Positions 1 to 64,000 of a DNA stretch of 64,000 nucleotides are shown one piece after another. The stretch lies in contig NZ_CP034145.1 of assembly GCF_003856835.1 (NCBI RefSeq), positions 1,302,001 to 1,366,000 of the forward strand, in the 5' to 3' direction. The number at the start of each line of letters is the position of its first letter. Position 1 is the stretch's first letter. A program made the translations under genes and the position numbers. Origin of the DNA: Haloplanus aerogenes (lineage in GTDB: Archaea; Halobacteriota; Halobacteria; Halobacteriales; Haloferacaceae). The notes under the pieces were generated by a model, which was given only the letters and a program-made list of their open reading frames with translations, was not told where the DNA came from and searched no databases.

Positions 1-265
1 GATACGCGAGCGGATAGAGTACGTCACCCGAGACGACTTCGCCCGCCTCGGTCGTCTGGACGACCCGGTTGCCGATGTTCCCACACGTGAAGATGTTCCC
101 CGGTTCGTCGTTGCCCCACATCAGGTCCTGTAACACCCGCGAGTCGGAACAACAGACGGTGACCACGTCCGGGTGCTGACTCTCCTGTACGTCGTCGAAG
201 TGGGAATCGTACGCGCGCGTGTGTGTCTCGTTGCCCCGTAACAACTCGACGACCGTCCGGTGCAT
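1..265 (-). CDS. Beta-carbonic anhydrase, N-terminal part (runs off the window)
   Basis: Interconverts CO2 and bicarbonate with a zinc ion in the cytoplasm. The N-terminal 88 residues are present. The motif CCSDSR near residues 38-43 supplies the zinc-ligand cysteine (39) and the Asp-Arg pair (41, 43) of beta-class enzymes, and a following GNIGN stretch matches the family. The ATG at 263-265 begins MHRTVVELLRGN, a normal start for these short enzymes. The zinc-ligand His/Cys of the C-terminal half lie outside the window, so activity cannot be judged. It is followed upstream by an AT-rich palindrome that may be its promoter. Confidence 0.88.
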   Translation of the reverse strand, partial: MHRTVVELLRGNETHTRAYDSHFDDVQESQHPDVVTVCCSDSRVLQDLMWGNDEPGNIFTCGNIGNRVVQTTEAGEVVSGDVLYPLAY

Positions 266-313
266 GACTGACCTACTACCGCGCCGGTCGCCATAGTGGT
301 TGGTGTTTCCGTA

Positions 314-325
314 ACTATTAATAGT
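314..325. promoter_or_regulatory. AT-rich 12-bp palindrome upstream of the carbonic anhydrase gene
   Basis: The sequence ACTATTAATAGT is a perfect palindrome in the short gap between the carbonic anhydrase start and the end of surE. On the minus strand it can serve as a TATA element roughly 50 nt upstream of the anhydrase ATG. Whether it is an operator, a TATA box or both is inference. Confidence 0.35.
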
Positions 326-337
326 GGGGTACGGCCG

Positions 338-1126
338 TCAGTCCTGGTACGCCTCCGCGAGGGCGTCGAGCGCTTCGTGGTGCTGGGAGCTGTGCGGAGC
401 CGTGAGCGGCGAGACACTGACTCGGCCCTCCACGATTGCCCGACGGTCGGTTCCCTCCGGGTCGGGGAGGTCCCCGTCACGCATCCGCGCCCAGACGTTG
501 TCGGTGAGGCTGATCCGCTCGCCCTGACGCTCGGCGCGCATGTCGTACAGCGTCGAGGGTTCGGTGATCTCCAGCGGTGCGAGGTCGTCGCCCTCGCTCC
601 AGATGGGGGCGTTGACGTTCAGATACTCGGCCTGATCGAACACGCCGGCGCCGAGGGCGTGATCGACGAGGTACGCCGTCGCCTCGGTGGCGTTGCGGTA
701 GTCCTCGGTCCGGTCGGCGGCGTGTTGCCACTCGCCGTCGCCGCCGGGGACGTACAGCGAGACGGCGATGGCGGGCACGTCGAAGAAGGCCGCCTCGACG
801 GCGGCGCTGACCGTGCCCGAGCGCCCGAGGACGTACGCCCCCAGATTCGCCCCGCGGTTACAGCCCGCGATCACCATGTCCACGTCGGGACAGAGCGCCT
901 CCAGGCCGACGACGGTGCAGTCCGCGGGCGTCCCGTGAATCGCGTAGCCGAGCTCGTGGGTCTCGACCTGGACCTCCCGCGACATCGCCCGCCCGACGGC
1001 GCTCTTGTCGCCGTTCGGCGCGACCGCAGTTACCTCGGTGAACTCGGAGAGCGCGTCGTAGAGGGCCCGGAAACCGACGGAGTCGATCCCGTCGTCGTTC
1101 GTCAGGAGGACGTGTGGCTCGTCCAT
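338..1126 (-). CDS. surE: SurE-type 5'/3'-nucleotidase
   Basis: SurE dephosphorylates nucleoside monophosphates and is a metal-dependent cytoplasmic enzyme. The N-terminal TNDDGIDSVG holds the two metal-binding aspartates, GCNRGANLG holds the ligand asparagine, and SGTVSAAVEAAFF matches the family helix. Length (262 residues) is typical. I chose the ATG at 1124-1126, giving MDEPHVLLTNDDG; a TTG two codons upstream would only add two residues. It stands alone, transcribed toward the carbonic anhydrase. Confidence 0.95.
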   Translation of the reverse strand: MDEPHVLLTNDDGIDSVGFRALYDALSEFTEVTAVAPNGDKSAVGRAMSREVQVETHELGYAIHGTPADCTVVGLEALCPDVDMVIAGCNRGANLGAYVLGRSGTVSAAVEAAFFDVPAIAVSLYVPGGDGEWQHAADRTEDYRNATEATAYLVDHALGAGVFDQAEYLNVNAPIWSEGDDLAPLEITEPSTLYDMRAERQGERISLTDNVWARMRDGDLPDPEGTDRRAIVEGRVSVSPLTAPHSSQHHEALDALAEAYQD

Positions 1127-1168
1127 GCCCAACCCTCGGGAGGCCGACGAGAAAGGCGCACCGCTTCG

Positions 1169-1219
1169 TACGGACGGTCGTGTCCGGTCGCCGCCGGTAA
1201 ACAGTTACAACAGTCCGTA
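1169..1219 (-). terminator. Possible 3' hairpin after the Rsm22-like gene
   Basis: Directly after the stop codon the 7-bp arms TACGGAC (1169-1175) and GTCCGTA (1213-1219) face each other across 37 nt that include a CCGG/CCGG pair. Read on the minus strand the segment also contains GTAACTGTT, a word that recurs just after two other stop codons in this window. A role in 3'-end formation is inference. Confidence 0.35.
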
Positions 1220-2611
1220 TTAGCCCACCATATCCACGACCGCCTCGTCGTCGACGACGAGGTTGTACGCCCCTTCGTCGTCGTTCCAGAGCGCGAGGAC
1301 GTTCTCGAACTGCAGGACGGCGCCGTAGTCGGCGTCGCCGAGCGCGCGGTTCAGCCCCGACTCCCGGGTCAACACCGCGTAGTGCTCCAGTTGCTCGCTC
1401 CCGTCGCCCACCTTGTAGAGCGGGTTGCCGCCGTCGGAGAGGTTCCGGCTCAACTTCACCGCCAGCAGGTCGATCCGGTCGGTGACGTGGTCTTCCATGT
1501 CGACCATCCGGGCGTGTCGCGACCGGTCACCGCGCACGTCCACCCGACGCATCCCGTCGGTCCGCAGGAGCGCGTAGGAGAACTTCACCGTCTCGTTGCG
1601 GAACGTGCCGGGCTCGCCGCCGGCGTCGTCGAGGCGGCGCTGGACGTGCGGGGCCTCGATCCGCGGCCGTTCGTCGAACGACCAGCCGTGATCCGCCGGC
1701 TCCAGCCCCGGCCACAGGCGGAGCGTCGGGGCGTACACCGTCGCGCCGCGGTCGCTCACGAGTTCCCGTTCTACCTCCCGGAGTCCCGTGCTGGTTTCGA
1801 GGTCCGCAGGTGCGAGTGCGAGGAGCGTCCCGTCTTCCGCGAGGGCGTCGAGCGCCTGTCCAGCCACAGCGGTCGGCTCGTCGAGTTCGCTCAGTACGTT
1901 CGCACAGACGACGAGGTCGTACGGGCCGTCGAACGCGAACTCCTCGACGTGCTCGCGGTGGATGGTCGCCCGGAAGTTCCGCCGGGTCTCGTCCAGCAGG
2001 TCGTCCAGCACGTCGGCGGCGGCGCTCGGTTCGACCGCGTGGTAGTCGACCACCGCATCGTCGGGGAGGTAGTCGTGGAGACCGAGTGCGGGGCCGCCGA
2101 CGCCCGCGCCGATATCGAGGACGCGGAGGCGACGGGGCAGACACGCTCGCTCGACCAGGTCGTCGAGGACGTACCCCACCGCCGCGTAGTAGTCGGGGAG
2201 GTGGTAGACGGCGTACCCCAGCGCCACTTCGGCGTCGTACTCGACCGGATTCCGGTAGTAGTAGTCCTCCTTCAGCCGGCGGATCACCTCGCGCAGGTGG
2301 GCACCCGACTCGTCGCGGTGCCAGTTGACGCCGTAGCGGTCCACCAGCAGGTCTTCGAGCACGTGGGTGTAGCGCTCGGGGAACTCGCGGGGCTCCCACC
2401 CGGGCGCCGACACCGGCTCCTCGTCGACCGGGACGAACGACCCATCCTCGCGTTCGTAGAGGCCGAGGTCGTACGCCTCCTCTCGCAGCACTCGCCGGAC
2501 GACTGCCGGGTGCGGCGTCTCCTCGACGTACTCGGAAATCTCGTCGGGGTCGATGGGGCGCACCTGCCGCAGGTACTTCGCGTTCGAGCGGACGGCCTCG
2601 CGGTCGATCAT
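1220..2611 (-). CDS. Rsm22-like SAM-dependent methyltransferase
   Basis: A 463-residue protein with a class I SAM-binding fold. VLDIGAGVGGPALGL near residues 164-178 is motif I, and CANVLSELDEP further on resembles motif IV. The C-terminal NETVKFSYALLRTDG matches the signature of Rsm22/mitoribosome-associated methyltransferases. Those are small-subunit rRNA or ribosome assembly factors, so an rRNA or ribosome substrate is the best guess. The N-terminal 150 residues are rich in Tyr and Arg and could form an RNA-binding domain. The start overlaps the stop of tyrA by four bases (ATGA), so translation is probably coupled. The methyl acceptor is unknown. Confidence 0.8.
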   Translation of the reverse strand: MIDREAVRSNAKYLRQVRPIDPDEISEYVEETPHPAVVRRVLREEAYDLGLYEREDGSFVPVDEEPVSAPGWEPREFPERYTHVLEDLLVDRYGVNWHRDESGAHLREVIRRLKEDYYYRNPVEYDAEVALGYAVYHLPDYYAAVGYVLDDLVERACLPRRLRVLDIGAGVGGPALGLHDYLPDDAVVDYHAVEPSAAADVLDDLLDETRRNFRATIHREHVEEFAFDGPYDLVVCANVLSELDEPTAVAGQALDALAEDGTLLALAPADLETSTGLREVERELVSDRGATVYAPTLRLWPGLEPADHGWSFDERPRIEAPHVQRRLDDAGGEPGTFRNETVKFSYALLRTDGMRRVDVRGDRSRHARMVDMEDHVTDRIDLLAVKLSRNLSDGGNPLYKVGDGSEQLEHYAVLTRESGLNRALGDADYGAVLQFENVLALWNDDEGAYNLVVDDEAVVDMVG

Positions 2612-3339
2612 CGCTCCCCCGCTTCGCGATAGAGGTCGTCGAACCCGTCGCCCTCGGCGTCGGCGACGCGTCGGGCGGCGTCGGCGACGCGGTCGGCACC
2701 CTCGAACGTCTCCTGAATCTCGCGATACACCCGTGGCGTCCCGTCGGTCACCGTCTCGACGAGGTCGTCGAGCGCGGCCGAGACGGGGGTAGCGAACTCG
2801 TCGCGCACGTCAGCGGCCGCGAGCGCGTACGCGAGAATCGCCGTGTGGGCGCCCGCCTGCACCGTCTCCATGGCCGCATCGTGTTCCGCGACGGTCGTCT
2901 CGAAGGGGTGGTTGCCCGCGGCTGCCACGTCCGCGCGGATGGCGTCGGTCGCCGGACCGGGTGCGTCGGCCACGACGGCGACGTTGCCGGGGGCGTTCGA
3001 CGCGGCGAACAGGGGATGCATCGACAGCCGTTCCCGATCCGGGAGCGCCGCCCGCATCGCCTCGACCGGACCCTCCATCACTCCGCTCACGTCACACATC
3101 GCTCGTTCGGCGTGCGGGGCGTAGCGCTCGACGGCGTCGGCGACCGCCGAAATCGGCACCGCGAGGCAGACGATGTCGAACGTCTCGGTCGTGTCCGCCG
3201 GCACCGCGCGAACGTCGTCGAGGCCGGCGGCGGCCGCCTCCGCCACCGCGGGGTCGACGTCGGTGACTGCGACCGGTCGGTCGGCGGTGCGGGCGATCCA
3301 CCGCCCCATCTCGCCCGCGCCGACCACCAGCAGATCCAT
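2608..3339 (-). CDS. tyrA: Prephenate dehydrogenase
   Basis: Converts prephenate to 4-hydroxyphenylpyruvate in tyrosine synthesis, using NAD(P). The Rossmann loop GAGEMGRWIA lies at residues 7-16, the acidic DVDP that binds the ribose follows, and DVSGVM...SMHPLFAASN is the conserved central region. The 243-residue length fits single-domain archaeal TyrA without a regulatory ACT domain. I chose the ATG at 3337-3339 (MDLLVVGAGEMG); the longer reading from a TTG adds nine residues with no homology feel. It is first of a two-gene unit with the methyltransferase. Confidence 0.85.
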   Translation of the reverse strand: MDLLVVGAGEMGRWIARTADRPVAVTDVDPAVAEAAAAGLDDVRAVPADTTETFDIVCLAVPISAVADAVERYAPHAERAMCDVSGVMEGPVEAMRAALPDRERLSMHPLFAASNAPGNVAVVADAPGPATDAIRADVAAAGNHPFETTVAEHDAAMETVQAGAHTAILAYALAAADVRDEFATPVSAALDDLVETVTDGTPRVYREIQETFEGADRVADAARRVADAEGDGFDDLYREAGER

Positions 3340-3417
3340 GCGCGTGGCTTTCCCCTCACCGCTCAAAAGGGGTTCGGTGCGGGCTAGTGGTGCGGGAGTC
3401 TCCCCGGCCGACGACGG

Positions 3418-4587
3418 TTAGAGACCCAGCCGGAAGACGCGATTCCCGAGCAAGAGCGCCAGTCCCAGCCCCGTCACGCCGACGAGGAGGCCGTACGCCA
3501 CCTCCCACCCCGCCACGTCGGAGAGGACGCCGACGACGACGCTGCCCGTCGCGCCCAGCACCATGTACGCGGTGCGGACGAGGCCGAAGGCGGCGCCGCG
3601 TTCGTCCGCCTCGAACTTGTCGAAAAAGCGCGACTGGAGGGGCGCACCCCACGTCATCGCGGCACCGACGCAGACGACGGCGGGCAGGAGCGCGAGTTCC
3701 GGCCCGGCGACGAGGAGGGTGTAGCCGACGACGCCGAGCGCCATCGTCGCTATCGCGGCGCCGTCGCGACCGATCCGGTCCGACACCCACCCGGTCGTCG
3801 GCTGGACGAGGCCGTTGACGACGAAGTAGGCGGAGAACAGGAGACCGGCGCTCGTCTCGGGGAGGCCGCGAAAGGAGACGAGGAAGGTGGGGAGGAAGGA
3901 GGCGGTCGCCTGCCAGCAGAAGGCGCCGAGGACGGCGACGGCGGTGGTGAACGTGATCGGAGGTCGAGAGAGGAGCGCGACGAGCGGACGGATCGCCATC
4001 CGGTCGCGCATCGACTCGTCCGGGCGTTCCGGCGGCGTCGGCTCGATCCGCCACCCGAACGCGACGAAGACGGGGACGGCGACGGCGGCGCCGACGGCGA
4101 TGGCCGCCCGCCAGTCGTAGCGCGCCGCCACCGCGGTGGCGACGACGGGGGCGATCAGCCCCGCCAGCGGCCCGCCAGCGACGTGGAGGCCGATGGCGCG
4201 CCCGATGTCGTCGAACTCCTTCGTGAGGAGGGTGGTGGCGACGCTGTAGTGGAGACCGGCGCCGGCGCCGAGCGCGACGGTCAGGATCGCGAAGGCGACG
4301 AAGTTCGGCGAGAGGGAGAGCAGGAGGCTCGCACAGCCGGTGATCCCCACCGCGGCGAGGATCACCCGTCGCTCGCCGAAGCGGTCACCGAGGATGCCGG
4401 AGGGGAACTGCGTGAGGGCGTAGGCGGCCCACATCCCCGAGAGCGCGAGGCCGACGGCGCCGGTGGAGACGCCGAACCCGTCGGTCACGTCGGGGACGAC
4501 CGGACTGATCACCAGTCGGGCGAGCATCGTCGACGCGAACGCGAGCGTACAGAGCCCGAGGACCGTATGGCGATACTGCCAGTTCAC
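3418..4587 (-). CDS. MFS transporter
   Basis: A 389-residue polytopic protein with about 12 transmembrane helices in two six-helix halves. The loop after helix 2 reads GILGDRFGERRV, the classical MFS G-x-L-x-D-R-x-G-x-R/K motif, and the equivalent loop in the second half reads GWVSDRIGRDGA. A GTG at 4585-4587 is the start; the first helix follows within 15 residues. The substrate cannot be inferred: no metabolic neighbour points to one. It is separated from tyrA by about 80 nt. Confidence 0.88.
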   Translation of the reverse strand: MNWQYRHTVLGLCTLAFASTMLARLVISPVVPDVTDGFGVSTGAVGLALSGMWAAYALTQFPSGILGDRFGERRVILAAVGITGCASLLLSLSPNFVAFAILTVALGAGAGLHYSVATTLLTKEFDDIGRAIGLHVAGGPLAGLIAPVVATAVAARYDWRAAIAVGAAVAVPVFVAFGWRIEPTPPERPDESMRDRMAIRPLVALLSRPPITFTTAVAVLGAFCWQATASFLPTFLVSFRGLPETSAGLLFSAYFVVNGLVQPTTGWVSDRIGRDGAAIATMALGVVGYTLLVAGPELALLPAVVCVGAAMTWGAPLQSRFFDKFEADERGAAFGLVRTAYMVLGATGSVVVGVLSDVAGWEVAYGLLVGVTGLGLALLLGNRVFRLGL

Positions 4588-4680
4588 ACCGGCCGTGGGC
4601 CGACACGGAAAAAGTGCCTTCCGATTTACCGGCTCTGCTGTACGCCGAGGGCCGTGACAGGAACCGCCCGCCGACGCGCT

Positions 4681-5031
4681 CTAGCTGTCGTCGTCCGACC
4701 CGCTCTCGACATCGATGCGGTGTGGTTCGTCCCGATCCGTCTCGTCGTCCCCGCCCAGGAGCGTCGACTGGACGTTCTTGGCGAACGACTCGACCTGATT
4801 ACGGAGCGTCTTGACCTCGTCCTCGAACTCCTCGACGGAGCGCTCCACGTAGTGAACCCGCTGGAGGGGGATGCGGCGGACGATGTCGTTGCCGGTCTCG
4901 TCTTCGTCGAGTTTGACGAGCCAGTGGTCCTGGAAGTAGGCGACCCGCGCGTTGTCGACCGTCCGCTCGACGGTGCCCTCGTCGGGGTCGTCGTAGACGA
5001 TGACTGCCTCTCCGCGATCTGGCTGGGCCAT
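4681..5031 (-). CDS. Conserved haloarchaeal protein of unknown function
   Basis: A 116-residue acidic protein that I recognise only as a haloarchaeal hypothetical. Residues 1-60 are predicted beta-rich (AVIVYDDPDEG, ARVAYFQDHWLVKLDEDE), residues 61-95 form a helix with heptad character (VERSVEEFEDEVKTLRNQVESF split over two turns), and the tail is very acidic. It may oligomerise through the helix. No catalytic motif is visible. It is a single gene with its own ATG at 5029-5031. Confidence 0.75.
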   Translation of the reverse strand: MAQPDRGEAVIVYDDPDEGTVERTVDNARVAYFQDHWLVKLDEDETGNDIVRRIPLQRVHYVERSVEEFEDEVKTLRNQVESFAKNVQSTLLGGDDETDRDEPHRIDVESGSDDDS

Positions 5032-5105
5032 ACTTCTACGTGCCCGTCGAGACTTGTAGGTTCGTTGCTACTGTCGCGTTCGAGAGCTACGACCGTGGTA
5101 CCGGT

Positions 5106-6275
5106 CTAGACGACGAGTTCGACCGGATACTCCGTCAGGTTCTCGTAGCCGTCCTCGGTGACGACGACGAGATCCTCGATGCGCACCCCGCCCACGTCGG
5201 GATCGTAGAGCCCCGGTTCGATGGTGATCACGTTCCTCGGTTCGAGTTCCGCGCCGTCCGGAGCGATCCGTGGGAGTTCGTGCACGTCGAGGCCGACGCC
5301 GTGGCCGGTGCTGTGGATGAACCCCGTCTCCGCGTCGGGATCGGAACGGAGCGTCGGCAGGCCCGCGTCCTCGTACACGTCGCAGACGGCGTCGTGGACC
5401 GTGGCGCCGGTGACGCCGGGTTCCACCGCGTCGAGCGCCGCCCGCCGTGCCTCGTCGGTCAGGTCGAACCACTCCCGCAGGGTCGCGCTCGGCTCACCTT
5501 TCAGGAACGTCCGCGTCATGTCGGCGTGATACCGCGTCTCCGTGTCGCGCGGGAAGATATCGATCACGATGGGTTCGTCCGCGCGGAGCGGCCCCGATCC
5601 CCGGTCGTGCGGATCGGCGGCGTCGGCGCCACAGGCGACGATGGTCTCGTCGAGCGCACACCCCTCCTCCAAGAGCGTCAGTTCGATCTCCCGTCGGACC
5701 GCCTCGCTGGTCAGCGCGTCGCCATCGTGGTGGAGGACGCCCTCGACGACGGTCGCGGATTCGAGAAGCGACTCCGCGGCCGCCATCGCCCGCTCGTTCG
5801 CCCGCTGGGCGCGGCGGACGTGATCGATCTCCTCCGGCGTCTTGACCGCCCGAATCTCGGCGACGGCGTCCGCCTCGTCCACCTCGACGGTCACACCGGC
5901 CTCGCGGAGGCCGTCCGCGGTGCCGAGGGGGAACCGGCCGGGGACCAGCACCGACTCGACGCCGTGGTCGGCGAGGAAGTCGGCGACGACGACTCCGCGA
6001 CCGGTCTCCCGGCCGAGTTCCCCCACCCGGTCGCGGTAGTCGTACGCCGAGAGACGGGAGACGGTGGCCGCACGCGCCTCCTTCTTCGCGCGACCGTACT
6101 CGAGCCCAGAGACGAGGAGATGAACGCCATCCGGCGTGTAGCAGGTGACGAAGGGGTCCGGGGCGCCGAACCCCGAGAGGTAGCGCTGGGTCGAGTCGGT
6201 CCCGTCGGCGTCGAGCAGGTAGCCGTCATGGTCGGCGCCGAGCGTGGTAGCGAGGGCGGAGAGATCAGGTTGCAT
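5106..6275 (-). CDS. M24 family metallopeptidase (Xaa-Pro peptidase type)
   Basis: Cytoplasmic peptidase of the pita-bread fold, probably cleaving Xaa-Pro dipeptides. The N-terminal half is a creatinase-like domain. The C-terminal half carries all five dinuclear-metal ligands: the Asp pair in IDIFPRD and HADMTRTF, the His in GHGVGLDVHE, and Glu residues in TIEPGLY and VRIEDLV. Length 389 from the ATG at 6273-6275 (MQPDLSALATTLG); the longer frame adds a proline/arginine-rich stretch that looks non-coding. Substrate specificity is inferred from the family. Confidence 0.9.
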   Translation of the reverse strand: MQPDLSALATTLGADHDGYLLDADGTDSTQRYLSGFGAPDPFVTCYTPDGVHLLVSGLEYGRAKKEARAATVSRLSAYDYRDRVGELGRETGRGVVVADFLADHGVESVLVPGRFPLGTADGLREAGVTVEVDEADAVAEIRAVKTPEEIDHVRRAQRANERAMAAAESLLESATVVEGVLHHDGDALTSEAVRREIELTLLEEGCALDETIVACGADAADPHDRGSGPLRADEPIVIDIFPRDTETRYHADMTRTFLKGEPSATLREWFDLTDEARRAALDAVEPGVTGATVHDAVCDVYEDAGLPTLRSDPDAETGFIHSTGHGVGLDVHELPRIAPDGAELEPRNVITIEPGLYDPDVGGVRIEDLVVVTEDGYENLTEYPVELVV

Positions 6276-6378
6276 GGGAGGTGGTCGGGGACGGGAGGGC
6301 AAAACGCTTGGCAGGGCGTCGGGCGACTGGGCCGCGTCATTCGATGGCGGCCGTCTCTATCGGTGTGGTCGCTTCCCA

Positions 6379-6903
6379 TTACTCGTCGTCTTCGTCGTCA
6401 GCGTCGCCTTCGCGCTCGTCGTCTTCGTCATCAGCGTCGCCTTCGCGCTCCTCGTGTTCACCGGACTCGTCGTCTCCGTCCGCCGACTCCACGTCGTACT
6501 CGTACTTCTCCTCGACGAGCGTGAGCGAATCGTCCCGAACGACGAACTCCAGTTTGCCTTCGGCGTGGTCGGATTCGTACTCGACTTCGAGTTCGTCGAG
6601 TGATTCACCGTCCTCGGTCAGCGCCGACCGGTCGACCGTCGCCGTGCCGTTCGCGTCGGTCGTGACGGTGACTTCGTCCTCGCCTTCGACGGTGATCGAT
6701 GCGTTCTCGACGGGTGTCCCGTCGTCCGCGACGGTCACCGTGACCGTCTCGTTGCCGAGCGTCGCGTCCATCTCCAGCGCCGAGACGGTGCCTGTCGACG
6801 TAGATGCGCTCGCGTCGGTCTGTGCGACGCCGGTCGCGGCGACGCCGCCTCCGGCGACGAGCAATACGGCCAGGACTGCGATCAGGGGTTTCGAGAGTGC
6901 CAT
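6379..6903 (-). CDS. Secreted or surface protein with Ig-like domain and acidic repeat tail
   Basis: Starts MALSKPLIAVLAVLLVAGGGVAA, a clear N-terminal hydrophobic signal segment (ATG at 6901-6903). The mature part has a beta-sandwich reading (NETVTVTVADDGTPVENASI...GTATVDRSALTEDG) resembling bacterial Ig-like or carboxypeptidase-regulatory-like domains. The last 25 residues are nearly all Glu, Asp and Gly, and contain an 11-residue unit (EREGDADDEDD) in tandem, encoded by matching DNA repeats at about 6379-6450. Function unknown; no lipobox is visible. It is probably exported to the cell surface. Tail length may vary between strains. Confidence 0.75.
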   Translation of the reverse strand: MALSKPLIAVLAVLLVAGGGVAATGVAQTDASASTSTGTVSALEMDATLGNETVTVTVADDGTPVENASITVEGEDEVTVTTDANGTATVDRSALTEDGESLDELEVEYESDHAEGKLEFVVRDDSLTLVEEKYEYDVESADGDDESGEHEEREGDADDEDDEREGDADDEDDE

Positions 6904-6997
6904 CGCGGTCGGTCCGTGTGATGGACACCGCATAAACCACCTCGACGGTCAACGCCGATGACCCCGATTTAACTCCGATTAAGCCGCCTGAACCGGC

Positions 6998-7693
6998 TCA
7001 CGCCAGCGTCCGCACGGCGTCGACGAGGAAGACGACGCCGAACCCGCCGAGGACGAGCGCACTCGCGCCGGCGACGACGGGCGCGAATCTGGCGACGCGT
7101 CGCTGGGCCGCGCGGAGCGCCGCCGGGAAGCCGGTGATCCACAGCGTGATGCCGAGGAAGAAGCCGGCGATGAGCGCCGGGCTTCCGGTCCGCACCACCA
7201 GCAGGCCGGCGAGGTCGGCGCCGACGTACGGCGTGTACGAGAGCACGTCGAGTTGCCCGGGTTCGAGCAGGCCGACGCCGATAGTCAACCAAAAGAGGAT
7301 CTGGTAGGGGTTGGTGAGCGCGAGGACGAACGCCTTGCGGAAGCCGGTGGCTGCCCGCGCCGCCGCGCTGTCGGTCGAGGTGGGGACGGCGTCCACGTCA
7401 CCCACGGCGTCCATCGCGGCCCCGTAGGCGAAGTAGAGCATCAGGACGCCGCCGACGCCCACCATCGCCGCGCGAAGTGTTGGAAACCGTTCGACGAAGG
7501 TGACGACGCCGAGCAGCGCGCCGACGAAGAAGACGGCGTCGGCGGTCATCGCACCCAGTCCGGTTCGAGCACCTGCGAGCCAGCCGTTGGTGACGGACTC
7601 CTCGGCGATGACGGCGTTCATCGGTCCCGGCGGAGCGGCGAGTGCGAGGCCGAAGACGACGCCCGCCAGGAGCGACGGAAGGGGGTTCGGCAC
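6998..7693 (-). CDS. LysE family transporter
   Basis: A 231-residue membrane protein with about six helices. The N-terminal FGLALAAPPGPMNAVIAEESVTNG contains the conserved P-G-P segment of LysE/RhtB exporters, and the gene is of family length. These proteins export amino acids or other small solutes; the cargo here is unknown. The start is a GTG at 7691-7693. It lies alone between the secreted protein and the GDT1-like gene, with 46 nt separating it from the latter, so the two are not clearly one operon. Confidence 0.85.
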   Translation of the reverse strand: MPNPLPSLLAGVVFGLALAAPPGPMNAVIAEESVTNGWLAGARTGLGAMTADAVFFVGALLGVVTFVERFPTLRAAMVGVGGVLMLYFAYGAAMDAVGDVDAVPTSTDSAAARAATGFRKAFVLALTNPYQILFWLTIGVGLLEPGQLDVLSYTPYVGADLAGLLVVRTGSPALIAGFFLGITLWITGFPAALRAAQRRVARFAPVVAGASALVLGGFGVVFLVDAVRTLA

Positions 7694-7739
7694 GGCTGAT
7701 CACTCGCCGTCGACCAAAAATAACGTACCGCTTTCCGCG

Positions 7740-8450
7740 TCAGAACAGCGTTAGCACGGCCGTCGACGCCACCTCGACGATGGTCTCCCAGACGGAGAAG
7801 CCGGTGACGATGCTCAGGACGGTGTCTGCCGCGAAGAAGGCGAACAAGCCAGCGGAGAAGAAGTGCGCCTTCCGCAGGTCGAGACGGTGGGAGAACTTGT
7901 GGAAGAAGAAGGCGTTCGCGAGGCTCACGGGGATGATCGCGAGCATCTCGCCGGCCCAGATGGCGGGGTGGGCGCCGTACTGTGCGGCGAGACCGATGGT
8001 CACCAGCTGTGTCTTGTCACCGAACTCGCCGGCCGCCATCATCGCGAAGATGGGGACGAAGCCGCCGAGGGCGTCGGGCACCTCTCGGCCGAACACCCGC
8101 GGCTGGAAGTCGTTGCCGAGCGCGGTGACGCCGCCGTCCGTCGCCGCCGGATCGACTCGTTTCGCCTCGCCACTCGCCGGCGCCGAGCGGTAGAGCAGGA
8201 TGGCGAACACGAAAAAGAGGGCGGCGGTGAATGCGTCGAGGACGACCGGCGGGAGCGCACGCTGGAGCGCCTCTCCGAAGAGGATTTCCAGCGCCGTCCA
8301 CCCCGCGAAGGCGGTGCCTGCGGCGCTCACCACCACCCACGGGTTGTAGCGAGTCGACAGCCCCGCGATGATGAACTGCACCTTCTCGCCGGGCAGGACG
8401 ACGAGTTGGGCCACGAAGGCGACGGTGAGGATTTCGAGCCACCCGGTCAC
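7740..8450 (-). CDS. GDT1/TMEM165 (UPF0016) family Mn2+/Ca2+ exporter
   Basis: A 236-residue membrane protein with two homologous three-helix repeats. The second repeat holds the canonical ion-binding motif EFGDKTQL. The first repeat reads LPGEKVQF instead of E-x-G-D-K/R-T/S, so Asp is replaced by Glu and Thr by Val. Characterised relatives export manganese or calcium in exchange for protons. A GTG start at 8448-8450 overlaps the stop of the upstream DtxR-type regulator gene by four bases, so the two are co-translated. Metal export under control of that regulator is a strong contextual inference. Confidence 0.88.
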   Translation of the reverse strand: MTGWLEILTVAFVAQLVVLPGEKVQFIIAGLSTRYNPWVVVSAAGTAFAGWTALEILFGEALQRALPPVVLDAFTAALFFVFAILLYRSAPASGEAKRVDPAATDGGVTALGNDFQPRVFGREVPDALGGFVPIFAMMAAGEFGDKTQLVTIGLAAQYGAHPAIWAGEMLAIIPVSLANAFFFHKFSHRLDLRKAHFFSAGLFAFFAADTVLSIVTGFSVWETIVEVASTAVLTLF

Positions 8451-9124
8451 GCGTCGCTCACCTCCGCATCCACGGGGTGAACCCTGATCGTCCGCGCCAC
8501 CGACTCGGGGAGGCTCTGTTCGGACTCCCCGATCCGTACCGTCACCATGCCGAACGGTGCTACGTCGACGATGTCGAGTTCCGTCCCCGGTCGCACGCCC
8601 GCGTCGTCGAGGTAGGCGAGTTCCTCCTCGTCGCGGTCACGGACCCGGCTGACGACGACCGTTTCGCCGGCCTCGTGCTCGCTCAACGGCGTCGTCTCGT
8701 CGCTCTCCAGCGGCCGGAGGTCGGCCCCGGGGATCGGATCGCCGTGCGGATCGACCTCCGGGTCGCCGAGCGCGTCCGCCACCCGTCGCTCGAACTCCTC
8801 GGAGATGTGGTGTTCGAGAGCGTCCGCCTCCTCGTGTACGTCCGTCCACGAGTAGTCGAGATGTTCGGCCAGATACGCCTCCAACAGGCGGTGATGGCGG
8901 AGCACCTCCAGCGCCACAGTCTCCCCTTCCGGCGTGAGTTCGACCCCCTTGTACTTCTCGCGCTCCAGCAGGCCCTGATCGGCGAGTTTCTGCACCATGC
9001 TCGTCACCGTCGGGGCCGTCTTGCCAACCTCGTCGGCGATAGCGGAAGTAGACACCGGCGCGCCATCCTCCGACTGGAGCCAGTAGATAGCCTTCAGGTA
9101 GTCTTCCATCGCGTCGCTCAGCAT
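8447..9124 (-). CDS. DtxR/MntR family metal-dependent transcriptional repressor
   Basis: A 225-residue regulator. Residues 1-70 form the winged HTH (SAIADEVGKTAPTVTSMVQKL), 70-140 the metal-binding dimer domain, and the rest an FeoA/SH3-like domain (VRPGTELDIVDVAPFGMVTV). The N-terminal MEDYLKAIY has Asp at the MntR-type selectivity position but Lys where MntR has Glu; RHHRLLE and VHEEADALEHH supply His, Glu and Asp ligands, and the ancillary-site His/Glu of DtxR are kept. This mosaic suggests Mn or Fe sensing. It probably represses itself and the overlapping exporter gene through the palindrome just upstream. Confidence 0.9.
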   Translation of the reverse strand: MLSDAMEDYLKAIYWLQSEDGAPVSTSAIADEVGKTAPTVTSMVQKLADQGLLEREKYKGVELTPEGETVALEVLRHHRLLEAYLAEHLDYSWTDVHEEADALEHHISEEFERRVADALGDPEVDPHGDPIPGADLRPLESDETTPLSEHEAGETVVVSRVRDRDEEELAYLDDAGVRPGTELDIVDVAPFGMVTVRIGESEQSLPESVARTIRVHPVDAEVSDA

Positions 9125-9137
9125 CTATCTATCTGAA

Positions 9138-9151
9138 TTTGATGCGTCTAA
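9138..9151. promoter_or_regulatory. Candidate operator of the DtxR-type repressor
   Basis: TTTGATGCGTCTAA is an imperfect inverted repeat (5 of 7 positions symmetric: TTAGACG against TTTGATG). It lies between the TATA box and the repressor start codon, only 13 nt from the ATG, which is where an archaeal repressor would block transcription. Binding is inference. Confidence 0.45.
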
Positions 9152-9152
9152 T

Positions 9153-9160
9153 CTATAAAC
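9153..9160 (-). promoter_or_regulatory. TATA box of the regulator-exporter pair
   Basis: On the minus strand GTTTATAG centres about 30 nt upstream of the ATG at 9124, giving a leaderless or nearly leaderless transcript as is common in haloarchaea. Confidence 0.5.
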
Positions 9161-9203
9161 CTGTTGTGCCGAAACCGTTCGCAGTGGACGTGTCCGCGTC
9201 CGC

Positions 9204-10376
9204 TCAGACTCCCTGTCCCATCAGATGACTCCGGAGCACGTCGGCCGTCTTCACGCCCGCGTCGGCGTTGACGACGAGGGCCGACTCGTCCGCCCCAAGG
9301 TCGCCTCGCTCGGCGAGCGCCCACGCACCCGCGGCCGCCACGCCACCCGTCGCCCCGACTTCCGTTCCGAGGCGCTGGGTGAGCGCGACGGCGCTCTCCA
9401 GTAGATCCTCGTCGGCGACGGTGATCGCCCCACCAGCCGTCTCGGTCAGGGCGTCGAGCGCCATCGCCCCACCCGTCGGCGCGGGGAGTTCCAGTTCGCC
9501 ACAGATGGTGTCGGGGTACTCGACCGGCTCCACGTCCGCCGCACCGGCGTCGTGCGCCTCGACGATGGGCGCACACCCCTCGGGCTGGACGGCGTAACAC
9601 CGCGGCACCCGTTCCGTCAGGCCGAGTGCCGCGAGATCTTGGAACCCGCGCGCGACCCCGACGAGCGTCTCACCCGTCCCGACGGCGAGGACGACGGCAT
9701 CCGGCGCGGTCCAGTCACGTTCGGCGGCCACCTCGTACGCCAGCGTCCGGTACGCGTCGTGGCGGTACGGTGTCGTGAACGCCTGCAGGGAGTACCAGTC
9801 GCGCTGGAGGTCGGATTCGAGCGCGTCGAGCGCGTCGGGGTACCGCCCGCCGATCACCCGCATGTCCGCGCCGTGGACGTTCACCATCGCCTTGTTCGGG
9901 AAGGGCGCGCGGGAGGGGAGGTAGGCGTACAGATCGGTGTCGATCCGGCCAGCGTAGGCGGCCGCGGCCTGCCCGGCGTCGCCCGGCGCCGCGAGCGCCA
10001 GCAACTCGGCGCCGTGTGCCCGCGCCATCGTCACCGCGACCGACAGTCCCCGGTCGAGGATGCTCCCCGTCGGGTTGCGTCCCTCGTCTTTGAGGTGGAC
10101 GTGCCCGACACCCATCTCCGCCGCGAGGTCGGGGGCGTCGAGCAACGGCGTCGCACCCTCGCCCGCCGAGACGGCGCGGTCGGCCGGAACGGGCAGGAGG
10201 GCGTCGTACTCCCACATGGAATCGGGCGCGGTCGGAAGATCGTCGGCATCGACGCCGTCTAGGTCGTAGACGGGATCGAGCGGTGCGTCGGCGTCGCTCC
10301 GCCCCACGTGGTCGGGTGCGTACCGGTCGCCGGTCGCCGTGCAGTCGAGGCCGACGAACGCGTCGGAGGTGTCCAT
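9204..10376 (-). CDS. Threonine-synthase-like protein lacking the PLP lysine
   Basis: A 390-residue protein with the fold type II PLP-enzyme layout of threonine synthase (GEGATPLL, VHLKDEGRNPTGS, GGVAAAGAWAL). In active enzymes the next segment is S-F-K-D-R-G, whose lysine binds PLP; here it is SILDRG, so the lysine is leucine. The STGN cofactor/substrate loop is replaced by APGDAG and the GNAGN-like glycine loop by GTGET. It is therefore probably not a PLP catalyst. The start is the ATG at 10374-10376; the gene is divergent from the flavoprotein gene. Possible roles are regulatory or ligand-binding, but this is unproven. Confidence 0.82.
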   Translation of the reverse strand: MDTSDAFVGLDCTATGDRYAPDHVGRSDADAPLDPVYDLDGVDADDLPTAPDSMWEYDALLPVPADRAVSAGEGATPLLDAPDLAAEMGVGHVHLKDEGRNPTGSILDRGLSVAVTMARAHGAELLALAAPGDAGQAAAAYAGRIDTDLYAYLPSRAPFPNKAMVNVHGADMRVIGGRYPDALDALESDLQRDWYSLQAFTTPYRHDAYRTLAYEVAAERDWTAPDAVVLAVGTGETLVGVARGFQDLAALGLTERVPRCYAVQPEGCAPIVEAHDAGAADVEPVEYPDTICGELELPAPTGGAMALDALTETAGGAITVADEDLLESAVALTQRLGTEVGATGGVAAAGAWALAERGDLGADESALVVNADAGVKTADVLRSHLMGQGV

Positions 10377-10443
10377 GCCGGCGGTTGCGACCGGAGGGGG
10401 AAATCTCCGTGGGTTCTTTGTCTCACCTCCCCTTCTCCCCGGC

Positions 10444-11721
10444 ATGGACGACCAACCGTCGGTCGCCGTCGTCGGCGCGGGACTGGCTGGCCTCGTCGCC
10501 GCCCGTCATCTCGCCGACGTGGGCGCGGACGTAACCGTCTTCGAACGGCGCGACGAGGTGGGCGGCCGGGTCCGAACCCGCCACGAGGACGGCTACACGC
10601 TCGACCGTGGCTTTCAGGTGCTCTTTACCGCCTACCCGGCCGTGCGGCGCGAACTCGACCTCGACGCCCTCGACCTGCACTCCTTCTCGCCCGGCGCTGT
10701 CATCGCTCGCCCCGGCGAGCGGTCGGTGCTCTCCGACCCGCTGCGCGACCCGTTCTCGTTCACCGACACGCTGTTCAACCACGAGGTGACGACGACCGAC
10801 AAACTCCGGACGCTCGCCCTCCGCCAACACGTCGGCAGCCGCGACGAGGCGGATATCTTCGCCAGCGCTGACGCCCCCATCGACGACTACCTCCACGACT
10901 GGGGCTTCTCCCACCGCTACATCGACAACTTCGTCGCCCCCTTCTACGGCGGCATCACCCTCGATCGCTCTCTCTCCACCTCGAAGCGCGTCTTCGAGTA
11001 CACGTTCAAGGCGATGAGCGAGGGGCGGGTCGCCCTTCCGGCCGATGGCATGGGCGCGGTCCCCGACCAACTGGCCGACCGCGCCCGCGACGCGGGGGCG
11101 ACGATCCACTGCGCGGAACCCGTCGCCTCGGTGACGGCCGACGACGACCGGGCGACCGTCGAGACGGAGACGCTGACGGTCGAAACCGACGCCGTCGTCG
11201 TCGCCGCCGATCCGCGGACTGCCCGCCGCCTGACCGGCGTGGCGGCCATTCCGACGACTGCCCGCTCCTCCGTGGCCTGTTACTGCTCCCTCCCCGGCGA
11301 CGCACCCCTCGACGACGGGCGGAAGATCCACCTCAACGCGGCCGGCGATCGCCCCAACGCCATCGCGCCGCTCTCCGCCGTCGCGCCCTCGTACGCCCCC
11401 GACGACCACCACCTCCTCGCGGCGACGTTTTTAGGAAGCGACGCGCTCGACGCCGACGACGCCGACCTCGTCGACGCCACCCGTGACGCCCTCGAATCGT
11501 GGTACCCCGAACGCCTGTTCGGCGGCCTCGACCACGTCCACACCGACCGGATCGAGTTCGCGCAGTTCGCTCAGCCCCCCGGGATTCACGACGACCTGCC
11601 CGACACGCGCGACCCTGCCGGTCCCGTCTACCTCGCCGGCGACTACACCGCGTGGTCGTCGATTCAGGGGGCGATGCGGAGCGGGCGGGAAGCGGCCGAC
11701 GCCGTGATCGACGACCTCTAG
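10444..11721 (+). CDS. FAD-dependent oxidoreductase (flavin amine oxidase/phytoene desaturase-like)
   Basis: A 425-residue flavoprotein. The N-terminal VAVVGAGLAGLVAARHL is the FAD-binding Rossmann motif, followed by VFERRDEVGGRVRT, the R-x-x-G-G-R segment of the protoporphyrinogen oxidase/amine oxidase/phytoene desaturase superfamily. The C-terminus VYLAGDYTAWSSIQGAMRSG is the second FAD motif. The substrate is unknown; a terpenoid or carotenoid step is possible in a haloarchaeon but not shown. Starts at ATG 10444 (MDDQPSVAVVGAG). It is convergent with the next gene, sharing a CTAG stop overlap. Confidence 0.87.
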   Translation: MDDQPSVAVVGAGLAGLVAARHLADVGADVTVFERRDEVGGRVRTRHEDGYTLDRGFQVLFTAYPAVRRELDLDALDLHSFSPGAVIARPGERSVLSDPLRDPFSFTDTLFNHEVTTTDKLRTLALRQHVGSRDEADIFASADAPIDDYLHDWGFSHRYIDNFVAPFYGGITLDRSLSTSKRVFEYTFKAMSEGRVALPADGMGAVPDQLADRARDAGATIHCAEPVASVTADDDRATVETETLTVETDAVVVAADPRTARRLTGVAAIPTTARSSVACYCSLPGDAPLDDGRKIHLNAAGDRPNAIAPLSAVAPSYAPDDHHLLAATFLGSDALDADDADLVDATRDALESWYPERLFGGLDHVHTDRIEFAQFAQPPGIHDDLPDTRDPAGPVYLAGDYTAWSSIQGAMRSGREAADAVIDDL

Positions 11722-12389
11722 TCGAACCGCGTCTCGGTGCCGAGATACCGCCCCTCGACCGTGTTCCCGATGTCCGCGTAGAACAGCGCGAGCGTCGCCT
11801 CCAGATCCCCGGTCAGATAGTGATCGACGATTTCGGCCAACTGCGCCCGGAACCGCCCACCCGTCTCGGTGCCGAGCGTCCGGAGGTACGCCGGCCCGAG
11901 TTCCTCGCCGAACCGCGTGTTCGTGAGCGGTTCGCCCCGCCAGACGGTCGTCGCCGGTTCGTGACCGTAGGCCTCCAGACAGGCTTCGAGTCGCGGCCAC
12001 GACACTCCCTCCTCGTCGGCCCGCTGTTTCCGATCCAGAAAGAGGTCGAGGTGTGCCGGCGGTTCGGTGATCGCCGGCAAGTCCATCCCCGCGCCGAGCC
12101 GGTCGAGCCGGTCCGTGACGAACGGCAGGTCGAACTCGACGCCGTTGTACGTCACGAGACGGTCGGCGTCGGTGTCCGCGAGACACGTCATCGCCCGCTC
12201 GACGAGGGCGGCCTCGTCCACCCCGCCGCGGTGAAACGTCTCGTAGGTCGCCTCCGTCAGCGGATCGGCGCAGTCGTGAACGCCGACGCCGACGGAGACG
12301 AGTTCGCCTGCGGTCGGATCGGTCGCCGTCGTCTCGATGTCGACGGTCGCGATCCGTTCGTGTCCGGGGTCGTCGCGGGGGTAGCGCAT
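11718..12389 (-). CDS. RNase H-like 3'-5' exonuclease domain protein
   Basis: A DnaQ/RNase H-fold nuclease. Motif I is TVDIETTATDP (Asp and Glu), motif II is LVTYNGVEFDLPF, and the remaining acid sits in HYLTGDLEATLALF. This layout matches the YprB/COG3359 group of predicted exonucleases. I prefer the ATG at 12387-12389 (MRYPRDDPGHERI), 223 residues; an ATG at 12414-12416 would add nine. Nucleic-acid substrate unknown. The gene is divergent from the PH-domain pair and its stop overlaps that of the flavoprotein gene. Confidence 0.82.
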   Translation of the reverse strand: MRYPRDDPGHERIATVDIETTATDPTAGELVSVGVGVHDCADPLTEATYETFHRGGVDEAALVERAMTCLADTDADRLVTYNGVEFDLPFVTDRLDRLGAGMDLPAITEPPAHLDLFLDRKQRADEEGVSWPRLEACLEAYGHEPATTVWRGEPLTNTRFGEELGPAYLRTLGTETGGRFRAQLAEIVDHYLTGDLEATLALFYADIGNTVEGRYLGTETRFD

Positions 12390-12480
12390 AGGTGCAGTCC
12401 TCACCTGTTTCGTCATCGGGTTTACGATGTCGGTGTATCCGGCCCCATCATTTACCACCCATCACGCGAGACGTGCCGGT

Positions 12481-13116
12481 ATGGAAACCCGTCCCGATTG
12501 GCTCTCCCTCGACGCCGACGAGACGGTCGTCTGGCAGGGTGCGCCCCGCCTCCGGCGCATCCTTCCGACGGCCGCCGCCGCGACGCTCTGGATCGTCTTC
12601 CTCGTACTCGGTGCCCTCCTCGGCCCCCGAGTCGCGCCCGAAATCGCGCTGGTGTTCCCGCGTATCGTTCTCGCCGGTGCCGCTCTCCTGCTCTCGCTCC
12701 CGGCACTCGCCGCCGTCGCGTGGGCCTACTTGCGGACCACGAACGTCGACTACGTCCTCACCGAGCGGAACCTGTACCGCAAGGCGGGCGTCCTGTCGAC
12801 GCGCGTCTCCCGGATCGGCCTCGCCACCGTCCAGAGTACGAGCCTGACGAAAAACGTCTGGGGGAACCTCTTCGACTACGGCACCATCGAGATCAGTACC
12901 GCCGGCTCCGACGGCGTCGACCTGCGCCTCACGGATCTGGACGACCCCGAACCCATCCGGGCCGAGATCCGACAGTTGACGGGCAGTCGGCAGTCAGAAC
13001 GCGATGCCGCTCCGGCGATGCCCATCGACACCGCGACGGCCGACACGCTCCACGCCGACTTCCGGGCGCTCCGCGACGCCGCGACTCGCGTGGAAGGGGT
13101 GGTGAGCGAGCGATGA
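12481..13116 (+). CDS. PH-domain (bPH2/YdbS-like) membrane protein, copy 1
   Basis: A 211-residue protein with two transmembrane helices (residues about 32-52 and 62-85), followed by a bacterial-type PH domain: TNVDYVLTERNLYRKAGV, then a conserved QSTSLTKNVWGNLFDYGTI segment. The N-terminus WLSLDADETVVWQG is typical of this family. The C-terminal tail is probably cytoplasmic. The stop overlaps the start of its paralogue (ATGA), so they are co-translated. Function unknown; membrane-associated scaffolding or stress roles are only guesses. The ATG at 12481 is preferred over a longer frame. Confidence 0.8.
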   Translation: METRPDWLSLDADETVVWQGAPRLRRILPTAAAATLWIVFLVLGALLGPRVAPEIALVFPRIVLAGAALLLSLPALAAVAWAYLRTTNVDYVLTERNLYRKAGVLSTRVSRIGLATVQSTSLTKNVWGNLFDYGTIEISTAGSDGVDLRLTDLDDPEPIRAEIRQLTGSRQSERDAAPAMPIDTATADTLHADFRALRDAATRVEGVVSER

Positions 13117-13811
13117 GCGAGTCGACGGATGCGGACGCCGAGTCCGTGGCCGAGATGGACGCCGGCGACGACGCCCCACCCGAGTGGCTCTCGCTCGACC
13201 CCGGCGAGGACATCGTCTGGATCGGCCGCCCGGCGTTCGAGACGCTCTACGGAACCCTCCTCAGCGGCCTGCTGTTGACCGTCTTCCTCATCGGATTCTT
13301 GATCCTGCTGGGCGTCCCCTTCGCCTACCTCCGCATCCAGAACACCGACTACGTGGTCACCACCGAATCGCTGTACGTCAAATCCGGTATCTTCTCGACC
13401 AACATCGAGACGGTGGATCTGGACCGTATCCAGAACACGGAGTACAACCGGAGTTTCTGGGGCAAGCAGTTCGGCTACGGGAGCATCTCGATCAGCACCG
13501 CCGGGAGCAGCGGCGCGGAGATATCCTTCGACGGGATTCCGGACGCGCCGGCCGTCCGCGACCGGATCACCGAACTCCAGCGGCGCCACTCGGGGCGCGG
13601 CGACGACGGAGCGGGTGATCGAGAGGGTGAGCGTCCCGCCAGCGCCGATCAGATCACCGAACTGATCGAGGAGGTGCGCGCCACCCGCGAGGCGTTCGAG
13701 CGAATCGAACGCCACCTCGCCGACGGCGAGGCGTCGAGCGTCCAGCCGTCGTCCACAGATTCGGACGGCACGGATGCGAGCGCCGACACCGGCGACGACC
13801 CCGACCGCTAG
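13113..13811 (+). CDS. PH-domain (bPH2/YdbS-like) membrane protein, copy 2
   Basis: A 232-residue paralogue of the preceding gene with the same plan: an acidic N-terminus, WLSLDPGEDIVWIGRP, two transmembrane helices, then TDYVVTTESLYVKSGI and QNTEYNRSFWGKQFGYGSI. It carries an extra C-terminal acidic tail with a predicted helix (ITELIEEVRATREAFERIER) that could self-associate. Start at ATG 13113. The two copies probably form a hetero-oligomer; that is inference from the overlap and shared domain. Confidence 0.8.
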   Translation: MSESTDADAESVAEMDAGDDAPPEWLSLDPGEDIVWIGRPAFETLYGTLLSGLLLTVFLIGFLILLGVPFAYLRIQNTDYVVTTESLYVKSGIFSTNIETVDLDRIQNTEYNRSFWGKQFGYGSISISTAGSSGAEISFDGIPDAPAVRDRITELQRRHSGRGDDGAGDREGERPASADQITELIEEVRATREAFERIERHLADGEASSVQPSSTDSDGTDASADTGDDPDR

Positions 13812-13812
13812 C

Positions 13813-14907
13813 CTACTCCCGCAGGAACGCTTCGTCGCCGTACGCCGAAAGCATCGACAGGAAGCCCTCGCGCTGTCGCTCCAGTTCCGGCGGCAGGTCC
13901 GCGTACGCGTAATCGAACATCGACTCGGGATCGGCCTCCTTCTCCGACGCCTCGTCGATGATGGCCGCGACGTGATCCTCGATGTCGGCCTGAATCTCCG
14001 CGTCCAGTTCGTCGTCCAGCCGTCCCGTCCGGCGGAGGAACGCCTCGAAGCGCGTCAGCGGGTCGCGCTCTTTCCACACCTCCACCTCCTCGTCGTCGCG
14101 GTAGACGGTTGGGTCGTCGGCGGTGGTGTGGGCACCGAAGCGATACGTCACCGCCTCGATCAGCGTCGGCCGCGTCTCCCCCTCGTCGGGGTCGCGCGCC
14201 CGCTCGACCGCTTCCTTCGTCACCGCGTAACAGGCGAGGGGGTCCATGCCGTCGACGCGGATTCCTTCCATCCCGTAGGCGTCGGCTTTCACCGCGATGG
14301 TGTCGCTCGCGGTCTGGTTCTCGACAGGGTGGGAGATGGCCCAGCCGTTGTTGTTACAGAAGAAGACCGTCGGCGTGTCGAAGACGCCAGCGAAGTTCAT
14401 CGCCTCGTGGAAGTCGCCCTCGCTGGTCGCGCCGTCGCCGAAGTGGACGACCGTCGCCCGCTCGTCACCCTTCAGTTTCGAGGCCCACGCCATCCCCACC
14501 GCGTGCGGGAGGTGGTCCGCGATGGCGATGTTGAGCGGGAAGACGTGTTTGTCCGCGAGGCTGGCGTTGCCCGATTCGTGGCCCATCCAGTACTCCAGAT
14601 AGCCGGCGTCGAGGTCGCGAACGACGACGGCGCCGTGTTCGCGGTACTGGTAGAGGATCCAGTCGTCGGGCGCGAGGGCGTACGTCGATCCGATCTGCGC
14701 ACCCTCTTGCCCCGCGCCGGAGGCGAAGGTGCCGATCCGTCCCTGCCGCTGGATATTGATCGCCCGCTGGTCGAAGTGGCGGGTCAATCGCATATCACGA
14801 TACATACCCACGAGCGTCTCGTCGGAGAGGTCGGGCATCGCCGCCTCGTCCACCACCTGTCCCTCCTCGTCGAGTACCCGTACGAGTTCGTCGGGGTCGT
14901 AGTCCAC
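13813..14907 (-). CDS. 2-oxoacid dehydrogenase E1 component, alpha subunit (orphan)
   Basis: Thiamine-diphosphate enzyme that decarboxylates pyruvate or branched-chain 2-oxoacids in partnership with an E1-beta subunit. The ThDP motif runs from GDGATSEGDFHE to CNNNGWAIS, and YREHGAVVVRDL matches the family. It is 364 residues, normal length. The GTG start at 14905-14907 is supported by a Shine-Dalgarno GGAGGTGA six bases upstream. No E1-beta, E2 or E3 gene lies within 13 kb upstream or 49 kb downstream in this window, which is unusual. It may pair with subunits encoded elsewhere. Confidence 0.88.
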   Translation of the reverse strand: MDYDPDELVRVLDEEGQVVDEAAMPDLSDETLVGMYRDMRLTRHFDQRAINIQRQGRIGTFASGAGQEGAQIGSTYALAPDDWILYQYREHGAVVVRDLDAGYLEYWMGHESGNASLADKHVFPLNIAIADHLPHAVGMAWASKLKGDERATVVHFGDGATSEGDFHEAMNFAGVFDTPTVFFCNNNGWAISHPVENQTASDTIAVKADAYGMEGIRVDGMDPLACYAVTKEAVERARDPDEGETRPTLIEAVTYRFGAHTTADDPTVYRDDEEVEVWKERDPLTRFEAFLRRTGRLDDELDAEIQADIEDHVAAIIDEASEKEADPESMFDYAYADLPPELERQREGFLSMLSAYGDEAFLRE

Positions 14908-14913
14908 AGTCAG

Positions 14914-14921
14914 TCACCTCC
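14914..14921 (-). promoter_or_regulatory. Shine-Dalgarno that fixes the GTG start of E1-alpha
   Basis: On the minus strand GGAGGTGA ends six bases before the GTG at 14907. In a genome where most genes look leaderless, this strong site decides the start over later internal ATG codons. Confidence 0.6.
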
Positions 14922-15015
14922 CGCGGATCGGTGTGGTCGCTCGCCGCTCTCCACACGCCGCCGCGGGTGTCGCCGTCCGTACATACGTCGGCCGAGACGC
15001 TCCGCCGAGTAAATC

Positions 15016-15717
15016 CTATCGCCGGAGATAGGGTCGGAGGTCGGCGAGTGGGGGGAACCACAGCGTCTCGGCCGCACCGTCGTCGGTTCGGTCGATCACC
15101 CCCGGCCGAACCGCGTCGAGGTCGGGCACCAGCGGCGAGTCGACGGCGTCGCGGCGTTCGATCCGTAGCCCCGCCGCGAACGTCGAGAACGCCGGCAGCA
15201 CGAGCGTCGGCCGGTCGCGGTACCCCTCGGCGGTCCAGAGGAAGCAGTCGCGCTTGCGACCCTCCATCTCGATGGCAGGGTGGAGGTGACCACAGACGTA
15301 CCGCTCGGCGTCCGTTTCGGGTGCCTCGTGGCCGTGACAGACGAGCGTTCCGTCGGGCAGGCGGTACGCGTCGTGGACGGGACCGGGCCAGATGCCCGCG
15401 AGGCCGCCGTCGTGATTGCCCGCGACGGCGACGGGCCGCGCCCCCGCCGCGCGGACGGCGCCCGCGAGTGCCCGGATCGTCCCCGCGGTTCGGTCGCTCG
15501 GCGCGCCAAATCGGTGGCACAGGTCGCCCGCGAAGACGACCGTCTCCGGTTCCATCGCGGCCATCGCTGCCGTCAACCGGTCCAGCAAATCCTGTCGCTC
15601 GTCGAGGAGGATGCCGGCGTTCGTCGCCGTGGCACGGCCGGCGTGGAGGTCGGCCACGACCAGCGTCGCCGCTGCCGGGAGAAACACCGTCCGGCCGTAG
15701 GTATCGGGGGGTGTCAC
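15016..15717 (-). CDS. Metallophosphoesterase
   Basis: A calcineurin-like phosphoesterase of 233 residues. The metal motifs are complete and in order: VADLHAG, FAGDLCHR, AGNHDGG, VCHGHEAP and CGHLHP. It resembles the haloarchaeal/ICC-like group also seen beside DNA-ligase or helicase genes, but no such partner is present here. Substrate unknown (phosphodiester or phosphomonoester). A GTG at 15715-15717 is the start. It follows the J-domain gene with a 7-nt gap and is probably cotranscribed with it. Confidence 0.88.
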   Translation of the reverse strand: MTPPDTYGRTVFLPAAATLVVADLHAGRATATNAGILLDERQDLLDRLTAAMAAMEPETVVFAGDLCHRFGAPSDRTAGTIRALAGAVRAAGARPVAVAGNHDGGLAGIWPGPVHDAYRLPDGTLVCHGHEAPETDAERYVCGHLHPAIEMEGRKRDCFLWTAEGYRDRPTLVLPAFSTFAAGLRIERRDAVDSPLVPDLDAVRPGVIDRTDDGAAETLWFPPLADLRPYLRR

Positions 15718-15724
15718 GGCGCCC

Positions 15725-16321
15725 TCAGTCCGCGTGTTCCCTCGCGGTGGCGTACGCGTCCTGCAGGCGTTTGAACGATTCGCTGTCGCCGCCGTGGTCC
15801 GGGTGGACGTTCTTGACCTGCCGCCGGTAGGCGCGTTTCACCTCGTCGGCGCCGGCGGTCGGCGGCAGGCCGAGGCGGGCGAAGGCGGTGCCGATCCGGG
15901 TCGACGACGTGACACCGTTTTCGTCCCGTCTCGGCGTCTCGAACGGCAGTCGGCGGCCGAGTTGATGGCCGGGCATCTCGTGTTCGCAGAGGACGGCGGC
16001 GGTTCCCGCACGCTCGATCCGGAAGTACGCCTGCGGGTCGAAGGTGATCGCCACCTCGTGGTCGGGCAGGTAGAAGGCGACAGTGTCGTCGTGGACGGCC
16101 GCGTCCTCGACGTAGCGCTCGCCGATCGAGTCGAGATAGGTTCGGATCTCTCCTCGCCGTCGGTCGGTGCCGTCGACCCGCGGGCCGCGATCCATCGGTG
16201 GCGACGGAAACAGGCGACCGCCGACGACGAAGATACCCGCGACGAGGACGACGGCGGCGGCGCCCATGGCGACTCCCGCCAGCAGCCACGGCGGGACCAG
16301 TTGCACCCACTCCGGTAGCAC
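15725..16321 (-). CDS. Membrane-anchored DnaJ-domain protein
   Basis: A 198-residue protein with an N-terminal transmembrane helix (about residues 12-34), a middle halobacteria-type domain, and a C-terminal J domain ending ADEVKRAYRRQVKNVHPDHGG with the essential HPD motif. J domains recruit Hsp70 (DnaK), so it likely tethers DnaK to the membrane. It lacks the Gly/Phe and zinc regions of true DnaJ. The start is a GTG at 16319-16321. It lies 39 nt after the PAC2 gene, so it could be read as an extension of that operon, followed by the phosphoesterase. Confidence 0.82.
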   Translation of the reverse strand: MLPEWVQLVPPWLLAGVAMGAAAVVLVAGIFVVGGRLFPSPPMDRGPRVDGTDRRRGEIRTYLDSIGERYVEDAAVHDDTVAFYLPDHEVAITFDPQAYFRIERAGTAAVLCEHEMPGHQLGRRLPFETPRRDENGVTSSTRIGTAFARLGLPPTAGADEVKRAYRRQVKNVHPDHGGDSESFKRLQDAYATAREHAD

Positions 16322-16360
16322 GGCCGTCCGTTGGCAATGCGTGATAAAGAACTTCTCGCC

Positions 16361-17119
16361 CTAGCCGATGTACCGCAGGTCGTCGTCGGTCGGCATCTGC
16401 GCACCCTGATTCTGCATCTCCTGAATCTTGCCGACGACTTCCTCCATCTCCTCCGCGCGGTCCTCTAGCGACTCGTAGTCGATGTCGAAGCCGATCACCG
16501 TCTCCAGCACTTCGAGCACCGCCCGGGCGCTCTTGGGGTCGACGAGGTAGCCGCTCGTCTCGCCCATCAGACAGGTGGCGTCGAAGCCGCGGCGACCGCC
16601 GAGGCCGAGCAACAGACCGCTCACGCCGACGATGCCACCGGCGGGTTCGTCCTCGCGGAACTCCACGCCCTCTGCCTCCAAATCGGGCTTTAGATCCGCG
16701 TCGGTCACGGCGCCGAGGACGTGGTACTCCTCGATGAGTTCGCCGGTGGGCACGCCGCCGAGGGCGAACAGTTGTTCGACGCCCATCTCCGCGGCGATGT
16801 CGAGAAACGACTCCGTGAGGTGGTAGTGGCCCTCGTTGCTCCCGGCCTGGTGGTCGCCGGTGAGTACGAGCATATCCTGTCCGTCGGTTTCGACGGCGTG
16901 AAACTCCGCACAGACCAGTTCCGCGACGCCCTCGTCGTCGATGCTCACCTGTGGCGGGAACTCGTCGGCGTACACCCGCCGGACGAGTTCGCTCTCGAAC
17001 TCCTCCAGCAGATACTCGGCGGCGAGTTTCCCGACGTGCCCGACGCCGGGGAGGCCCTCGACGAGCACCGGGTCCGACAACGTCGGCTCCGCGACCGTCT
17101 CGATCTCGATGGCGTCCAT
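16361..17119 (-). CDS. PAC2-family proteasome assembly chaperone (PbaB-like)
   Basis: Archaeal relatives of eukaryotic PAC2 help assemble or activate the 20S proteasome. The N-terminal DPVLVEGLPGVGHVGKLAAE is the family signature; the central GGVPTGELIEEYHVLG and GLLLGLGGRRGFDATCLMGE strands complete the fold. The 252-residue protein ends in a charged helix and a flexible tail (QMPTDDDLRYIG) that resembles the C-terminal peptides by which PbaB contacts the proteasome alpha ring; that is inference. It is the last gene of the L44e operon, 5 nt after nop10. Confidence 0.88.
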   Translation of the reverse strand: MDAIEIETVAEPTLSDPVLVEGLPGVGHVGKLAAEYLLEEFESELVRRVYADEFPPQVSIDDEGVAELVCAEFHAVETDGQDMLVLTGDHQAGSNEGHYHLTESFLDIAAEMGVEQLFALGGVPTGELIEEYHVLGAVTDADLKPDLEAEGVEFREDEPAGGIVGVSGLLLGLGGRRGFDATCLMGETSGYLVDPKSARAVLEVLETVIGFDIDYESLEDRAEEMEEVVGKIQEMQNQGAQMPTDDDLRYIG

Positions 17120-17124
17120 ACCGC

Positions 17125-17307
17125 CTATTCGCGTTCGCGGCGCTTAAGAGCGCGTCGGTACTTCCCGTACGGGTCCGCAGGATCGAACGGCGCCGGGGCG
17201 CTGTTGACGGCGTCGGCACCACAGTCGGGACAGGTCGACCCGAGCGTGTAGACGGGGCGGTCGTGGCGGTCCTGCCACGCCGAACACACTCGGATATCGG
17301 ATTTCAT
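17125..17307 (-). CDS. nop10: H/ACA ribonucleoprotein subunit Nop10
   Basis: A 60-residue RNA-guided pseudouridylation protein that bridges Cbf5 and L7Ae. MKSDIRVC and TCPDCGADAVN form the small zinc-binding hairpin and FDPADPYGKYRRALKRR is the C-terminal helix that packs on Cbf5. An insertion of a few residues (SAWQDRHDRPVY) follows the first cysteine, as usual in haloarchaea. Start ATG 17305-17307; the upstream aIF2alpha stop is 9 nt away. Confidence 0.92.
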   Translation of the reverse strand: MKSDIRVCSAWQDRHDRPVYTLGSTCPDCGADAVNSAPAPFDPADPYGKYRRALKRRERE

Positions 17308-17316
17308 CGCAGTGCG

Positions 17317-18117
17317 CTACTCGTCGTCGGTCTCGCGCTCGCGGTGGTACCGGGCCGTCCCGCCGGCCGCCGAGATGGCCTCGCGGGCCCGCTCCGCGCT
17401 GGCTTCGAGTTCCGACTCCGCGGTCTTGTAGTCGGGCGCCTTGACCTGGATGCGGTACTCCGGCGACCCGACGTACGACACCGAGAGTTCGATCTCGTCG
17501 CTCACGTCACCGTTACCCTCGGCGGCCTTCAGCGCCTCCTTGATGTGGTCGACGCCGTCGCCGCTCGGACACTCCAGATCGACGTAGCCCGTGACGTTGA
17601 CGTAGGGGACGGAGACGTTCTCGCGGGCCGTTGCGACGATAGTCTCCACGTCGTCGTCGTCGAGGTCGACGTCGTCGAGCGCTTCGGCGCCGTGGATCGC
17701 CGCCGACTCGAAGGCGTCGTAGAGGCTCTCGAACTCCGCGAGGAGGGCGTCGGCGATTTCGCCGTAGCGCTCGTCGGACACCTCCTCGCCGAAGGCGATG
17801 GACATCCACTTGTCCGCCTTCTGCTCGTTTTTCCACTCCTGAATCTTCTCCTTGCGCTGGTGCTCGTTGACGTCCTTGATCGAGAGGTCGATCTGCTGGG
17901 ACCCCTCGTCGACGTCGAGCACTTTCGCGACGACCGTCTGTCCTTCGCGGACGTGGTCGCGGACGTTCTTGATCCAGCCGCTGGCGACCTCGCTGATGTG
18001 CGCGAGCCCGCGCTTGTCCTCGTACTCCTCGAGGTCGACGAACACGCCGAAGTCGGTGATCTCGTCGACCTTGCCGACGACGAGTTCACCCTGATCGGGC
18101 CAGCCACTGTACTTCAT
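17317..18117 (-). CDS. eif2a: Translation initiation factor aIF2, alpha subunit
   Basis: Part of the aIF2 heterotrimer that brings initiator Met-tRNA to the ribosome. The N-terminal S1 domain runs over [24 protein letters not shown] and [15 protein letters not shown]; the helical middle domain and the alpha-beta C-domain ([20 protein letters not shown]) follow. The length of 266 residues is normal. The ATG at 18115-18117 ([15 protein letters not shown]) is preferred over an arginine-rich upstream extension. The initiator tRNA itself is encoded in this window about 9 kb away. Confidence 0.95.
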
Positions 18118-18124
18118 GGTGGAG

Positions 18125-18298
18125 CTAGCGTGCCTCGACGGTGTCGACCACTTCGCCCTCGAACGCGGTCTGGCCGCCGGTCGGCCGGGCGAGCGTGCTG
18201 CCACAGACCGCGCAGTTCACCGTCGTCGACACCTTGCCGAAGACGGTCTGTTCGTTGCCACAGTCCGCGCACTCGACGGTGAAGAAGCTCCCCGTCAT
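18125..18298 (-). CDS. rps27e: 30S ribosomal protein S27e
   Basis: A 57-residue small-subunit protein with a four-cysteine zinc ribbon: CADCG near residue 9 and CAVCG near residue 28, with the GKVSTTVN turn between them. Start ATG at 18296-18298, which overlaps the L44e stop by four bases. The next gene, aIF2alpha, starts 7 nt after its stop. Confidence 0.95.
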
Positions 18299-18576
18299 TC
18301 CTGGAACTCCAGTCGGCCGGCGCGCCAGCCCTCGCGCATGTGGGCCTTGCCACACTCCGAACACCGGTACTTCAGGTTGGTCTTCTTCGTCGGCTTGTCG
18401 CCACCCGGCACCTTCGAGAACTTGCCGGCGTTCCCGATGGTGGACGTGTTACGCTCGCGCTGTCGGTCGATCCACTTCATCCCCGTCTCTCGACCGCGAC
18501 GCACTTTCTCGACCTCGTGCTCGAAGTGCCCGTTGCAGTGCGGGCAGTACGTGTTGAATCGGCGTGGCATCTGCAT
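18295..18576 (-). CDS. rpl44e: 50S ribosomal protein L44e
   Basis: A 93-residue large-subunit protein that binds near the E site. It carries a zinc ribbon made of YCPHCNGH near the N-terminus and [10 protein letters not shown] near the C-terminus, and the hallmark [13 protein letters not shown] between them. The ATG at 18574-18576 ([11 protein letters not shown]) matches the known haloarchaeal N-terminus. It heads the operon L44e-S27e-aIF2alpha-Nop10-PAC2; a TATA-like GGGTTTTAAC lies about 39 nt upstream. Confidence 0.96.
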
Positions 18577-18608
18577 AGATATCTACCTTGCCGGCAATTT
18601 CGCGTCGG

Positions 18609-18620
18609 GCGTTAAAACCC
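18609..18620 (-). promoter_or_regulatory. Probable promoter of the L44e operon
   Basis: The minus strand has GGGTTTTAACGC about 39 nt upstream of the L44e ATG, the only AT-rich block in the divergent 148-nt gap apart from the one serving the plus-strand gene. A 10-bp palindrome TAGATATCTA (18576-18585) lies directly at the L44e start codon. Confidence 0.4.
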
Positions 18621-18692
18621 GTTTGGTTCGGCGGCGTGGTCGTCCACGCCCACCCGTGCTGTCGGCGCGTTACGGGGGGTCACGAGGGTAGA

Positions 18693-18700
18693 CTTTTATC
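18693..18700 (+). promoter_or_regulatory. TATA box of the Cys-rich small protein
   Basis: CTTTTATC centres about 28 nt upstream of the ATG at 18725, fitting a leaderless transcript. Confidence 0.5.
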
Positions 18701-18724
18701 GCCCGCAGCCATCAGCACGTTCAC

Positions 18725-18898
18725 ATGTCCACGGAGGAGACCTGTGAGGCGCACGTCTGGGCGTCCGTCGGCGTCGTGAACCGCGACGGCACCGTCTGTA
18801 AGATCTGGGAGTGCGAGAACTGTCCGGTCTGGGCCGCCGAACCCTTCGACGACGCCGTCGAGCGAGCGTGGGAAGACACCTGGCTGTCCGAGCGCTGA
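18725..18898 (+). CDS. Small cysteine-rich protein of unknown function
   Basis: A 57-residue protein, MSTEETCEAHVWASVG at its start, with cysteines at 7, 25, 30 and 34 (VCKIWECENCPVW). The C-x4-C-x3-C pattern plus the early Cys/His suggests a small zinc site. The rest is acidic and aromatic (WAAEPFDDAVERAWEDTW). It is one base apart from the following antiporter gene (TGA then ATG), so the two are almost certainly one transcript. I do not recognise the family. A regulatory or assembly role for the antiporter is speculation. Confidence 0.72.
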   Translation: MSTEETCEAHVWASVGVVNRDGTVCKIWECENCPVWAAEPFDDAVERAWEDTWLSER

Positions 18899-18899
18899 G

Positions 18900-19889
18900 A
18901 TGTCGGTCTCGGGCGCACTCCTCACGCAGGTGTCCGTCGGCGCCGTCGCCCTGTACACCCTCGTGACGGCGGCGAGTCGAGCGATCGACCGGCTGCTGGC
19001 ACTCGCGGAGTACTACGACATCGACGAGGTGCTCGTGGGGATGACCGTCCTCGCGCTGGGGACGAGTCTGCCGGAACTCAGTGCCCACCTCGTCGCGTCG
19101 CTCGGCATCCTCTCCGGCGTCCTCGACTATCAGGTCGCCTCCGCCGTCGTCATCGGGGGAAACACCGGCTCCTCGACCGTCCAGCAGTTTCTGCTCGTCG
19201 GCGTGTTGCTCATCGCCTGTGGCAGCCTCCCGCTCACCCGGACGTTCGTGCGCCGGAGCTACCTGCCGATGCTCGGCGCGCTACTCGCGACGTTGCTGGT
19301 CGCGTGGGACGGGTCGATCAGCCGACTCGACGGGTCGGTGTTGCTGGCGCTCTACCTTATCTACGTCCTCGTGAGCGTCTCCAACCGTGAGCCGACGGGG
19401 ACGATCCGCGAGCGACCGAGCGAACGGCCACGGCGCGACGCGCTCGTGGCCACGGGCCTGCTCGTTCTCGTCTTGCTCGCCGCCTCGCTCGTGCTCTCGG
19501 TCGTCGGGACAGTCGTCGACATGCTCGCACTCGGCGGGTCGACGGTCGGCGTGGTGACCATCGGTGTGGCGGCCGCGCTTCCGGAACTGACGACCGTGAT
19601 GGACGCCGTCCGCCGCCGAGCACCCAACGTCGCGCTCGGCACGCTCGTCGGGAGCAACATCGTCAATCCGCTGGTCGGCATCGGCCTCGGTGGCGTCGTC
19701 TCCACGTACTACGTCCCGCCGGTGGTCGTCCTCTGGGATCTGCCTTTCAAACTGGGTGTCGGCGGGGTGTTGCTCGGCTGGGTGCGGTTCCGACGAACGG
19801 GACGGCTAACGCGGACGGAAGGGGGGTACCTGCTGGGGCTGTACTTCGTGTTCATCTCTGGGCGACTCCTCCTGTTCCCCGGACAGTGA
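18900..19889 (+). CDS. Sodium/calcium-antiporter family (CaCA) membrane protein
   Basis: A 329-residue membrane protein with about ten helices in two inverted five-helix repeats. The alpha-1 motif is LALGTSLPELSAHLVAS and the alpha-2 motif is AALPELTTVMDAVRRRAP followed by GTLVGSNIVNPLVG, each with its central Pro-Glu. Such proteins exchange Na+ or H+ for Ca2+ or K+. It begins MSVSGALLTQVSVG at ATG 18900, directly after the small Cys-rich gene. It is much shorter and less loop-rich than the second CaCA protein at about 31 kb. Confidence 0.87.
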   Translation: MSVSGALLTQVSVGAVALYTLVTAASRAIDRLLALAEYYDIDEVLVGMTVLALGTSLPELSAHLVASLGILSGVLDYQVASAVVIGGNTGSSTVQQFLLVGVLLIACGSLPLTRTFVRRSYLPMLGALLATLLVAWDGSISRLDGSVLLALYLIYVLVSVSNREPTGTIRERPSERPRRDALVATGLLVLVLLAASLVLSVVGTVVDMLALGGSTVGVVTIGVAAALPELTTVMDAVRRRAPNVALGTLVGSNIVNPLVGIGLGGVVSTYYVPPVVVLWDLPFKLGVGGVLLGWVRFRRTGRLTRTEGGYLLGLYFVFISGRLLLFPGQ

Positions 19890-19914
19890 CCGCCGACGGA
19901 GACGCCGCGTTCCG

Positions 19915-21438
19915 TCACTCCTCGAACCGCAACTCCGCCGACAGCCCCTGCGCCATCTCGATGTCTCGCTCGTTGTTCAGCGTCCACGCCGTCCGGTCCG
20001 TGACCGCCTCGATTACCTCGCGGGCCGAGGGCGACCCCTTCCCCGACTTGCCGAGGCCGCCGAACGGCAACTGGACTTCGGCGCCGATGCAGGGCAGGTT
20101 GCCGTACGCCAGCCCCGCCTGCGCCTCGTCGCGGTAGTAGTTGAGTTGCCGGTAGTCCTCGCTCACGATGGCGCCCGCGAGGCCGTACTCTACGGCGTCG
20201 TGAATCTCGACCGCCCGCTCGATACCGCCGCTGTAAGGAATCAGGGCGACGTGCGGGCCGAACACCTCCTCGCGGAGGACGCGGCTGTCCGGATCGTACT
20301 CCATCTCGTAGACGAAGGGACCGACCCAGTGGCCGTCGGTGTGACCCTCGGGAATCTCGGCGGCGGCGAGTTCGCTCCGGTCGACGAGGACGGTGGCGCC
20401 CTCCTCGCGGGCGAGGTCGTTGTACTCGCGGAACTTCGACACCTGGTCAGCGTCGATCAGCGGCCCCATGAACGTCGACTCGTCCAGCGGGTCGTCGACG
20501 GCGATGCGTTCCGCGGCGTCGACGAAGCGGTCGCGGAACTCGTCGTACACGTCCTCGTGGACGATCAGGCGCTCGGCGGAGACACAGCGCTGGCCGGTCG
20601 TCTTGAACGCCGACAGCACCGCCGAGTGGGCGGCGATGTCGAGGTCGGCCGCCTCGGTGACGACGACGGCATTCTTCCCGCCCATCTCCAGCGAGCAGGT
20701 GCGACCGGGGCGCCCGCCGAGCGTCTCGTCGATCAGGTTCCCCACCTCCGCCGATCCCGTGAACAGGATGGTGTCGACGCGGTCGCCCTCGACGAGGGCG
20801 GCGCCCGTCTCGCCGTAGCCCTGCACCATGTTGAACACGCCCGGCGGCACGCCGGCGTCGTCGAACATCTCGGCGACGATCCGGCCACAGTACGGCGTCT
20901 GCTCCGCGGGCTTCCAGACCACCGTGTTGCCCTCCACCAGCGACACCGCCATGTGCCAGAAGGGGATGGCGACCGGGAAGTTCCACGGCGTGATACACCC
21001 GACGACGCCGCGCGGGCGACGCCGCATGTAGGAGTCCTTGCTCGCGATCTCGCTCGGCACTACGTCACCGTGGGGATGCCGGGCGTTGCCCGCCGCCCAC
21101 TCCACCATGTGCGCCGCCTCCTCGATATCGGCGAGCCCCTCGCTGATCTCCTTGCCGCACTCCCGGGTGACGATTTCGCCCAACTCTTCCTTTCGCTCGC
21201 GGAGTTCCGCGTACACGTCCCACAACACTTCGGCGCGGCCGACGTACGACCGCTCGCGCCACGCCGGCGCGGCCGCCCGTGCCGCCTCGACGGCCCGCGC
21301 CACGTCCACCGACGACGCGTGTTCGAACGTCGCGATTCGCTCGCCGGTCGCCGGGTTCGTACTCTCGAACGGTTCGCCCTCGCCGCCGACCCACTCGCCG
21401 TCGACGTACTGTTCGAACGGTTCGGTGCCTGCTACCAT
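19915..21438 (-). CDS. Aldehyde dehydrogenase, probable 1-pyrroline-5-carboxylate dehydrogenase
   Basis: NAD(P)-dependent enzyme of 507 residues. The catalytic cysteine is in FKTTGQRCVSAER and the general-base glutamate in CSLEMGGKNAV; NAD contacts include ITPWNFPVAIP and FTGSAEVG. Its neighbour, proline dehydrogenase, produces P5C/glutamate semialdehyde, so this is likely the second step of proline breakdown to glutamate. Other aldehydes cannot be excluded from sequence. Start ATG 21436-21438. The two catabolic genes are on the same strand with a small plus-strand gene between them. Confidence 0.87.
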   Translation of the reverse strand: MVAGTEPFEQYVDGEWVGGEGEPFESTNPATGERIATFEHASSVDVARAVEAARAAAPAWRERSYVGRAEVLWDVYAELRERKEELGEIVTRECGKEISEGLADIEEAAHMVEWAAGNARHPHGDVVPSEIASKDSYMRRRPRGVVGCITPWNFPVAIPFWHMAVSLVEGNTVVWKPAEQTPYCGRIVAEMFDDAGVPPGVFNMVQGYGETGAALVEGDRVDTILFTGSAEVGNLIDETLGGRPGRTCSLEMGGKNAVVVTEAADLDIAAHSAVLSAFKTTGQRCVSAERLIVHEDVYDEFRDRFVDAAERIAVDDPLDESTFMGPLIDADQVSKFREYNDLAREEGATVLVDRSELAAAEIPEGHTDGHWVGPFVYEMEYDPDSRVLREEVFGPHVALIPYSGGIERAVEIHDAVEYGLAGAIVSEDYRQLNYYRDEAQAGLAYGNLPCIGAEVQLPFGGLGKSGKGSPSAREVIEAVTDRTAWTLNNERDIEMAQGLSAELRFEE

Positions 21439-21570
21439 GCCCCACGGTAGGCGAAGCGTTCGGATAAACTAACTGTTGGCGTCGTCTCGGGACACGAACG
21501 ACGAGCTATCCTCGACGAAACTGAAAACCTTCCAATAGCTATTTCGCCGGCGGCGACGACGTTCCCAGCG

Positions 21571-21741
21571 ATGCCGTGGCGCCGTTCGCGCATCGTCACA
21601 CCGCTCGTCGCCGGTCTCGCCGCGTGGCTCTGTGTCGGCGTCGTGAGTCGTGCTCTGCTCGGTACCGACATCGGCTTCCTCGTCGGCCTCGGCGCCGGTG
21701 TCGCCGCGGCCGTCGGTTTCTGGGCCGAGGTGAGGAACTGA
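21571..21741 (+). CDS. Small two-helix membrane protein
   Basis: A 56-residue protein beginning MPWRRSRIVTPLVAGL. It has a basic N-terminus and two hydrophobic helices (about 9-29 and 34-50), ending FWAEVRN, so a hairpin inserted in the membrane with both ends inside is likely. It sits between, and is convergent with, the proline dehydrogenase gene (17 nt between stops). I do not recognise the family; similar short membrane proteins are common hypotheticals in haloarchaea. It was found by reading the gap, as it is too short for most gene callers. Confidence 0.6.
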   Translation: MPWRRSRIVTPLVAGLAAWLCVGVVSRALLGTDIGFLVGLGAGVAAAVGFWAEVRN

Positions 21742-21757
21742 CGATGCACGTTGACGG

Positions 21758-22606
21758 TCAGACCGGGCTGTACGCGTCCACGACCGCCCGTAGCGCGAAT
21801 CGGAGATTCTCGCGGCGCTCCCTGATCCGCCGGTAGAAGTACGACGCCCACGCGCTCCCGTAGGGGACGTACTGATAGACCGTCTCGGTGGCGGCGAGTT
21901 CCCGCTGGCGGTCCTCGCGGACGCCCATCAACATCTGGAACTCGTAGTCGCGGTCGTACTGGTCGCCTAGGTCGAGGGCGTACTCGATCAGTTCCTCGTC
22001 GTGGGTGGCGACGGCGATGCCGACCGTCGTGTCGGTAAAGAGCCGGTGGAGCAAGTGTCGGTACGCCTCCTCGACCGCCGCGCCGTCGCGGTAGGCAATC
22101 GATTCGGGTTCGTCGTACGCACCCTTCACGAGCCGTATTTTCCCGGCCGTGTCGCCCAGCCGCGTCACGTCGTCGGCCGTGCGTCGAAGGTTGGCCTGCA
22201 GACAGATGCCGACGCCCCCGTCGTGCTGCTCGGCGAGCGCCTCGTAGGCCCGGACCGTCGCGTCCGTCGTCTCGTGGCCCTCCATGTCGATCCAGACGAA
22301 CGTGTCCGCGGCGGCCGCCACCTCGACGATTCGGGCGAGGTTGTCCCGGAACACGTCCTCGCCGATATTGAGGCCGAGTTGCGAGGGCTTGACCGAGATG
22401 CTCGGTGGGTGGGCGGTGTCCGGGAACCGCTCGAGCAGGCGCAGATACTCCTCCGTGTCCGCCCGGGCGTCTTCGGGGTCGTCGTAGTGTTCGCCGAGGA
22501 GGTTGACGATGCTCGCGATGCCCGCGTCGTCGAGGTCACGGACGTGGGCGACGGCGCCGTCGATCGATTCGCCGGCGACGAATCGGTCCGCGATCGGGGG
22601 GAGCAT
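21758..22606 (-). CDS. Proline dehydrogenase
   Basis: FAD enzyme oxidising proline to 1-pyrroline-5-carboxylate. This 282-residue protein has the PutA PRODH beta-barrel: ISVKPSQLGLNIGED, FVWIDMEGHETTD, VGICLQANLRRTADD, IRLVKGAYDEPES and the C-terminal FYRRIRERRENLRFA with the arginine pair that binds the proline carboxylate. Monofunctional bacterial/archaeal enzymes have this length. Start ATG 22604-22606 (MLPPIADRFVAG). It probably feeds the aldehyde dehydrogenase just downstream on the same strand. Confidence 0.92.
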   Translation of the reverse strand: MLPPIADRFVAGESIDGAVAHVRDLDDAGIASIVNLLGEHYDDPEDARADTEEYLRLLERFPDTAHPPSISVKPSQLGLNIGEDVFRDNLARIVEVAAAADTFVWIDMEGHETTDATVRAYEALAEQHDGGVGICLQANLRRTADDVTRLGDTAGKIRLVKGAYDEPESIAYRDGAAVEEAYRHLLHRLFTDTTVGIAVATHDEELIEYALDLGDQYDRDYEFQMLMGVREDRQRELAATETVYQYVPYGSAWASYFYRRIRERRENLRFALRAVVDAYSPV

Positions 22607-22697
22607 GAGTGAACGTAGGGGATGAGCGACCAAAACCCCGTCTCCCCGTCGAGTGGCCATCGAAGCGATTAAGCCCGGACTCGCCGAACGGCCGTCT

Positions 22698-22961
22698 ATG
22701 CAGTACCTCATCGTCAGGGGGGACCCCGGCATCCGCAAGGACGCCGTCATCGACTACGACGGCGAGGAGCAGGTCTGTTTCTCGATCCAGCGTCAGGGCG
22801 ACTACCACGGCCCCGAGGAGGTACAGCTCTGGTGTACCATCGGCACGCCCGACGAACGGGAGGCGTTCGAGAAGCGTCAGTACGTACCCCACTGGCTCGA
22901 CGTAGACTCCATCGACGCCGACGCGCTCGACGTGGTGTCGTCGCTCGGCCGGCAGTCGTAG
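22698..22961 (+). CDS. HAH_0734-type conserved haloarchaeal protein
   Basis: An 87-residue acidic protein starting MQYLIVRGDPGIRKD. It has a compact predicted alpha/beta arrangement (AVIDYDGEEQVCFSIQ, VQLWCTIGTPDEREAF, QYVPHWLDVDSIDAD). It matches my memory of the small HAH_0734 family found across haloarchaea, of unknown function. No catalytic motif is evident. It is divergent from proline dehydrogenase, with which it may share a regulatory gap, but no functional link is visible. Confidence 0.75.
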   Translation: MQYLIVRGDPGIRKDAVIDYDGEEQVCFSIQRQGDYHGPEEVQLWCTIGTPDEREAFEKRQYVPHWLDVDSIDADALDVVSSLGRQS

Positions 22962-23004
22962 CGAGTAGTCGCGGCGTTCGTCTGCCGGTCGGCCACGGTA
23001 CGGC

Positions 23005-25323
23005 CTACCGGTCGACCTGCGGATCGTCGACCCGATAGATCGTCACCGCCTCGTTCTGGAAGACGGCCGTCAGCCCGTCGACGCCGTCGAACGTCACCGA
23101 GCCGTAGCGGGCGCGCTCTGCCGGCCCCACCCACACGTACTCTACGTCGTAGCGTTCGAGTACCGCGACTGTCCGCTCCGGCGACCCGGTGTAGGCGGCG
23201 TCCACGTCCCGAACGCGGGCCAGATACGCCTCGGCGCCCCGGTACCCGACCTCGTGGTGCCAGCCGGCGACCGTCGGGACGCCCGTGAGGCTGGCGGCCG
23301 GGCTGGAGTCCCAGCTATACATCCCGGGTGGTGCGGGATACTCCCCGCCCGGCCCGGGATAGCGGCCCGTTGCCGGTGCGGAGAGGAGCGTCGGCTGGCC
23401 GGACAGGTCGTCGACGTAGGCGATGGCGGGCGCCTCGTCGGGGTGGTCGCGCTCGACGAAGCGGGTGGCGTCGAGCGTCGGCTCGGCGGCCCCGGCGAAA
23501 TGCGACGAGAGCGCCAGGCCGGCGTAGGGGACGGTGGCGAGGACGACGGCCACCGCGAGGGCGGCCCGGAGCCAGCGCGAACGCGTCCCCGGGATCGACG
23601 GCGTTCGGTCGCCGGCCCACCGGACGAACGCCGGGAGCGCGGCGCCTGCGGCCACGCCCCACAGCACCCACACCTGCATGTAGGTCTTGAACACCGTGTT
23701 CATCCGGAGGGGACCGGCCTGCTCTTTGACGTAGACGAGTTCGACGATGCCCACCAGTCCGGCGCCGGCGACGATCAGGACCGTCTCGAAGCCGACCGGA
23801 CGATCCGTCCGACAGGCGGCCCAGCCGAGGGCGAGGAGAGGGCCGACGGCGACGGCGACGGCCAGATTCGCCGTGGCCGCGAGCAGACCGAGGATGGCCA
23901 CGCCGATCACGAGCGGTAGGACACGGTCGACCGCCAGCCGATCCAGCAGGTAGGCGTAGAAGACGACGAGGAATGCGCCGTGGACGAGCAGGAGGCCGGG
24001 GAGGCTCGTCCGCTCGGCGGCGGCGAGGATGGCCACTTCGCGGCCGCTCGCGGCTCCGAGCAGGAAGGGGAGGGCGAGGGCGGCACCGAGGATGCCCGCG
24101 ACGGCGGTGACGCCGATGGCGCCGACGAGATGACCGAGTTCGTCGACGAGGGGGTCGTCGTCGCGCGCCCGTCGCCACGCCGCGACGCGGCGGGAGAGGA
24201 TGGGCCACGGATCGGCCGAGCCGAGCGCGACGGCGAGAAAGAGGAGGCCGAAGATGGAGGGCATACTCCACGTATCGATCACGGTCTGCAGGCCCGCGAG
24301 CAGGGGCACGGCGACGAACACGAGCGTGCGCCGTCGTCGCAGGTCTCGCGGGGGAGTCCGATAGAGTGCGAAGGCGATGGCCGCACCCAGCAGGAGGAAG
24401 GGCGTCCCCATCATATGCGCGTGCAGGTCGCCGTTCAGCCACGCGAACAGCGGGAACTCGTTGATCGTGCCGGGGATGACGCGGCTGGCGGTCCAGTAGG
24501 AGAAGGAGTCGATGCCGCCGAGGACGGCGTCGGTCGAGTACCGCGACCGGGCAGCGATGGCGGCGGCGAGGTCGGCCTGCATCCCTCCGGGGAGCGCCGC
24601 GACGACGAGGCGGCTGACGGTGACGAGGTTGCTCGCGATGCCGACGAAGAAGGCGGCGGCGAGGGCGGCGGGCCGCCACGCGTCGGCGCGTTCCCTCGCG
24701 ACGGCGCCGGCCAGTCCGTAGGCGGCGCTCACGAGCGTGGCGTAGAAGCCCGCGAGCGAGAGGTTGTAGGCGAAGCGGGGTGCCGTGCCGGTGAGGTCCG
24801 AGAGGAGTTCCGTCAGGAGGTGGCCGCCGTAGTAGTAGGCGACGGGTTCGTTCGCGAACCACATGTCTTCGGGCGGCAGGACCGTCGCGCGGTCCAGCGT
24901 CTTCAGCAGCCCGAAATCGAGGAACTTCTCGCCGCCGAGCGGGTAGACCGCGGGGTCGACGGCACGAACGGCGACGACGAAGGCGAAGGCGACGAGGAAG
25001 ACGACGGCCGCCTCGGCGCTCCGCCGGGGTGGGCGGACGCCGTGTACGAGTTCGAGGCGGCGTTCGCGGAGGGCGTCGCGGTCGAGGCCGGTCAGGAGGG
25101 CGAGGGCGACGAGGGCGAGGAGGCCGGCGGCGAGGGCGGCCGGACCGAAGGTGAGGTGGCCGACCCAGTAGCCGACCGTGCCGACGACGACGAGCGCGGT
25201 CGGGAGCGCGAACCCGACGCCGCGGCCGGGAAGCGTCGAGCACAGGCGGGCAGCGACGGGGCGACCGAGCGCGGCGAGGACACCGTAGGCGACCAGCCAC
25301 CGGACGACGAGACCGTACTCCAT
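23005..25323 (-). CDS. DUF2298 (Chlor_Arch_YYY) multi-spanning membrane protein
   Basis: A 772-residue integral membrane protein with roughly 14-16 hydrophobic helices. The family-defining segment FANEPVAYYYGGHLLTELL is at about residues 165-184, and GTINEFPLFAWLNGDLHAHM follows, with conserved acids and histidines on the extracellular side. A soluble C-terminal region (AVLERYDVEYVWVGPAERAR) follows the last helices. The overall plan recalls GT-C glycosyltransferases such as oligosaccharyl or mannosyl transferases, but catalysis is unproven. It is divergent from a GT2 gene and GtrA gene, which supports a lipid-linked sugar role. Start is ATG 25321-25323. Confidence 0.82.
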   Translation of the reverse strand: MEYGLVVRWLVAYGVLAALGRPVAARLCSTLPGRGVGFALPTALVVVGTVGYWVGHLTFGPAALAAGLLALVALALLTGLDRDALRERRLELVHGVRPPRRSAEAAVVFLVAFAFVVAVRAVDPAVYPLGGEKFLDFGLLKTLDRATVLPPEDMWFANEPVAYYYGGHLLTELLSDLTGTAPRFAYNLSLAGFYATLVSAAYGLAGAVARERADAWRPAALAAAFFVGIASNLVTVSRLVVAALPGGMQADLAAAIAARSRYSTDAVLGGIDSFSYWTASRVIPGTINEFPLFAWLNGDLHAHMMGTPFLLLGAAIAFALYRTPPRDLRRRRTLVFVAVPLLAGLQTVIDTWSMPSIFGLLFLAVALGSADPWPILSRRVAAWRRARDDDPLVDELGHLVGAIGVTAVAGILGAALALPFLLGAASGREVAILAAAERTSLPGLLLVHGAFLVVFYAYLLDRLAVDRVLPLVIGVAILGLLAATANLAVAVAVGPLLALGWAACRTDRPVGFETVLIVAGAGLVGIVELVYVKEQAGPLRMNTVFKTYMQVWVLWGVAAGAALPAFVRWAGDRTPSIPGTRSRWLRAALAVAVVLATVPYAGLALSSHFAGAAEPTLDATRFVERDHPDEAPAIAYVDDLSGQPTLLSAPATGRYPGPGGEYPAPPGMYSWDSSPAASLTGVPTVAGWHHEVGYRGAEAYLARVRDVDAAYTGSPERTVAVLERYDVEYVWVGPAERARYGSVTFDGVDGLTAVFQNEAVTIYRVDDPQVDR

Positions 25324-25407
25324 CGACCGGATTGGTGCCCAGCGTCGGTAAACAGTTTGTGATCCCAAGTCGGTCGGTTTTTTACCGCGGTAACGAAAGG
25401 AGTCCCC

Positions 25408-26178
25408 ATGAGCCGTTCCGTGGGGGTCGTGATCCCCGCGTACCATCCGGACGTCGACCGCCTCGGGGCGTACGTCCGTGCCCTCCACGAGGCCGTCGGT
25501 CCCGAGGAGATCAGGGTCGAACTCGACGCGGCGACCCCTGATGTCCGGGACCGGATCGAGTCCCTCCCCGTCACGCTCCACGAGGCGTCGAGCCGCCGGG
25601 GCAAGGGCGCGGCGATCACCGCTGGCTTCGAAGCGCTGTCGACCGACGTACTCGCCTTCGCCGACGCCGACGGGAGCACGCCCGCCACCTCCATCGCGGA
25701 CGTGATCCGCCCGGTCGTCGACGGCGATGCCGACCTCGCGGCAGGGTCGCGTCGCCACCCCGACGCGACCGTTCAGTCTCACCAGACGGTCGCTCGCCGC
25801 TACCTCGGCGACGGCTTCGCGTGGCTCGCCCGTCGCCTCCTCGACATCCACCTCTACGACTACCAGTGTGGCGCGAAGGCGCTCACCAGCGACGCGTGGG
25901 ACCGCATCCGCCCGCACCTCCACGAACCCGGCTTCGCGTGGGACATCGAACTCCTCGCCGTCGCGGACGCGGTCGGCTGCCGGATCGTCGAGGTGCCCGT
26001 CGTCTGGGAGGACCGCCCCGAATCCACCGTCTCCCCCGTGCGGACGACGCTCCGCCTCGCCCGTGGGCTGGTCGTCTCCCGCCACCGAGCGCGTCTCCTC
26101 CGGAACGACCGCCTCCACTCGCTCCTCGACCGACCGCGTGAGTCGACGCCCGCGCTCGTCGACCGTGATCACCGATGA
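25408..26178 (+). CDS. Family 2 glycosyltransferase (dolichyl-phosphate sugar synthase type)
   Basis: A 256-residue cytoplasmic-face glycosyltransferase. VGVVIPAYHPDVDRLGA is the nucleotide-sugar N-terminus, RRGKGAAITAGFEAL the loop, AFADADGSTPATS the D-x-D metal motif, and YDYQCGAKALTSDAWD the acceptor side. It resembles dolichyl-phosphate glucosyl/mannosyl synthases. It overlaps the next gene (ATGA), which encodes GtrA, so it probably makes a dolichyl-phosphate sugar that GtrA flips or accompanies. N-terminal MSRSVGVVIP fits the ATG at 25408. Confidence 0.88.
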   Translation: MSRSVGVVIPAYHPDVDRLGAYVRALHEAVGPEEIRVELDAATPDVRDRIESLPVTLHEASSRRGKGAAITAGFEALSTDVLAFADADGSTPATSIADVIRPVVDGDADLAAGSRRHPDATVQSHQTVARRYLGDGFAWLARRLLDIHLYDYQCGAKALTSDAWDRIRPHLHEPGFAWDIELLAVADAVGCRIVEVPVVWEDRPESTVSPVRTTLRLARGLVVSRHRARLLRNDRLHSLLDRPRESTPALVDRDHR

Positions 26179-26633
26179 GCGGCGGGCTGGGCAAACTGGA
26201 GGAACTCTACTCCGGGATTCGGTTCGGACAGTTCGTCTCCGTCGGCGCCGTCGGCGCCACTGCAGAGACTATCGTCGTCGCCATTCTGACCGCTGGCTAC
26301 GGATTCGTCCCGCAACTCGCCAAGGCCGTCGGCGCCGAGGTGTCGATCACCCTCATGTTCCTCATCAACGACCGGTGGACGTTCGCGGAAGCCGGGGCAG
26401 CGGGGTTGCTCCCTCGATTCCGGCGCTACCTCAAGTCGCATCTCGTGCGTGCTGGTGGGTTGATCGTCGGCTTCGCCGTCCTGACGGCGTTGACTTCGTG
26501 GACCGACATCCGACTCGTCATCGCGGGCGCCGACCTCTGGCCGACGGTGGCGAACGCCATCGGTATCGGGTGTGGGATGCTCCTCAACTACCTCACCGAG
26601 GGGCTGTTCACGTGGCGGGTCGGTGCCGAGTGA
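26175..26633 (+). CDS. GtrA family membrane protein
   Basis: A 152-residue protein with four transmembrane helices, of the GtrA/DPMS flippase-like family. The first helix region FGQFVSVGAVGATAETIVV and NDRWTFAEAG segment match the family. GtrA proteins work with GT2 enzymes in moving polyprenyl-phosphate sugars across the membrane. It is translationally coupled to the preceding GT2 gene. An unusual 62-nt palindrome begins 8 nt after its stop. Confidence 0.88.
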   Translation: MSGGLGKLEELYSGIRFGQFVSVGAVGATAETIVVAILTAGYGFVPQLAKAVGAEVSITLMFLINDRWTFAEAGAAGLLPRFRRYLKSHLVRAGGLIVGFAVLTALTSWTDIRLVIAGADLWPTVANAIGIGCGMLLNYLTEGLFTWRVGAE

Positions 26634-26641
26634 TAGGGATC

Positions 26642-26703
26642 ATCGTAACTGTTCATAGATTCTCGCTCGACCGTCCCAGCGAGAATCTATCGTGACTTCC
26701 GAT
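26642..26703. repeat. Palindromic element, copy 1
   Basis: A perfect 13-bp stem, ATAGATTCTCGCT (26655-26667) and its complement (26678-26690), encloses a 10-nt loop CGACCGTCCC. The flanks GTAACTGTT and CGTGACTT extend the similarity with copy 2 at 29307-29372. It begins 8 nt after the gtrA stop, where it could end transcription or mark a repeat insertion. Confidence 0.7.
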
Positions 26704-26784
26704 GAACTCTATAAACGCGTGCGCTGATCGACATCCGGTACGCGAATCACAACCCTTAATGCCGCGACTGGATTCGACTCTGGT

Positions 26785-26859
26785 AGCGGGATGGGATAGC
26801 CAGGAGATTCCGCCGGGCTCATAACCCGGAGATCGGTAGTTCAAATCTACCTCCCGCTA
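26785..26859 (+). tRNA. Initiator tRNA-Met (anticodon CAT)
   Basis: A 75-nt tRNA with all four arms. Acceptor stem AGCGGGA pairs with TCCCGCT plus discriminator A; anticodon stem CCGGG/CCCGG with loop CTCATAA places CAT at 26820-26822; T arm GGTAG TTCAAAT CTACC. The A1:U72 pair and three consecutive G:C pairs in the anticodon stem are the hallmarks of initiator tRNA. No intron is visible and CCA is not encoded. A T-rich run follows at once (TATTTTT), a probable termination signal. Confidence 0.95.
26839..26857 (+). repeat. tRNA 3'-end repeat, original copy inside the tRNA
   Basis: GTTCAAATCTACCTCCCGC, the 3' end of the tRNA, has a near-exact direct copy at 26988-27006 (18 of 19 bases) and an inverted partial copy at 26926-26937. 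Sites of this kind are used for integration of mobile elements. Confidence 0.6.
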
Positions 26860-27047
26860 TTTTTCGAGCGATCACCTGCAACCGAGGAGCTCTGCGACGA
26901 GGGAGCCGGTCGCTCGAAAATACCCGTAGATTTGAACCAGACGAGTCGCAGCCCGCGCAGCGAAGCGAGCAGGAACGTCTCGGCGTCGTTCAAATCTACC
27001 GCCCGCAGTCGCTCACTTTTAACACTCACCGCCGAGACGCCACACCC
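26860..27047. other. Gap holding tRNA-derived repeats and a small inverted repeat
   Basis: The first 80 nt hold an exact 11-bp inverted repeat, TTTTCGAGCGA (26861-26871) and TCGCTCGAAAA (26910-26920). Next comes GTAGATTTGAAC (26926-26937), the inverted tRNA 3' motif; together the two inverted segments mirror the tRNA end plus its T-rich trailer. A direct copy of the tRNA 3' end sits at 26988-27006. There is no convincing gene. A TATA-like CTTTTAAC near 27015 probably serves the next gene. Confidence 0.6.
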
Positions 27048-27272
27048 ATGGTCCCCCTCCAGATGGGTCTCCCCGGTGGTCCAGAGCTGTTGATAATCGG
27101 TATCATCCTCCTCGTCATCCCGTTCGTCATGGCCTACTGGGTCTACACGGACGCGGAGAAACGCGGCGACGACCGGGCGGCGTTCTGGGCGCTCGCCGTC
27201 GGCGGCCTCACCTTCCTCACCTTCTTCGGCGGACTGCTCGCGCTCGTGGTGTACGTCTGGCAGCGCGACTAA
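27048..27272 (+). CDS. Small two-helix membrane protein
   Basis: A 74-residue protein with two transmembrane helices (about 13-33 and 47-68). The loop between them, YTDAEKRGDDRAAFWALAVG, is typical of haloarchaeal small membrane proteins whose function is unknown. A second ATG at 27063 (MGLPGGPEL) is an equally possible start. A large hairpin occupies the gap to the convergent Rieske gene. Confidence 0.72.
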   Translation: MVPLQMGLPGGPELLIIGIILLVIPFVMAYWVYTDAEKRGDDRAAFWALAVGGLTFLTFFGGLLALVVYVWQRD

Positions 27273-27275
27273 GGA

Positions 27276-27338
27276 GCGTTCGTAACTGTTCGCACGCCGG
27301 ACTGCACGCAATCTTGCGATCCGGCGACGTACGAACGC
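27276..27338. terminator. Large hairpin between convergent genes
   Basis: Three nested stems, GCGTTCGTA/TACGAACGC, CGCCGGA/TCCGGCG and CGCAA/TTGCG, fill almost all of the 70-nt gap between the small membrane protein and the Rieske gene. Its symmetry would let it act on both strands. A role in 3'-end formation is inference. Confidence 0.5.
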
Positions 27339-27342
27339 GCCG

Positions 27343-27765
27343 TTAGAACTCGACGTTCGAGGTGTTCGACGGCCCGTCGTCGCCGTCGTCCATGGGTCCG
27401 CTCTCGACGAACGTGTAGTCCTCGTCGGTCAGGTACACGTCGCCGTCGTCGACGGTCGTGTCGACGGCTTCGAGCGTGGCGCCATCGCACGGTCCGAACG
27501 TGCAGTAGCCGGTGTCGGCCTCGAAGTACGCGCCGTGGTTCGCACAGACGAGTTCGCCGTCGCGCATCGGGGCGCCGTCCCCTTTGTCCAGCCGTACGTC
27601 CAGCAGGTGCCGACAGTAGTTCAACCAGCCACGCACCCCGTCCTCGGTTCGGACGAGGACTGCCTCACGCCGGTCGCCCTCGTCGTCGCGGACGGTGAAG
27701 AGGTAGGTCGTATCGGCGGGCACGGCGTCGAGCGACGTGATCCGAGAATCGGGTGCCAGCGCCAT
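27343..27765 (-). CDS. Rieske [2Fe-2S] domain protein
   Basis: A 140-residue soluble protein with one Rieske domain. The cluster ligands are CRH in NYCRHLLDVRLDKG and CANH in ELVCANHGAYFEAD, so two cysteines and two histidines are present. It is a stand-alone ferredoxin-like Rieske protein as often seen in haloarchaea; no oxygenase partner is nearby. It begins MALAPDSRITSLDAVP at ATG 27763-27765; the upstream extension is proline/arginine/serine-rich and is not coding. A TATA box sits 29 nt upstream, so the transcript is leaderless. Confidence 0.87.
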   Translation of the reverse strand: MALAPDSRITSLDAVPADTTYLFTVRDDEGDRREAVLVRTEDGVRGWLNYCRHLLDVRLDKGDGAPMRDGELVCANHGAYFEADTGYCTFGPCDGATLEAVDTTVDDGDVYLTDEDYTFVESGPMDDGDDGPSNTSNVEF

Positions 27766-27789
27766 CGCCCGTCCGTATCGGGCGACGGG

Positions 27790-27797
27790 ATATATAC
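27790..27797 (-). promoter_or_regulatory. TATA box of the Rieske gene
   Basis: GTATATAT on the minus strand centres about 29 nt upstream of the ATG at 27765, implying a leaderless mRNA. Confidence 0.55.
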
Positions 27798-27811
27798 TCC
27801 GCGTTCGACCG

Positions 27812-28687
27812 TTAGTCGTCCCCGACGACACGTTCGTCGTACAGGTGTGCGAGGAGGCGGGTAAGGGGACCGCCACCCACAGCCACGCCGTCGAGTCGCG
27901 CGACGGGGCGGACGCCAGCGGTCGGTTCCGCGACGAACGCCTCGTCGGCCGCGCGGAAGTCGGCGGGCGTGTAGTCGCCCTCGACGACGGGGAACCCCTC
28001 GGCTCGGGCGAGGTCACGGACGACCGCCCGCGTCGCCGTCCGTGCCGGCCAGTCGTCCAGCGCCGGCAGGCGGAGGGCGTCGTCCGCGACGAAGACGGGA
28101 TCGCTTGCCGTCCCGCCCACGACGTGTGCCTCGTCAGCGAGAAGCAGTGCCTCGTCCGCCGGGTCGTCGTCCGGCGGCGCGGCCTGCCGGAGTTCGGCCT
28201 GCGCGCGCACCGCGTCGAGGCGGTTGTGCGTGACGGGGGCAGCGGGCACCGCTACCGGTCCGATCGGTCGGGTGCGGACGGTCTGGAGCGCCACGGGGGT
28301 GCGTTCGCTCGACAGCGGGTCGACCGTCACCACGACCGTCGGATCGGGGTCGGTCGGCGGCCGAGCGCGATCCAGCAGGCTGGAACTGGCTGTCCTCTGC
28401 TCGCGTCCGCGGGTGATCGACAGATGGACGAGCGCGTCGTCCGGATCGTTGGCGGCGAGCGTCTCGGCTACGCGGTCCCGCAGCTCCGCGGCATCGACCC
28501 CGGGGTCGAATCCGAGCGCGTCACACGCGTCGAGTAGGCGGTCGACGTGGGCCTGCCACGCGACGGGCGTCCCGTCGACGGCGCGGAGGGGTTCGCGGAC
28601 GGCGTCCCCGAAGGAGAGACCGCGGTCGTCGACCGGGAGCGCCGCGGCCTCGGCGTCGACGAGGCTCCCGTCGACGTAGTACTGCAT
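27812..28687 (-). CDS. Class IV aminotransferase-fold protein (PabC-like), catalytically degenerate
   Basis: A 291-residue protein with the class IV PLP fold, closest in feel to aminodeoxychorismate lyase (RGLSFGDAVREPLRAVDG, DPVFVADDALRLPALDD). The family's K-x-x-N segment holds the Schiff-base lysine; here the aligned residues read PVTHNRLDAV, so the lysine is valine. The E-G-T/S-S-N motif has become VGGTASDP and the L-P-G-x-T-R loop is ARTATR. It is probably inactive or has a new role. It abuts the HHH gene with no gap. No pabA or pabB gene is present nearby. ATG at 28685-28687. Confidence 0.82.
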   Translation of the reverse strand: MQYYVDGSLVDAEAAALPVDDRGLSFGDAVREPLRAVDGTPVAWQAHVDRLLDACDALGFDPGVDAAELRDRVAETLAANDPDDALVHLSITRGREQRTASSSLLDRARPPTDPDPTVVVTVDPLSSERTPVALQTVRTRPIGPVAVPAAPVTHNRLDAVRAQAELRQAAPPDDDPADEALLLADEAHVVGGTASDPVFVADDALRLPALDDWPARTATRAVVRDLARAEGFPVVEGDYTPADFRAADEAFVAEPTAGVRPVARLDGVAVGGGPLTRLLAHLYDERVVGDD

Positions 28688-29251
28688 CTAGCGTTCCTTG
28701 GCGCGGTCGATCCAGCGGCCGACCCGTTTCTCGGAGAGGTCGACCGCCTCGGCGAGTTCCGCCACGTCGGCGGCCGCGAGGTCGGCCACGGAGTCGACGC
28801 CCGCGTTCGACAGCCGTTCGGCGTACGCGGGGCCGATACCTTTGATGACCTCGACGGATTCGTCTCCGCCGGCCGTCGCTTCGGCTTCGGCTTCAGCCGC
28901 GGCATCTTCCTCCGCGTCCTCGATGTCGACGGTCGCCTCGTGTTCGCTCGTCGTCTCCCCCTGTGACTCGGATTCGGCGGTGTCGAGTTCCGTCTCGACG
29001 CTCTCGGTATCGACCGCTTCGGCGGGTTCGGCCGCCTCGCCTTCCCCGTCGACGAGCGACTCGGTCGACGCTGCCGCGTCCGTCCCGGCAGCGCTCGCCT
29101 CGTCGCTCTCGTCGGTCCCTTTGACGGCCGCTTCCGTCTCCGTGTTCGCCTCTCGTTCCACGCTGACGGTCGTCTCTCGCCGGTCGTCGTCCGACGACGA
29201 CGACGAGTCACCCAGTCCGAGCAACGACAGGAGCGTGTCCAATAGTCCCAT
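28688..29251 (-). CDS. Helix-hairpin-helix domain protein with disordered acidic N-terminus
   Basis: A 187-residue protein. Residues 1-12 form a hydrophobic helix (MGLLDTLLSLLGLGD), residues 15-125 are low-complexity Glu/Ser/Ala/Thr, and the C-terminal 60 residues contain an HhH DNA-binding unit (VIKGIGPAYAERLSNAG, VDSVADLAAADV, KRVGRWIDRAKER). The acidic linker is typical of haloarchaeal proteins. Its stop codon directly abuts the start of the PabC-like gene. Possible DNA/RNA-binding role; the target is unknown. Confidence 0.8.
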   Translation of the reverse strand: MGLLDTLLSLLGLGDSSSSSDDDRRETTVSVEREANTETEAAVKGTDESDEASAAGTDAAASTESLVDGEGEAAEPAEAVDTESVETELDTAESESQGETTSEHEATVDIEDAEEDAAAEAEAEATAGGDESVEVIKGIGPAYAERLSNAGVDSVADLAAADVAELAEAVDLSEKRVGRWIDRAKER

Positions 29252-29306
29252 TGCCGAAAGTTACGGCGGCCCGATACTTAAAAACATTCGAGGCGGGTCG
29301 TCGGGA

Positions 29307-29372
29307 GTATCGTAACTGTCGATAGATTCTCGCCGGGACGGTCAGGCGAGAATCTATCGTGACTTTCGATAC
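29307..29372. repeat. Palindromic element, copy 2
   Basis: Core stem GATAGATTCTCGCC (29321-29334) pairs with GGCGAGAATCTATC (29345-29358) around loop GGGACGGTCA. With the flanks the arms reach 28 nt with about 24 complementary positions. It lies four bases after the aroE stop, on the other side from the HHH gene start. The flanks match copy 1 in the same orientation, but the loop matches its reverse complement. Confidence 0.7.
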
Positions 29373-29375
29373 TTC

Positions 29376-30194
29376 CTACCCGAGGTGGGATCGAAGGGCG
29401 GCGTTCATCGCGTCGACGGGGGCGTCCCGACCCGTCCAGTGTTCGAAGGCGACGACACCCTGAAAGAGGAGCATCCATCCGCCGTCGATGGTGGTCGCGC
29501 CGACGCCCGCGGCGTCCCGGAGCAGGCGCGTCTCGACCGGCGCGTACACCGCGTCGAGGACGGCCAGATCGCCGTGGAGCAGCTCGGCGGGCACCGGCGT
29601 CTCGTCTTCCTCCATCCCGACGCTCGTCGCGTTGACGAGAACGTCGGCGGCGGGAACCCGGTCGGCGAGGGTGTCGAGGCCGCCGCCGGTCACCGTCGCC
29701 GCGGCGCCCTCGCGCACGTCGGCCGCGAGCGACTCGGCCGTGTCCACCGTTCGGTTGGCGATGTGGACGGTGTCGCAGGCGTCGGCGAGGGTGAAGGCCA
29801 CGGCCCGACCGGCGCCGCCGGCGCCGACGACGACGGCGTCCGTGCCGGCGAGCGACACGTCGTGGTGGTCGAACGCTCGCCGCACACCCGCGGCGTCGGT
29901 GTTGTAGCCGCGCGGCGGATCGGTCGAGAAGTCGACCGTGTTGACTGCGCCGATGCGCGTGGCGAGATCGTCGGGGTCGACGAGGTCGAGAACGTCCTGT
30001 TTGAACGGGATGGTGACGTTGAGGCCGTCGATTCCGAGGGCGGCCGCGCCCTCGATGGCGTCTTCGACGGCGTCGGCGTCGGGTTCGAAAGTGACGTATC
30101 TGGCGTCTATTCCCAACTCGTCGTAGGCCGCCTCGTGCATCGGCGGCGACAGCGAATGGCCGACGGGGTTGCCGATCAGGCCGAAGACGTGCAT
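29376..30194 (-). CDS. aroE: Shikimate dehydrogenase
   Basis: Reduces 3-dehydroshikimate to shikimate with NADPH in aromatic biosynthesis. [14 protein letters not shown] binds the substrate, [13 protein letters not shown] carries the catalytic lysine, and [18 protein letters not shown] is the NADP-binding turn, followed by [10 protein letters not shown]. The length of 272 residues is standard. Start ATG at 30192-30194. It is a single gene; the palindrome copy 2 follows its stop. Confidence 0.95.
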
Positions 30195-30231
30195 GGTTCT
30201 CCGTGCGCCGAACCGGACAAAAGCCCTTTCC

Positions 30232-31407
30232 CTAGTGGCCGGCGCCTGCTGCCGAAATCCCGATCACGAACACGTGATACAGGAGGACGACGAGGAAGAG
30301 CGCGTAGAACGCGCCGCCGATGAGGAAGGGGTACGGACTCATGTTCCCTTCCTTGATGTTGCGTGCGCGGAGGTAGAGGATGCTACCGCTGATGATGGCG
30401 AGAATTGCCGAGAAGGCGTTGAGGAAGCCGGTCGTCCCCCACGTGAGCGAGAGGTCCCACGAGGTAAAGAGAATGCCGAGGGTGACGGGAAGGGTACCCT
30501 GAAACGCCATCGCGCCCGAGATGTTCCCGAGGGCGAGGGTGTCCTTGTCCCGCGAAATCCAGATGATGCTGTTGAACTTCTCGGGGAGTTCGGTCGCCAG
30601 CGGCGCGATGAGGAGGGCGATCACCGCGGCTGGAATGTTGAGAATCTCCTCGGAGACCCACGTCGTCTGCCCGACGAACATGTGCGCGCCGGCGATGATG
30701 ATGCCGAGTGCACCGAGCGTCTGGAGGACGACGAGGACGGTGTTGGGGTCGTCGGCGTGGTTCCCCGTTTTGCCCGAGGTCAACCGCTCGCTGAGGCCTT
30801 CGACGAGTTCGCCGAGGTGGAGTTCCTCCAGTTCCTCGCCCTCGACGAGTTCACCGCTCCGGAGCGACAGGACGAGGTAGACGAGATACAGCAGGACGAG
30901 GAGGATACCGATGGCGATGCCGAAGAGTTCGTTCGTGATGATCGCGGCGAGGAAGGCGAGCGTGTAGCCGACGAGGAAGAAAGAGAGGTCGCGCTGGGTC
31001 GCCTCCTCGTTGAAATGCATCTGCGCGCCGAAGTTGCGTCGCCCGCTGAAGTAGAGCACACTCGCCCCGACGAGGAACATGGCGATGGTCGAGAGCATGA
31101 ACGGGGCGCCGAGGATGGCGCCGACGCCGACGGCGTCGGCCGCTTCCTGTGATCCCGACCCCATCACGGCCTGGAGGATAGCGATGACGGGGATCATCGT
31201 CTCCGGGAGTGCCGTCCCGACGGCCGCGAGGATGCTCCCGGTGGCGCTCTCGCTCACGCCGAGGCGGTGACCCAGCCACTCCACGCCGTTCGTGAAGATT
31301 TCGGCGCCGAGAAGCAACAGCATGAACGACACCACGAGCAGTGTCAGATTCGTTACCGTCGGGGGCAGTAGTTGCCCGACGACCAGCGTTAGCGGACTGG
31401 CAGACAT
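30232..31407 (-). CDS. Sodium:calcium antiporter family (CaCA) transporter
   Basis: A 391-residue membrane protein with about eleven helices in two repeats. The alpha-1 region is [16 protein letters not shown] and the alpha-2 region is [18 protein letters not shown], both with the Pro-Glu ion-binding pair; a second conserved strip is [16 protein letters not shown]. It has a long charged cytoplasmic loop between repeats ([20 protein letters not shown]). Probably exports Ca2+ or exchanges Na+/Ca2+. It starts at ATG 31405-31407. The gene is a paralogue of the shorter one at 18.9 kb. Confidence 0.88.
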
Positions 31408-31509
31408 TGTTGCCCGGCGGTTTCGAAGGGAGGTAGTTAAACCGTTTCATCCTCGGCTGTCGCGGCCGATCCCCCGACGTGACGGCCGCCGTCGCGGCGA
31501 CGACGCGCG

Positions 31510-31905
31510 TCAGGGAACGATCGTCGTGGGCACTTTCCCCGACTTCGACACCGTATTGGCGGCACTGCCGAGGAGGAATTTGCCGATCCGGCCGGTGCCG
31601 TGGTGGCCCATGACGACGTGGTCGTAGTCGCGATCCTCGACCAGTTCGAGGATGTCCTTCCCGACCTGATCCGAGGCTTTGAGGTTGTCGAGGCGGACGT
31701 CGCCGATGACCTCCGTCTCGGTCTGCAGCCCTTCAGCCTCCAGTACCTCCTCTACTTTCCCTTTCAGCCGTTCGGTGTCGGACCCCGGCGAGTCAGTGAA
31801 GTGGACGACATCGAGCGTCGCGTCGAACCGCTTCGCGAAGTCGGCCCCGAAGCCGAGCGCGCGCATGCTACACTTCGATCCGTCGACGGGCACGAGCACT
31901 TTCAT
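31510..31905 (-). CDS. Universal stress protein (UspA family)
   Basis: A 131-residue single-domain Usp. The nucleotide-binding G-2x-G-9x-G-S/T motif is GHHGTGRIGKFLLGSAA near the C-terminus, and MKVLVPVDGSKCSMRALGF is the usual strand-loop start, so it is the ATP-binding type. Function: adaptive response, exact role unknown. ATG at 31903-31905. It is divergent from dtdA. Confidence 0.92.
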   Translation of the reverse strand: MKVLVPVDGSKCSMRALGFGADFAKRFDATLDVVHFTDSPGSDTERLKGKVEEVLEAEGLQTETEVIGDVRLDNLKASDQVGKDILELVEDRDYDHVVMGHHGTGRIGKFLLGSAANTVSKSGKVPTTIVP

Positions 31906-32064
31906 GGGCCTGCCTCCTCGGCCTGCCGGAATAAGCGTTCCCCCATCGACGAACTTCCGCCGACGGCTGTCCGTCGGCCGGGGCGACCGCCGCTCCGAGA
32001 CGGCGACCCACTCGAACCGGTCGCAGTCGACAGTGTTATTCGCCGCCCCGGCCGACCTGCCGGC

Positions 32065-33414
32065 GTGATCGCACTCGTCGTCAGCCGTGCCGACGGCGCC
32101 TCCGAACACATCGGCGAGGCGTTGCTCGACATCGGCGACTGGACCGAACGAACGGACGACACCCGCCCCGACGCCGACGGCGGCGGCACCTACTACCGGA
32201 CCGACGGCTTCTCCCTCCGGACCTTCGACGACCTCCACATCTATCTCGACCGTCCGGACGCGGCCTTCGATGACCCCGACCTCCTGATCGTCGTCTCCCG
32301 TCACTCGGGCGAGACGGGCCCGCTCCTGACCGCCCACTTCACGGGCAACTTCGGCGACGCGGAGTACGGCGGCGAGGCGGGACAGTTCGCCCGCGCCTGT
32401 CCGAACGCCGCGAGCGAGGCCGTCGCGGCGCTGGACCGGCACGCCCCCGACGGCTACGAGGTCGGCACCGAGTGTACCCACCACGGCCCGACCGACGTGG
32501 GTGTGCCCTCGATGTTCGTCGAACTCGGGAGCGCCGAGGAACAGTGGAACGACCCAGCAGGGGCCGAGGCCGTCGCCCGTGCCGCCCTCGACCTGCACGG
32601 CGTCGGCGTGGATCGAGAGAAACAGGTCGCGGGCTTCGGCGGCGGCCACTACGCTCCCCGGTTCGGCCGCGTGATCCGCGAGACGGCGTGGGCCGTCGGG
32701 CACGTCGGCGCCGATTGGGGACTCGAGGCGATGGGCAACCCCGCCGCCAACCGCGACGTACTCCGGCGGGCGATGGAGGCGAGCGCCACCGAATACGCTC
32801 TCGTCGAAGGTGATCGGCCGGGGCTTACGGACGTCCTCGACGACCTCGGCTACCGCGTCGTCTCCGAGACGTGGTTACAGGAGACGAGCGCCCACCCCCT
32901 GCCCGTCGTCGAGGCGGTCGAGGCCCGGATGGACGACGTGAGCGACGGACTCCGGTTCGGAGACGTGGTTCCCGCGGTAGATGGGGACACCATCGTCGTC
33001 ACCGACCTCCCCACCCAACTCGTCGACGCGGCCCACGGCGTCGACGCCGAGGCGGCGCGTGCGGCCGTCGCCGGGGTGGCCGTCGCCTTCGAGACGACCG
33101 AGGGCGGCACCCGACCGCGCGGTCGGGTCGCCCTGCCGGCCGACGATCCGGTCGCCGCGGCTGACGCCCTGACCGACGGACTGGCGACCGTGCTCCGCGG
33201 CTCGTACGACGACGTGCGGCGCGAGGACGGCGAGGTGGTCGCCCGGACGGCGGCGTTCGACCCGGCGGCCGCCAGGGACCGCGGCGTGCCGGAGGGGCCG
33301 GCGTTCGGCCGTCTCGCCGAGGGGCAGGCGGTCGAGGTGGACGGCGAGCGAGTCGACCCCGAGTCGGTGCAGACGGAGCGGGTCGACCGGTTCCCGGCCA
33401 CCACGACAGAATAG
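32065..33414 (+). CDS. dtdA: D-aminoacyl-tRNA deacylase (DtdA/Dtd2 type)
   Basis: Removes D-amino acids mischarged on tRNA. The 449-residue protein has HSGETGPLLTAHFTGNFGD and ECTHHGPTDVGVPSMF in the N-terminal catalytic half, both typical of the archaeal/plant GEK1 class, and a GGHYAPRF strip. The start is a GTG at 32065 (MIALVVSRADGA). The C-terminal half is less conserved. Divergent from the UspA gene and followed about 130 nt later by ftsZ1. Confidence 0.92.
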   Translation: MIALVVSRADGASEHIGEALLDIGDWTERTDDTRPDADGGGTYYRTDGFSLRTFDDLHIYLDRPDAAFDDPDLLIVVSRHSGETGPLLTAHFTGNFGDAEYGGEAGQFARACPNAASEAVAALDRHAPDGYEVGTECTHHGPTDVGVPSMFVELGSAEEQWNDPAGAEAVARAALDLHGVGVDREKQVAGFGGGHYAPRFGRVIRETAWAVGHVGADWGLEAMGNPAANRDVLRRAMEASATEYALVEGDRPGLTDVLDDLGYRVVSETWLQETSAHPLPVVEAVEARMDDVSDGLRFGDVVPAVDGDTIVVTDLPTQLVDAAHGVDAEAARAAVAGVAVAFETTEGGTRPRGRVALPADDPVAAADALTDGLATVLRGSYDDVRREDGEVVARTAAFDPAAARDRGVPEGPAFGRLAEGQAVEVDGERVDPESVQTERVDRFPATTTE

Positions 33415-33419
33415 TCAAA

Positions 33420-33428
33420 AATAATATG
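33420..33428 (+). promoter_or_regulatory. Probable TATA element of ftsZ1
   Basis: AATAATATG is the only strongly AT-rich word between dtdA and ftsZ1. It would start transcription about 90 nt before the ATG at 33543, leaving a leader rather than a leaderless message. Confidence 0.4.
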
Positions 33429-33542
33429 ATTGTCTGACGTGCGCATGACGCTGGCCAGCTCGCCATTCGCGAGGGCGTCAGACGCGCGCGTGACAACAGG
33501 CGGAAAGATAATGTGGTTGCCTTCGAAAGGCGTGGGCATACC

Positions 33543-34700
33543 ATGGACTCCATCGTGGAGGATGCAATCGAGGATGCCGAGGAGCCGGGGGATGGGGCCG
33601 CGGCCGACATGGACGCTACCCGAGAACCTGCGCCCGACGCGTCGAACGACGGATCGAATCGCACCGGAAAGATGACCGACGAGGAACTTCAGGACGTACT
33701 GGAGGACCTCCAGACCGATATCACGGTCGTCGGCTGTGGGGGCGCCGGCGGCAACACGGTCAACCGCATGGCGGAAGAGGGGATCAAGGGGGCCAACCTC
33801 GTCGCCGCCAACACCGACGTGCAGCACTTGGTCGACGTGGAAGCGGACACCAAGATCCTGATGGGCGAGGAGAAGACCGGCGGCAGGGGAGCAGGTTCGC
33901 TCCCGCAAGTCGGTGAGGAAGCCGCCATCGAGAGTCAGGACGACATCTACGGCGCCATCGAGGGCTCGGACATGGTGTTCGTCACGGCCGGGCTGGGAGG
34001 AGGAACCGGCACCGGCTCCGCGCCCGTCGTCGCCGAGGCCGCTCGCGAGTCCGGCGCGCTCACCATCGCCATCGTAACCACGCCGTTCACCGCGGAGGGT
34101 GAAGTTCGGCGCACGAACGCGGAGGCCGGCCTCGAACGCCTGCGCGACGTGGCCGACACCGTCATCGTCGTGCCCAACGACCGCCTGCTCGACTCGGTCG
34201 GGAAACTCCCCGTCCGGCAGGCGTTCAAAGTGTCCGACGAGGTGCTGATGCGCTCGGTCAAAGGCATCACCGAACTCATCACCAAGCCTGGTCTCGTCAA
34301 CCTCGACTTCGCCGACGTGAAGACGGTGATGGAGAAAGGCGGCGTGGCCATGATCGGCCTCGGCGAGAGCGACTCCGAGCAGAAGGCACAGGACTCGGTG
34401 CGCTCTGCCCTGCGGTCGCCCCTGCTCGACGTGGATATCTCCGGCGCCAACTCGGCGCTCGTCAACGTTACCGGCGGCACCGACATGGCCATCGAAGAGG
34501 CCGAGGGCGTCGTCGAGGAGATTTACGACCGGATCGACCCCGACGCCCGCATCATCTGGGGTACCTCCATCGACGAGGAACTCGACGGCACGATGCGGAC
34601 GATGATCGTCGTCACGGGCGTCGAGTCGCCACAGATCTACGGCCGCGGCGAGGACGCCCCGGCGCCCGAACCGGCCGACGACATCGACTACGTCGAGTAG
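33543..34700 (+). CDS. ftsZ1: Cell division protein FtsZ1
   Basis: Tubulin-like GTPase that forms the division ring. The 385-residue protein has the tubulin signature [18 protein letters not shown], the nucleotide loops [15 protein letters not shown] and AANTDVQHL, and the T7 loop [15 protein letters not shown] that completes the GTPase site. The N-terminal 50 residues ([17 protein letters not shown]) are a disordered acidic extension as in Haloferax FtsZ1, which supports subtype 1. The ATG at 33543 is preferred over an upstream alternative. Compared with relatives, a foreign minus-strand gene now separates it from secE-spt5. Confidence 0.96.
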
Positions 34701-34796
34701 CGTCGTCGCTCACCAGTTTTTGCGGGACGCTCGTCACTCGTCGGTACGACCCCGGCGAGTTCGGGGTGTCGGACGTGTACGACGGTGGCCGATCAC

Positions 34797-36365
34797 TCAG
34801 CGGTGGATGGACCGCGTGAGCGTGAAGACGAACAGCGCGATGAGGAAGGCGCCGACGAAGCCCTCTATCTGTGCGAGGAGTCTGATCCAGGGACTGCCCA
34901 CGTCCTCGGCACCCCCGAGGACGAGCGTGATGAACGATTCGAGGCTGAGGATGAGATAGCCGATCGGCATCTCGTACGGGGGGATCGGCTGCGCGATCGC
35001 GAAGAGCCCGCTGAATACGAGGATCGTGCCCACGGACACCCCGATGACTCGGGAGGGACGTTCCCCGTACCCCGCCGTCAGGTTCAACAGCGTGTTGGCT
35101 CCCCATCGGCCCGCCGCGGCGATTCGCGCCGTGATCGGTTCCGACGGATCGAGCACGGTCGGCCAGTACTGTTCACGTCTGTAGAGCATTTCCCGCCGAA
35201 AGAACTCGGCTGCGGCTTTGGTGTCTCCAATCTCGTTGGCGCCGTTTTTCGCCTTGAGATACGTACTCTCCAGATCGCCATCGGACGGCGGCCGCGTGGC
35301 TTCGAGGCCCGGAATCTCGACTACGTCGTGGATACACCACTCGGCACTGTGGAGGGCCTCGCGGTAGCTCCCGAAATCGAACCCGTCGAAGGTCGTATGG
35401 AGCAGTCGGAAGTGATCGAAGAGAGCGGTTGGTGGCTCACCGTCGGCCAACTCCACATTTCCGAGGCGAGCGCTCGTGAGGTCGTACACGAGGGTTCCGT
35501 GCTCCGGGAGATAGAGTCGGCCGTCGGGGATCGCCGTCTCGCGCAGATCGATACAGCAACTGCCGTCAGCGAGGTCGAGGTCCTCGAACGACGCCGATGC
35601 TCCGATAACGGTTTTCTGGAGGTTCACGCGGTGGGGCACGGTCGCCTGATCGAAGTAGACACGATCCCCGAATCGGGACCCCGAGAACGTCGCGTGGGAA
35701 AACGTGGTGAGTTTGAATCTGACGACCGTCTCGAACTCCGCCTCGCGGAAGTGCGCCTTGTCGAAGGTGGCTTCGCTGAAGTCGACCGGGCCACCGAACC
35801 GGGCCATGTGGAAGTTCGCTTCGGCGAACGTCGTCTTGTACCCCCACACACCAGCCGCGAATTCGGCTTCGACGAACCGGACTGGCTCCGCGAACGTGGC
35901 CTTACTGAGATACACTTCGCCCTCGAACGTGACCTCGGTACAGATCGGCCGTTGCTGAAACAGCGCCCCTTCGAGCGAGAGGGGCTGGCGGACGATCGCG
36001 TACCGCAAGTTCGTCTCGCCCTCGAATCGCGCGTGCCGGAGGTCGATCTTGTGATTGTCTCCACACTCGATGATCCGGTGATCGAGGTCGAGCGTCCCGA
36101 ACCGGGCACCGATGAACTGTTTCGGCTCTTTGCCGATCGTGTCTATCTTCGACAGCAACGCTTCCTCGACCGCCCGGTCGTCTTTGGCGTCGACCGGCTG
36201 GTGGAACAGACACCGGTCGGCTCCCTCCGGCGCGTCGTGCGGACAGCGCCACACCCCGTCCTCGTTCAGTAGCTTCCCATCGAGTGGGCTAGACTGTCCG
36301 TTTTCCGCTCGCCACTCCGCGGGGTCGAACGTGAACGGACACCGATCGCCGGACGCCTCGACCAT
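34797..36365 (-). CDS. Pentapeptide-repeat protein with degenerate channel-like C-terminus
   Basis: A 522-residue protein. The N-terminus has a Cys/His cluster (CPFTF, CPHDAPEGADRCLFHQP) that could bind zinc. Residues about 85-260 are pentapeptide repeats of the A(D/N)LXX type (ATFAEPVRF, ARFGGPVDF, ATFDKAHF), which fold into a right-handed beta-helix. The end has two transmembrane helices around LSLESFITLVLGGAEDVGSPW, resembling a two-helix K+-channel pore without the TxGYGD filter, and a final helix AFLIALFVFTLTRSIHR. Function is unknown. It lies between ftsZ1 and secE on the opposite strand, and reads less GC-biased than its neighbours. TATA ~33 nt upstream of ATG 36365. Confidence 0.8.
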   Translation of the reverse strand: MVEASGDRCPFTFDPAEWRAENGQSSPLDGKLLNEDGVWRCPHDAPEGADRCLFHQPVDAKDDRAVEEALLSKIDTIGKEPKQFIGARFGTLDLDHRIIECGDNHKIDLRHARFEGETNLRYAIVRQPLSLEGALFQQRPICTEVTFEGEVYLSKATFAEPVRFVEAEFAAGVWGYKTTFAEANFHMARFGGPVDFSEATFDKAHFREAEFETVVRFKLTTFSHATFSGSRFGDRVYFDQATVPHRVNLQKTVIGASASFEDLDLADGSCCIDLRETAIPDGRLYLPEHGTLVYDLTSARLGNVELADGEPPTALFDHFRLLHTTFDGFDFGSYREALHSAEWCIHDVVEIPGLEATRPPSDGDLESTYLKAKNGANEIGDTKAAAEFFRREMLYRREQYWPTVLDPSEPITARIAAAGRWGANTLLNLTAGYGERPSRVIGVSVGTILVFSGLFAIAQPIPPYEMPIGYLILSLESFITLVLGGAEDVGSPWIRLLAQIEGFVGAFLIALFVFTLTRSIHR

Positions 36366-36392
36366 TCGTTCTCTCGAACATTCTCGTCCCCC

Positions 36393-36402
36393 GCGTATTT
36401 AA
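36393..36402 (-). promoter_or_regulatory. TATA box of the pentapeptide-repeat gene
   Basis: GTTTAAATAC on the minus strand lies about 33 nt upstream of the ATG at 36365, consistent with a short or absent leader. Confidence 0.5.
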
Positions 36403-36470
36403 ACGTCCAGTACCCGGCCACCCCGGATGGGGTTGCTTGGACACCCGTCCACTTCCGCGTGGCTCATCTC

Positions 36471-36490
36471 CTTATCAATAGATAGAAAAA
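36471..36490 (+). promoter_or_regulatory. Probable promoter of secE-spt5
   Basis: The AT-rich run CTTATCAATAGATAGAAAAA lies 22-41 nt before the secE ATG. It shows that secE-spt5 has its own promoter despite the inserted gene. Confidence 0.45.
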
Positions 36491-36511
36491 GCCGGCTGGT
36501 CTAGACCCCCT

Positions 36512-36685
36512 ATGGACGTCAAGTACGACCTCGCAAGCTACGTCCGCGTGCTCAAGATGGCGAGCACGCCGTCGTGGAACGAGTTCTCGCAGATTGCCAA
36601 GGTCGCGGGGGCGGGTATCTTTCTCATCGGCCTCCTCGGCTTCGTCATCTTCGCTGTCATGACCTTCCTCCCCGGGGGCGCATAG
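36512..36685 (+). CDS. secE: Protein translocase SEC61 gamma/SecE subunit
   Basis: A 57-residue single-helix membrane subunit of the Sec translocon. The amphipathic N-terminal helix ([17 protein letters not shown]) precedes the transmembrane helix ([20 protein letters not shown]). It is the correct length and has the conserved T-P-S-x-x-E segment. ATG 36512, one base upstream of spt5's start (stop then ATG), so the two are cotranscribed. It is too short for many gene finders. Confidence 0.93.
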
Positions 36686-36686
36686 C

Positions 36687-37124
36687 ATGGGTATCTTCGC
36701 CGTCAAGACCACGGCCAGTCAGGAGCGCACCGTCGCGGACATGATCGCCAGCCGCGAGGAAGACGAGATTCACGCCGTCCTCGCGCCCGACTCGCTCACG
36801 AGTTACGTGATGGTCGAGGCCGACAACAGCGCCGTCCTCGAACGCGTGATGGACGAGATACCCCACGCTCGCTCGATCGTCCCCGGCACCTCCTCGCTGA
36901 CCGAGGTGGAACACTTCCTCTCGCCGACGCCGGACGTGGAGGGCATCGCCGAGGGCGACATCGTCGAACTCATCGCCGGCCCGTTCAAGGGTGAGAAGGC
37001 CCGCGTCCAGCGCATCGACGAGGGGAAGGATCAGGTGACGGTCGAACTGTACGAGGCGACCGTCCCGATTCCCGTCACGGTCCGTGGCGATCAGATTCGC
37101 GTCCTCGACAGCGACGAACGGTAG
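36687..37124 (+). CDS. spt5: Transcription elongation factor Spt5 (NusG)
   Basis: A 145-residue NusG/Spt5. The NGN domain begins [19 protein letters not shown] and the KOW domain is at the C-terminus ([20 protein letters not shown]). It forms a heterodimer with Spt4 and clamps RNA polymerase for processivity. Length typical of archaeal Spt5. It is one base downstream of secE in a conserved gene pair. ATG 36687. Confidence 0.96.
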
Positions 37125-37213
37125 GCTGTCGTCCCCGCGCGGTCTCTCTATTTCGCTGACAACAGTCCCTCGGAATAGCAACCCATAACTGCGCCGTCCG
37201 TGCAGAGTCGCCC

Positions 37214-37978
37214 GTGACGACGGGAGCATCGACCCGAGTGGACATGCACGTGAAAGTGCTCGACGAGCGTGTCGTCTCGCGGGCGAAGGCCCGCGGCCTC
37301 GACGCCCTCGTCTACGCCCCGCATTTCACGCGCTTACCGGACATCCGCGCCCGCGCCGCCCGCTTCTCGGACGACGACCTCCTCGTCGTACCCGCGCGCG
37401 AGGTGTTTACCGGGCCGTGGTACGACCGCCGCCACCTCCTCGCCATCGGCCTCTCCGATCCCGTCCCCGACTTCATCACGTTCCGCGGCGCGCTCTCGGC
37501 GTTCGACCGACAGGACGCGGCCGTCCTCGTCCCCCACCCGGAGATGCTGAACGTCAGCTGTTCCCGCGCCGACGTGGCGGCCGATTCCGACGCGTTCGAC
37601 GCCGTCGAGACGTACAACGCGAAGTGTCTCCCCCACCAGAATCGCCGGGCGCGAGCGGTCGCCCGCGAGACCGGCCACCCCGGATTCGGGTCGTCGTACG
37701 CCCACCTCCGGCGGACGGTCGGCGAGGCGTGGACGACTTTCGAGGAGTCCATCGACTCCGAGGCCGACCTCGTCGCGGCGCTCCGGTCCGACGCTCCCCG
37801 GCAGGTCGTTCACCGACGCGGCGCCGGCCACCGCCTGCGCTGTCTCGCGGAGTTCGCCCACCTCGGCTACGAGAACTCGTGGGGGAAACTCGACCGCCTC
37901 TTTCTCTCGGGCACCGAACCGACCCACCCGAGCCACATCGCCTACGACGGCCGATTCGACGACGTGACGGCGTACTAG
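37214..37978 (+). CDS. PHP-domain protein (phosphoesterase-like)
   Basis: A 254-residue PHP-fold protein. The first PHP motif reads RVDMHVKV, where the usual D-x-H-x-H has Lys in place of the second His. Other metal-ligand regions are YAPHFTRLPDI, PAREVFTG and LVPHPEML, so most of the site is intact. Substrate unknown; PHP domains hydrolyse phosphoesters. The start is GTG 37214. It is convergent with the next gene, sharing the four bases CTAG as both stops. It lies about 90 nt after spt5. Confidence 0.8.
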   Translation: MTTGASTRVDMHVKVLDERVVSRAKARGLDALVYAPHFTRLPDIRARAARFSDDDLLVVPAREVFTGPWYDRRHLLAIGLSDPVPDFITFRGALSAFDRQDAAVLVPHPEMLNVSCSRADVAADSDAFDAVETYNAKCLPHQNRRARAVARETGHPGFGSSYAHLRRTVGEAWTTFEESIDSEADLVAALRSDAPRQVVHRRGAGHRLRCLAEFAHLGYENSWGKLDRLFLSGTEPTHPSHIAYDGRFDDVTAY

Positions 37979-38799
37979 GCTACTAGGGCGTACCGCAGGA
38001 GCAGGATGCCGAAGGGTGCGCCGAGCAGGGTAAGATAGCCCGCCACGAGCGTTGCGTCGCCATCCGCGGGCAAGAGGACCCACGCCACCGGCCCGGCGAG
38101 GAGACAGCCGAGACCGAGCGACGCCGCGACGGCTCGCTCGATGCGGCCGGGGGTGTGATGGGCGCCCTCGCTCGCGGTTTCGTCCTCACTCGCGGCCGCC
38201 CGGTCGAGGGCCGCCCTGACCGCGCCGTCGACCCGTCGCGGCACCACGAGCGTCCGCGGCGCGCCGCTCCCGACCGATCCGTGTGCGAAGCCGAGCCAGT
38301 ACGCCGTGACCGGGCCGAACGGGACGCGTCGAACCCGGATCAGCCCGTCGAGCGAGGTGGTCCGTAAGCCGTACGTGAGCGTCCCCGCCGCGGGATCGAT
38401 CCGGCCGCACGTCAGGCAGACGCCCACCACGAACCACAGCACGCCCGCCCCGGCGAGCAGGGCGACGGCGACGAGCGGTCGCCACCGGACGACGACGGCA
38501 AGGACGATGGCCCACGCGCCGCCGGCGACGAGGAGCGGCCGACGCCGGAGCGAGTCGTCCGTCGGCGTGTCGGTCACGGCGATGCCGAGAAGCGCTCGGC
38601 CCGTGAACAGGGCCACCGCGAGGGCGACGACGACTGCGAACAGGCGGTCGTACGCGCCTGCACGGAACGCGCGCCAGATGAAACGGAGGACACCGGCAGC
38701 GAGGAGGAAGCCGGCGCCGACGACGGCGCCGACGGCGACGTGGCGGGCGGCGTCGAGTCGGGGGCCGGCGTCGTCGTCCCACTCGATTGGATCGGTCAT
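37975..38799 (-). CDS. Conserved membrane protein of unknown function
   Basis: A 274-residue protein with about five or six hydrophobic helices, concentrated in residues 20-130 and 225-270, and a soluble, arginine-containing middle part (LIRVRRVPFGPVTAYWLG). I do not recognise the family. A single GVCLTCGRID pair of cysteines lies after the fourth helix. The stop shares four bases with the convergent PHP gene; the start (ATG 38797-38799) is adjacent to the YdjM-like gene stop. Confidence 0.65.
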   Translation of the reverse strand: MTDPIEWDDDAGPRLDAARHVAVGAVVGAGFLLAAGVLRFIWRAFRAGAYDRLFAVVVALAVALFTGRALLGIAVTDTPTDDSLRRRPLLVAGGAWAIVLAVVVRWRPLVAVALLAGAGVLWFVVGVCLTCGRIDPAAGTLTYGLRTTSLDGLIRVRRVPFGPVTAYWLGFAHGSVGSGAPRTLVVPRRVDGAVRAALDRAAASEDETASEGAHHTPGRIERAVAASLGLGCLLAGPVAWVLLPADGDATLVAGYLTLLGAPFGILLLRYALVA

Positions 38800-38800
38800 G

Positions 38801-39310
38801 CTACCCGAGCAGCATGGCGCTCATCGCACCGTCGACGCTCGCGAGTGGCATCACGTAGACGTTGACGGCGCCGAGGGCGGCGAGTTCGAGTATCGTCACG
38901 ACGACGGTCACCGGGTTGGCGTACTTGCTGCTGGTCGTGACGCCCAAGGGGAGGCCCCACTCCTGACTCGTCAGGGGGTAGAAGAAGGCGATGCCCCGAC
39001 GACTCCCGACCACGTCGAGGAGATAGTGGGTGGCGACGCCGATCCAGACGAACCGGAGATTGTCGAAGAAGATGGGGTAGGCGGCGACGACGCCGAGGAC
39101 GAACACGTTGTGCAGGGTCTTGCGATGCCTGCCGAAGGCGGTGTCCACGTCGGGGAAGAGCGCCCCGAGGACGATTGGTACCGTGAGTCGAGCGACCATT
39201 TCGAGGGTTTCGAGCACCGTCGCGACCGTGAGCGTCGTCGGCCACACGAGTACGACGCCGAGGCCGACGCTCAACAGCGCCGCGTTGAGGACGTGTCCTT
39301 CTTTGTTCAT
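38801..39310 (-). CDS. YdjM-like membrane-bound metal-dependent hydrolase (DUF457-type)
   Basis: A 169-residue membrane protein with four helices. The conserved signature GALFPDVDTAFGRHRKTLHNVF has the Asp and two His characteristic of the LexA-regulated membrane hydrolases (YdjM/DUF457), and ATHYLLDVVGSRRG holds a second His/Asp pair. Reaction unknown; a phospholipase-like role has been suggested for the family. The ATG at 39308-39310 (MNKEGHVLNA) is preferred because the promoter-like TTTTGAGG lies 30 nt upstream. It is divergent from the aminotransferase gene. Confidence 0.8.
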   Translation of the reverse strand: MNKEGHVLNAALLSVGLGVVLVWPTTLTVATVLETLEMVARLTVPIVLGALFPDVDTAFGRHRKTLHNVFVLGVVAAYPIFFDNLRFVWIGVATHYLLDVVGSRRGIAFFYPLTSQEWGLPLGVTTSSKYANPVTVVVTILELAALGAVNVYVMPLASVDGAMSAMLLG

Positions 39311-39395
39311 CTGGGCCGGACTTGGATTCAGTCCCTCAAAAGTGTCGGTCATCGGCGAGCGAAAGAGGGATTTGAGGGCCGTTCGGAGAACCACC

Positions 39396-40493
39396 ATGGA
39401 TTACGATACGCCACTCTTCTTTCACATCATGCAGTACGCGGCCGCGGCGGACCGCGACGTGATCGATCTGGTGAGCGGCGGGCCGGACTGGGAGCCACCG
39501 ACTGCGCTCCGCGAGGGCCTCCATGACTACGCCGACGGCGACCCCGCCGAGTTCCAGTATCCGCCGAGCGACGGTCTGCGCGACCTTCGGGAAGAAATCG
39601 CTGCCCGTCGCGGCGTCGACGTGGACCGCGTCGTCATCACGAACGGCGCGGGCGAGGCGAACTACCTCGCCATAGCAGCAGCGCTCGAACGCGACGCAGG
39701 GAGTGAAATCATCCTGACCGACCCCGTCTACCCCTACTACCCCGGCAAGGCGCAGATGCTCGGCGCCGACGTGCGCCTCGTCCCCGTCGCCGACGACGGC
39801 GGCCTCGACGTGGCGGCGATGCAAGACGCCGCGAGCGAGGAGACGGCGGCCGTTCTCGTCAACTCCCCCAACAACCCGACCGGCGCGGTGTACGACGCGG
39901 AGACGATGGAGGCGATGGCCGACCTCGCCGAGGACCACGACGCCCTCCTCATCTCGGACGAGGTGTACGACCACTACGACTACTCCGGGCGGTTCGAGAG
40001 CGCCCTCGCCTTCGACTCCCCGCACGTCGTCGTCACCAACTCGTTCTCGAAGTCGATGGCTGTGACGGGCCTCCGCGTCGGCTACGCCGTCTTCCCGCCC
40101 CATCTCGTCGACGCCGCGCGCACGCGGCACATGCTCGTGAACGTCACCGGCGCCCGTCCCTCACAGGCCGCCGTGCTCCGCGCGCTTCGGGAGACTGGCC
40201 CCGACTATTACGAGGCGTCGCGTGACCTCCTCCGCGAACGCATCGACGCCTTCACCGACGCTCTCGACGCCGCGGGTGCGGAGTACATCGCGCCCGAGGG
40301 GGCCTTCTACGTCTTCGCGCGGTTCGAGGGCTTCCCCGGCACGCTGGACAACGTCGAACGCCTCGTCGACGAGGCGGGCGTCGCCTGCATGCCCGGCGAC
40401 ACCTTCGGAACGTACGACGAGTGGGTGCGGTTCGCGCTCGTCACGCCCCGGGCCGAGGAGGCCGCGCACCGATTGGCCGACTACGACTTCTAG
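39396..40493 (+). CDS. Class I/II pyridoxal-phosphate aminotransferase
   Basis: A 365-residue fold type I enzyme, aspartate-aminotransferase like. The Schiff-base lysine is in NSFSKSMAVTGLRVGYAV, VNSPNNPTGAVYD carries the PLP asparagine, ISDEVYDHYDYSG the Asp/Tyr pair, and VRFALVTP a C-terminal Arg. Amino-donor specificity cannot be read; the catalytic residues are complete, unlike the two degenerate PLP proteins in this window. ATG 39396. Its stop shares CTAG with the convergent lipoprotein gene. Confidence 0.88.
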   Translation: MDYDTPLFFHIMQYAAAADRDVIDLVSGGPDWEPPTALREGLHDYADGDPAEFQYPPSDGLRDLREEIAARRGVDVDRVVITNGAGEANYLAIAAALERDAGSEIILTDPVYPYYPGKAQMLGADVRLVPVADDGGLDVAAMQDAASEETAAVLVNSPNNPTGAVYDAETMEAMADLAEDHDALLISDEVYDHYDYSGRFESALAFDSPHVVVTNSFSKSMAVTGLRVGYAVFPPHLVDAARTRHMLVNVTGARPSQAAVLRALRETGPDYYEASRDLLRERIDAFTDALDAAGAEYIAPEGAFYVFARFEGFPGTLDNVERLVDEAGVACMPGDTFGTYDEWVRFALVTPRAEEAAHRLADYDF

Positions 40494-40849
40494 CAGACGA
40501 GGATGCCCGTGTTGTAGTACCGACCCTCGTACTCGACGAGGTCGATGTCGCGCCACGCGTAGTCGAAGCCTTCGACGGCGGTTCCGTTGCGCGCGCGGTC
40601 GAACGTCGCCTGCTGGTCCGCGGTGAGGTTCGCGTAGGCGACGGCCGACTCGGTGTCGACCTGGTCGGCAGGCACTTCGGTGACGGTCAGGGCGGGCGGA
40701 CAGTCGGTGTTGGGGGTGGTGGTCGGTGTCACCGTCGGCGTCTCGGTCGCCGAGGCACCCGGCCCCGCTCCGAGACACCCCGCACTCACGCCGAGCAGCG
40801 CCACGGCGAGAGCGGCGAGGACCGACCGACTGGAGGGACGCTCGGTCAT
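40490..40849 (-). CDS. Small lipoprotein of unknown function
   Basis: A 119-residue protein. It starts with a signal peptide and a lipobox LLGVSAGC at about residues 18-25, so the mature N-terminus is lipidated. A Thr/Pro-rich linker (ATETPTVTPTTTPNT) follows, typical of exported haloarchaeal lipoproteins, then a small globular domain with cysteines at both ends (TDCPPALTV ... TGILVC), which may form a disulfide. Function unknown. It is on the opposite strand to the aminotransferase. Confidence 0.75.
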   Translation of the reverse strand: MTERPSSRSVLAALAVALLGVSAGCLGAGPGASATETPTVTPTTTPNTDCPPALTVTEVPADQVDTESAVAYANLTADQQATFDRARNGTAVEGFDYAWRDIDLVEYEGRYYNTGILVC

Positions 40850-40928
40850 GTGGGGCGGCTCGGTTGCCGTCGGTAAGTGCTTTCTCCGTATCGACGGGTA
40901 CAGGTGTCCGGCCCGTCTCCCGTCGGAT

Positions 40929-42068
40929 ATGAGCGATATCGACGTGGAGCCGGTCGAGGAAGTCGACGACGAGGGCGAGACGACCGACCACGACGACGGC
41001 GGATCGGCCGAGATTCCCGTCGAGGCGACGACCGACCTCCCCGAGGGCGTCGACGCGCCGGAGTACGTCCTCTACGGCGGGAAGGGTGGCGTCGGCAAGA
41101 CGACGATGGCAGCGGCGACGGCGCTCTCCTCCGCGGCCGACGGCACGTCGACCCTCGTCGTCTCGACCGACCCCGCCCACTCCCTGTCGGACACCCTCGA
41201 CACCGACATCCCGCCGCGGCCGACGCGAATCCGCGAGGAGATGCCGCTGTGGGCCGCCGAAATCGACCCCGAGGCGGCGATGGAGGAGGGGATGTTCGGG
41301 CACGGTGGCATCGGCGTTGATGGGGAGGACGACGCTGGCCCCGGTGGTGCTCCTCTCGGTGGCCTCGGCGAACTCGGCGACATGCTGGGCGAGGACGCCG
41401 TCGACCCGCTGATGGGCGGGTCGATGCCCGGTGCCGACGAGGCGGCCGCGATGCGGCAACTGCTGGAGTATCTGGACGACCCGCGGTTCGACCGCGTGGT
41501 CATCGACACGGCGCCGACGGGCCACACCCTCCGACTGCTCGAACTCCCGGAGATGCTCGACTCGATGGTTGGCCGCCTGCTCTCCATGCGCGAGAAGTTC
41601 TCGGGGATGATGGAGGGGTTCAAGGGCATGTTCGGCGTCGGCGGCGACGACGACGCCGAGGCGCCGGACCTCGACGAACTCCGCGACCGGATCGAACGCC
41701 TGCGGGCCGTGTTGCAGGACCCCTCTCGCACCGACTTCCGCGTCGTCATGGTGCCCGAGGAGATGAGCGTCGTCGAGTCCGAGCGACTGGTGGCCCGCCT
41801 CGACGAGTTCTCGATTCCGGTCACCACCGTCGTCGTCAACCGCGTGATGGAGAACCTCGCGGACGTGGCCGACGTGGACCCCGAGTGGGTCGTCTCTCCC
41901 AACCTCGACGACTGCGAGTTCTGCCAGCGCCGGTGGGACGTACAACAGCGTGCCCTGCGCCGGGCGACCGACCTGTTCCGCGGACACGACGTGAAACGCG
42001 TGCCGCTGCTCGCCGACGAGGTACGGGGCGAGCGGGCGTTGCGGGTCGTCGCGGCCTGTCTGGCGTAG
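40929..42068 (+). CDS. ArsA/GET3-like ATPase
   Basis: A 379-residue P-loop ATPase. YGGKGGVGKTTMAAATA is the deviant Walker A, STDPAHSLSDT is switch I and IDTAPTGHTLRLLELP is switch II. After the first third there is a Met/Gly/Asp-rich insert (MFGHGGIGVDG...MGGSMPGADEA) and a Met-rich helix (MREKFSGMMEGFKGMFG) that may hold hydrophobic helices as in GET3. The C-terminus has DCEFCQRRW, a CxxC. Likely targets tail-anchored proteins or handles metalloids; without an ars partner, the former is favoured. ATG 40929. Confidence 0.85.
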   Translation: MSDIDVEPVEEVDDEGETTDHDDGGSAEIPVEATTDLPEGVDAPEYVLYGGKGGVGKTTMAAATALSSAADGTSTLVVSTDPAHSLSDTLDTDIPPRPTRIREEMPLWAAEIDPEAAMEEGMFGHGGIGVDGEDDAGPGGAPLGGLGELGDMLGEDAVDPLMGGSMPGADEAAAMRQLLEYLDDPRFDRVVIDTAPTGHTLRLLELPEMLDSMVGRLLSMREKFSGMMEGFKGMFGVGGDDDAEAPDLDELRDRIERLRAVLQDPSRTDFRVVMVPEEMSVVESERLVARLDEFSIPVTTVVVNRVMENLADVADVDPEWVVSPNLDDCEFCQRRWDVQQRALRRATDLFRGHDVKRVPLLADEVRGERALRVVAACLA

Positions 42069-42078
42069 CCGTCGTCGC

Positions 42079-42903
42079 CTACTGCAGCCGATCCATCAGC
42101 CCGAACAGCCGGTCGCGGAGGCGGTCGGGGACGAACCGCCCGAGGACGGTCACCCGCGCGAGCGTCCCGACCGGCACGCGACTCGCCGGCTTGGTCGAAC
42201 TCGCGGCGTTCACCACGTCTTCGGCGACTCGCTCGGGCGACACCGCACCCGGGCCGCCGCCGCCGATGGCCTGCGTGTCCTCGAAGACGGCGTAGAACGA
42301 CTCGTAGGCGCCCGAGCGCTCGACGCCCTCGATTTCCTCCTCGGCGCGCCGGGTGAACGCGGTGTCGACGGGGCCGGGTTCGATCAGGACGGCGTCGATG
42401 CCGTACTCGTCGACTTCGGCGCGGAGGGCGTCGGTCATGGCTTCGAGGGCGAACTTCGAGCCACAGTAGACGCCGCCCCCGGGGAAGGCGACCCGCCCGG
42501 CGGCGCTGGAGATGTTGACGATAGTACCCTCGCGCCGCCGGCGCATGTGGGGGAGGACGGCCCGCGTGAGACGGTGGGGACCGTAGACGTTCACGTCGAA
42601 CTGCTGGTGGACGGCGTCGGTGGGCACGTCCTCGATCGGGCCGAACTGGGCGTAGCCGGCGTTGTTGACGAGGCAGTCGATCCGGCCCTGTTCCTCCAGA
42701 ATCCGGTCGACGACTCGCTCCACGTCGTCGTCCTCGGTCACGTCGAGTGTCGCGATGGTACAGCCTTTGTCCCCGAGCGTCTCCACGTCGGCGGGGTTGC
42801 GGGCCGTGGCGTACACCTCCCACTCCTCGTCGAGGAAGGCTTCGGCGGTCGCACGACCGATACCGGACGAACAGCCCGTGATGAGGACGGTCTTCGGTTG
42901 CAC
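42079..42903 (-). CDS. Short-chain dehydrogenase/reductase
   Basis: A 274-residue SDR. TGCSSGIGRATAEAF is the cofactor-binding T-G-x3-G-x-G, CLVNNAGYAQFG the N-N-A-G motif, and VYCGSKFALEAM the Y-x3-K catalytic pair, with the serine in ISSAAGRVAFPG. Substrate unknown. Start GTG 42901-42903. It is convergent with the ArsA gene (10 nt between stops). Confidence 0.87.
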   Translation of the reverse strand: MQPKTVLITGCSSGIGRATAEAFLDEEWEVYATARNPADVETLGDKGCTIATLDVTEDDDVERVVDRILEEQGRIDCLVNNAGYAQFGPIEDVPTDAVHQQFDVNVYGPHRLTRAVLPHMRRRREGTIVNISSAAGRVAFPGGGVYCGSKFALEAMTDALRAEVDEYGIDAVLIEPGPVDTAFTRRAEEEIEGVERSGAYESFYAVFEDTQAIGGGGPGAVSPERVAEDVVNAASSTKPASRVPVGTLARVTVLGRFVPDRLRDRLFGLMDRLQ

Positions 42904-42928
42904 ACCGACTCCCTCGGCCCGCCGCCAG

Positions 42929-43414
42929 TTAATCGTCCCGCTCGACGGCGAACGGGCTCTCCCGCTCGGTCCAGGCCCATCCCGGCAACCGAGTCTGGAA
43001 GCCCGCCGCGAGGGCGGCGTCGAGGTCGTCCGCGCCCGCGACGCCCTCGGTGTGGGTCATCACGTCCGCGATGTGGAACGTCGCCTGCGCGAGGAGGGAG
43101 AAGGGCTGACCGCCCGCGACGGTCGCGGCGAGTTCCCGACCGAGCACCTCGTCGACGACGAACCCCGGGTAGTCCGCGGTCACGTCGAGATCACGGAGGA
43201 GGGCGACGTAGCCGGCGACATTGACCGCGCGAGCGCCGTCCGCGAAGACGACCGTGACCTCGTCACGGTAAGCGTCCTCGCTCACCGTGCCGACTTCGAC
43301 GCCGAAGCAATCGCCCAGTCGGTCGCGCGTCTCGTTGATCAGCGGGACCACGACGGGCGCCCGGTCGCGCACCCACTCGTACTCCGCCTCGACCGCCGCC
43401 GGGGTGAGTTCCAT
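42929..43414 (-). CDS. Conserved haloarchaeal protein of unknown function
   Basis: A 161-residue acidic protein with no membrane helix. It has a predicted alpha/beta plan with FGVEVGTVSEDAYRDEVTVV and FSLLAQATFHIADVMTHTEG, and a C-terminal GWAWTERES. I do not recognise catalytic residues. It starts at ATG 43412-43414. The upstream gap also holds the strong TATA box of the aCPSF1 gene, on the other strand. Confidence 0.65.
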   Translation of the reverse strand: MELTPAAVEAEYEWVRDRAPVVVPLINETRDRLGDCFGVEVGTVSEDAYRDEVTVVFADGARAVNVAGYVALLRDLDVTADYPGFVVDEVLGRELAATVAGGQPFSLLAQATFHIADVMTHTEGVAGADDLDAALAAGFQTRLPGWAWTERESPFAVERDD

Positions 43415-43455
43415 ACGCGCCGTCCGCTTCCCAGCGCCTTCGATTTTGCGAAGGC

Positions 43456-43466
43456 TTTTATAATAC
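43456..43466 (+). promoter_or_regulatory. TATA box of the aCPSF1 gene
   Basis: TTTTATAATAC is the strongest TATA box seen in this window. Counting about 26 nt on, transcription would begin near 43487, leaving a leader of about 180 nt before the ATG at 43668. Confidence 0.55.
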
Positions 43467-43667
43467 TGGCCTGATAGGGTGACTCAAGCGGGTTTTCGCT
43501 GCCTCTTCCCGCAGTCGAGCACCTCCCGTACAGGGCCGTTCACCTATGCTCCCACACGGCACGACAGTGACGCACGACCGTCGGCAGTCGATATCATCGA
43601 CTCCCCCGGTCAACACGTCCGGGATCCAATCGAGAACGACCGTACGGAGGGCTCTCCACCGGCACAT

Positions 43668-45593
43668 ATGAGCTCCGTAGACAAGCAACTCGAGGACCTG
43701 AAAGCAGAGATCGAAGACGAGCTACCGCCCGGCATCTCGGTGTCGGACGTGAAATACGAGGGCCCGGAACTGGTCGTCTACACGCGCGATCCGAAGGACT
43801 TCGCCAGCAACGGCGACCTGATTCGCAAACTGGCGAGCAAACTCCGCAAACGGATCACGGTCCGTCCCGACCCCGACGTGTTGATGGACGTGACGGAGGC
43901 CCGTGAGAAGATTCGGGAGGTCATCCCCGACGACGCCGGCGTCACCGATCTGGATTTCCACGTCGACACCGGCGAAGTCGTCATCGAAGCCGAGAAACCG
44001 GGTATGGTCATCGGCCGTCACGGGTCGACGCTCCGCGAGATCACGAAGGCTATCGGCTGGACGCCCGAGGTGGTCCGGACGCCGCCCATCGAATCCTCCA
44101 CCGTCTCGAACGTCCGCAACTTCCTCAAACAGGAACGCGAGGAGCGCCGCGACATCCTCGAACGCGTGGGCCGGCAGATCCACCGCGAGGAGATGGCCGA
44201 CGAGCAGTGGGTCCGCATCACGACGCTCGGCTGTTGCCGCGAGGTCGGGCGCGCGAGCTTCATCCTCTCTACCGCGGAGACGCGCATCCTCATCGACTGT
44301 GGCGACAAACCCGGCGCCGAAGGCGAGGTACCCTACCTCCAGGTGCCGGAGGCCGCTCCGCTCAACTCCATCGACGCCGTCGTTCTGACGCACGCCCACC
44401 TCGACCACTCCGCGCTCATCCCGCTCCTGTTCAAGTACGGCTACGACGGTCCCATCTACTGTACGGAACCGACGCGCGACCTGATGGGCCTGCTCACGCT
44501 CGACTACCTCGACGTGGCCGCCAAAGAGGGTCGGACGCCGCCCTACGAGAGCGAGATGGTCCGCGAGGCGATCAAACACACCGTCCCCCTCGAGTACGGC
44601 GACGTGACCGACATCGCGCCGGACGTGAAGCTCACGTTCCACAACGCCGGCCACATCCTCGGCTCCGCCGTCTCCCACTTCCACATCGGCGACGGCCTCT
44701 ACAACGTCGCCTTCTCGGGCGACATTCACTACGAGGACACGCGACTCTTCAACGGTGCCGTCAACGACTTCCCGCGGGTCGAGACGCTCGTCCTCGAATC
44801 CACCTACGGCGGGCGCAACGACTACCAGACCGACCAGGAGGACTCCGAGCGAAACCTGCTGGATATCATCAGCGACACCCACGAGAACGGTGGCAAGGTC
44901 GTCATCCCGGCGTTCGCCGTCGGGCGCTCACAGGAGATCATGCTCGTACTCGAGGAGGCGATGCGCTCCGGGAAGATTCCGCGAATGCCCGTCCACCTCG
45001 ACGGGATGATCTGGGAGGCGACGGCCATCCACACCACCTATCCCGAGTATCTCCGTGACGACCTCCGCGACCGCATCTTCCACGAGGACGAGAACCCCTT
45101 CCTCGCGGAGGAGTTCAACCACATCGACGCCGGCGAGGATGAACGCCAGGAGGTCGCGGACGGCGACCCGGCGATCATCCTCTCTACCTCCGGGATGGTC
45201 ACCGGCGGGCCGATCATGTCGTGGCTCCGCCACCTCGGTCCCGACCCGGACTCGACGCTCGTCTTCGTCGGGTACCAGGCACAGGGAACGCTCGGCCGCC
45301 GCATCCAGAACGGCTGGGACGAGATTCCGATGAACGACCGCGGCAACGGCCGCGGCGGGCGCGGCAACACCCTCTCGCTGAAGATGGACGTCGAAACCGT
45401 CGACGGCTTCTCCGGTCACGCCGACCGGCAGGGCCTCGAGAACTTCGTCAAGACGATGAACCCCCGCCCCGAGAAGGTACTCTGTGTCCACGGTGACGAA
45501 CGCTCCGTGCAGGACCTCTCCTCGGCGCTCTACCACGACTACAACATGCGGACGTTCGCGCCGAAGAATCTGGAGACGTTCCGGTTCAAGTAA
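43668..45593 (+). CDS. Archaeal CPSF1/FttA: KH-metallo-beta-lactamase-beta-CASP ribonuclease
   Basis: Archaeal transcription-termination factor and endo/exonuclease related to eukaryotic CPSF73. A 641-residue protein with two N-terminal KH domains (VDTGEVVIEAEKPGMVIGRHG), a metallo-beta-lactamase domain with THAHLDHSALIP (HxHxDH), and a beta-CASP domain (VIPAFAVGRSQE, STSGMVTGG, FSGHADRQG). All metal ligands appear. The start ATG 43668 (MSSVDKQLEDL) is preferred; a GTG farther upstream would give a Ser/Pro-rich extension not seen in relatives. The gene has an unusually long leader. Confidence 0.93.
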   Translation: MSSVDKQLEDLKAEIEDELPPGISVSDVKYEGPELVVYTRDPKDFASNGDLIRKLASKLRKRITVRPDPDVLMDVTEAREKIREVIPDDAGVTDLDFHVDTGEVVIEAEKPGMVIGRHGSTLREITKAIGWTPEVVRTPPIESSTVSNVRNFLKQEREERRDILERVGRQIHREEMADEQWVRITTLGCCREVGRASFILSTAETRILIDCGDKPGAEGEVPYLQVPEAAPLNSIDAVVLTHAHLDHSALIPLLFKYGYDGPIYCTEPTRDLMGLLTLDYLDVAAKEGRTPPYESEMVREAIKHTVPLEYGDVTDIAPDVKLTFHNAGHILGSAVSHFHIGDGLYNVAFSGDIHYEDTRLFNGAVNDFPRVETLVLESTYGGRNDYQTDQEDSERNLLDIISDTHENGGKVVIPAFAVGRSQEIMLVLEEAMRSGKIPRMPVHLDGMIWEATAIHTTYPEYLRDDLRDRIFHEDENPFLAEEFNHIDAGEDERQEVADGDPAIILSTSGMVTGGPIMSWLRHLGPDPDSTLVFVGYQAQGTLGRRIQNGWDEIPMNDRGNGRGGRGNTLSLKMDVETVDGFSGHADRQGLENFVKTMNPRPEKVLCVHGDERSVQDLSSALYHDYNMRTFAPKNLETFRFK

Positions 45594-45773
45594 TCACCCA
45601 CCCCGGCCACGGGGGTCGTCGACGACGCAATTGTACAACGGTCTTTCACTTTTGGCGTCCCAAATCGGCGATAATTTGCGAAAAATCCATCACAGTCCAC
45701 TGCGTCCCCCTGCTATGGACTCGGACGGGACCGGCCGTTCCGCTCGGCCCTCAAGTCGTGGAGGCGAACGTGC
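45594..45773. other. Intergenic gap after aCPSF1
   Basis: A 180-nt gap with a T-rich run (TCTTTCACTTTT) soon after the aCPSF1 stop and a GATAATTTGCGAAAAA run near 45670 that could be the promoter of the HalOD1 gene. No convincing small gene is visible. Confidence 0.4.
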
Positions 45774-46088
45774 GTGAGTAACTTACCACAGGACGATGTC
45801 GTTTCGGTCAGCTACGATGCGGACGCCGAGACGTATCTGGCGCGGTTCGACGACGACGCCATCGCACCGAGCATGGCGATCATCGAAGCGATGGCGAGCG
45901 TCTGCGACACCCCACCGACGGAACTCGATCCGCTGGTCGACACGGTCGATCCGATGGCCATCGACCGGCTGGTGAAAGGGGCGGACGGCGCCGAGGACCG
46001 TGCCCTCGAATTCCACTATCTCGATCACGTCGTGACCGTCTACGGACACGGCATCGTCGAGATTTGCCCCCCGTCGCACGACGAGTGA
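45774..46088 (+). CDS. HalOD1-type output domain protein
   Basis: A 104-residue single-domain protein of the halobacterial output-domain family (HalOD1), usually found at the end of haloarchaeal sensory proteins. Here it stands alone. Features are SVSYDADAETYLARFD at the N-terminus and the closing VTVYGHGIVEICPP. It starts at GTG 45774 (MSNLPQDDVVSVS), with a GGAGG about 10 nt upstream. Function unknown; a regulatory role is likely by analogy. Confidence 0.78.
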   Translation: MSNLPQDDVVSVSYDADAETYLARFDDDAIAPSMAIIEAMASVCDTPPTELDPLVDTVDPMAIDRLVKGADGAEDRALEFHYLDHVVTVYGHGIVEICPPSHDE

Positions 46089-46140
46089 TGGCTCCGTCGT
46101 CGGTCCGCCACCCGATCGCCGGCGCGGACTAGTTACAGTA

Positions 46141-47004
46141 CTACCACTTGGCGGGGTCGACGACCACCTTCTCGTTCGCGTCGACACCCACGCGGTCACA
46201 CAACTCGTAGAGCGGACACGCCTCGGGACCGTCGAGACAGGCTGGTTTCCGAGCCGTGCAGTATTCCCGTCCGAACTGGATCGTGGCCGTGTGGCCGAAG
46301 CCACATTTCTCGCTCGGCACCGACGCTTCCAGTGCCTCGCGCACGCCCTCGTGGTCGGCGTCGGGTGGCGCCAACCCCATCCGGCGAGCGATGCGGTGGA
46401 CGTGGGTGTCGACGGGGAAGACACCGTCGCGGCCGCCCGCGAAGAGGAGGACGCAGTCGGCCGTCTTCGGGCCGACGCCGTGGATGTCGAGGAGGCGATC
46501 ACGCACCTCGGAGGGGTCGCCCTCGCGGACGAAGTCGTGGAACGCCGCGGCGCCGCCGAAGTCGGCGACGATCTCCTCGGCGGCCTCGACGATGACGCGC
46601 GATTTCTGGTTGTACAGGCCCGCGGACGCGATGGTGTCGGCGAGCGTCTCGCGGTCGGCGGCCGCGAGCGTCGCCGCCAGATCCCCGCCGTCGCCGGACT
46701 GTGTCCGGCTGTCGTCGGCCTCCGGCCGATTGCCCGAGGACCGTGGGTCCTCGCCACCGTCGTATCGCTCCAGCAAGGCGTCGAAGGCCGGCTGGCTGGC
46801 GGTGTCGCTCGTGTTCTGGCTCAGGATCGTACGGACCAGACAGGGGAAGGCCTCGCGCCCGCCGTACGCCTTCTGCCAGTAGAGGCCACCGAGGGCGTCG
46901 ACGACGGCTTCGGCCCGGGTGTCCGGCGAGCCGGTCGCAAAGCGAGCCTCGACGCCGCCCCCGTCCGTGCCGCCACTGACGTTCTCCGCGGGTTCGTCGG
47001 GCAT
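46141..47004 (-). CDS. nth: Endonuclease III (Nth) DNA glycosylase/AP lyase
   Basis: Removes oxidised pyrimidines. The HhH motif reads LLDIHGVGPKTADCVLLF with the catalytic lysine, and FPVDTHVHRIARRMGL carries the catalytic aspartate. The [4Fe-4S] cysteines at the C-terminus are in YCTARKPACLDGPEACPLYELC read as two pieces, giving C-x6-C-x6-C-x5-C, wider than the textbook C-x6-C-x2-C-x5-C. About 30 acidic, low-complexity residues (GGEDPRSSGNRPEADDS) are inserted after the first helix pair. ATG 47002-47004 (MPDEPAENVSGG). Confidence 0.92.
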   Translation of the reverse strand: MPDEPAENVSGGTDGGGVEARFATGSPDTRAEAVVDALGGLYWQKAYGGREAFPCLVRTILSQNTSDTASQPAFDALLERYDGGEDPRSSGNRPEADDSRTQSGDGGDLAATLAAADRETLADTIASAGLYNQKSRVIVEAAEEIVADFGGAAAFHDFVREGDPSEVRDRLLDIHGVGPKTADCVLLFAGGRDGVFPVDTHVHRIARRMGLAPPDADHEGVREALEASVPSEKCGFGHTATIQFGREYCTARKPACLDGPEACPLYELCDRVGVDANEKVVVDPAKW

Positions 47005-47047
47005 GGGCGGCGGTTGGGAGAGAATGGACAAAAGCGCGGCGTCCCGC

Positions 47048-47461
47048 TCACTCCACGGACAGCGTGACCGTGAGAGCCGCGCCGTCGGCGAGCGCGTCGA
47101 CGAGGTCGCGGTCGAGGTCGGCCGCGGCGGCATCGGCGCCGACGGCGACGGTCCGGTCGTCGACGTACGTACTGGTGCGGACGACGGCGCTCCGGTCGCT
47201 CTCGAAGGTGAGGTCGGGGTGACCGCGGGCACGGACCTGTTGGCTCACGTCAGCGGTTTCGAGCGTCAGCGTGATCGTCGCCCCGGGGTCGCGACAGGCG
47301 GCGACGAAGTCATCGTCGAAGTCCGTGGGGGCGCGGTCGGCCTCGATGCCGACGATGCAGTCGCCGGCTGGCGTCAACCAGTCGTCAGTCGTCACTTCGA
47401 ACGTGCTCTCGTGAGTCGCGGCGACGTGTTCGTGGCCGTGCGCGTGAACGACCTCTTCCAT
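47048..47461 (-). CDS. DUF371 family protein
   Basis: A 137-residue protein of the archaeal DUF371 family. The N-terminus HAHGHEHVAATHESTFEVTT is rich in His and a recurring feature; the rest is beta-rich, ending with alternating hydrophobic strands (AALTVTLSVE). The beta-barrel resembles aIF5A/aminopeptidase-like folds in outline only. Function unknown. Start ATG 47459-47461. It lies 43 nt upstream of nth on the same strand, so cotranscription is possible. Confidence 0.78.
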   Translation of the reverse strand: MEEVVHAHGHEHVAATHESTFEVTTDDWLTPAGDCIVGIEADRAPTDFDDDFVAACRDPGATITLTLETADVSQQVRARGHPDLTFESDRSAVVRTSTYVDDRTVAVGADAAAADLDRDLVDALADGAALTVTLSVE

Positions 47462-47500
47462 GCAGGGGCCTCGCCACCGGGCTCCGATAGCGGTGCCGAT

Positions 47501-47656
47501 TTACGACCGGGCGACGGTTACCGTCACCGCACCGCAGGCACACTCGTAGGCGCGCCGCTCGCCCGCCTCGGTTCGCATCGCAAGCATGAGGGTGCCCTCG
47601 TCCAGCGGACGGTCACACCCGGCCGCCTCGCACGTGCAGGTGAGGTTTTCGAGCAT
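47501..47656 (-). CDS. Small zinc-ribbon-like protein
   Basis: A 51-residue protein with cysteines at 7, 9, 14, 40 and 42: LTCTCEAAGCDRPL and YECACGAVTV. The spacing suggests a compact zinc-binding fold. Residues between form a short basic helix (LMLAMRTEAGERR). Start ATG 47654-47656; ATG 47681-47683 would add nine residues. It lies 39 nt upstream of the DUF371 gene on the same strand. Function unknown. Confidence 0.65.
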   Translation of the reverse strand: MLENLTCTCEAAGCDRPLDEGTLMLAMRTEAGERRAYECACGAVTVTVARS

Positions 47657-48004
47657 ACCTTCCCATCGTCGTCCGACCGACATGAACCCGTGCCAACCCC
47701 GGAGTGAAAGTGAAAGTGGTGCCGCGGCGTGCGTATTGATAGCCAATTGACGCATGTTCGTTTATATACTGTCTCCCAAAGGTGTGAACCCTTCACACGG
47801 CCGTTATCGGGGTCCTTGGTACCGTTTCGCAGTGGTTCGCCCACCGAAGTATTTATGTGCATGTCTACTGTATTCGGTAGTACCAACGCGCCTCCGGCGC
47901 TTTGGCGGCATCGCACGCAGAATGATCGGGAATTCTTATACACGGCCGGTCGCACTACGCTTAGCCGCCACTACGCACGGAGCGGTGGTATCGAGGTTTC
48001 AACA
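47657..48004. other. 348-nt gap with palindrome and several TATA elements
   Basis: Three AT-rich TATA-like words face the coiled-coil gene: GTTTATATAC (47759-47768), AGTATTTATG (47849 region) and ATTCTTATACAC (47932-47943). The first is nearly self-complementary, so it can also serve the minus-strand zinc-ribbon gene. A perfect 7-bp inverted repeat with 3-nt spacer, GTGTGAACCCTTCACAC (47782-47798), lies 20 nt past it. No convincing gene is visible in the gap. Confidence 0.55.
47782..47798. promoter_or_regulatory. Perfect 17-bp palindrome, candidate operator
   Basis: GTGTGAA-CCC-TTCACAC lies about 20 nt downstream of a TATA box on the plus strand, near the expected transcription start. That position suits a repressor. 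Confidence 0.45.
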
Positions 48005-48928
48005 ATGGTAACAACAGAAGAAGTACTCAACGAATTCGACGTTGCTCCCCTCAAAGGCGAGAACAATGTCGACCTCACCGACGAACAGCTCGAAAACGAC
48101 TCGAAGGGACAGCTCATCAAACTCGCGGGCCAGCTTCGTGACCGACGCAACGAACTCAACCAGATGGCGTCGGAGCGAGCCTCCAAGCGCGACGACCTGA
48201 ACGCCGAGACGCGCGAGAAGGTCGACGAGGCGCAGGAACACCGCGAGAAGCGGGACGAACTCAACGAGAAAGTTCAGGAGCACAAGGAGAGCCGGAACGA
48301 GCTCAACGCGAAGGCCAACGAGCTCTTCGACGAGGTCGAGGAGATGAAACAGGACCTCGAACTCGGCGACGGCAAGGATCTTGAAGAGCTCGAAGAGGAG
48401 ATCGAGCAGCTCGAATTTCGGCAGCAGACCGAAGTCCTGAGCGCCGAGGACGAGCGCGAACTCATCGAGAAAATCGAGGAGAAGCGCGAGGAGTACCAGC
48501 AGCGCAAGGAAAAACTCGACGACGCGAGCGAACTCGACGAACTCGTCGAGGAGGCCGAGGAGGTCCGCTCCGAAGCGTCCCAGCACCACCAGAAGGTCAC
48601 GGAACTCGCGGACAAGGCCCAGGAACATCACAACCAGATGATCGAGGCCTATCGCGAGGCCGACGAGATCCGTGACAAGGCCGACGAGATGCACGAACTC
48701 TTCGTCGAAGCCCAGGAAGCGGCCGACCGCCACCACGAGGACTTCGTCCGCGTCCAGAAGCGCCTGCGCGAACTCGACAAGGAAGAGGAGCAGGAACAGC
48801 AGGACGAGCGCGAGGCCGAACGCGAGGCCGCCAAGGAAGAGGCCGAAGAGATCTACCAGAAGTTCAAGGAAGGCGAGACCCTCGACACCGAGGACCTGAT
48901 GAAGCTCCAGAAGACGGGGCTCCTGTAG
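48005..48928 (+). CDS. Conserved archaeal coiled-coil protein (COG1340 type)
   Basis: A 307-residue protein that is almost entirely alpha-helical, with a continuous heptad pattern from about residue 25 to 300 and a very high content of Glu, Lys, Arg and Asp (e.g. EELEEEIEQLEFRQQTEV). It matches the uncharacterised archaeal coiled-coil family COG1340, sometimes wrongly annotated as phosphoserine phosphatase in haloarchaea. Length and layout suggest an elongated dimer with a scaffolding role. Function unknown. The ATG at 48005 (MVTTEEVLNEFDVAPL) follows a long, promoter-rich leader, which suggests strong, regulated expression. Confidence 0.82.
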   Translation: MVTTEEVLNEFDVAPLKGENNVDLTDEQLENDSKGQLIKLAGQLRDRRNELNQMASERASKRDDLNAETREKVDEAQEHREKRDELNEKVQEHKESRNELNAKANELFDEVEEMKQDLELGDGKDLEELEEEIEQLEFRQQTEVLSAEDERELIEKIEEKREEYQQRKEKLDDASELDELVEEAEEVRSEASQHHQKVTELADKAQEHHNQMIEAYREADEIRDKADEMHELFVEAQEAADRHHEDFVRVQKRLRELDKEEEQEQQDEREAEREAAKEEAEEIYQKFKEGETLDTEDLMKLQKTGLL

Positions 48929-48993
48929 ACCGGCCGACGACGCACGTGTTTTTATGCTAATCCGCCTCCCAGCGACGGGTATGGTGATCGAGT

Positions 48994-50001
48994 GTGAGTG
49001 AGGACGGCGACAACGACCTCGCTCGATTCGGAATCGTCGTCGGAGGTGGACTGCTCGCGGCCGTCTTCGGCATCGTGATCTTCGTGGTCGTACCGGGATC
49101 GCTGGCTGAGCTCCTCGGCGTGCTGGTGACTATCGGCGTCGTGATCCTCGGATCGCGCGCCGCGCGGGACTACGCCGACTCGGCGTATCCCGACTACAAC
49201 GTGGCGGAAGTCGCCGTCGAGGGGCCGATCACCCGCGATGGCTCGACGCCCGGGCCGATCCCCGGCGGCGCCCTCGGCGCCACCGCCGACGACGTGGTCG
49301 AACAGATTGAACGCGCCGACGAGGACGACGTCGTCGACGCCCTGTTAGTAAAACTCGACACGCCCGGTGGACAGGTCGTCCCCAGCGACGACATCCGGAA
49401 CGCCGCGGCCGACTTCGACGGCCCGACCGTCGCGTACGCCACCGACGTCTGCGCCAGCGGCGGCTACTGGATCGCGAGCGGCTGTGACGAACTCTGGGCG
49501 CGCCGCGGGAGCATCGTCGGCAGTATCGGCGTCATCGGTTCCCGGGTGAACGTCTCGGAACTGGCCGAGGAGCTAGGCATCTCCTACGAGCGCTTCGCCG
49601 CCGGCAAGTACAAGGACGCCGGGATGCCGCTGAAAGACCTCTCCGAGGACGAACGCGAGTACCTGCAGGGCATCATCGACGGCTTCTACGACGACTTCGT
49701 GGAGCGAGTGGCCGAGGGGCGCGACATGGAGCCCGCGGCCGTCCGCGACACGGAGGCTCGCGTCTACCTCGGCGACGAGGCACACGAACTGGGGCTGGTC
49801 GACGATATCGGGGATCGCTCGGCCGTCGAGGCGCACGTCGAGGACCTGCTCGACGCCGAGGTGTCGGTCCGCGAGTTCGAACCGGAGAAGGGGCTAGCGG
49901 CTCGCCTTCGCGGCGGCGCGACGGCCGTCGCCTACGCGGCCGGTGCCGGCGCCGCGAGCGTCTTCGTCGACGACGACCACGACTTCCGGCTTCGGTACTG
50001 A
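48994..50001 (+). CDS. S49-family membrane signal peptide peptidase (SppA-like)
   Basis: A 335-residue membrane-anchored serine protease. Two N-terminal helices (residues about 12-50) precede the protease domain, where KLDTPGGQVVPSDD holds the ClpP-like strand, CASGGYWIASGCDELWA the catalytic serine, and FAAGKYKDAGMP the catalytic lysine. It is one-domain and short like archaeal SppA, which degrades leftover signal peptides. GTG 48994 is the start; a TATA-like TTTTTATG is about 43 nt upstream. A small C-terminal hydrophobic stretch (GGATAVAYAAGAGAASV) is present. Confidence 0.88.
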   Translation: MSEDGDNDLARFGIVVGGGLLAAVFGIVIFVVVPGSLAELLGVLVTIGVVILGSRAARDYADSAYPDYNVAEVAVEGPITRDGSTPGPIPGGALGATADDVVEQIERADEDDVVDALLVKLDTPGGQVVPSDDIRNAAADFDGPTVAYATDVCASGGYWIASGCDELWARRGSIVGSIGVIGSRVNVSELAEELGISYERFAAGKYKDAGMPLKDLSEDEREYLQGIIDGFYDDFVERVAEGRDMEPAAVRDTEARVYLGDEAHELGLVDDIGDRSAVEAHVEDLLDAEVSVREFEPEKGLAARLRGGATAVAYAAGAGAASVFVDDDHDFRLRY

Positions 50002-50049
50002 GCGGTTCGACGCGACTGCTCGACGACCGCCGGACGAGCCGTTCGCCGG

Positions 50050-50060
50050 GGAATATTTAT
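50050..50060 (+). promoter_or_regulatory. TATA box of the DUF373 gene
   Basis: GGAATATTTAT centres about 28 nt upstream of the GTG at 50084, which supports that GTG as a leaderless start. Confidence 0.5.
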
Positions 50061-50083
50061 TCCCGTGGATAGTTCTCACGAGC

Positions 50084-51211
50084 GTGACTACGCTGGTGCT
50101 GTGCGTCGACCGAGCCGACGACATCGGCCGGACCGTCGGCGTGTCGATGCCAGTCGATGGGTGGGACGCGGTGCGGTCGCTGGTGACGGAGGTCGGGCTG
50201 GCAGACCCCGAGGACTCGACGGTGAACTGCCTGCTCGAAGCGCTCCGGGTCACCCGCGACCTCCGGAGCGACGGCGAGGAGGCCATCGTCGCCGTCGTCT
50301 CCGGCTCCGGCGACTCCCCCGTCGACGCCGACCGGTCGGTCGCCGCGCAGGTCGACGCCCTCCTCGATCAGCACGCTCCCGACTCGACGATCATCGTCAC
50401 CGATAGTGCCGACGACGAGCGGCTGGTCCCCATCATCGAGAGTCGGCTGCCCGTCGACTCCGTCGACCGCGTGGTCGTCCGGCAGGCCCGCGACATCGAG
50501 TCGACGTACTACCTCCTCAAGCAGTTCCTGGCCGACGAGGAACTCCGGTCGACCGTCCTCGTACCGCTGGGAATCGGCCTGCTGCTCCTGCCGGTGTTGC
50601 TGATTCGCTTCTCGCTCGGCGTGGCGCTCGCCGGCCTCGCCTCGCTGCTCGGCGCGGCGGTGCTGTACAAGGGGCTGGCTATCGATGTCTACCTCGCGCG
50701 CTTACCCGACCAGATTCGGGACGCGCTCTACTCCGGGCAGGTGTCGGTCGTCACCTACGCCGTCGCGGGTGGCCTCGCACTCGTCGGCATCTTCCTCGGT
50801 GGCCTCGCCGTCTCGCCCGTCTCCGACGGCGTCATCCTCGTCACCGTCATGCAGTTTTTCTACAGTAGCATCCCGTGGCTGGCGCTGGCGGCGCTCACTG
50901 CGAGTGCCGGTCGACTGCTCGACGAACTCATCGAAGCGGATCGTATCCCGCGGCCCTATCTGAACCTTCCCTTCGGCGTCGTCGCCCTCGGACTCGTCGT
51001 CCGCGGGTTCGCCGGCTACTTCCTCGAACGCGAGAACGTCCTGCCGCATCTCCAACTGTTCGAGGTCACGATCCAGCCGACGGAGCGACTCGCCCTCTTC
51101 GTGGTGTCGGCCATCGTCGTCTCGCTGGTCGGCGTCCAGGTGGCCGCGAAAGTTTCGCACGACTACCCGGACGACGAGTCAGAGACCGACCCCGACGCGG
51201 TCGATCCGTAG
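50084..51211 (+). CDS. DUF373 family membrane protein
   Basis: A 375-residue protein with a cytoplasmic N-terminal Rossmann-like domain (TTLVLCVDRADDIGRTVG, VAVVSGSGDSPVDADRS, IIVTDSADDERLVPIIE) and about six C-terminal helices. It matches the archaeal DUF373 family of unknown function. The GTG at 50084 gives MTTLVLCVDRADD, and is supported by the TATA box. The family is archaea-specific and often close to genes of lipid or translation metabolism, but no such link is clear here. Confidence 0.82.
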   Translation: MTTLVLCVDRADDIGRTVGVSMPVDGWDAVRSLVTEVGLADPEDSTVNCLLEALRVTRDLRSDGEEAIVAVVSGSGDSPVDADRSVAAQVDALLDQHAPDSTIIVTDSADDERLVPIIESRLPVDSVDRVVVRQARDIESTYYLLKQFLADEELRSTVLVPLGIGLLLLPVLLIRFSLGVALAGLASLLGAAVLYKGLAIDVYLARLPDQIRDALYSGQVSVVTYAVAGGLALVGIFLGGLAVSPVSDGVILVTVMQFFYSSIPWLALAALTASAGRLLDELIEADRIPRPYLNLPFGVVALGLVVRGFAGYFLERENVLPHLQLFEVTIQPTERLALFVVSAIVVSLVGVQVAAKVSHDYPDDESETDPDAVDP

Positions 51212-51228
51212 GTATACTGCCGACGGTA

Positions 51229-52035
51229 TCACCAGGGGGCGAAGCCGGGGTCGACCTCGCGTTCGCGGCGCTCGATACCGTCGATCGTCGCCACGTCGTC
51301 GTCGTCGAGGTCGAGCGTCAGCGACTCCCAGTTGTCGCGGATGTGGCCCTCGCTCGTCGCCTTCGGGATAGCTGTGACGCCTTTCTCCCGGAGCCACGCG
51401 AGCGACACCTGTGCCTCGCTGACGCCGTGTTTCTCGGCCACCTCCTGAATCTCCGGGACGTCGAACACCTCGCCGCGGGCCAGCGGTGAGTACGCCACCA
51501 CCTCCACGTCGCGGTCGGCACAGTGGGCGCGCAGTTCCTCCTGTGGGAGCAGCGGGTGACATTCGATCTGGTTGGCGAAGATGGGCGCGTCGGCCGTCTC
51601 GATGGCCTCGTCCACCTGGTCGGGTTCGAAGTTGCTGATGCCGATCCGCTCGATCAGCCCTTCGTCGTAGAGTTCGTCGAAGGCGGCGAGGGTGTCTTCG
51701 GGGTCGTACTCGCGCGCGGGCCAGTGGACGTAGAGGAGGTCGACGTAGTCGACGCCGAGTTTCTCCAGACTCTCCTGGGTCGTGGCCAGTACGTCGTCGT
51801 ACGCCAGTTCGTCGATCCAGACTTTCGTCGCGAGGAACACGTCTTCGCGGGGCACGTCCGCCCGTGCCAGACCCTCGCCGACCGACGCCTCGTTGTCGTA
51901 CGCCTGCGCGGTGTCGACGTGGCGATACCCCATCTCCAGCGCCGTCGCCACGGCGTTCGCACACGCTTCCGGATCCGTGTTCTGCCACGTGCCGATACCG
52001 AGGCTCGGCATCTCGTCGATCGGGGACTGAGACAT
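51229..52035 (-). CDS. Aldo/keto reductase
   Basis: A 268-residue TIM-barrel NAD(P)H oxidoreductase. The catalytic tetrad is seen as Asp and Tyr in DTAQAYDNEASVGEGL, Lys in FLATKVWID and His in LLYVHWPAREY. IGISNFEPDQVDEAIE and AYSPLARGEVFDVPE are typical AKR segments. Substrate is likely an aldehyde or ketone. ATG 52033-52035. It is convergent with the DUF373 gene and lies 57 nt from the geranylgeranyl reductase. Confidence 0.88.
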   Translation of the reverse strand: MSQSPIDEMPSLGIGTWQNTDPEACANAVATALEMGYRHVDTAQAYDNEASVGEGLARADVPREDVFLATKVWIDELAYDDVLATTQESLEKLGVDYVDLLYVHWPAREYDPEDTLAAFDELYDEGLIERIGISNFEPDQVDEAIETADAPIFANQIECHPLLPQEELRAHCADRDVEVVAYSPLARGEVFDVPEIQEVAEKHGVSEAQVSLAWLREKGVTAIPKATSEGHIRDNWESLTLDLDDDDVATIDGIERREREVDPGFAPW

Positions 52036-52092
52036 AGTCCGAACGAGACACGAGACGCCAAAAGGCGTTGCGAAAGGGCCGGTTCGTGCCGG

Positions 52093-53331
52093 TTACCGCT
52101 TGTTCCACTGTTCCCGCGCGAACTTCGCGAGCAGGGGCACGTCGCGGAGGTGGAGGAGGCGGAGCATCGCCTGCACGTTGCCGGCGTTGGCCTTCGCCAG
52201 CAGGTCGCTGTCGGCCTCGCGCAGATCCGCCATCAGCGTGTCGTAGCGCTCGTTGGGTGCGAGATAGAGGAGTTCCGTCATCAGCAACCGTTCGCGCATC
52301 CGGGGAGCGACCTTGCTGTGCCAGAGTTTGCTGTAGACCGACATCGCCTCCGCCGAGGTGTCGGGATCGCCGTTCGTGAAACACCGGTCGGCAGTGATGG
52401 CGGCCATCCGCCCCGACTTCATCCCCTTGTGGATGCCTTCGCCCCAGAGCGGGTCGATGGTCGGTACCGTGTCGCCGATGGCCATGAAGCCGTCCGTGAC
52501 GAGTTTGCCGGGCATCTGGATGTGCGCCGAGCCGCGGTGTTGCTGTTTGTCGCTGATGCGCTCGGCGTCGGCAAAGCGCGGATCGGTCGCCAGCCAGTGA
52601 TGGAGGTAGTCGTCGATGCTCGTCCCCTCGCGGCCGTACTGCTCGTGGCTCTCGTTCTGGATGTAACAGAGGCCGACCTTCGCGGTGTCGCCGCCGGTGT
52701 GGAAGATCCACGAGTAGCCGCCGGGGGCGTAGTCGTGATCCAGCCGGAGCATCATCGCGTTGCTGAGGTCGGCGTAGTCGGGGTGGTCGACCGTGACGCC
52801 TTCCATCTCCCACTCGACGCCGATGGCCTGATGATCGCGTTGCAGGTCGCTCACTCCCAGTTTCTTCGCGAGCGGTGCCGCCGGCCCCGTCGCGTCGACG
52901 ACGATGTCGGCGTACACTTCCTCGGCGCCCGCGTAGCGGACGCCGGCGATCTGATCGTCCTCCATGATCGGCGCGTTCGCGCGGGCGTCGAACCGGTAGG
53001 TCGCGCCCTCCGCTCGGCCCTCCTCGACCAGCCACCGCTTGAAGTCCGCGAACTCCAGAACGGCACCGGGCTGGTGCTGGACGTAGTGGTCGTTCGGTGA
53101 CTCCAACACCACGTCGTTGGTGTAGTTCATCACCACCTCGTCCGGCACGCCGAAGGAGGCCATCATGGAGGGGAAGGTGCCGGCGGTAGACTTGTTGCTC
53201 TGGCGGGGGAAGTCCTCTTCCGCTTCCGCTTCGAGGACGACGACGTCGTACCCCCGCTGAGCGAGGTCGCGGGCGCACTGGGCTCCGGCGGGCCCCGCGC
53301 CGGCGACGATCACGTCGAAACGGTCGGACAT
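52093..53331 (-). CDS. Geranylgeranyl reductase family protein
   Basis: A 412-residue FAD enzyme. DVIVAGAGPAGAQCARDLA is the FAD/NAD Rossmann motif, VVDATGPAAPLAK follows, and PTIDPLWGEGIHKGMKSGR is the GGR signature. Family members saturate the isoprenoid double bonds of archaeal membrane lipids or quinones/carotenoids. This copy has no lipid-synthesis neighbours and could act on any of these. Start ATG 53329-53331. The C-terminal helix bundle (RERLLMTELLYLAPNERYD) is complete. Confidence 0.85.
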   Translation of the reverse strand: MSDRFDVIVAGAGPAGAQCARDLAQRGYDVVVLEAEAEEDFPRQSNKSTAGTFPSMMASFGVPDEVVMNYTNDVVLESPNDHYVQHQPGAVLEFADFKRWLVEEGRAEGATYRFDARANAPIMEDDQIAGVRYAGAEEVYADIVVDATGPAAPLAKKLGVSDLQRDHQAIGVEWEMEGVTVDHPDYADLSNAMMLRLDHDYAPGGYSWIFHTGGDTAKVGLCYIQNESHEQYGREGTSIDDYLHHWLATDPRFADAERISDKQQHRGSAHIQMPGKLVTDGFMAIGDTVPTIDPLWGEGIHKGMKSGRMAAITADRCFTNGDPDTSAEAMSVYSKLWHSKVAPRMRERLLMTELLYLAPNERYDTLMADLREADSDLLAKANAGNVQAMLRLLHLRDVPLLAKFAREQWNKR

Positions 53332-53425
53332 ATCTTTCCCTACCGGGTGAGCGTAATCAGTCTTGCTGAACCGGGACGAAGACAGACTCTTGGGGCTCGG
53401 CGACGCGTTGCGATTCGATGCAACG

Positions 53426-55036
53426 ATGACCGGAGCACGCGGCGCCGCCGTGTTCGTCCTTGCCCTGGCAAGCGCCCTCGCCGTCGGCGTCGCCGCCGGT
53501 CCCGTCGCTGCCCTCTCCCCCGCTGCCGGCTACGCCCTCGGCGTCACCGTCTTCGCCGCCGTTCTCTGGCTCACGGGTGCGATTCCGCTCTCCCTGACCG
53601 CGCTCGCGATTCCCGTTCTCCTCACCGTGTTCGGCGTCGTCACCGACTTCGCCGACGCCGTCACCGGCTTCGCCGACCCCGTCGTCTTCCTCCTGCTCGC
53701 CGGGTTCGTGCTGGCCGAGGCGCTCCAGAGCCACGGCGTCGACCGACGGGTCGCCTACCACGTCCTCCTGCGACTCGGCACCTCGCCGCGCCGACTCGTC
53801 CTCGCGGTCATGGTCGTCACCGCCTTCCTCTCGATGGTCATCTCCAACACCGCGACGACGGCGATGATGGTCCCCATCGCCGTCGGCCTCGTGGGGGAGG
53901 TGACGGACGTGTGGGCGGTCGACGACGGTGCGGGCGCGGGTGAGAGGGACGGCGACGCCGACGCTGCTGCCGGCGTGTCACCCCACGCCGCGACCCTCGA
54001 CACCGATCCCTCGAACTTCCAACTCGCCATGCTCCTCGGCGTCGCCTACGCCGCCAGCCTCGGCGGCGTCGGCACCCTCGTCGGGACGCCTCCGAACGCC
54101 ATCGTCGTGGGGCAGTTGCGCGAACTCCTCGACTACCACGTCTCCTTCCTCGACTGGTTGCTCGTCGGCCTGCCCATGGTCGTGGTCACCCTCCCCGTCG
54201 CGTGGGTGCTCCTGACGTTCGTCGTCTACCCGCCACAGGTTGGCGACGTGAGCGACGCCCGCGAGAGCGCCCGTCGGAGCCTCGCGGCGGCCGGCGAGCT
54301 GGACGCCGACGCTCGCCGGACCGTCCTCATCTTCGCCGTCACGGCGGCACTCTGGCTCCTCGGTGGCCTCGGCTTCCTCTTCGAACCGTACCTCCCAACC
54401 GCCGTCTACACCACCCTGTTCGGCGGCGCGGGCGTCTCCGTCTTCGGCACGACGGGGCACGAGGGTCTCCTCTACTACGTGGTGGTGGGGCTGGCGGCCG
54501 TCGTCGCGCTAGTCGTCACGGACGCCGCGGCGTGGGACGACCTGCTCGACATCGACTGGAGGACGCTCGTCCTTCTCGGGGGCGGCATCTCGCTCGCCAA
54601 CGCGCTCGTCGCCACCGGTGCGACGGAGTGGCTGGCGTCGGTGACGCTCGGTGCCCTCGGCCCTGCACCGCTCCCCGTCGTCGTCCTCGTCGTCGTGACG
54701 CTCGTGGTCGTCGTGGGCGAACTCGCGTCGAACACGGCGATGGCAGCCATCCTCGCCCCCCTGCTAGTGGGCATCGGCCCCGCATACGCCGACGTACTGG
54801 GTACGTCGACGACGACGGCGGCCGCCTTCCTCGCCCTCGTCGGCGCCGTCGCCGCGAGTTACGGCTTCGCGCTCCCGGTGGCGACGCCGCCGAACGCCAT
54901 CGCCTACGGCGCGGGCTACATGGACAAAGACGACATGCTCCGGGCGGGCCTGCCGCTCGACGCCGTGGTGATCCTCCTCGCGACGGGCGTGCTCACCCTG
55001 TTGCTCCGGTTCGTCTGGCCGGTGGTATTGGCGTAG
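53426..55036 (+). CDS. SLC13/DASS family permease
   Basis: A 536-residue membrane protein with about 12-13 helices in two homologous halves. The first half holds ISNTATTAMMVPIAVGL and GTPPNAIVVGQLRE; the second holds ELASNTAMAAILAPLL and VATPPNAIAYGAGYM. These SNT and TPPN motifs are the Na+/dicarboxylate-binding hairpins of DASS transporters (sulfate, di- or tricarboxylates). A low-complexity acidic loop (GAGAGERDGDADAAAG) sits between helices. The ATG at 53426 is preferred; a TTG at 53363 would add 21 residues. Substrate unknown. Confidence 0.85.
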   Translation: MTGARGAAVFVLALASALAVGVAAGPVAALSPAAGYALGVTVFAAVLWLTGAIPLSLTALAIPVLLTVFGVVTDFADAVTGFADPVVFLLLAGFVLAEALQSHGVDRRVAYHVLLRLGTSPRRLVLAVMVVTAFLSMVISNTATTAMMVPIAVGLVGEVTDVWAVDDGAGAGERDGDADAAAGVSPHAATLDTDPSNFQLAMLLGVAYAASLGGVGTLVGTPPNAIVVGQLRELLDYHVSFLDWLLVGLPMVVVTLPVAWVLLTFVVYPPQVGDVSDARESARRSLAAAGELDADARRTVLIFAVTAALWLLGGLGFLFEPYLPTAVYTTLFGGAGVSVFGTTGHEGLLYYVVVGLAAVVALVVTDAAAWDDLLDIDWRTLVLLGGGISLANALVATGATEWLASVTLGALGPAPLPVVVLVVVTLVVVVGELASNTAMAAILAPLLVGIGPAYADVLGTSTTTAAAFLALVGAVAASYGFALPVATPPNAIAYGAGYMDKDDMLRAGLPLDAVVILLATGVLTLLLRFVWPVVLA

Positions 55037-55039
55037 GCG

Positions 55040-56440
55040 TCACTCGCTCCCCGCCGCTCGACTCCCCTGCCGACCGAACACCCCCGCCGGATCGTACGAC
55101 TCCTCCACCTCGACCAGTCGCTCGTACGCCGACCCGAAGGTCGTTCGGCGCATCGCCTCGCCCTCCTCGAAGAAGCCGGGGAAGTTGAGATACGTCGCTC
55201 CGTCGGAGAACTGGCGCATGTCGTCGAGACAGTCCCGCACCCACGCGACGTTGTCGTCGTCGGCCGCGGGGTCCTCCCAGTTCGCTTCGACGCCGAGGAG
55301 GAAGGGCGCATGGCGCCCGGCGAAGGCGCTGTCGTCGGCGTCGACTCGCTCGATTTCGCCGCCGAGATGCCACACGTCGACCGTCGAGAGCGGCGACGGC
55401 GCCGCCTCGGCCCAGTACGCGATGCGGTCGATAGCCGACTCGGGCAGGCCGTCGAGGTAGAGCGACTTCCAGTAGTAGCGCATCCCTTCGGGGTAGTCGT
55501 CGTCGAGGATACGCTGGAAGTCGGCGTACCGTCGCACCTCGCTGTAGTCGACGATGGGGTCGGCTAGCTCTCGAAGCGGAGCCAGCGCTCGCTCGCCCGC
55601 CGACGGCGGCCCCGCGTAACAGCCCATGACGGCGAACTTGCAGTCGTCGACCACCGCGGCCGGAAACAGGTCGGGATCGTACATCACGCCGGTCGAGGTG
55701 AGGGTGCTGACCTCGTCCGGCGCCGTCGCGACGAACTCGCGGTACGCGCGCAGGCAGTCTTTCGCCCGGTCGCCCGGATAGAACACGAGGCAGGTCGCCA
55801 CCTCGGGGCCGACCGGGTGGCAGTCGAACTCGAACGCGGTGACGACGCCGAACGCGCCGGCCCCGCCCTGGAGCGCCCAGAACAGATCCGGGTTCTCGTC
55901 GGCGCTCGTGGTCACGAACTCGCCCTCGGCCGTGACGACGTCGACCGACCGAAGGTTGTCACAGCTCAGCCCGTACTTTCGGCGGAGGTGGCCGATGCCA
56001 CCGCCGAGGGTCAACCCCGCGACACCGGTGTCGGAGACGACGCCCCCGGGCGTCGCCAGCCCGAACGCCTGCGTCTCGTGATCCACGTCGGCCCACCGGG
56101 CGCCGGCCTGCACCCACGCCGTCCGTCGCTCCGGGTCGACGCTGACGGCCGTCATCTCCGAGCAGTCGATCACGAGGCCGTCGTCGCAGACGGCGTTCCC
56201 GGAGACGTTGTGCCCACCGCCGCGAACCGACACCGGACACGACGCCTCGCGGGCGAGCGTCACCGCTTCGATCACGTCGGCGACGCCCGCACACCGGGCG
56301 ATCACTGCCGGATACCGGTCGATCATCCCGTTCCAGACCGCGCGGGCGTCGTCGTACACGTCGTCGTCGGGGCGGATCACGTCGCCGTGTAACGCCGCCT
56401 CGAACCGGCCGAGACGGTCGTCGGTCAGTGTGGCTGCCAT
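55040..56440 (-). CDS. BBE-type FAD-linked oxidase with probable bicovalent flavin
   Basis: A 466-residue oxidase of the berberine-bridge/glucooligosaccharide-oxidase family. PVSVRGGGHNVSGNAV has the His that attaches FAD, and RKYGLSCDNLRSVDVV has the Cys for a second bond; both are present, so a bicovalent flavin is likely. PGGVVSDTGVAGLTLGGGIG is the FAD pyrophosphate loop, and the C-terminal BBE tail ends VEVEESYDPAGVFGRQGS. It may oxidise sugars or small alcohols. ATG 56438-56440. It is divergent from a FilR1-type regulator with a palindrome in between. Confidence 0.87.
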   Translation of the reverse strand: MAATLTDDRLGRFEAALHGDVIRPDDDVYDDARAVWNGMIDRYPAVIARCAGVADVIEAVTLAREASCPVSVRGGGHNVSGNAVCDDGLVIDCSEMTAVSVDPERRTAWVQAGARWADVDHETQAFGLATPGGVVSDTGVAGLTLGGGIGHLRRKYGLSCDNLRSVDVVTAEGEFVTTSADENPDLFWALQGGAGAFGVVTAFEFDCHPVGPEVATCLVFYPGDRAKDCLRAYREFVATAPDEVSTLTSTGVMYDPDLFPAAVVDDCKFAVMGCYAGPPSAGERALAPLRELADPIVDYSEVRRYADFQRILDDDYPEGMRYYWKSLYLDGLPESAIDRIAYWAEAAPSPLSTVDVWHLGGEIERVDADDSAFAGRHAPFLLGVEANWEDPAADDDNVAWVRDCLDDMRQFSDGATYLNFPGFFEEGEAMRRTTFGSAYERLVEVEESYDPAGVFGRQGSRAAGSE

Positions 56441-56505
56441 ACCGAATCGAACGAGGCGACGGGGCTTGGCCTCACCCGTCGAGATGGGTTCGACGAGGCG
56501 AACGC

Positions 56506-56524
56506 CGTCTCACGCCGTGAGACG
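56506..56524. promoter_or_regulatory. Perfect 19-bp palindrome, candidate operator
   Basis: CGTCTCACG-C-CGTGAGACG is an exact 9-bp inverted repeat with a 1-nt centre. It lies in the 146-nt divergent gap, about 66 nt from the oxidase start and 63 nt from the regulator start. This is the expected place for a shared regulator site. Confidence 0.6.
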
Positions 56525-56572
56525 TGGTTCGGCGCGTGGAGATAGAGTTAGTAGCCGTGGCAACGATTTGCT

Positions 56573-56580
56573 AGGGGGTG
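56573..56580 (+). promoter_or_regulatory. Ribosome binding site of the FilR1-type regulator
   Basis: AGGGGGTG lies 6 nt before the ATG at 56587. It fixes the start at MGDHDEDAD rather than the GTG a few codons earlier. Confidence 0.4.
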
Positions 56581-56586
56581 ATTCAC

Positions 56587-57468
56587 ATGGGTGACCACGA
56601 CGAGGACGCCGACGCCGCGGACGTGTCGCCCGGATCGCCGGTGCTGGAGGCGTTGCTGGAGAACGAGCGGAACCGCCGCTATCTGGGGCAGCGACTCGAC
56701 GCCGCGGACGACCGGGTGGAGACGGCGCTCCTCGGCGACATCGTCCGCCACGGGCCGGTGCTGGAGGCGCTCCGAGAGGGCCCGCTTGATCGTCGGGAGA
56801 TCGAGACCCGTCTCGACGTATCTCGCGCGACGAGCCATCGACTGACCCAGTGGCTCGATCAGCGGGAGTACGTCGAGAAAGTCGACGGTCGCTTCCGACT
56901 GACCGGACGCGGCGAGGCCGTCGCCGACGAAGTGCTTCGCTTCGAGGCGAACGTCCGCACGGTGGAGCGTCTCGCGCCGCTTCTGGACCGCATCTGTGAC
57001 GACCATCAGGAGTTCGTCGTCGAACCGTTCGTGGACGCGACGGTCACCGTCGCGCAACCGGACGATCCGTACCGACCGGTCGAACGCGTCCGATCGTTGC
57101 TCCGCGAATCCGAGACGTTCCGGGGGTTCAACACGACGCCGATGGTTCCGCCAGCTCTCGGCGAGTTTCACCGACGCCTGTTCGAGGACGTCGACGCCGA
57201 ACTCGTCTACCGTCCGGCCACCGTCGAGACCCTCTTCGAGACGTATCCCGAGCGAGCGACGACGGCCGTCGAGCGCGGGCACCTGACCCTGCGGACCCGA
57301 GACGACTTCCCCTACGGTCTCGCCATCTTCGACGACCGGGTGGGGATCGGCGGCTACGACGAGGAGACGGGACTGCTGCCGGTGTTCGTCGATACGGGCT
57401 CGCCTATCGCTCGGGAGTGGGCGGAACGCGTCTACGCGTCGATCAGAGCGGATTCCGACCCGCTCTAG
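56587..57468 (+). CDS. HTH transcriptional regulator with FilR1-type sensor domain
   Basis: A 293-residue regulator. After an acidic N-terminal tail, residues 50-110 form a winged HTH (LDRREIETRLDVSRATSHRL), followed by a C-terminal sensor domain (FNTTPMVPPALGEFHRRLFED, GLAIFDDRVGIGGYDEE) resembling the FilR1 middle domain (methanogenesis regulator type). Such haloarchaeal regulators sense metabolites. It is divergent from the BBE-type oxidase with a perfect palindrome in the shared gap, so autoregulation and control of that oxidase is plausible. ATG 56587. Confidence 0.82.
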   Translation: MGDHDEDADAADVSPGSPVLEALLENERNRRYLGQRLDAADDRVETALLGDIVRHGPVLEALREGPLDRREIETRLDVSRATSHRLTQWLDQREYVEKVDGRFRLTGRGEAVADEVLRFEANVRTVERLAPLLDRICDDHQEFVVEPFVDATVTVAQPDDPYRPVERVRSLLRESETFRGFNTTPMVPPALGEFHRRLFEDVDAELVYRPATVETLFETYPERATTAVERGHLTLRTRDDFPYGLAIFDDRVGIGGYDEETGLLPVFVDTGSPIAREWAERVYASIRADSDPL

Positions 57469-58328
57469 TAGAACTCGCGGACCAGATCCATCGCGTCGTC
57501 GGGAGCGCCGTCGGGAATCTCCGACATGTTGGCGTCGACGCCGTGTTTCTTCTCGTAAGGCACCGAGTCCTCGTCGCGGTAGAGGACGCCCTGATACTCC
57601 GACCCGGGGTCGAGGATGCGCGAGCGGGCGTCCTCGTAGTCGGTCGGATCGTGATCCACCTCCGCGAGGTCGACGATGTGGTCGCGGAAGTAGTCGTAGG
57701 TGTCGACGTCGTTGAACGTCACGCAGGGGGAGAACACGTTGACGAAGCCGAAGCCGTCGTGTTCGACCGCTTCCTTGACGATTTCGGCGTGGCGCTGGGC
57801 GTCCGTCGAGAACGACTGTGCGATGAACGTGCCGCTGGCGGCGAAGGCGAGGGCGAGGGGATTGACCGGTGGCTGTTGCGGGCCTTCCGGCGTCGTCGAG
57901 GTTTCGAAGTCCTCGCGGCTGGTCGGCGAGGCCTGTCCCTTCGTCAGGCCGTAGATGCGGTTGTCCATGACGACGTAGGTCATGTCGATGTTGCGGCGGA
58001 CGGCGTGGACGAAGTGGCCGGCGCCGATGGAGTAGCCGTCACCGTCGCCGCCCGCGACCATCACCTCGATGTCGGGGTTGGCGAGTTTGACGCCCGCGCC
58101 GACCGGGAGCGCGCGCCCGTGGACGCCGTGGAGGGCGTAGGAGCGCATATACGTCCCGATCTTGCCGGAACAGCCGATGCCGGCGACGATGAACGTTTCG
58201 TCGGGGCTGTTGCCGGTCTCGGCGAGGGCTTTCATCATCCCGTTCATAGTGCCGAAGTCGCCACAACCCGGGCACCACGTCGGCTGTGCGTCTGATTTGA
58301 AGTCGGTGAAGCGAACGTCTGAGCTCAT
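57465..58328 (-). CDS. korB: 2-oxoacid:ferredoxin oxidoreductase, beta subunit
   Basis: A 287-residue ThDP-binding subunit. WCPGCGDFGTMNGM and GIGCSGKIGTYM give cysteines, and the ThDP motif runs from GGDGDGYSIGAGHF to VMDNRIYGLTKGQASPTS. With the alpha subunit it decarboxylates 2-oxoacids and reduces ferredoxin. Haloarchaea have pyruvate and 2-oxoglutarate versions; I favour the latter because of the two-subunit type and the linked acs gene, but the sequence alone does not decide. ATG 58326-58328 overlaps the alpha stop (ATGA). Its own stop shares CTAG with the convergent regulator gene. Confidence 0.85.
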   Translation of the reverse strand: MSSDVRFTDFKSDAQPTWCPGCGDFGTMNGMMKALAETGNSPDETFIVAGIGCSGKIGTYMRSYALHGVHGRALPVGAGVKLANPDIEVMVAGGDGDGYSIGAGHFVHAVRRNIDMTYVVMDNRIYGLTKGQASPTSREDFETSTTPEGPQQPPVNPLALAFAASGTFIAQSFSTDAQRHAEIVKEAVEHDGFGFVNVFSPCVTFNDVDTYDYFRDHIVDLAEVDHDPTDYEDARSRILDPGSEYQGVLYRDEDSVPYEKKHGVDANMSEIPDGAPDDAMDLVREFY

Positions 58329-60097
58329 GCGGTGGCCTCCTCTTCTTCGCCGTCGCCAGCGAGCATCGCGGCGATCCGCTCGGCGAGTTCGTCCGCCTTG
58401 AAGCGGACGCCGTCGTACTTGTTCAGCCGTTTCACCCGCGTCAGCGTGTCGTGCTCGATCAGGTCGGCGAACTGTCCCGTCGCGTTACACTCGACGAGGA
58501 TCACCTCGTCGGCGGCCTCGACGTCGTCGGTCAGGTCCGGACGCGGGAAGACGTAGGGCACCGAGAGGAAACGCACGTCGATGCCGTCCTCCTCGAGGAA
58601 GACCATCGCCTCCCGCATCGCCCCCTCGTTCGACCCCCACGAGATGACGAGCGTCTCGGAATCGGGGTCGCCGAACTCGCGGGCTTCGAACGGCTCGCGC
58701 GCTTTCGCCGTCTCGACCTTTCGGCTCCGTTTGTCCACCTGCTGGACGCGCATGCCGGTGTCTTCGGTCCGGCGCCCGAGTTCGTCGTGTTCGAGGCCGG
58801 TGGACATGTGGACGCCACCCTCGGTCCCCGGGAAGGCGCGCGGACTGATGCCGTCCTCGGTGATGGCGTGGGGTTTGAACCGTCCCTGATCGTCCTGCCA
58901 CTCGCCGACGGTCTCCTCGTCAACGACGTTCCCACGCTCGATTTCGACGGCGTCCATGTCGAACTCCTCTGGCGGGTAGGTCTGTTCCGTGACCGCGAGC
59001 GAGAGGTCGGCGGTCAGGTAGACCGGCAACTGGTACTTCTCGGCGAGGTTGAACGCCTCGACGGTCTTGTGGAAACACTCGGCGATGGTCGTTGGCGCGA
59101 GGACGAACCGCGGCACCTCGCCGTGACCGCCGTAGAGCATGGCGTTCAGGTCGCCCTGTTCCTGTTTGGTGGGCATCCCCGTCGACGGGCCGGAGCGCAT
59201 CACGTTACAGATGACCAGCGGCGTCTCGCTGGTGGCGACGAGGCCGAACGTCTCGGCCATGAGGTCGATACCGGGGCCGGACGTGGCGGTCATGGATCTG
59301 GCGCCCGCGCGGGCGGCGCCGAGGGCCATGTTGATCGCCGAGAGTTCGTCCTCCGCCTGGACGACGTGACCGCCGTAGCGCTCGATCCGGCCCGTCAGGT
59401 ACTCCATCACGTTGGTCGCGGGCGTGATGGGGTAGCCGGCGTAGAACCGACAGCCGCCGGCGATGGCGCCCATGCCGATGGCCTCGTCGCCGTTCAGGAG
59501 AACGTAGTTCTCGTCGGTACACTCCAGATCGTACCCGAACTCCTGATCGTAATGTTCGTGAACGTAGTCCCGGCCCTTGCGGGCGGCGGTCATGTTGTTC
59601 TCGACGATGGCGGACCCCTTGTCGCCGAAGCGCTTCTCGAGGGCGCTGTTGAGATTCTCGATGGGGAAGTCGCTGACGGCGCAGGCGGCGCCGAGGGCGA
59701 CGACGTTGCGCATGATGGCGCCGCCGGCGTCCTCCGCGAGACTCTTCAGCGGCACGTCGAGACCGACCATCTCGTCGGGGATCTCCACGTCCTGCATCGT
59801 CGTCCGCTCCCCGTCGTAGATGATGACGCTCCCCTCGTGGAGTTCGTCGAGATTCTCGTCGATGGTGCGCTGGGTGAGTGCGATGAGCACGTCCAGCCGG
59901 TCGACGACGCTCTGTACCTGTTCTACCGACGTGCGGACTTTGTACGCCGTGTAGCCGCCGCGAATACGCGACGCGAAGTCCTTGGACGTGAACACGTGCC
60001 GACCGGCCCTCGAAAGCGCCTGAGCGAAGATTTTTCCGGTGGAGTCGATGCCGTCCCCGGCTTCACCACCGATCGCCCAGTTGAAGTCCGCAGGCAT
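58325..60097 (-). CDS. korA: 2-oxoacid:ferredoxin oxidoreductase, alpha subunit (gamma-alpha fusion)
   Basis: A 590-residue subunit with the gamma domain first (FNWAIGGEAGDGIDSTGK, SRIRGGYTAYKV) fused to the alpha domain (YAGYPITPATNVMEYL, TATSGPGIDLMAETFG), and a C-terminal domain with VLVECNATGQFADLI-type strands. It needs the beta subunit for ThDP. No ferredoxin-like cysteine domain is present, as expected in haloarchaea. Start ATG 60095-60097 (MPADFNWAIGGEAGD). A GGCTTTTGAG TATA-like word lies about 30 nt upstream. Divergent from acs. Confidence 0.87.
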   Translation of the reverse strand: MPADFNWAIGGEAGDGIDSTGKIFAQALSRAGRHVFTSKDFASRIRGGYTAYKVRTSVEQVQSVVDRLDVLIALTQRTIDENLDELHEGSVIIYDGERTTMQDVEIPDEMVGLDVPLKSLAEDAGGAIMRNVVALGAACAVSDFPIENLNSALEKRFGDKGSAIVENNMTAARKGRDYVHEHYDQEFGYDLECTDENYVLLNGDEAIGMGAIAGGCRFYAGYPITPATNVMEYLTGRIERYGGHVVQAEDELSAINMALGAARAGARSMTATSGPGIDLMAETFGLVATSETPLVICNVMRSGPSTGMPTKQEQGDLNAMLYGGHGEVPRFVLAPTTIAECFHKTVEAFNLAEKYQLPVYLTADLSLAVTEQTYPPEEFDMDAVEIERGNVVDEETVGEWQDDQGRFKPHAITEDGISPRAFPGTEGGVHMSTGLEHDELGRRTEDTGMRVQQVDKRSRKVETAKAREPFEAREFGDPDSETLVISWGSNEGAMREAMVFLEEDGIDVRFLSVPYVFPRPDLTDDVEAADEVILVECNATGQFADLIEHDTLTRVKRLNKYDGVRFKADELAERIAAMLAGDGEEEEATA

Positions 60098-60264
60098 ACT
60101 GTGTGGAGAGCTATCGCCGGACCGCTCAAAAGCCTTCTGTATGCTTCGGGTTCCCGCAAATACGGACGGCCGAGATGTGTCGACATCGCCGAATCGGGCG
60201 CACAGCTCTGCCAGAAATCGACGGATGTAACCGACCCTACCGCTACGATACCGTATGGCGTAGG

Positions 60265-60270
60265 TTTATC
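60265..60270 (+). promoter_or_regulatory. TATA box of acs
   Basis: TTTATC in the sequence TAGGTTTATCACG centres about 32 nt upstream of the ATG at 60300, giving a nearly leaderless message. Confidence 0.5.
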
Positions 60271-60299
60271 ACGAATGATTGGAAAGTCTATCTTGAGTT

Positions 60300-62294
<1,995 letters not shown>

Positions 62295-62303
62295 GCGGAC
62301 GGC

Positions 62304-62432
62304 TCAGCGGTCGAGCACGCGGTTTCTCTTTCGTTCCTGCCACACCGCCAGCAGTTCGTACAGGAAGATGGCGCCGACGAGCGCGAGCGATCCCCAGACC
62401 AGCACGGCGAATCCGAGCGCGGAGAGGGTCAT
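62304..62432 (-). CDS. 42-residue single-helix membrane protein
   Basis: A small protein starting MTLSALGFAVLVWGSLALVG, with one long hydrophobic helix followed by a basic-acidic tail (YELLAVWQERKRNRV). It overlaps the stop of the symporter gene by four bases (ATGA), so the two are translated together. Small membrane partners of SSF transporters are known (for example YjcH with ActP), though this sequence is not clearly homologous. It is probably a subunit or stabiliser of the symporter. Too short for many gene finders. Confidence 0.72.
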   Translation of the reverse strand: MTLSALGFAVLVWGSLALVGAIFLYELLAVWQERKRNRVLDR

Positions 62433-63952
62433 CGACGCTCACCTCCGCCGCCGCTCCCGTCGGCCATCGCGTCGGCATCGCTGCCGCCCTCGTCGAGACG
62501 ACGCACGTCCCGGCCGAGACGGTCCAGATCGTACCGCCGGTTACCGAGTCGCGCGGTCACGACGGCCAGCCCCGTCGAAACGGCGGCGGCGCCGAGGAAG
62601 GAGACGAAGTAGGAGGCGGCGGGCAGCGCCGAGAGCGGGAGGACGCCCCGCGCTGGCGGGAAAAAGGCGAGGCCGACGACGAGGCCCGCGGCGCTCGCGA
62701 CGAGGACGCCCCCGGACCACGCCCGCTGCGAGTAGAGGCCGTACAGGAGGGGAATGAACGTCGCCGCGGCCAGCAGGTCTGCCAGCAGGAACAGGGTGAG
62801 CACGGAGTAGCCTTGCGCGCCGACGACGGTGGCGGCGGCGGCGACGAGGACGGTCACCGCGCGCGCCGCGGCCGTGAGTCGGTCGTCGGAGAGGTCGGCC
62901 ACGCGTGGCAGGTCGACGGTGACGACGCTCGCGATGGCGTTGAAGAGCGTGTCGGCGCTGGAGACGACGAGGAGGACGGCGAGGACGGCCACCGCGAGGA
63001 CGGCCGGATCGGGGAGTACGTCGGTCACGACGAGGAAGAAGGAGACGCTGGCGTCGGCGGGCGCCTCGACGAGGCCGAGGCCGACGGCGATGGGGCCGAA
63101 GATACCGGCGAGAAAGATCATTGGGACCACCGCGACGGCGGCGACGAGGAAGGAGCGCCGGAGCGTCTCCTCGTCGCTCGCGGCGTAGACGCGTTGCCAC
63201 CACGCCTGATTCAGCATCTCCGCGCCGACGATGGCGACGACGACGTACGCGCCGAACTCCAGGCCACTGGGGGACCCGACGGCGAGGAGGTTCGGGGCGT
63301 TGTCGACGACGGCGGCGTGGGCGGCGTTCGTCCCACCGAGTGCGAGGAGGGTGACGACGACGCTCACGATCAGGAGCGGGAGGATGAGCACCGTCTGGAC
63401 GGTGTCAGTGACGATGCTCGCGCGGAGGCCGCCGTAGCCGGTGTAGGCGAGGACGGTGACGCCGACGACAGTCGCCGTCTGCCACCCCGGCACGCCAGCG
63501 ATCAGCGAGAGCGCACTCGCGATGCCGGTGAACTCCGCCGCGAGGAAGACGAACATGTAGGCGACGCTCACGAGGAGGACGTAGGCGTACATCGCCGACC
63601 CGTAGCGGGCGTAGGCGTACTCCGTGAGGCTGTGTCCCTCGGGGAGCAGGTCGCGGATGCGCGGCCCGACGACGGCGAAGGCGGCGAGCGCGAGCGCCGA
63701 CCCCGCGGCGTAGCCAGCGACGGCAGTGATGCCGCCGAACGCCGCCCCCGCCTCCGCCGGGCTGAACAGGATCCACGCGCCCATGCTGGAGGCGACGATG
63801 GTCGCCGTCAGCGCCCCGCCACCCGTCGAGTTGCGGGCGGTGATGTAGTCCTCGACGGTTTCGATCCGTCCCCGTGCGTACCACGCGCCGAGCGCCGCGA
63901 ACGCGACGAGGACGACGCCGACGAGTCCGAGCAGTACCGCCGCCGTCACCAC
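62429..63952 (-). CDS. Sodium:solute symporter (SSF family)
   Basis: A 507-residue membrane protein with about 13 helices. The N-terminal EDYITARNSTGGGALTATIV, followed by SMGAWILFSPAEAG, matches the SSS family substrate and sodium region; AYTGYGGLRASIVTDTVQTV is the conserved middle signature. Likely sodium-coupled uptake of an organic acid or other solute. The GTG at 63950-63952 is supported by a Shine-Dalgarno GGAGGTGA 6 nt upstream. It is translationally coupled to the 42-residue protein and lies near acs. Confidence 0.87.
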   Translation of the reverse strand: MVTAAVLLGLVGVVLVAFAALGAWYARGRIETVEDYITARNSTGGGALTATIVASSMGAWILFSPAEAGAAFGGITAVAGYAAGSALALAAFAVVGPRIRDLLPEGHSLTEYAYARYGSAMYAYVLLVSVAYMFVFLAAEFTGIASALSLIAGVPGWQTATVVGVTVLAYTGYGGLRASIVTDTVQTVLILPLLIVSVVVTLLALGGTNAAHAAVVDNAPNLLAVGSPSGLEFGAYVVVAIVGAEMLNQAWWQRVYAASDEETLRRSFLVAAVAVVPMIFLAGIFGPIAVGLGLVEAPADASVSFFLVVTDVLPDPAVLAVAVLAVLLVVSSADTLFNAIASVVTVDLPRVADLSDDRLTAAARAVTVLVAAAATVVGAQGYSVLTLFLLADLLAAATFIPLLYGLYSQRAWSGGVLVASAAGLVVGLAFFPPARGVLPLSALPAASYFVSFLGAAAVSTGLAVVTARLGNRRYDLDRLGRDVRRLDEGGSDADAMADGSGGGGERR

Positions 63953-64000
63953 GGCCGGTCACCTCCGAGTCGAGCGTGCATGTGCGTCGCTCCGCGGTGG
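63949..64000 (-). CDS. Possible C-terminal end of an upstream gene
   Basis: The frame ending HMHARLGGDRPW then TGA overlaps the symporter's GTG by three bases, as in coupled genes. Only 17 residues are visible, so it could also be chance. If real it would be the first gene of the symporter operon, for instance a DUF3311-like small membrane protein. Confidence 0.3.

Follow-up and report, generated by a model that had tools for sequence, protein, structure and literature searches.

A haloarchaeal pentapeptide-repeat protein with a K+-channel-type pore domain that lacks the selectivity filter

In Haloplanus aerogenes, a minus-strand gene lies between ftsZ1 and secE and encodes pentapeptide repeats joined to a C-terminal module that resembles a K+-channel pore without the TxGYGD selectivity filter. 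The locus raises the question of whether this module truly descends from K+ channels, when its filter was lost, how the gene came to occupy this site, and what a protein of this build might do. We analysed it within a stretch of 64,000 nucleotides (contig NZ_CP034145.1, positions 1,302,001 to 1,366,000, forward strand), hereafter the window.

Gene and protein architecture

The gene is an intact open reading frame of 522 codons, running from ATG to stop. Its features, all on the minus strand, are the following:

34797..36365, minus strand: coding sequence of 522 aa, consisting of a C3H motif, a pentapeptide beta-helix, a helical linker and a two-TM pore domain without the K+ filter (open reading frame, Pfam, homologues)
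36396..36403, minus strand: TATA-box-like TTTAAATA, about 31 bp upstream of the ATG (read directly from the sequence)
36201..36341, minus strand: N-terminal C3H motif, residues 9-55, probably zinc-binding (invariant columns)
35502..36116, minus strand: pentapeptide-repeat beta-helix, approximately residues 84-288 (PF13576 in four stretches; modelled beta-strands)
35070..35501, minus strand: conserved region and helical linker, residues 289-432, including LESTYLKAKNGANEIGDTKAAAEFFRREM and the invariant N424 (homologue comparison)
35055..35072, minus strand: GYGERP motif, residues 432-437, directly before TM1 (common to filterless and filter-bearing members)
34992..35054, minus strand: TM1, residues 438-458 (hydropathy 1.82; modelled helix, low confidence)
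34908..34964, minus strand: P-segment IGYLILSLESFITLVLGGA, residues 468-486, comprising the pore helix and the place of the filter, with TxGYGD absent, S474 and F478 invariant and G484 at 90% (homologue comparison)
34896-34949, minus strand: motif LSLESFITLVLGGAEDVG, residues 473-490 (read in the window protein)
34803..34889, minus strand: TM2, residues 493-521, with the invariant G505 at the hinge position and the conserved C-terminal R518/R522 (homologue comparison, models)

The TTTAAATA element is consistent with a leaderless promoter belonging to the gene itself. A 495-aa open frame that lies antisense to it (34785-36272, plus strand) is a by-product of high GC and not a gene. For the pentapeptide-pore gene, an accidental open reading frame was ruled out by an orthologue in Halobellus rarus (71% identity, 517 residues) and by purifying selection.

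In Pfam, the protein matches pentapeptide repeats only (Pentapeptide_3, PF13576, E 1.1e-23, four stretches). AlphaFold monomer models, built with the window protein and its H. rarus orthologue as the sole input, show beta-strands in the repeat part, with a pLDDT of about 70-83 for residues 110-220. The pore region reached a pLDDT of about 30-60 in two models, a poor outcome attributable to the input of just two sequences, and a fold search with these low-confidence models returned nothing usable. The N-terminal clusters of cysteine and histidine pointed out in the first-pass annotation are real and not due to chance, since none of C9, C41, C52 and H55 varies among 10 homologues, the most distant of which is 28% identical to the window protein; judging from this conservation, the C3H motif probably binds zinc.

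Position between ftsZ1 and secE

The genes and the conserved element that frame the site are the following:

33513..34700, plus strand: ftsZ1, left flank, with its ATG start probably at 33546 (profile matches)
36471..36497, plus strand: conserved element CTTATCAATAGATAGAAAAAGCCGGCT upstream of secE, intact and the same in relatives with an empty spacer
36512..36685, plus strand: secE, right flank (NCBIfam profile match)
36687..37124, plus strand: spt5 (profile matches)

Pfam and NCBIfam profiles bear out the names ftsZ1, SecE and Spt5 given at first reading, and the pentapeptide-pore gene does separate ftsZ1 from secE; a tRNA deacylase gene, a PHP gene and others also lie around it. We drew spt5 loci from 60 relatives and inspected the stretch back to ftsZ1. 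Of 11 congeners sampled, 7 have ftsZ1 next to secE with only a short spacer between them, so the expected order of ftsZ1, secE and spt5 is borne out as a common adjacency but not as a fixed block: elsewhere other genes intervene or ftsZ1 is distant, and in 3 of the 11 the 7 kb or so upstream of secE contain no ftsZ1. One congener carries a gene for a histidine kinase with four TM segments in the spacer (L065:1178-2341, G011), and a more distant relative carries a FilR1-type regulator there (L072:1132-1932, G055). With different single genes occupying this spacer in relatives, the site appears to be permissive. The pentapeptide-pore gene was absent from this site in every relative checked, and its presence there is private to the window genome among 12 congeners.

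The closest orthologues, with 71-72% identity, occur in three Halobellus genomes, where they are invariably flanked by an aldo-keto reductase gene and a TRAP-transporter operon. The GC3 of the window gene is somewhat low, at 0.80 compared with 0.86-0.90 in neighbouring genes, and together with the location it fits an acquisition, although not a demonstrably recent one. The suggestion of a recent insertion is not supported by the synonymous distances: dS between the window gene and the Halobellus orthologues is about 1.0-1.15, which is not below the values for the neighbouring, vertically inherited ftsZ1 (0.65-0.72) and PHP gene (0.73-0.82), giving no indication of a recent event. A recent transfer from Halobellus was rejected on the same grounds. 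Insertion by a transposon was also rejected, as no convincing flanking direct repeats or terminal inverted repeats were found.

Homology of the pore domain to K+ channels

Relatives of the window protein were found in 22 of the 60 genomes, with two kinds of C-terminus. The filter-bearing kind ends in YFSIVTFTTLGYGDIQPVG...ALVVFVLGRR and has an intact TTLGYGD, whereas the filterless kind, to which the window protein belongs, ends in YLILSLESFITLVLGGAED...ALFVFTLTRSIHR. Both have the same layout: C...W.C...C.FH, pentapeptide repeats, a YLKAK...EFF linker, GYGER and TM1-P-TM2. In the window protein, residues 479-488 read ITLVLGGAED where a TxGYG/TxGFG filter would sit. The stretch TAGYGE (residues 430-435; 35061-35078, minus strand) was considered as a relocated filter and rejected, as it precedes TM1 and is also found in relatives with TTLGYGD in the P-loop; GYGERP, being common to filterless and filter-bearing members, is not a selectivity filter although it reads TAGYGE.

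The filter-bearing relatives match Ion_trans_2 (E ~1e-10), and their profile matches solved K+ channels of the K2P, TOK and Slack types (best E 5.8e-9, others weaker). The window protein itself stays below the curated Pfam cut-off for Ion_trans_2 (PF07885), and the filterless profile gave no direct match to solved channels; the link to K+ channels is therefore transitive, passing through the filter-bearing relatives. When the filterless and filter-bearing profiles were compared, the whole C-terminal domain gave an E of 1.4e-38. Since the soluble linker could carry this score, the pore was profiled alone and gave an E of 3.7e-17, while the P-segment and TM2 alone scored 53 (E 3e-11); none of 20 column-shuffled controls exceeded 19.5. 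These comparisons support the homology of the window pore domain to true K+ channels. They also sustain the first-pass annotation on two counts, namely that the C-terminal module is a homologue of the K+-channel pore with TxGYGD missing and, with the PF13576 match, that a pentapeptide-repeat protein bearing such a module is real.

Compared with two-TM K+ channels (Ion_trans_2), the window protein is alike in the TM1-P-TM2 order, the S and F positions of the pore helix, the hinge glycine and the positive end of TM2, but differs in having a hydrophobic xxLVLGG in place of TxGYGD and in being without a Pfam family match. With the uncharacterised haloarchaeal pentapeptide-repeat channels with intact filters (for which L090:7859-11386 and L102:4296-8306 were compared) it shares the whole architecture, C3H motif, linker and GYGER; these, however, keep TTLGYGD, and in one subgroup, represented by five context loci, the neighbouring genes are conserved. 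In that subgroup (L096, L097, L100, L101 and L106, from five genomes), the common neighbours are a lipoprotein-like gene and a gene for a multi-TM protein (about 600 aa) similar to fused spermidine synthases. Two loci, L102:4296-13108 and L090:7859-12794, hold tandem giant pentapeptide-repeat channels of up to about 1390 aa, each pair with one TTLGYGD and one ITLEYVG. With Qnr, MfpA, HglK and other pentapeptide-repeat proteins the window protein shares the pentapeptide beta-helix; no channel fusion was found in a review of these proteins, from which the term "ion channel" is absent (PMC8145042), and no paper on a fusion of pentapeptide repeats with a channel turned up in the literature that we searched.

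Phylogeny of the filter loss

A wider search of 391 haloarchaeal genomes yielded 70 filterless C-termini that could be read, from at least 63 of the genomes, and TxGYGD is absent in all 70. A maximum-likelihood tree was built from 96 thinned sequences, 60 of them filterless, with two very long branches omitted, both of which are filterless and fell inside the clade in a first tree. The 60 filterless rows make up one side of a branch with a support of 100/99, found in all 200 bootstrap trees, and the next row out (L007_5, support 97/77) has a half-lost filter, TVDYGN. The filterless clade spans five families, and no matches outside the order were found at E 1e-25 in 295 genomes of the phylum. 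As read from this phylogeny, the filter was lost once, long ago, in an event common to one haloarchaeal clade and not peculiar to the window gene. The filterless pore is real but not unique, the window gene being one member of an old clade.

At locus L095:7548-9452 (G020), TTVDYGN replaces TTLGYGD in a protein that forms the sister lineage of the filterless clade and represents an extant intermediate in the loss. Other filter changes, namely TLEYVG, LTGNGS and STGVSS, have separate origins among the filter-bearing relatives. The window genome encodes a second protein of like build (L076:8847-10667; G000:C1, ~3403870) with a degenerate filter, LTGNGSL, which arose apart from the window clade.

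Another genome holds a fossil of 23 residues of a filterless pore (L082:7216-7284, G019), 91% identical to residues 500-522 and with no surrounding gene, the remnant of a copy since lost.

Constraint on the pore

Between the window protein and its H. rarus orthologue, the pore (residues 433-522) shows 92% identity and a pN/pS of 0.10, compared with 71% and 0.27 in the repeats, 57% and 0.49 in the C3H part, and 71.5% and 0.31 over the whole protein. As the most constrained part, the pore is not decaying. Across 50 filterless sequences, N424, G434, E435, S474, F478, G505 and F507 are invariant, and G484, V513, F514, T517, R518 and R522 are nearly so. The mean hydropathy of the P-segment is 1.45 in filterless proteins versus 0.36 in filter-bearing relatives, and the C-terminal positive charge is unchanged between the two kinds. 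This combination of a hydrophobic P-segment and a retained positive C-terminus fits a re-entrant loop with a cytoplasmic C-terminus, a topology that the positive-inside rule favours over a third membrane helix.

Proposed function and alternatives

The explanation that we prefer, and to which we assign about an even chance, is that of a single-gene membrane-anchored sensor with a tetrameric pore descended from K+ channels and most likely not selective for K+. The cytoplasmic C3H motif and the pentapeptide beta-helix would sense a ligand or a partner, and the signal would be relayed by the helical linker and by the GYGERP segment ahead of TM1. It would then open or close a putative tetrameric pore made up of TM1, a re-entrant P-segment and TM2 with its hinge glycine. 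Once open, this pore would pass other or mixed ions, thereby shifting the membrane potential. Lack of K+ selectivity is the most likely state because TxGYGD is replaced by hydrophobic xxLVLGG throughout the clade. It is equally conceivable that the hydrophobic P-segment blocks the pore or spans the membrane as a third helix.

The main rival, which we regard as unlikely, is that the altered domain does not conduct and serves as a membrane anchor and oligomerisation domain, the protein being a membrane-bound sensor or scaffold that signals by protein contacts. The increased hydrophobicity of the P-segment, the disappearance of all filter residues and the failure of the filterless profile to match any solved channel would agree with such a role. 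A mere membrane anchor is usually under weaker constraint, however, and here S474 and F478 in the P-segment and G505 at the TM2 hinge are invariant, in the very region where constraint is strongest. Signalling by protein contacts also lacks a conserved partner gene: no neighbour recurs across 64 context loci except within groups of close relatives, and a 19-locus cluster in the neighbour list is heterogeneous, its first member resembling a chance reading frame.

Considerably less probable is an abortive-infection-type immune pore that would depolarise the cell on virus infection, as a stand-alone counterpart of HalA. HalA combines pentapeptide repeats with a membrane pore, a layout shared by the window protein; the patchy occurrence of the family and the insertion of a single gene into the spacer are also compatible with this role. 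HalA, of the Hailong anti-phage system, is an ion-channel effector (PMC13275509). The weak match of the window protein to it (NCBIfam NF051894) scores just 15.9 bits, where the family cut-off is 250, and is confined to the repeats. No HalA was found in the window genome, no nucleotidyltransferase adjoins the gene as a HalB-type partner, PADLOC models gave no match to the window protein, and no relative was confirmed in the viral contigs of IMG/VR. A viral origin of the gene was rejected on this last result. The effector or toxin-like role raised in the first-pass annotation is likewise only a possibility; no defence model matched, and no partner gene is conserved beyond sets of close relatives.

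We give still less weight to a non-selective or modifying subunit that would co-assemble with canonical K+ channels. The pore domain remains homologous to that of its filter-bearing paralogues, but the two kinds of protein co-occur independently, genomes with filterless proteins being no likelier to carry filter-bearing ones (9/47, odds ratio 1.06, p 0.84). In the window genome itself, no pentapeptide-repeat channel retains an intact filter, and the two Ion_trans_2 matches found there belong to other proteins. Finally, a decaying channel gene whose filter was broken by drift deserves almost no credence: the filter is absent, and the fossil shows that genes of this kind do decay, but one old loss has been kept over five families, the pore is readable without stops in 70 members, and the purifying selection seen in its pN/pS refutes the idea.

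For the filterless clade as a whole, we tentatively propose, at somewhat less than even confidence, that these are haloarchaeal sensor-gated pores of K+-channel descent in which the K+ filter was exchanged once for a conserved hydrophobic P-loop, S-x-x-S-F-x-x-L-x-x-G-G, and whose selectivity or gate may now differ, while the half-lost TVDYGN intermediate survives beside them. If the altered pore conducts, it would represent a natural and old experiment on the K+-channel fold without its filter, set in cells with molar K+ and open to direct comparison of living relatives that keep TTLGYGD, the TVDYGN intermediate and the LVLGG descendants. If true, the proposed mechanism would also offer a functional context for pentapeptide repeats, of which there are few, namely that of a cytoplasmic sensor driving a pore.
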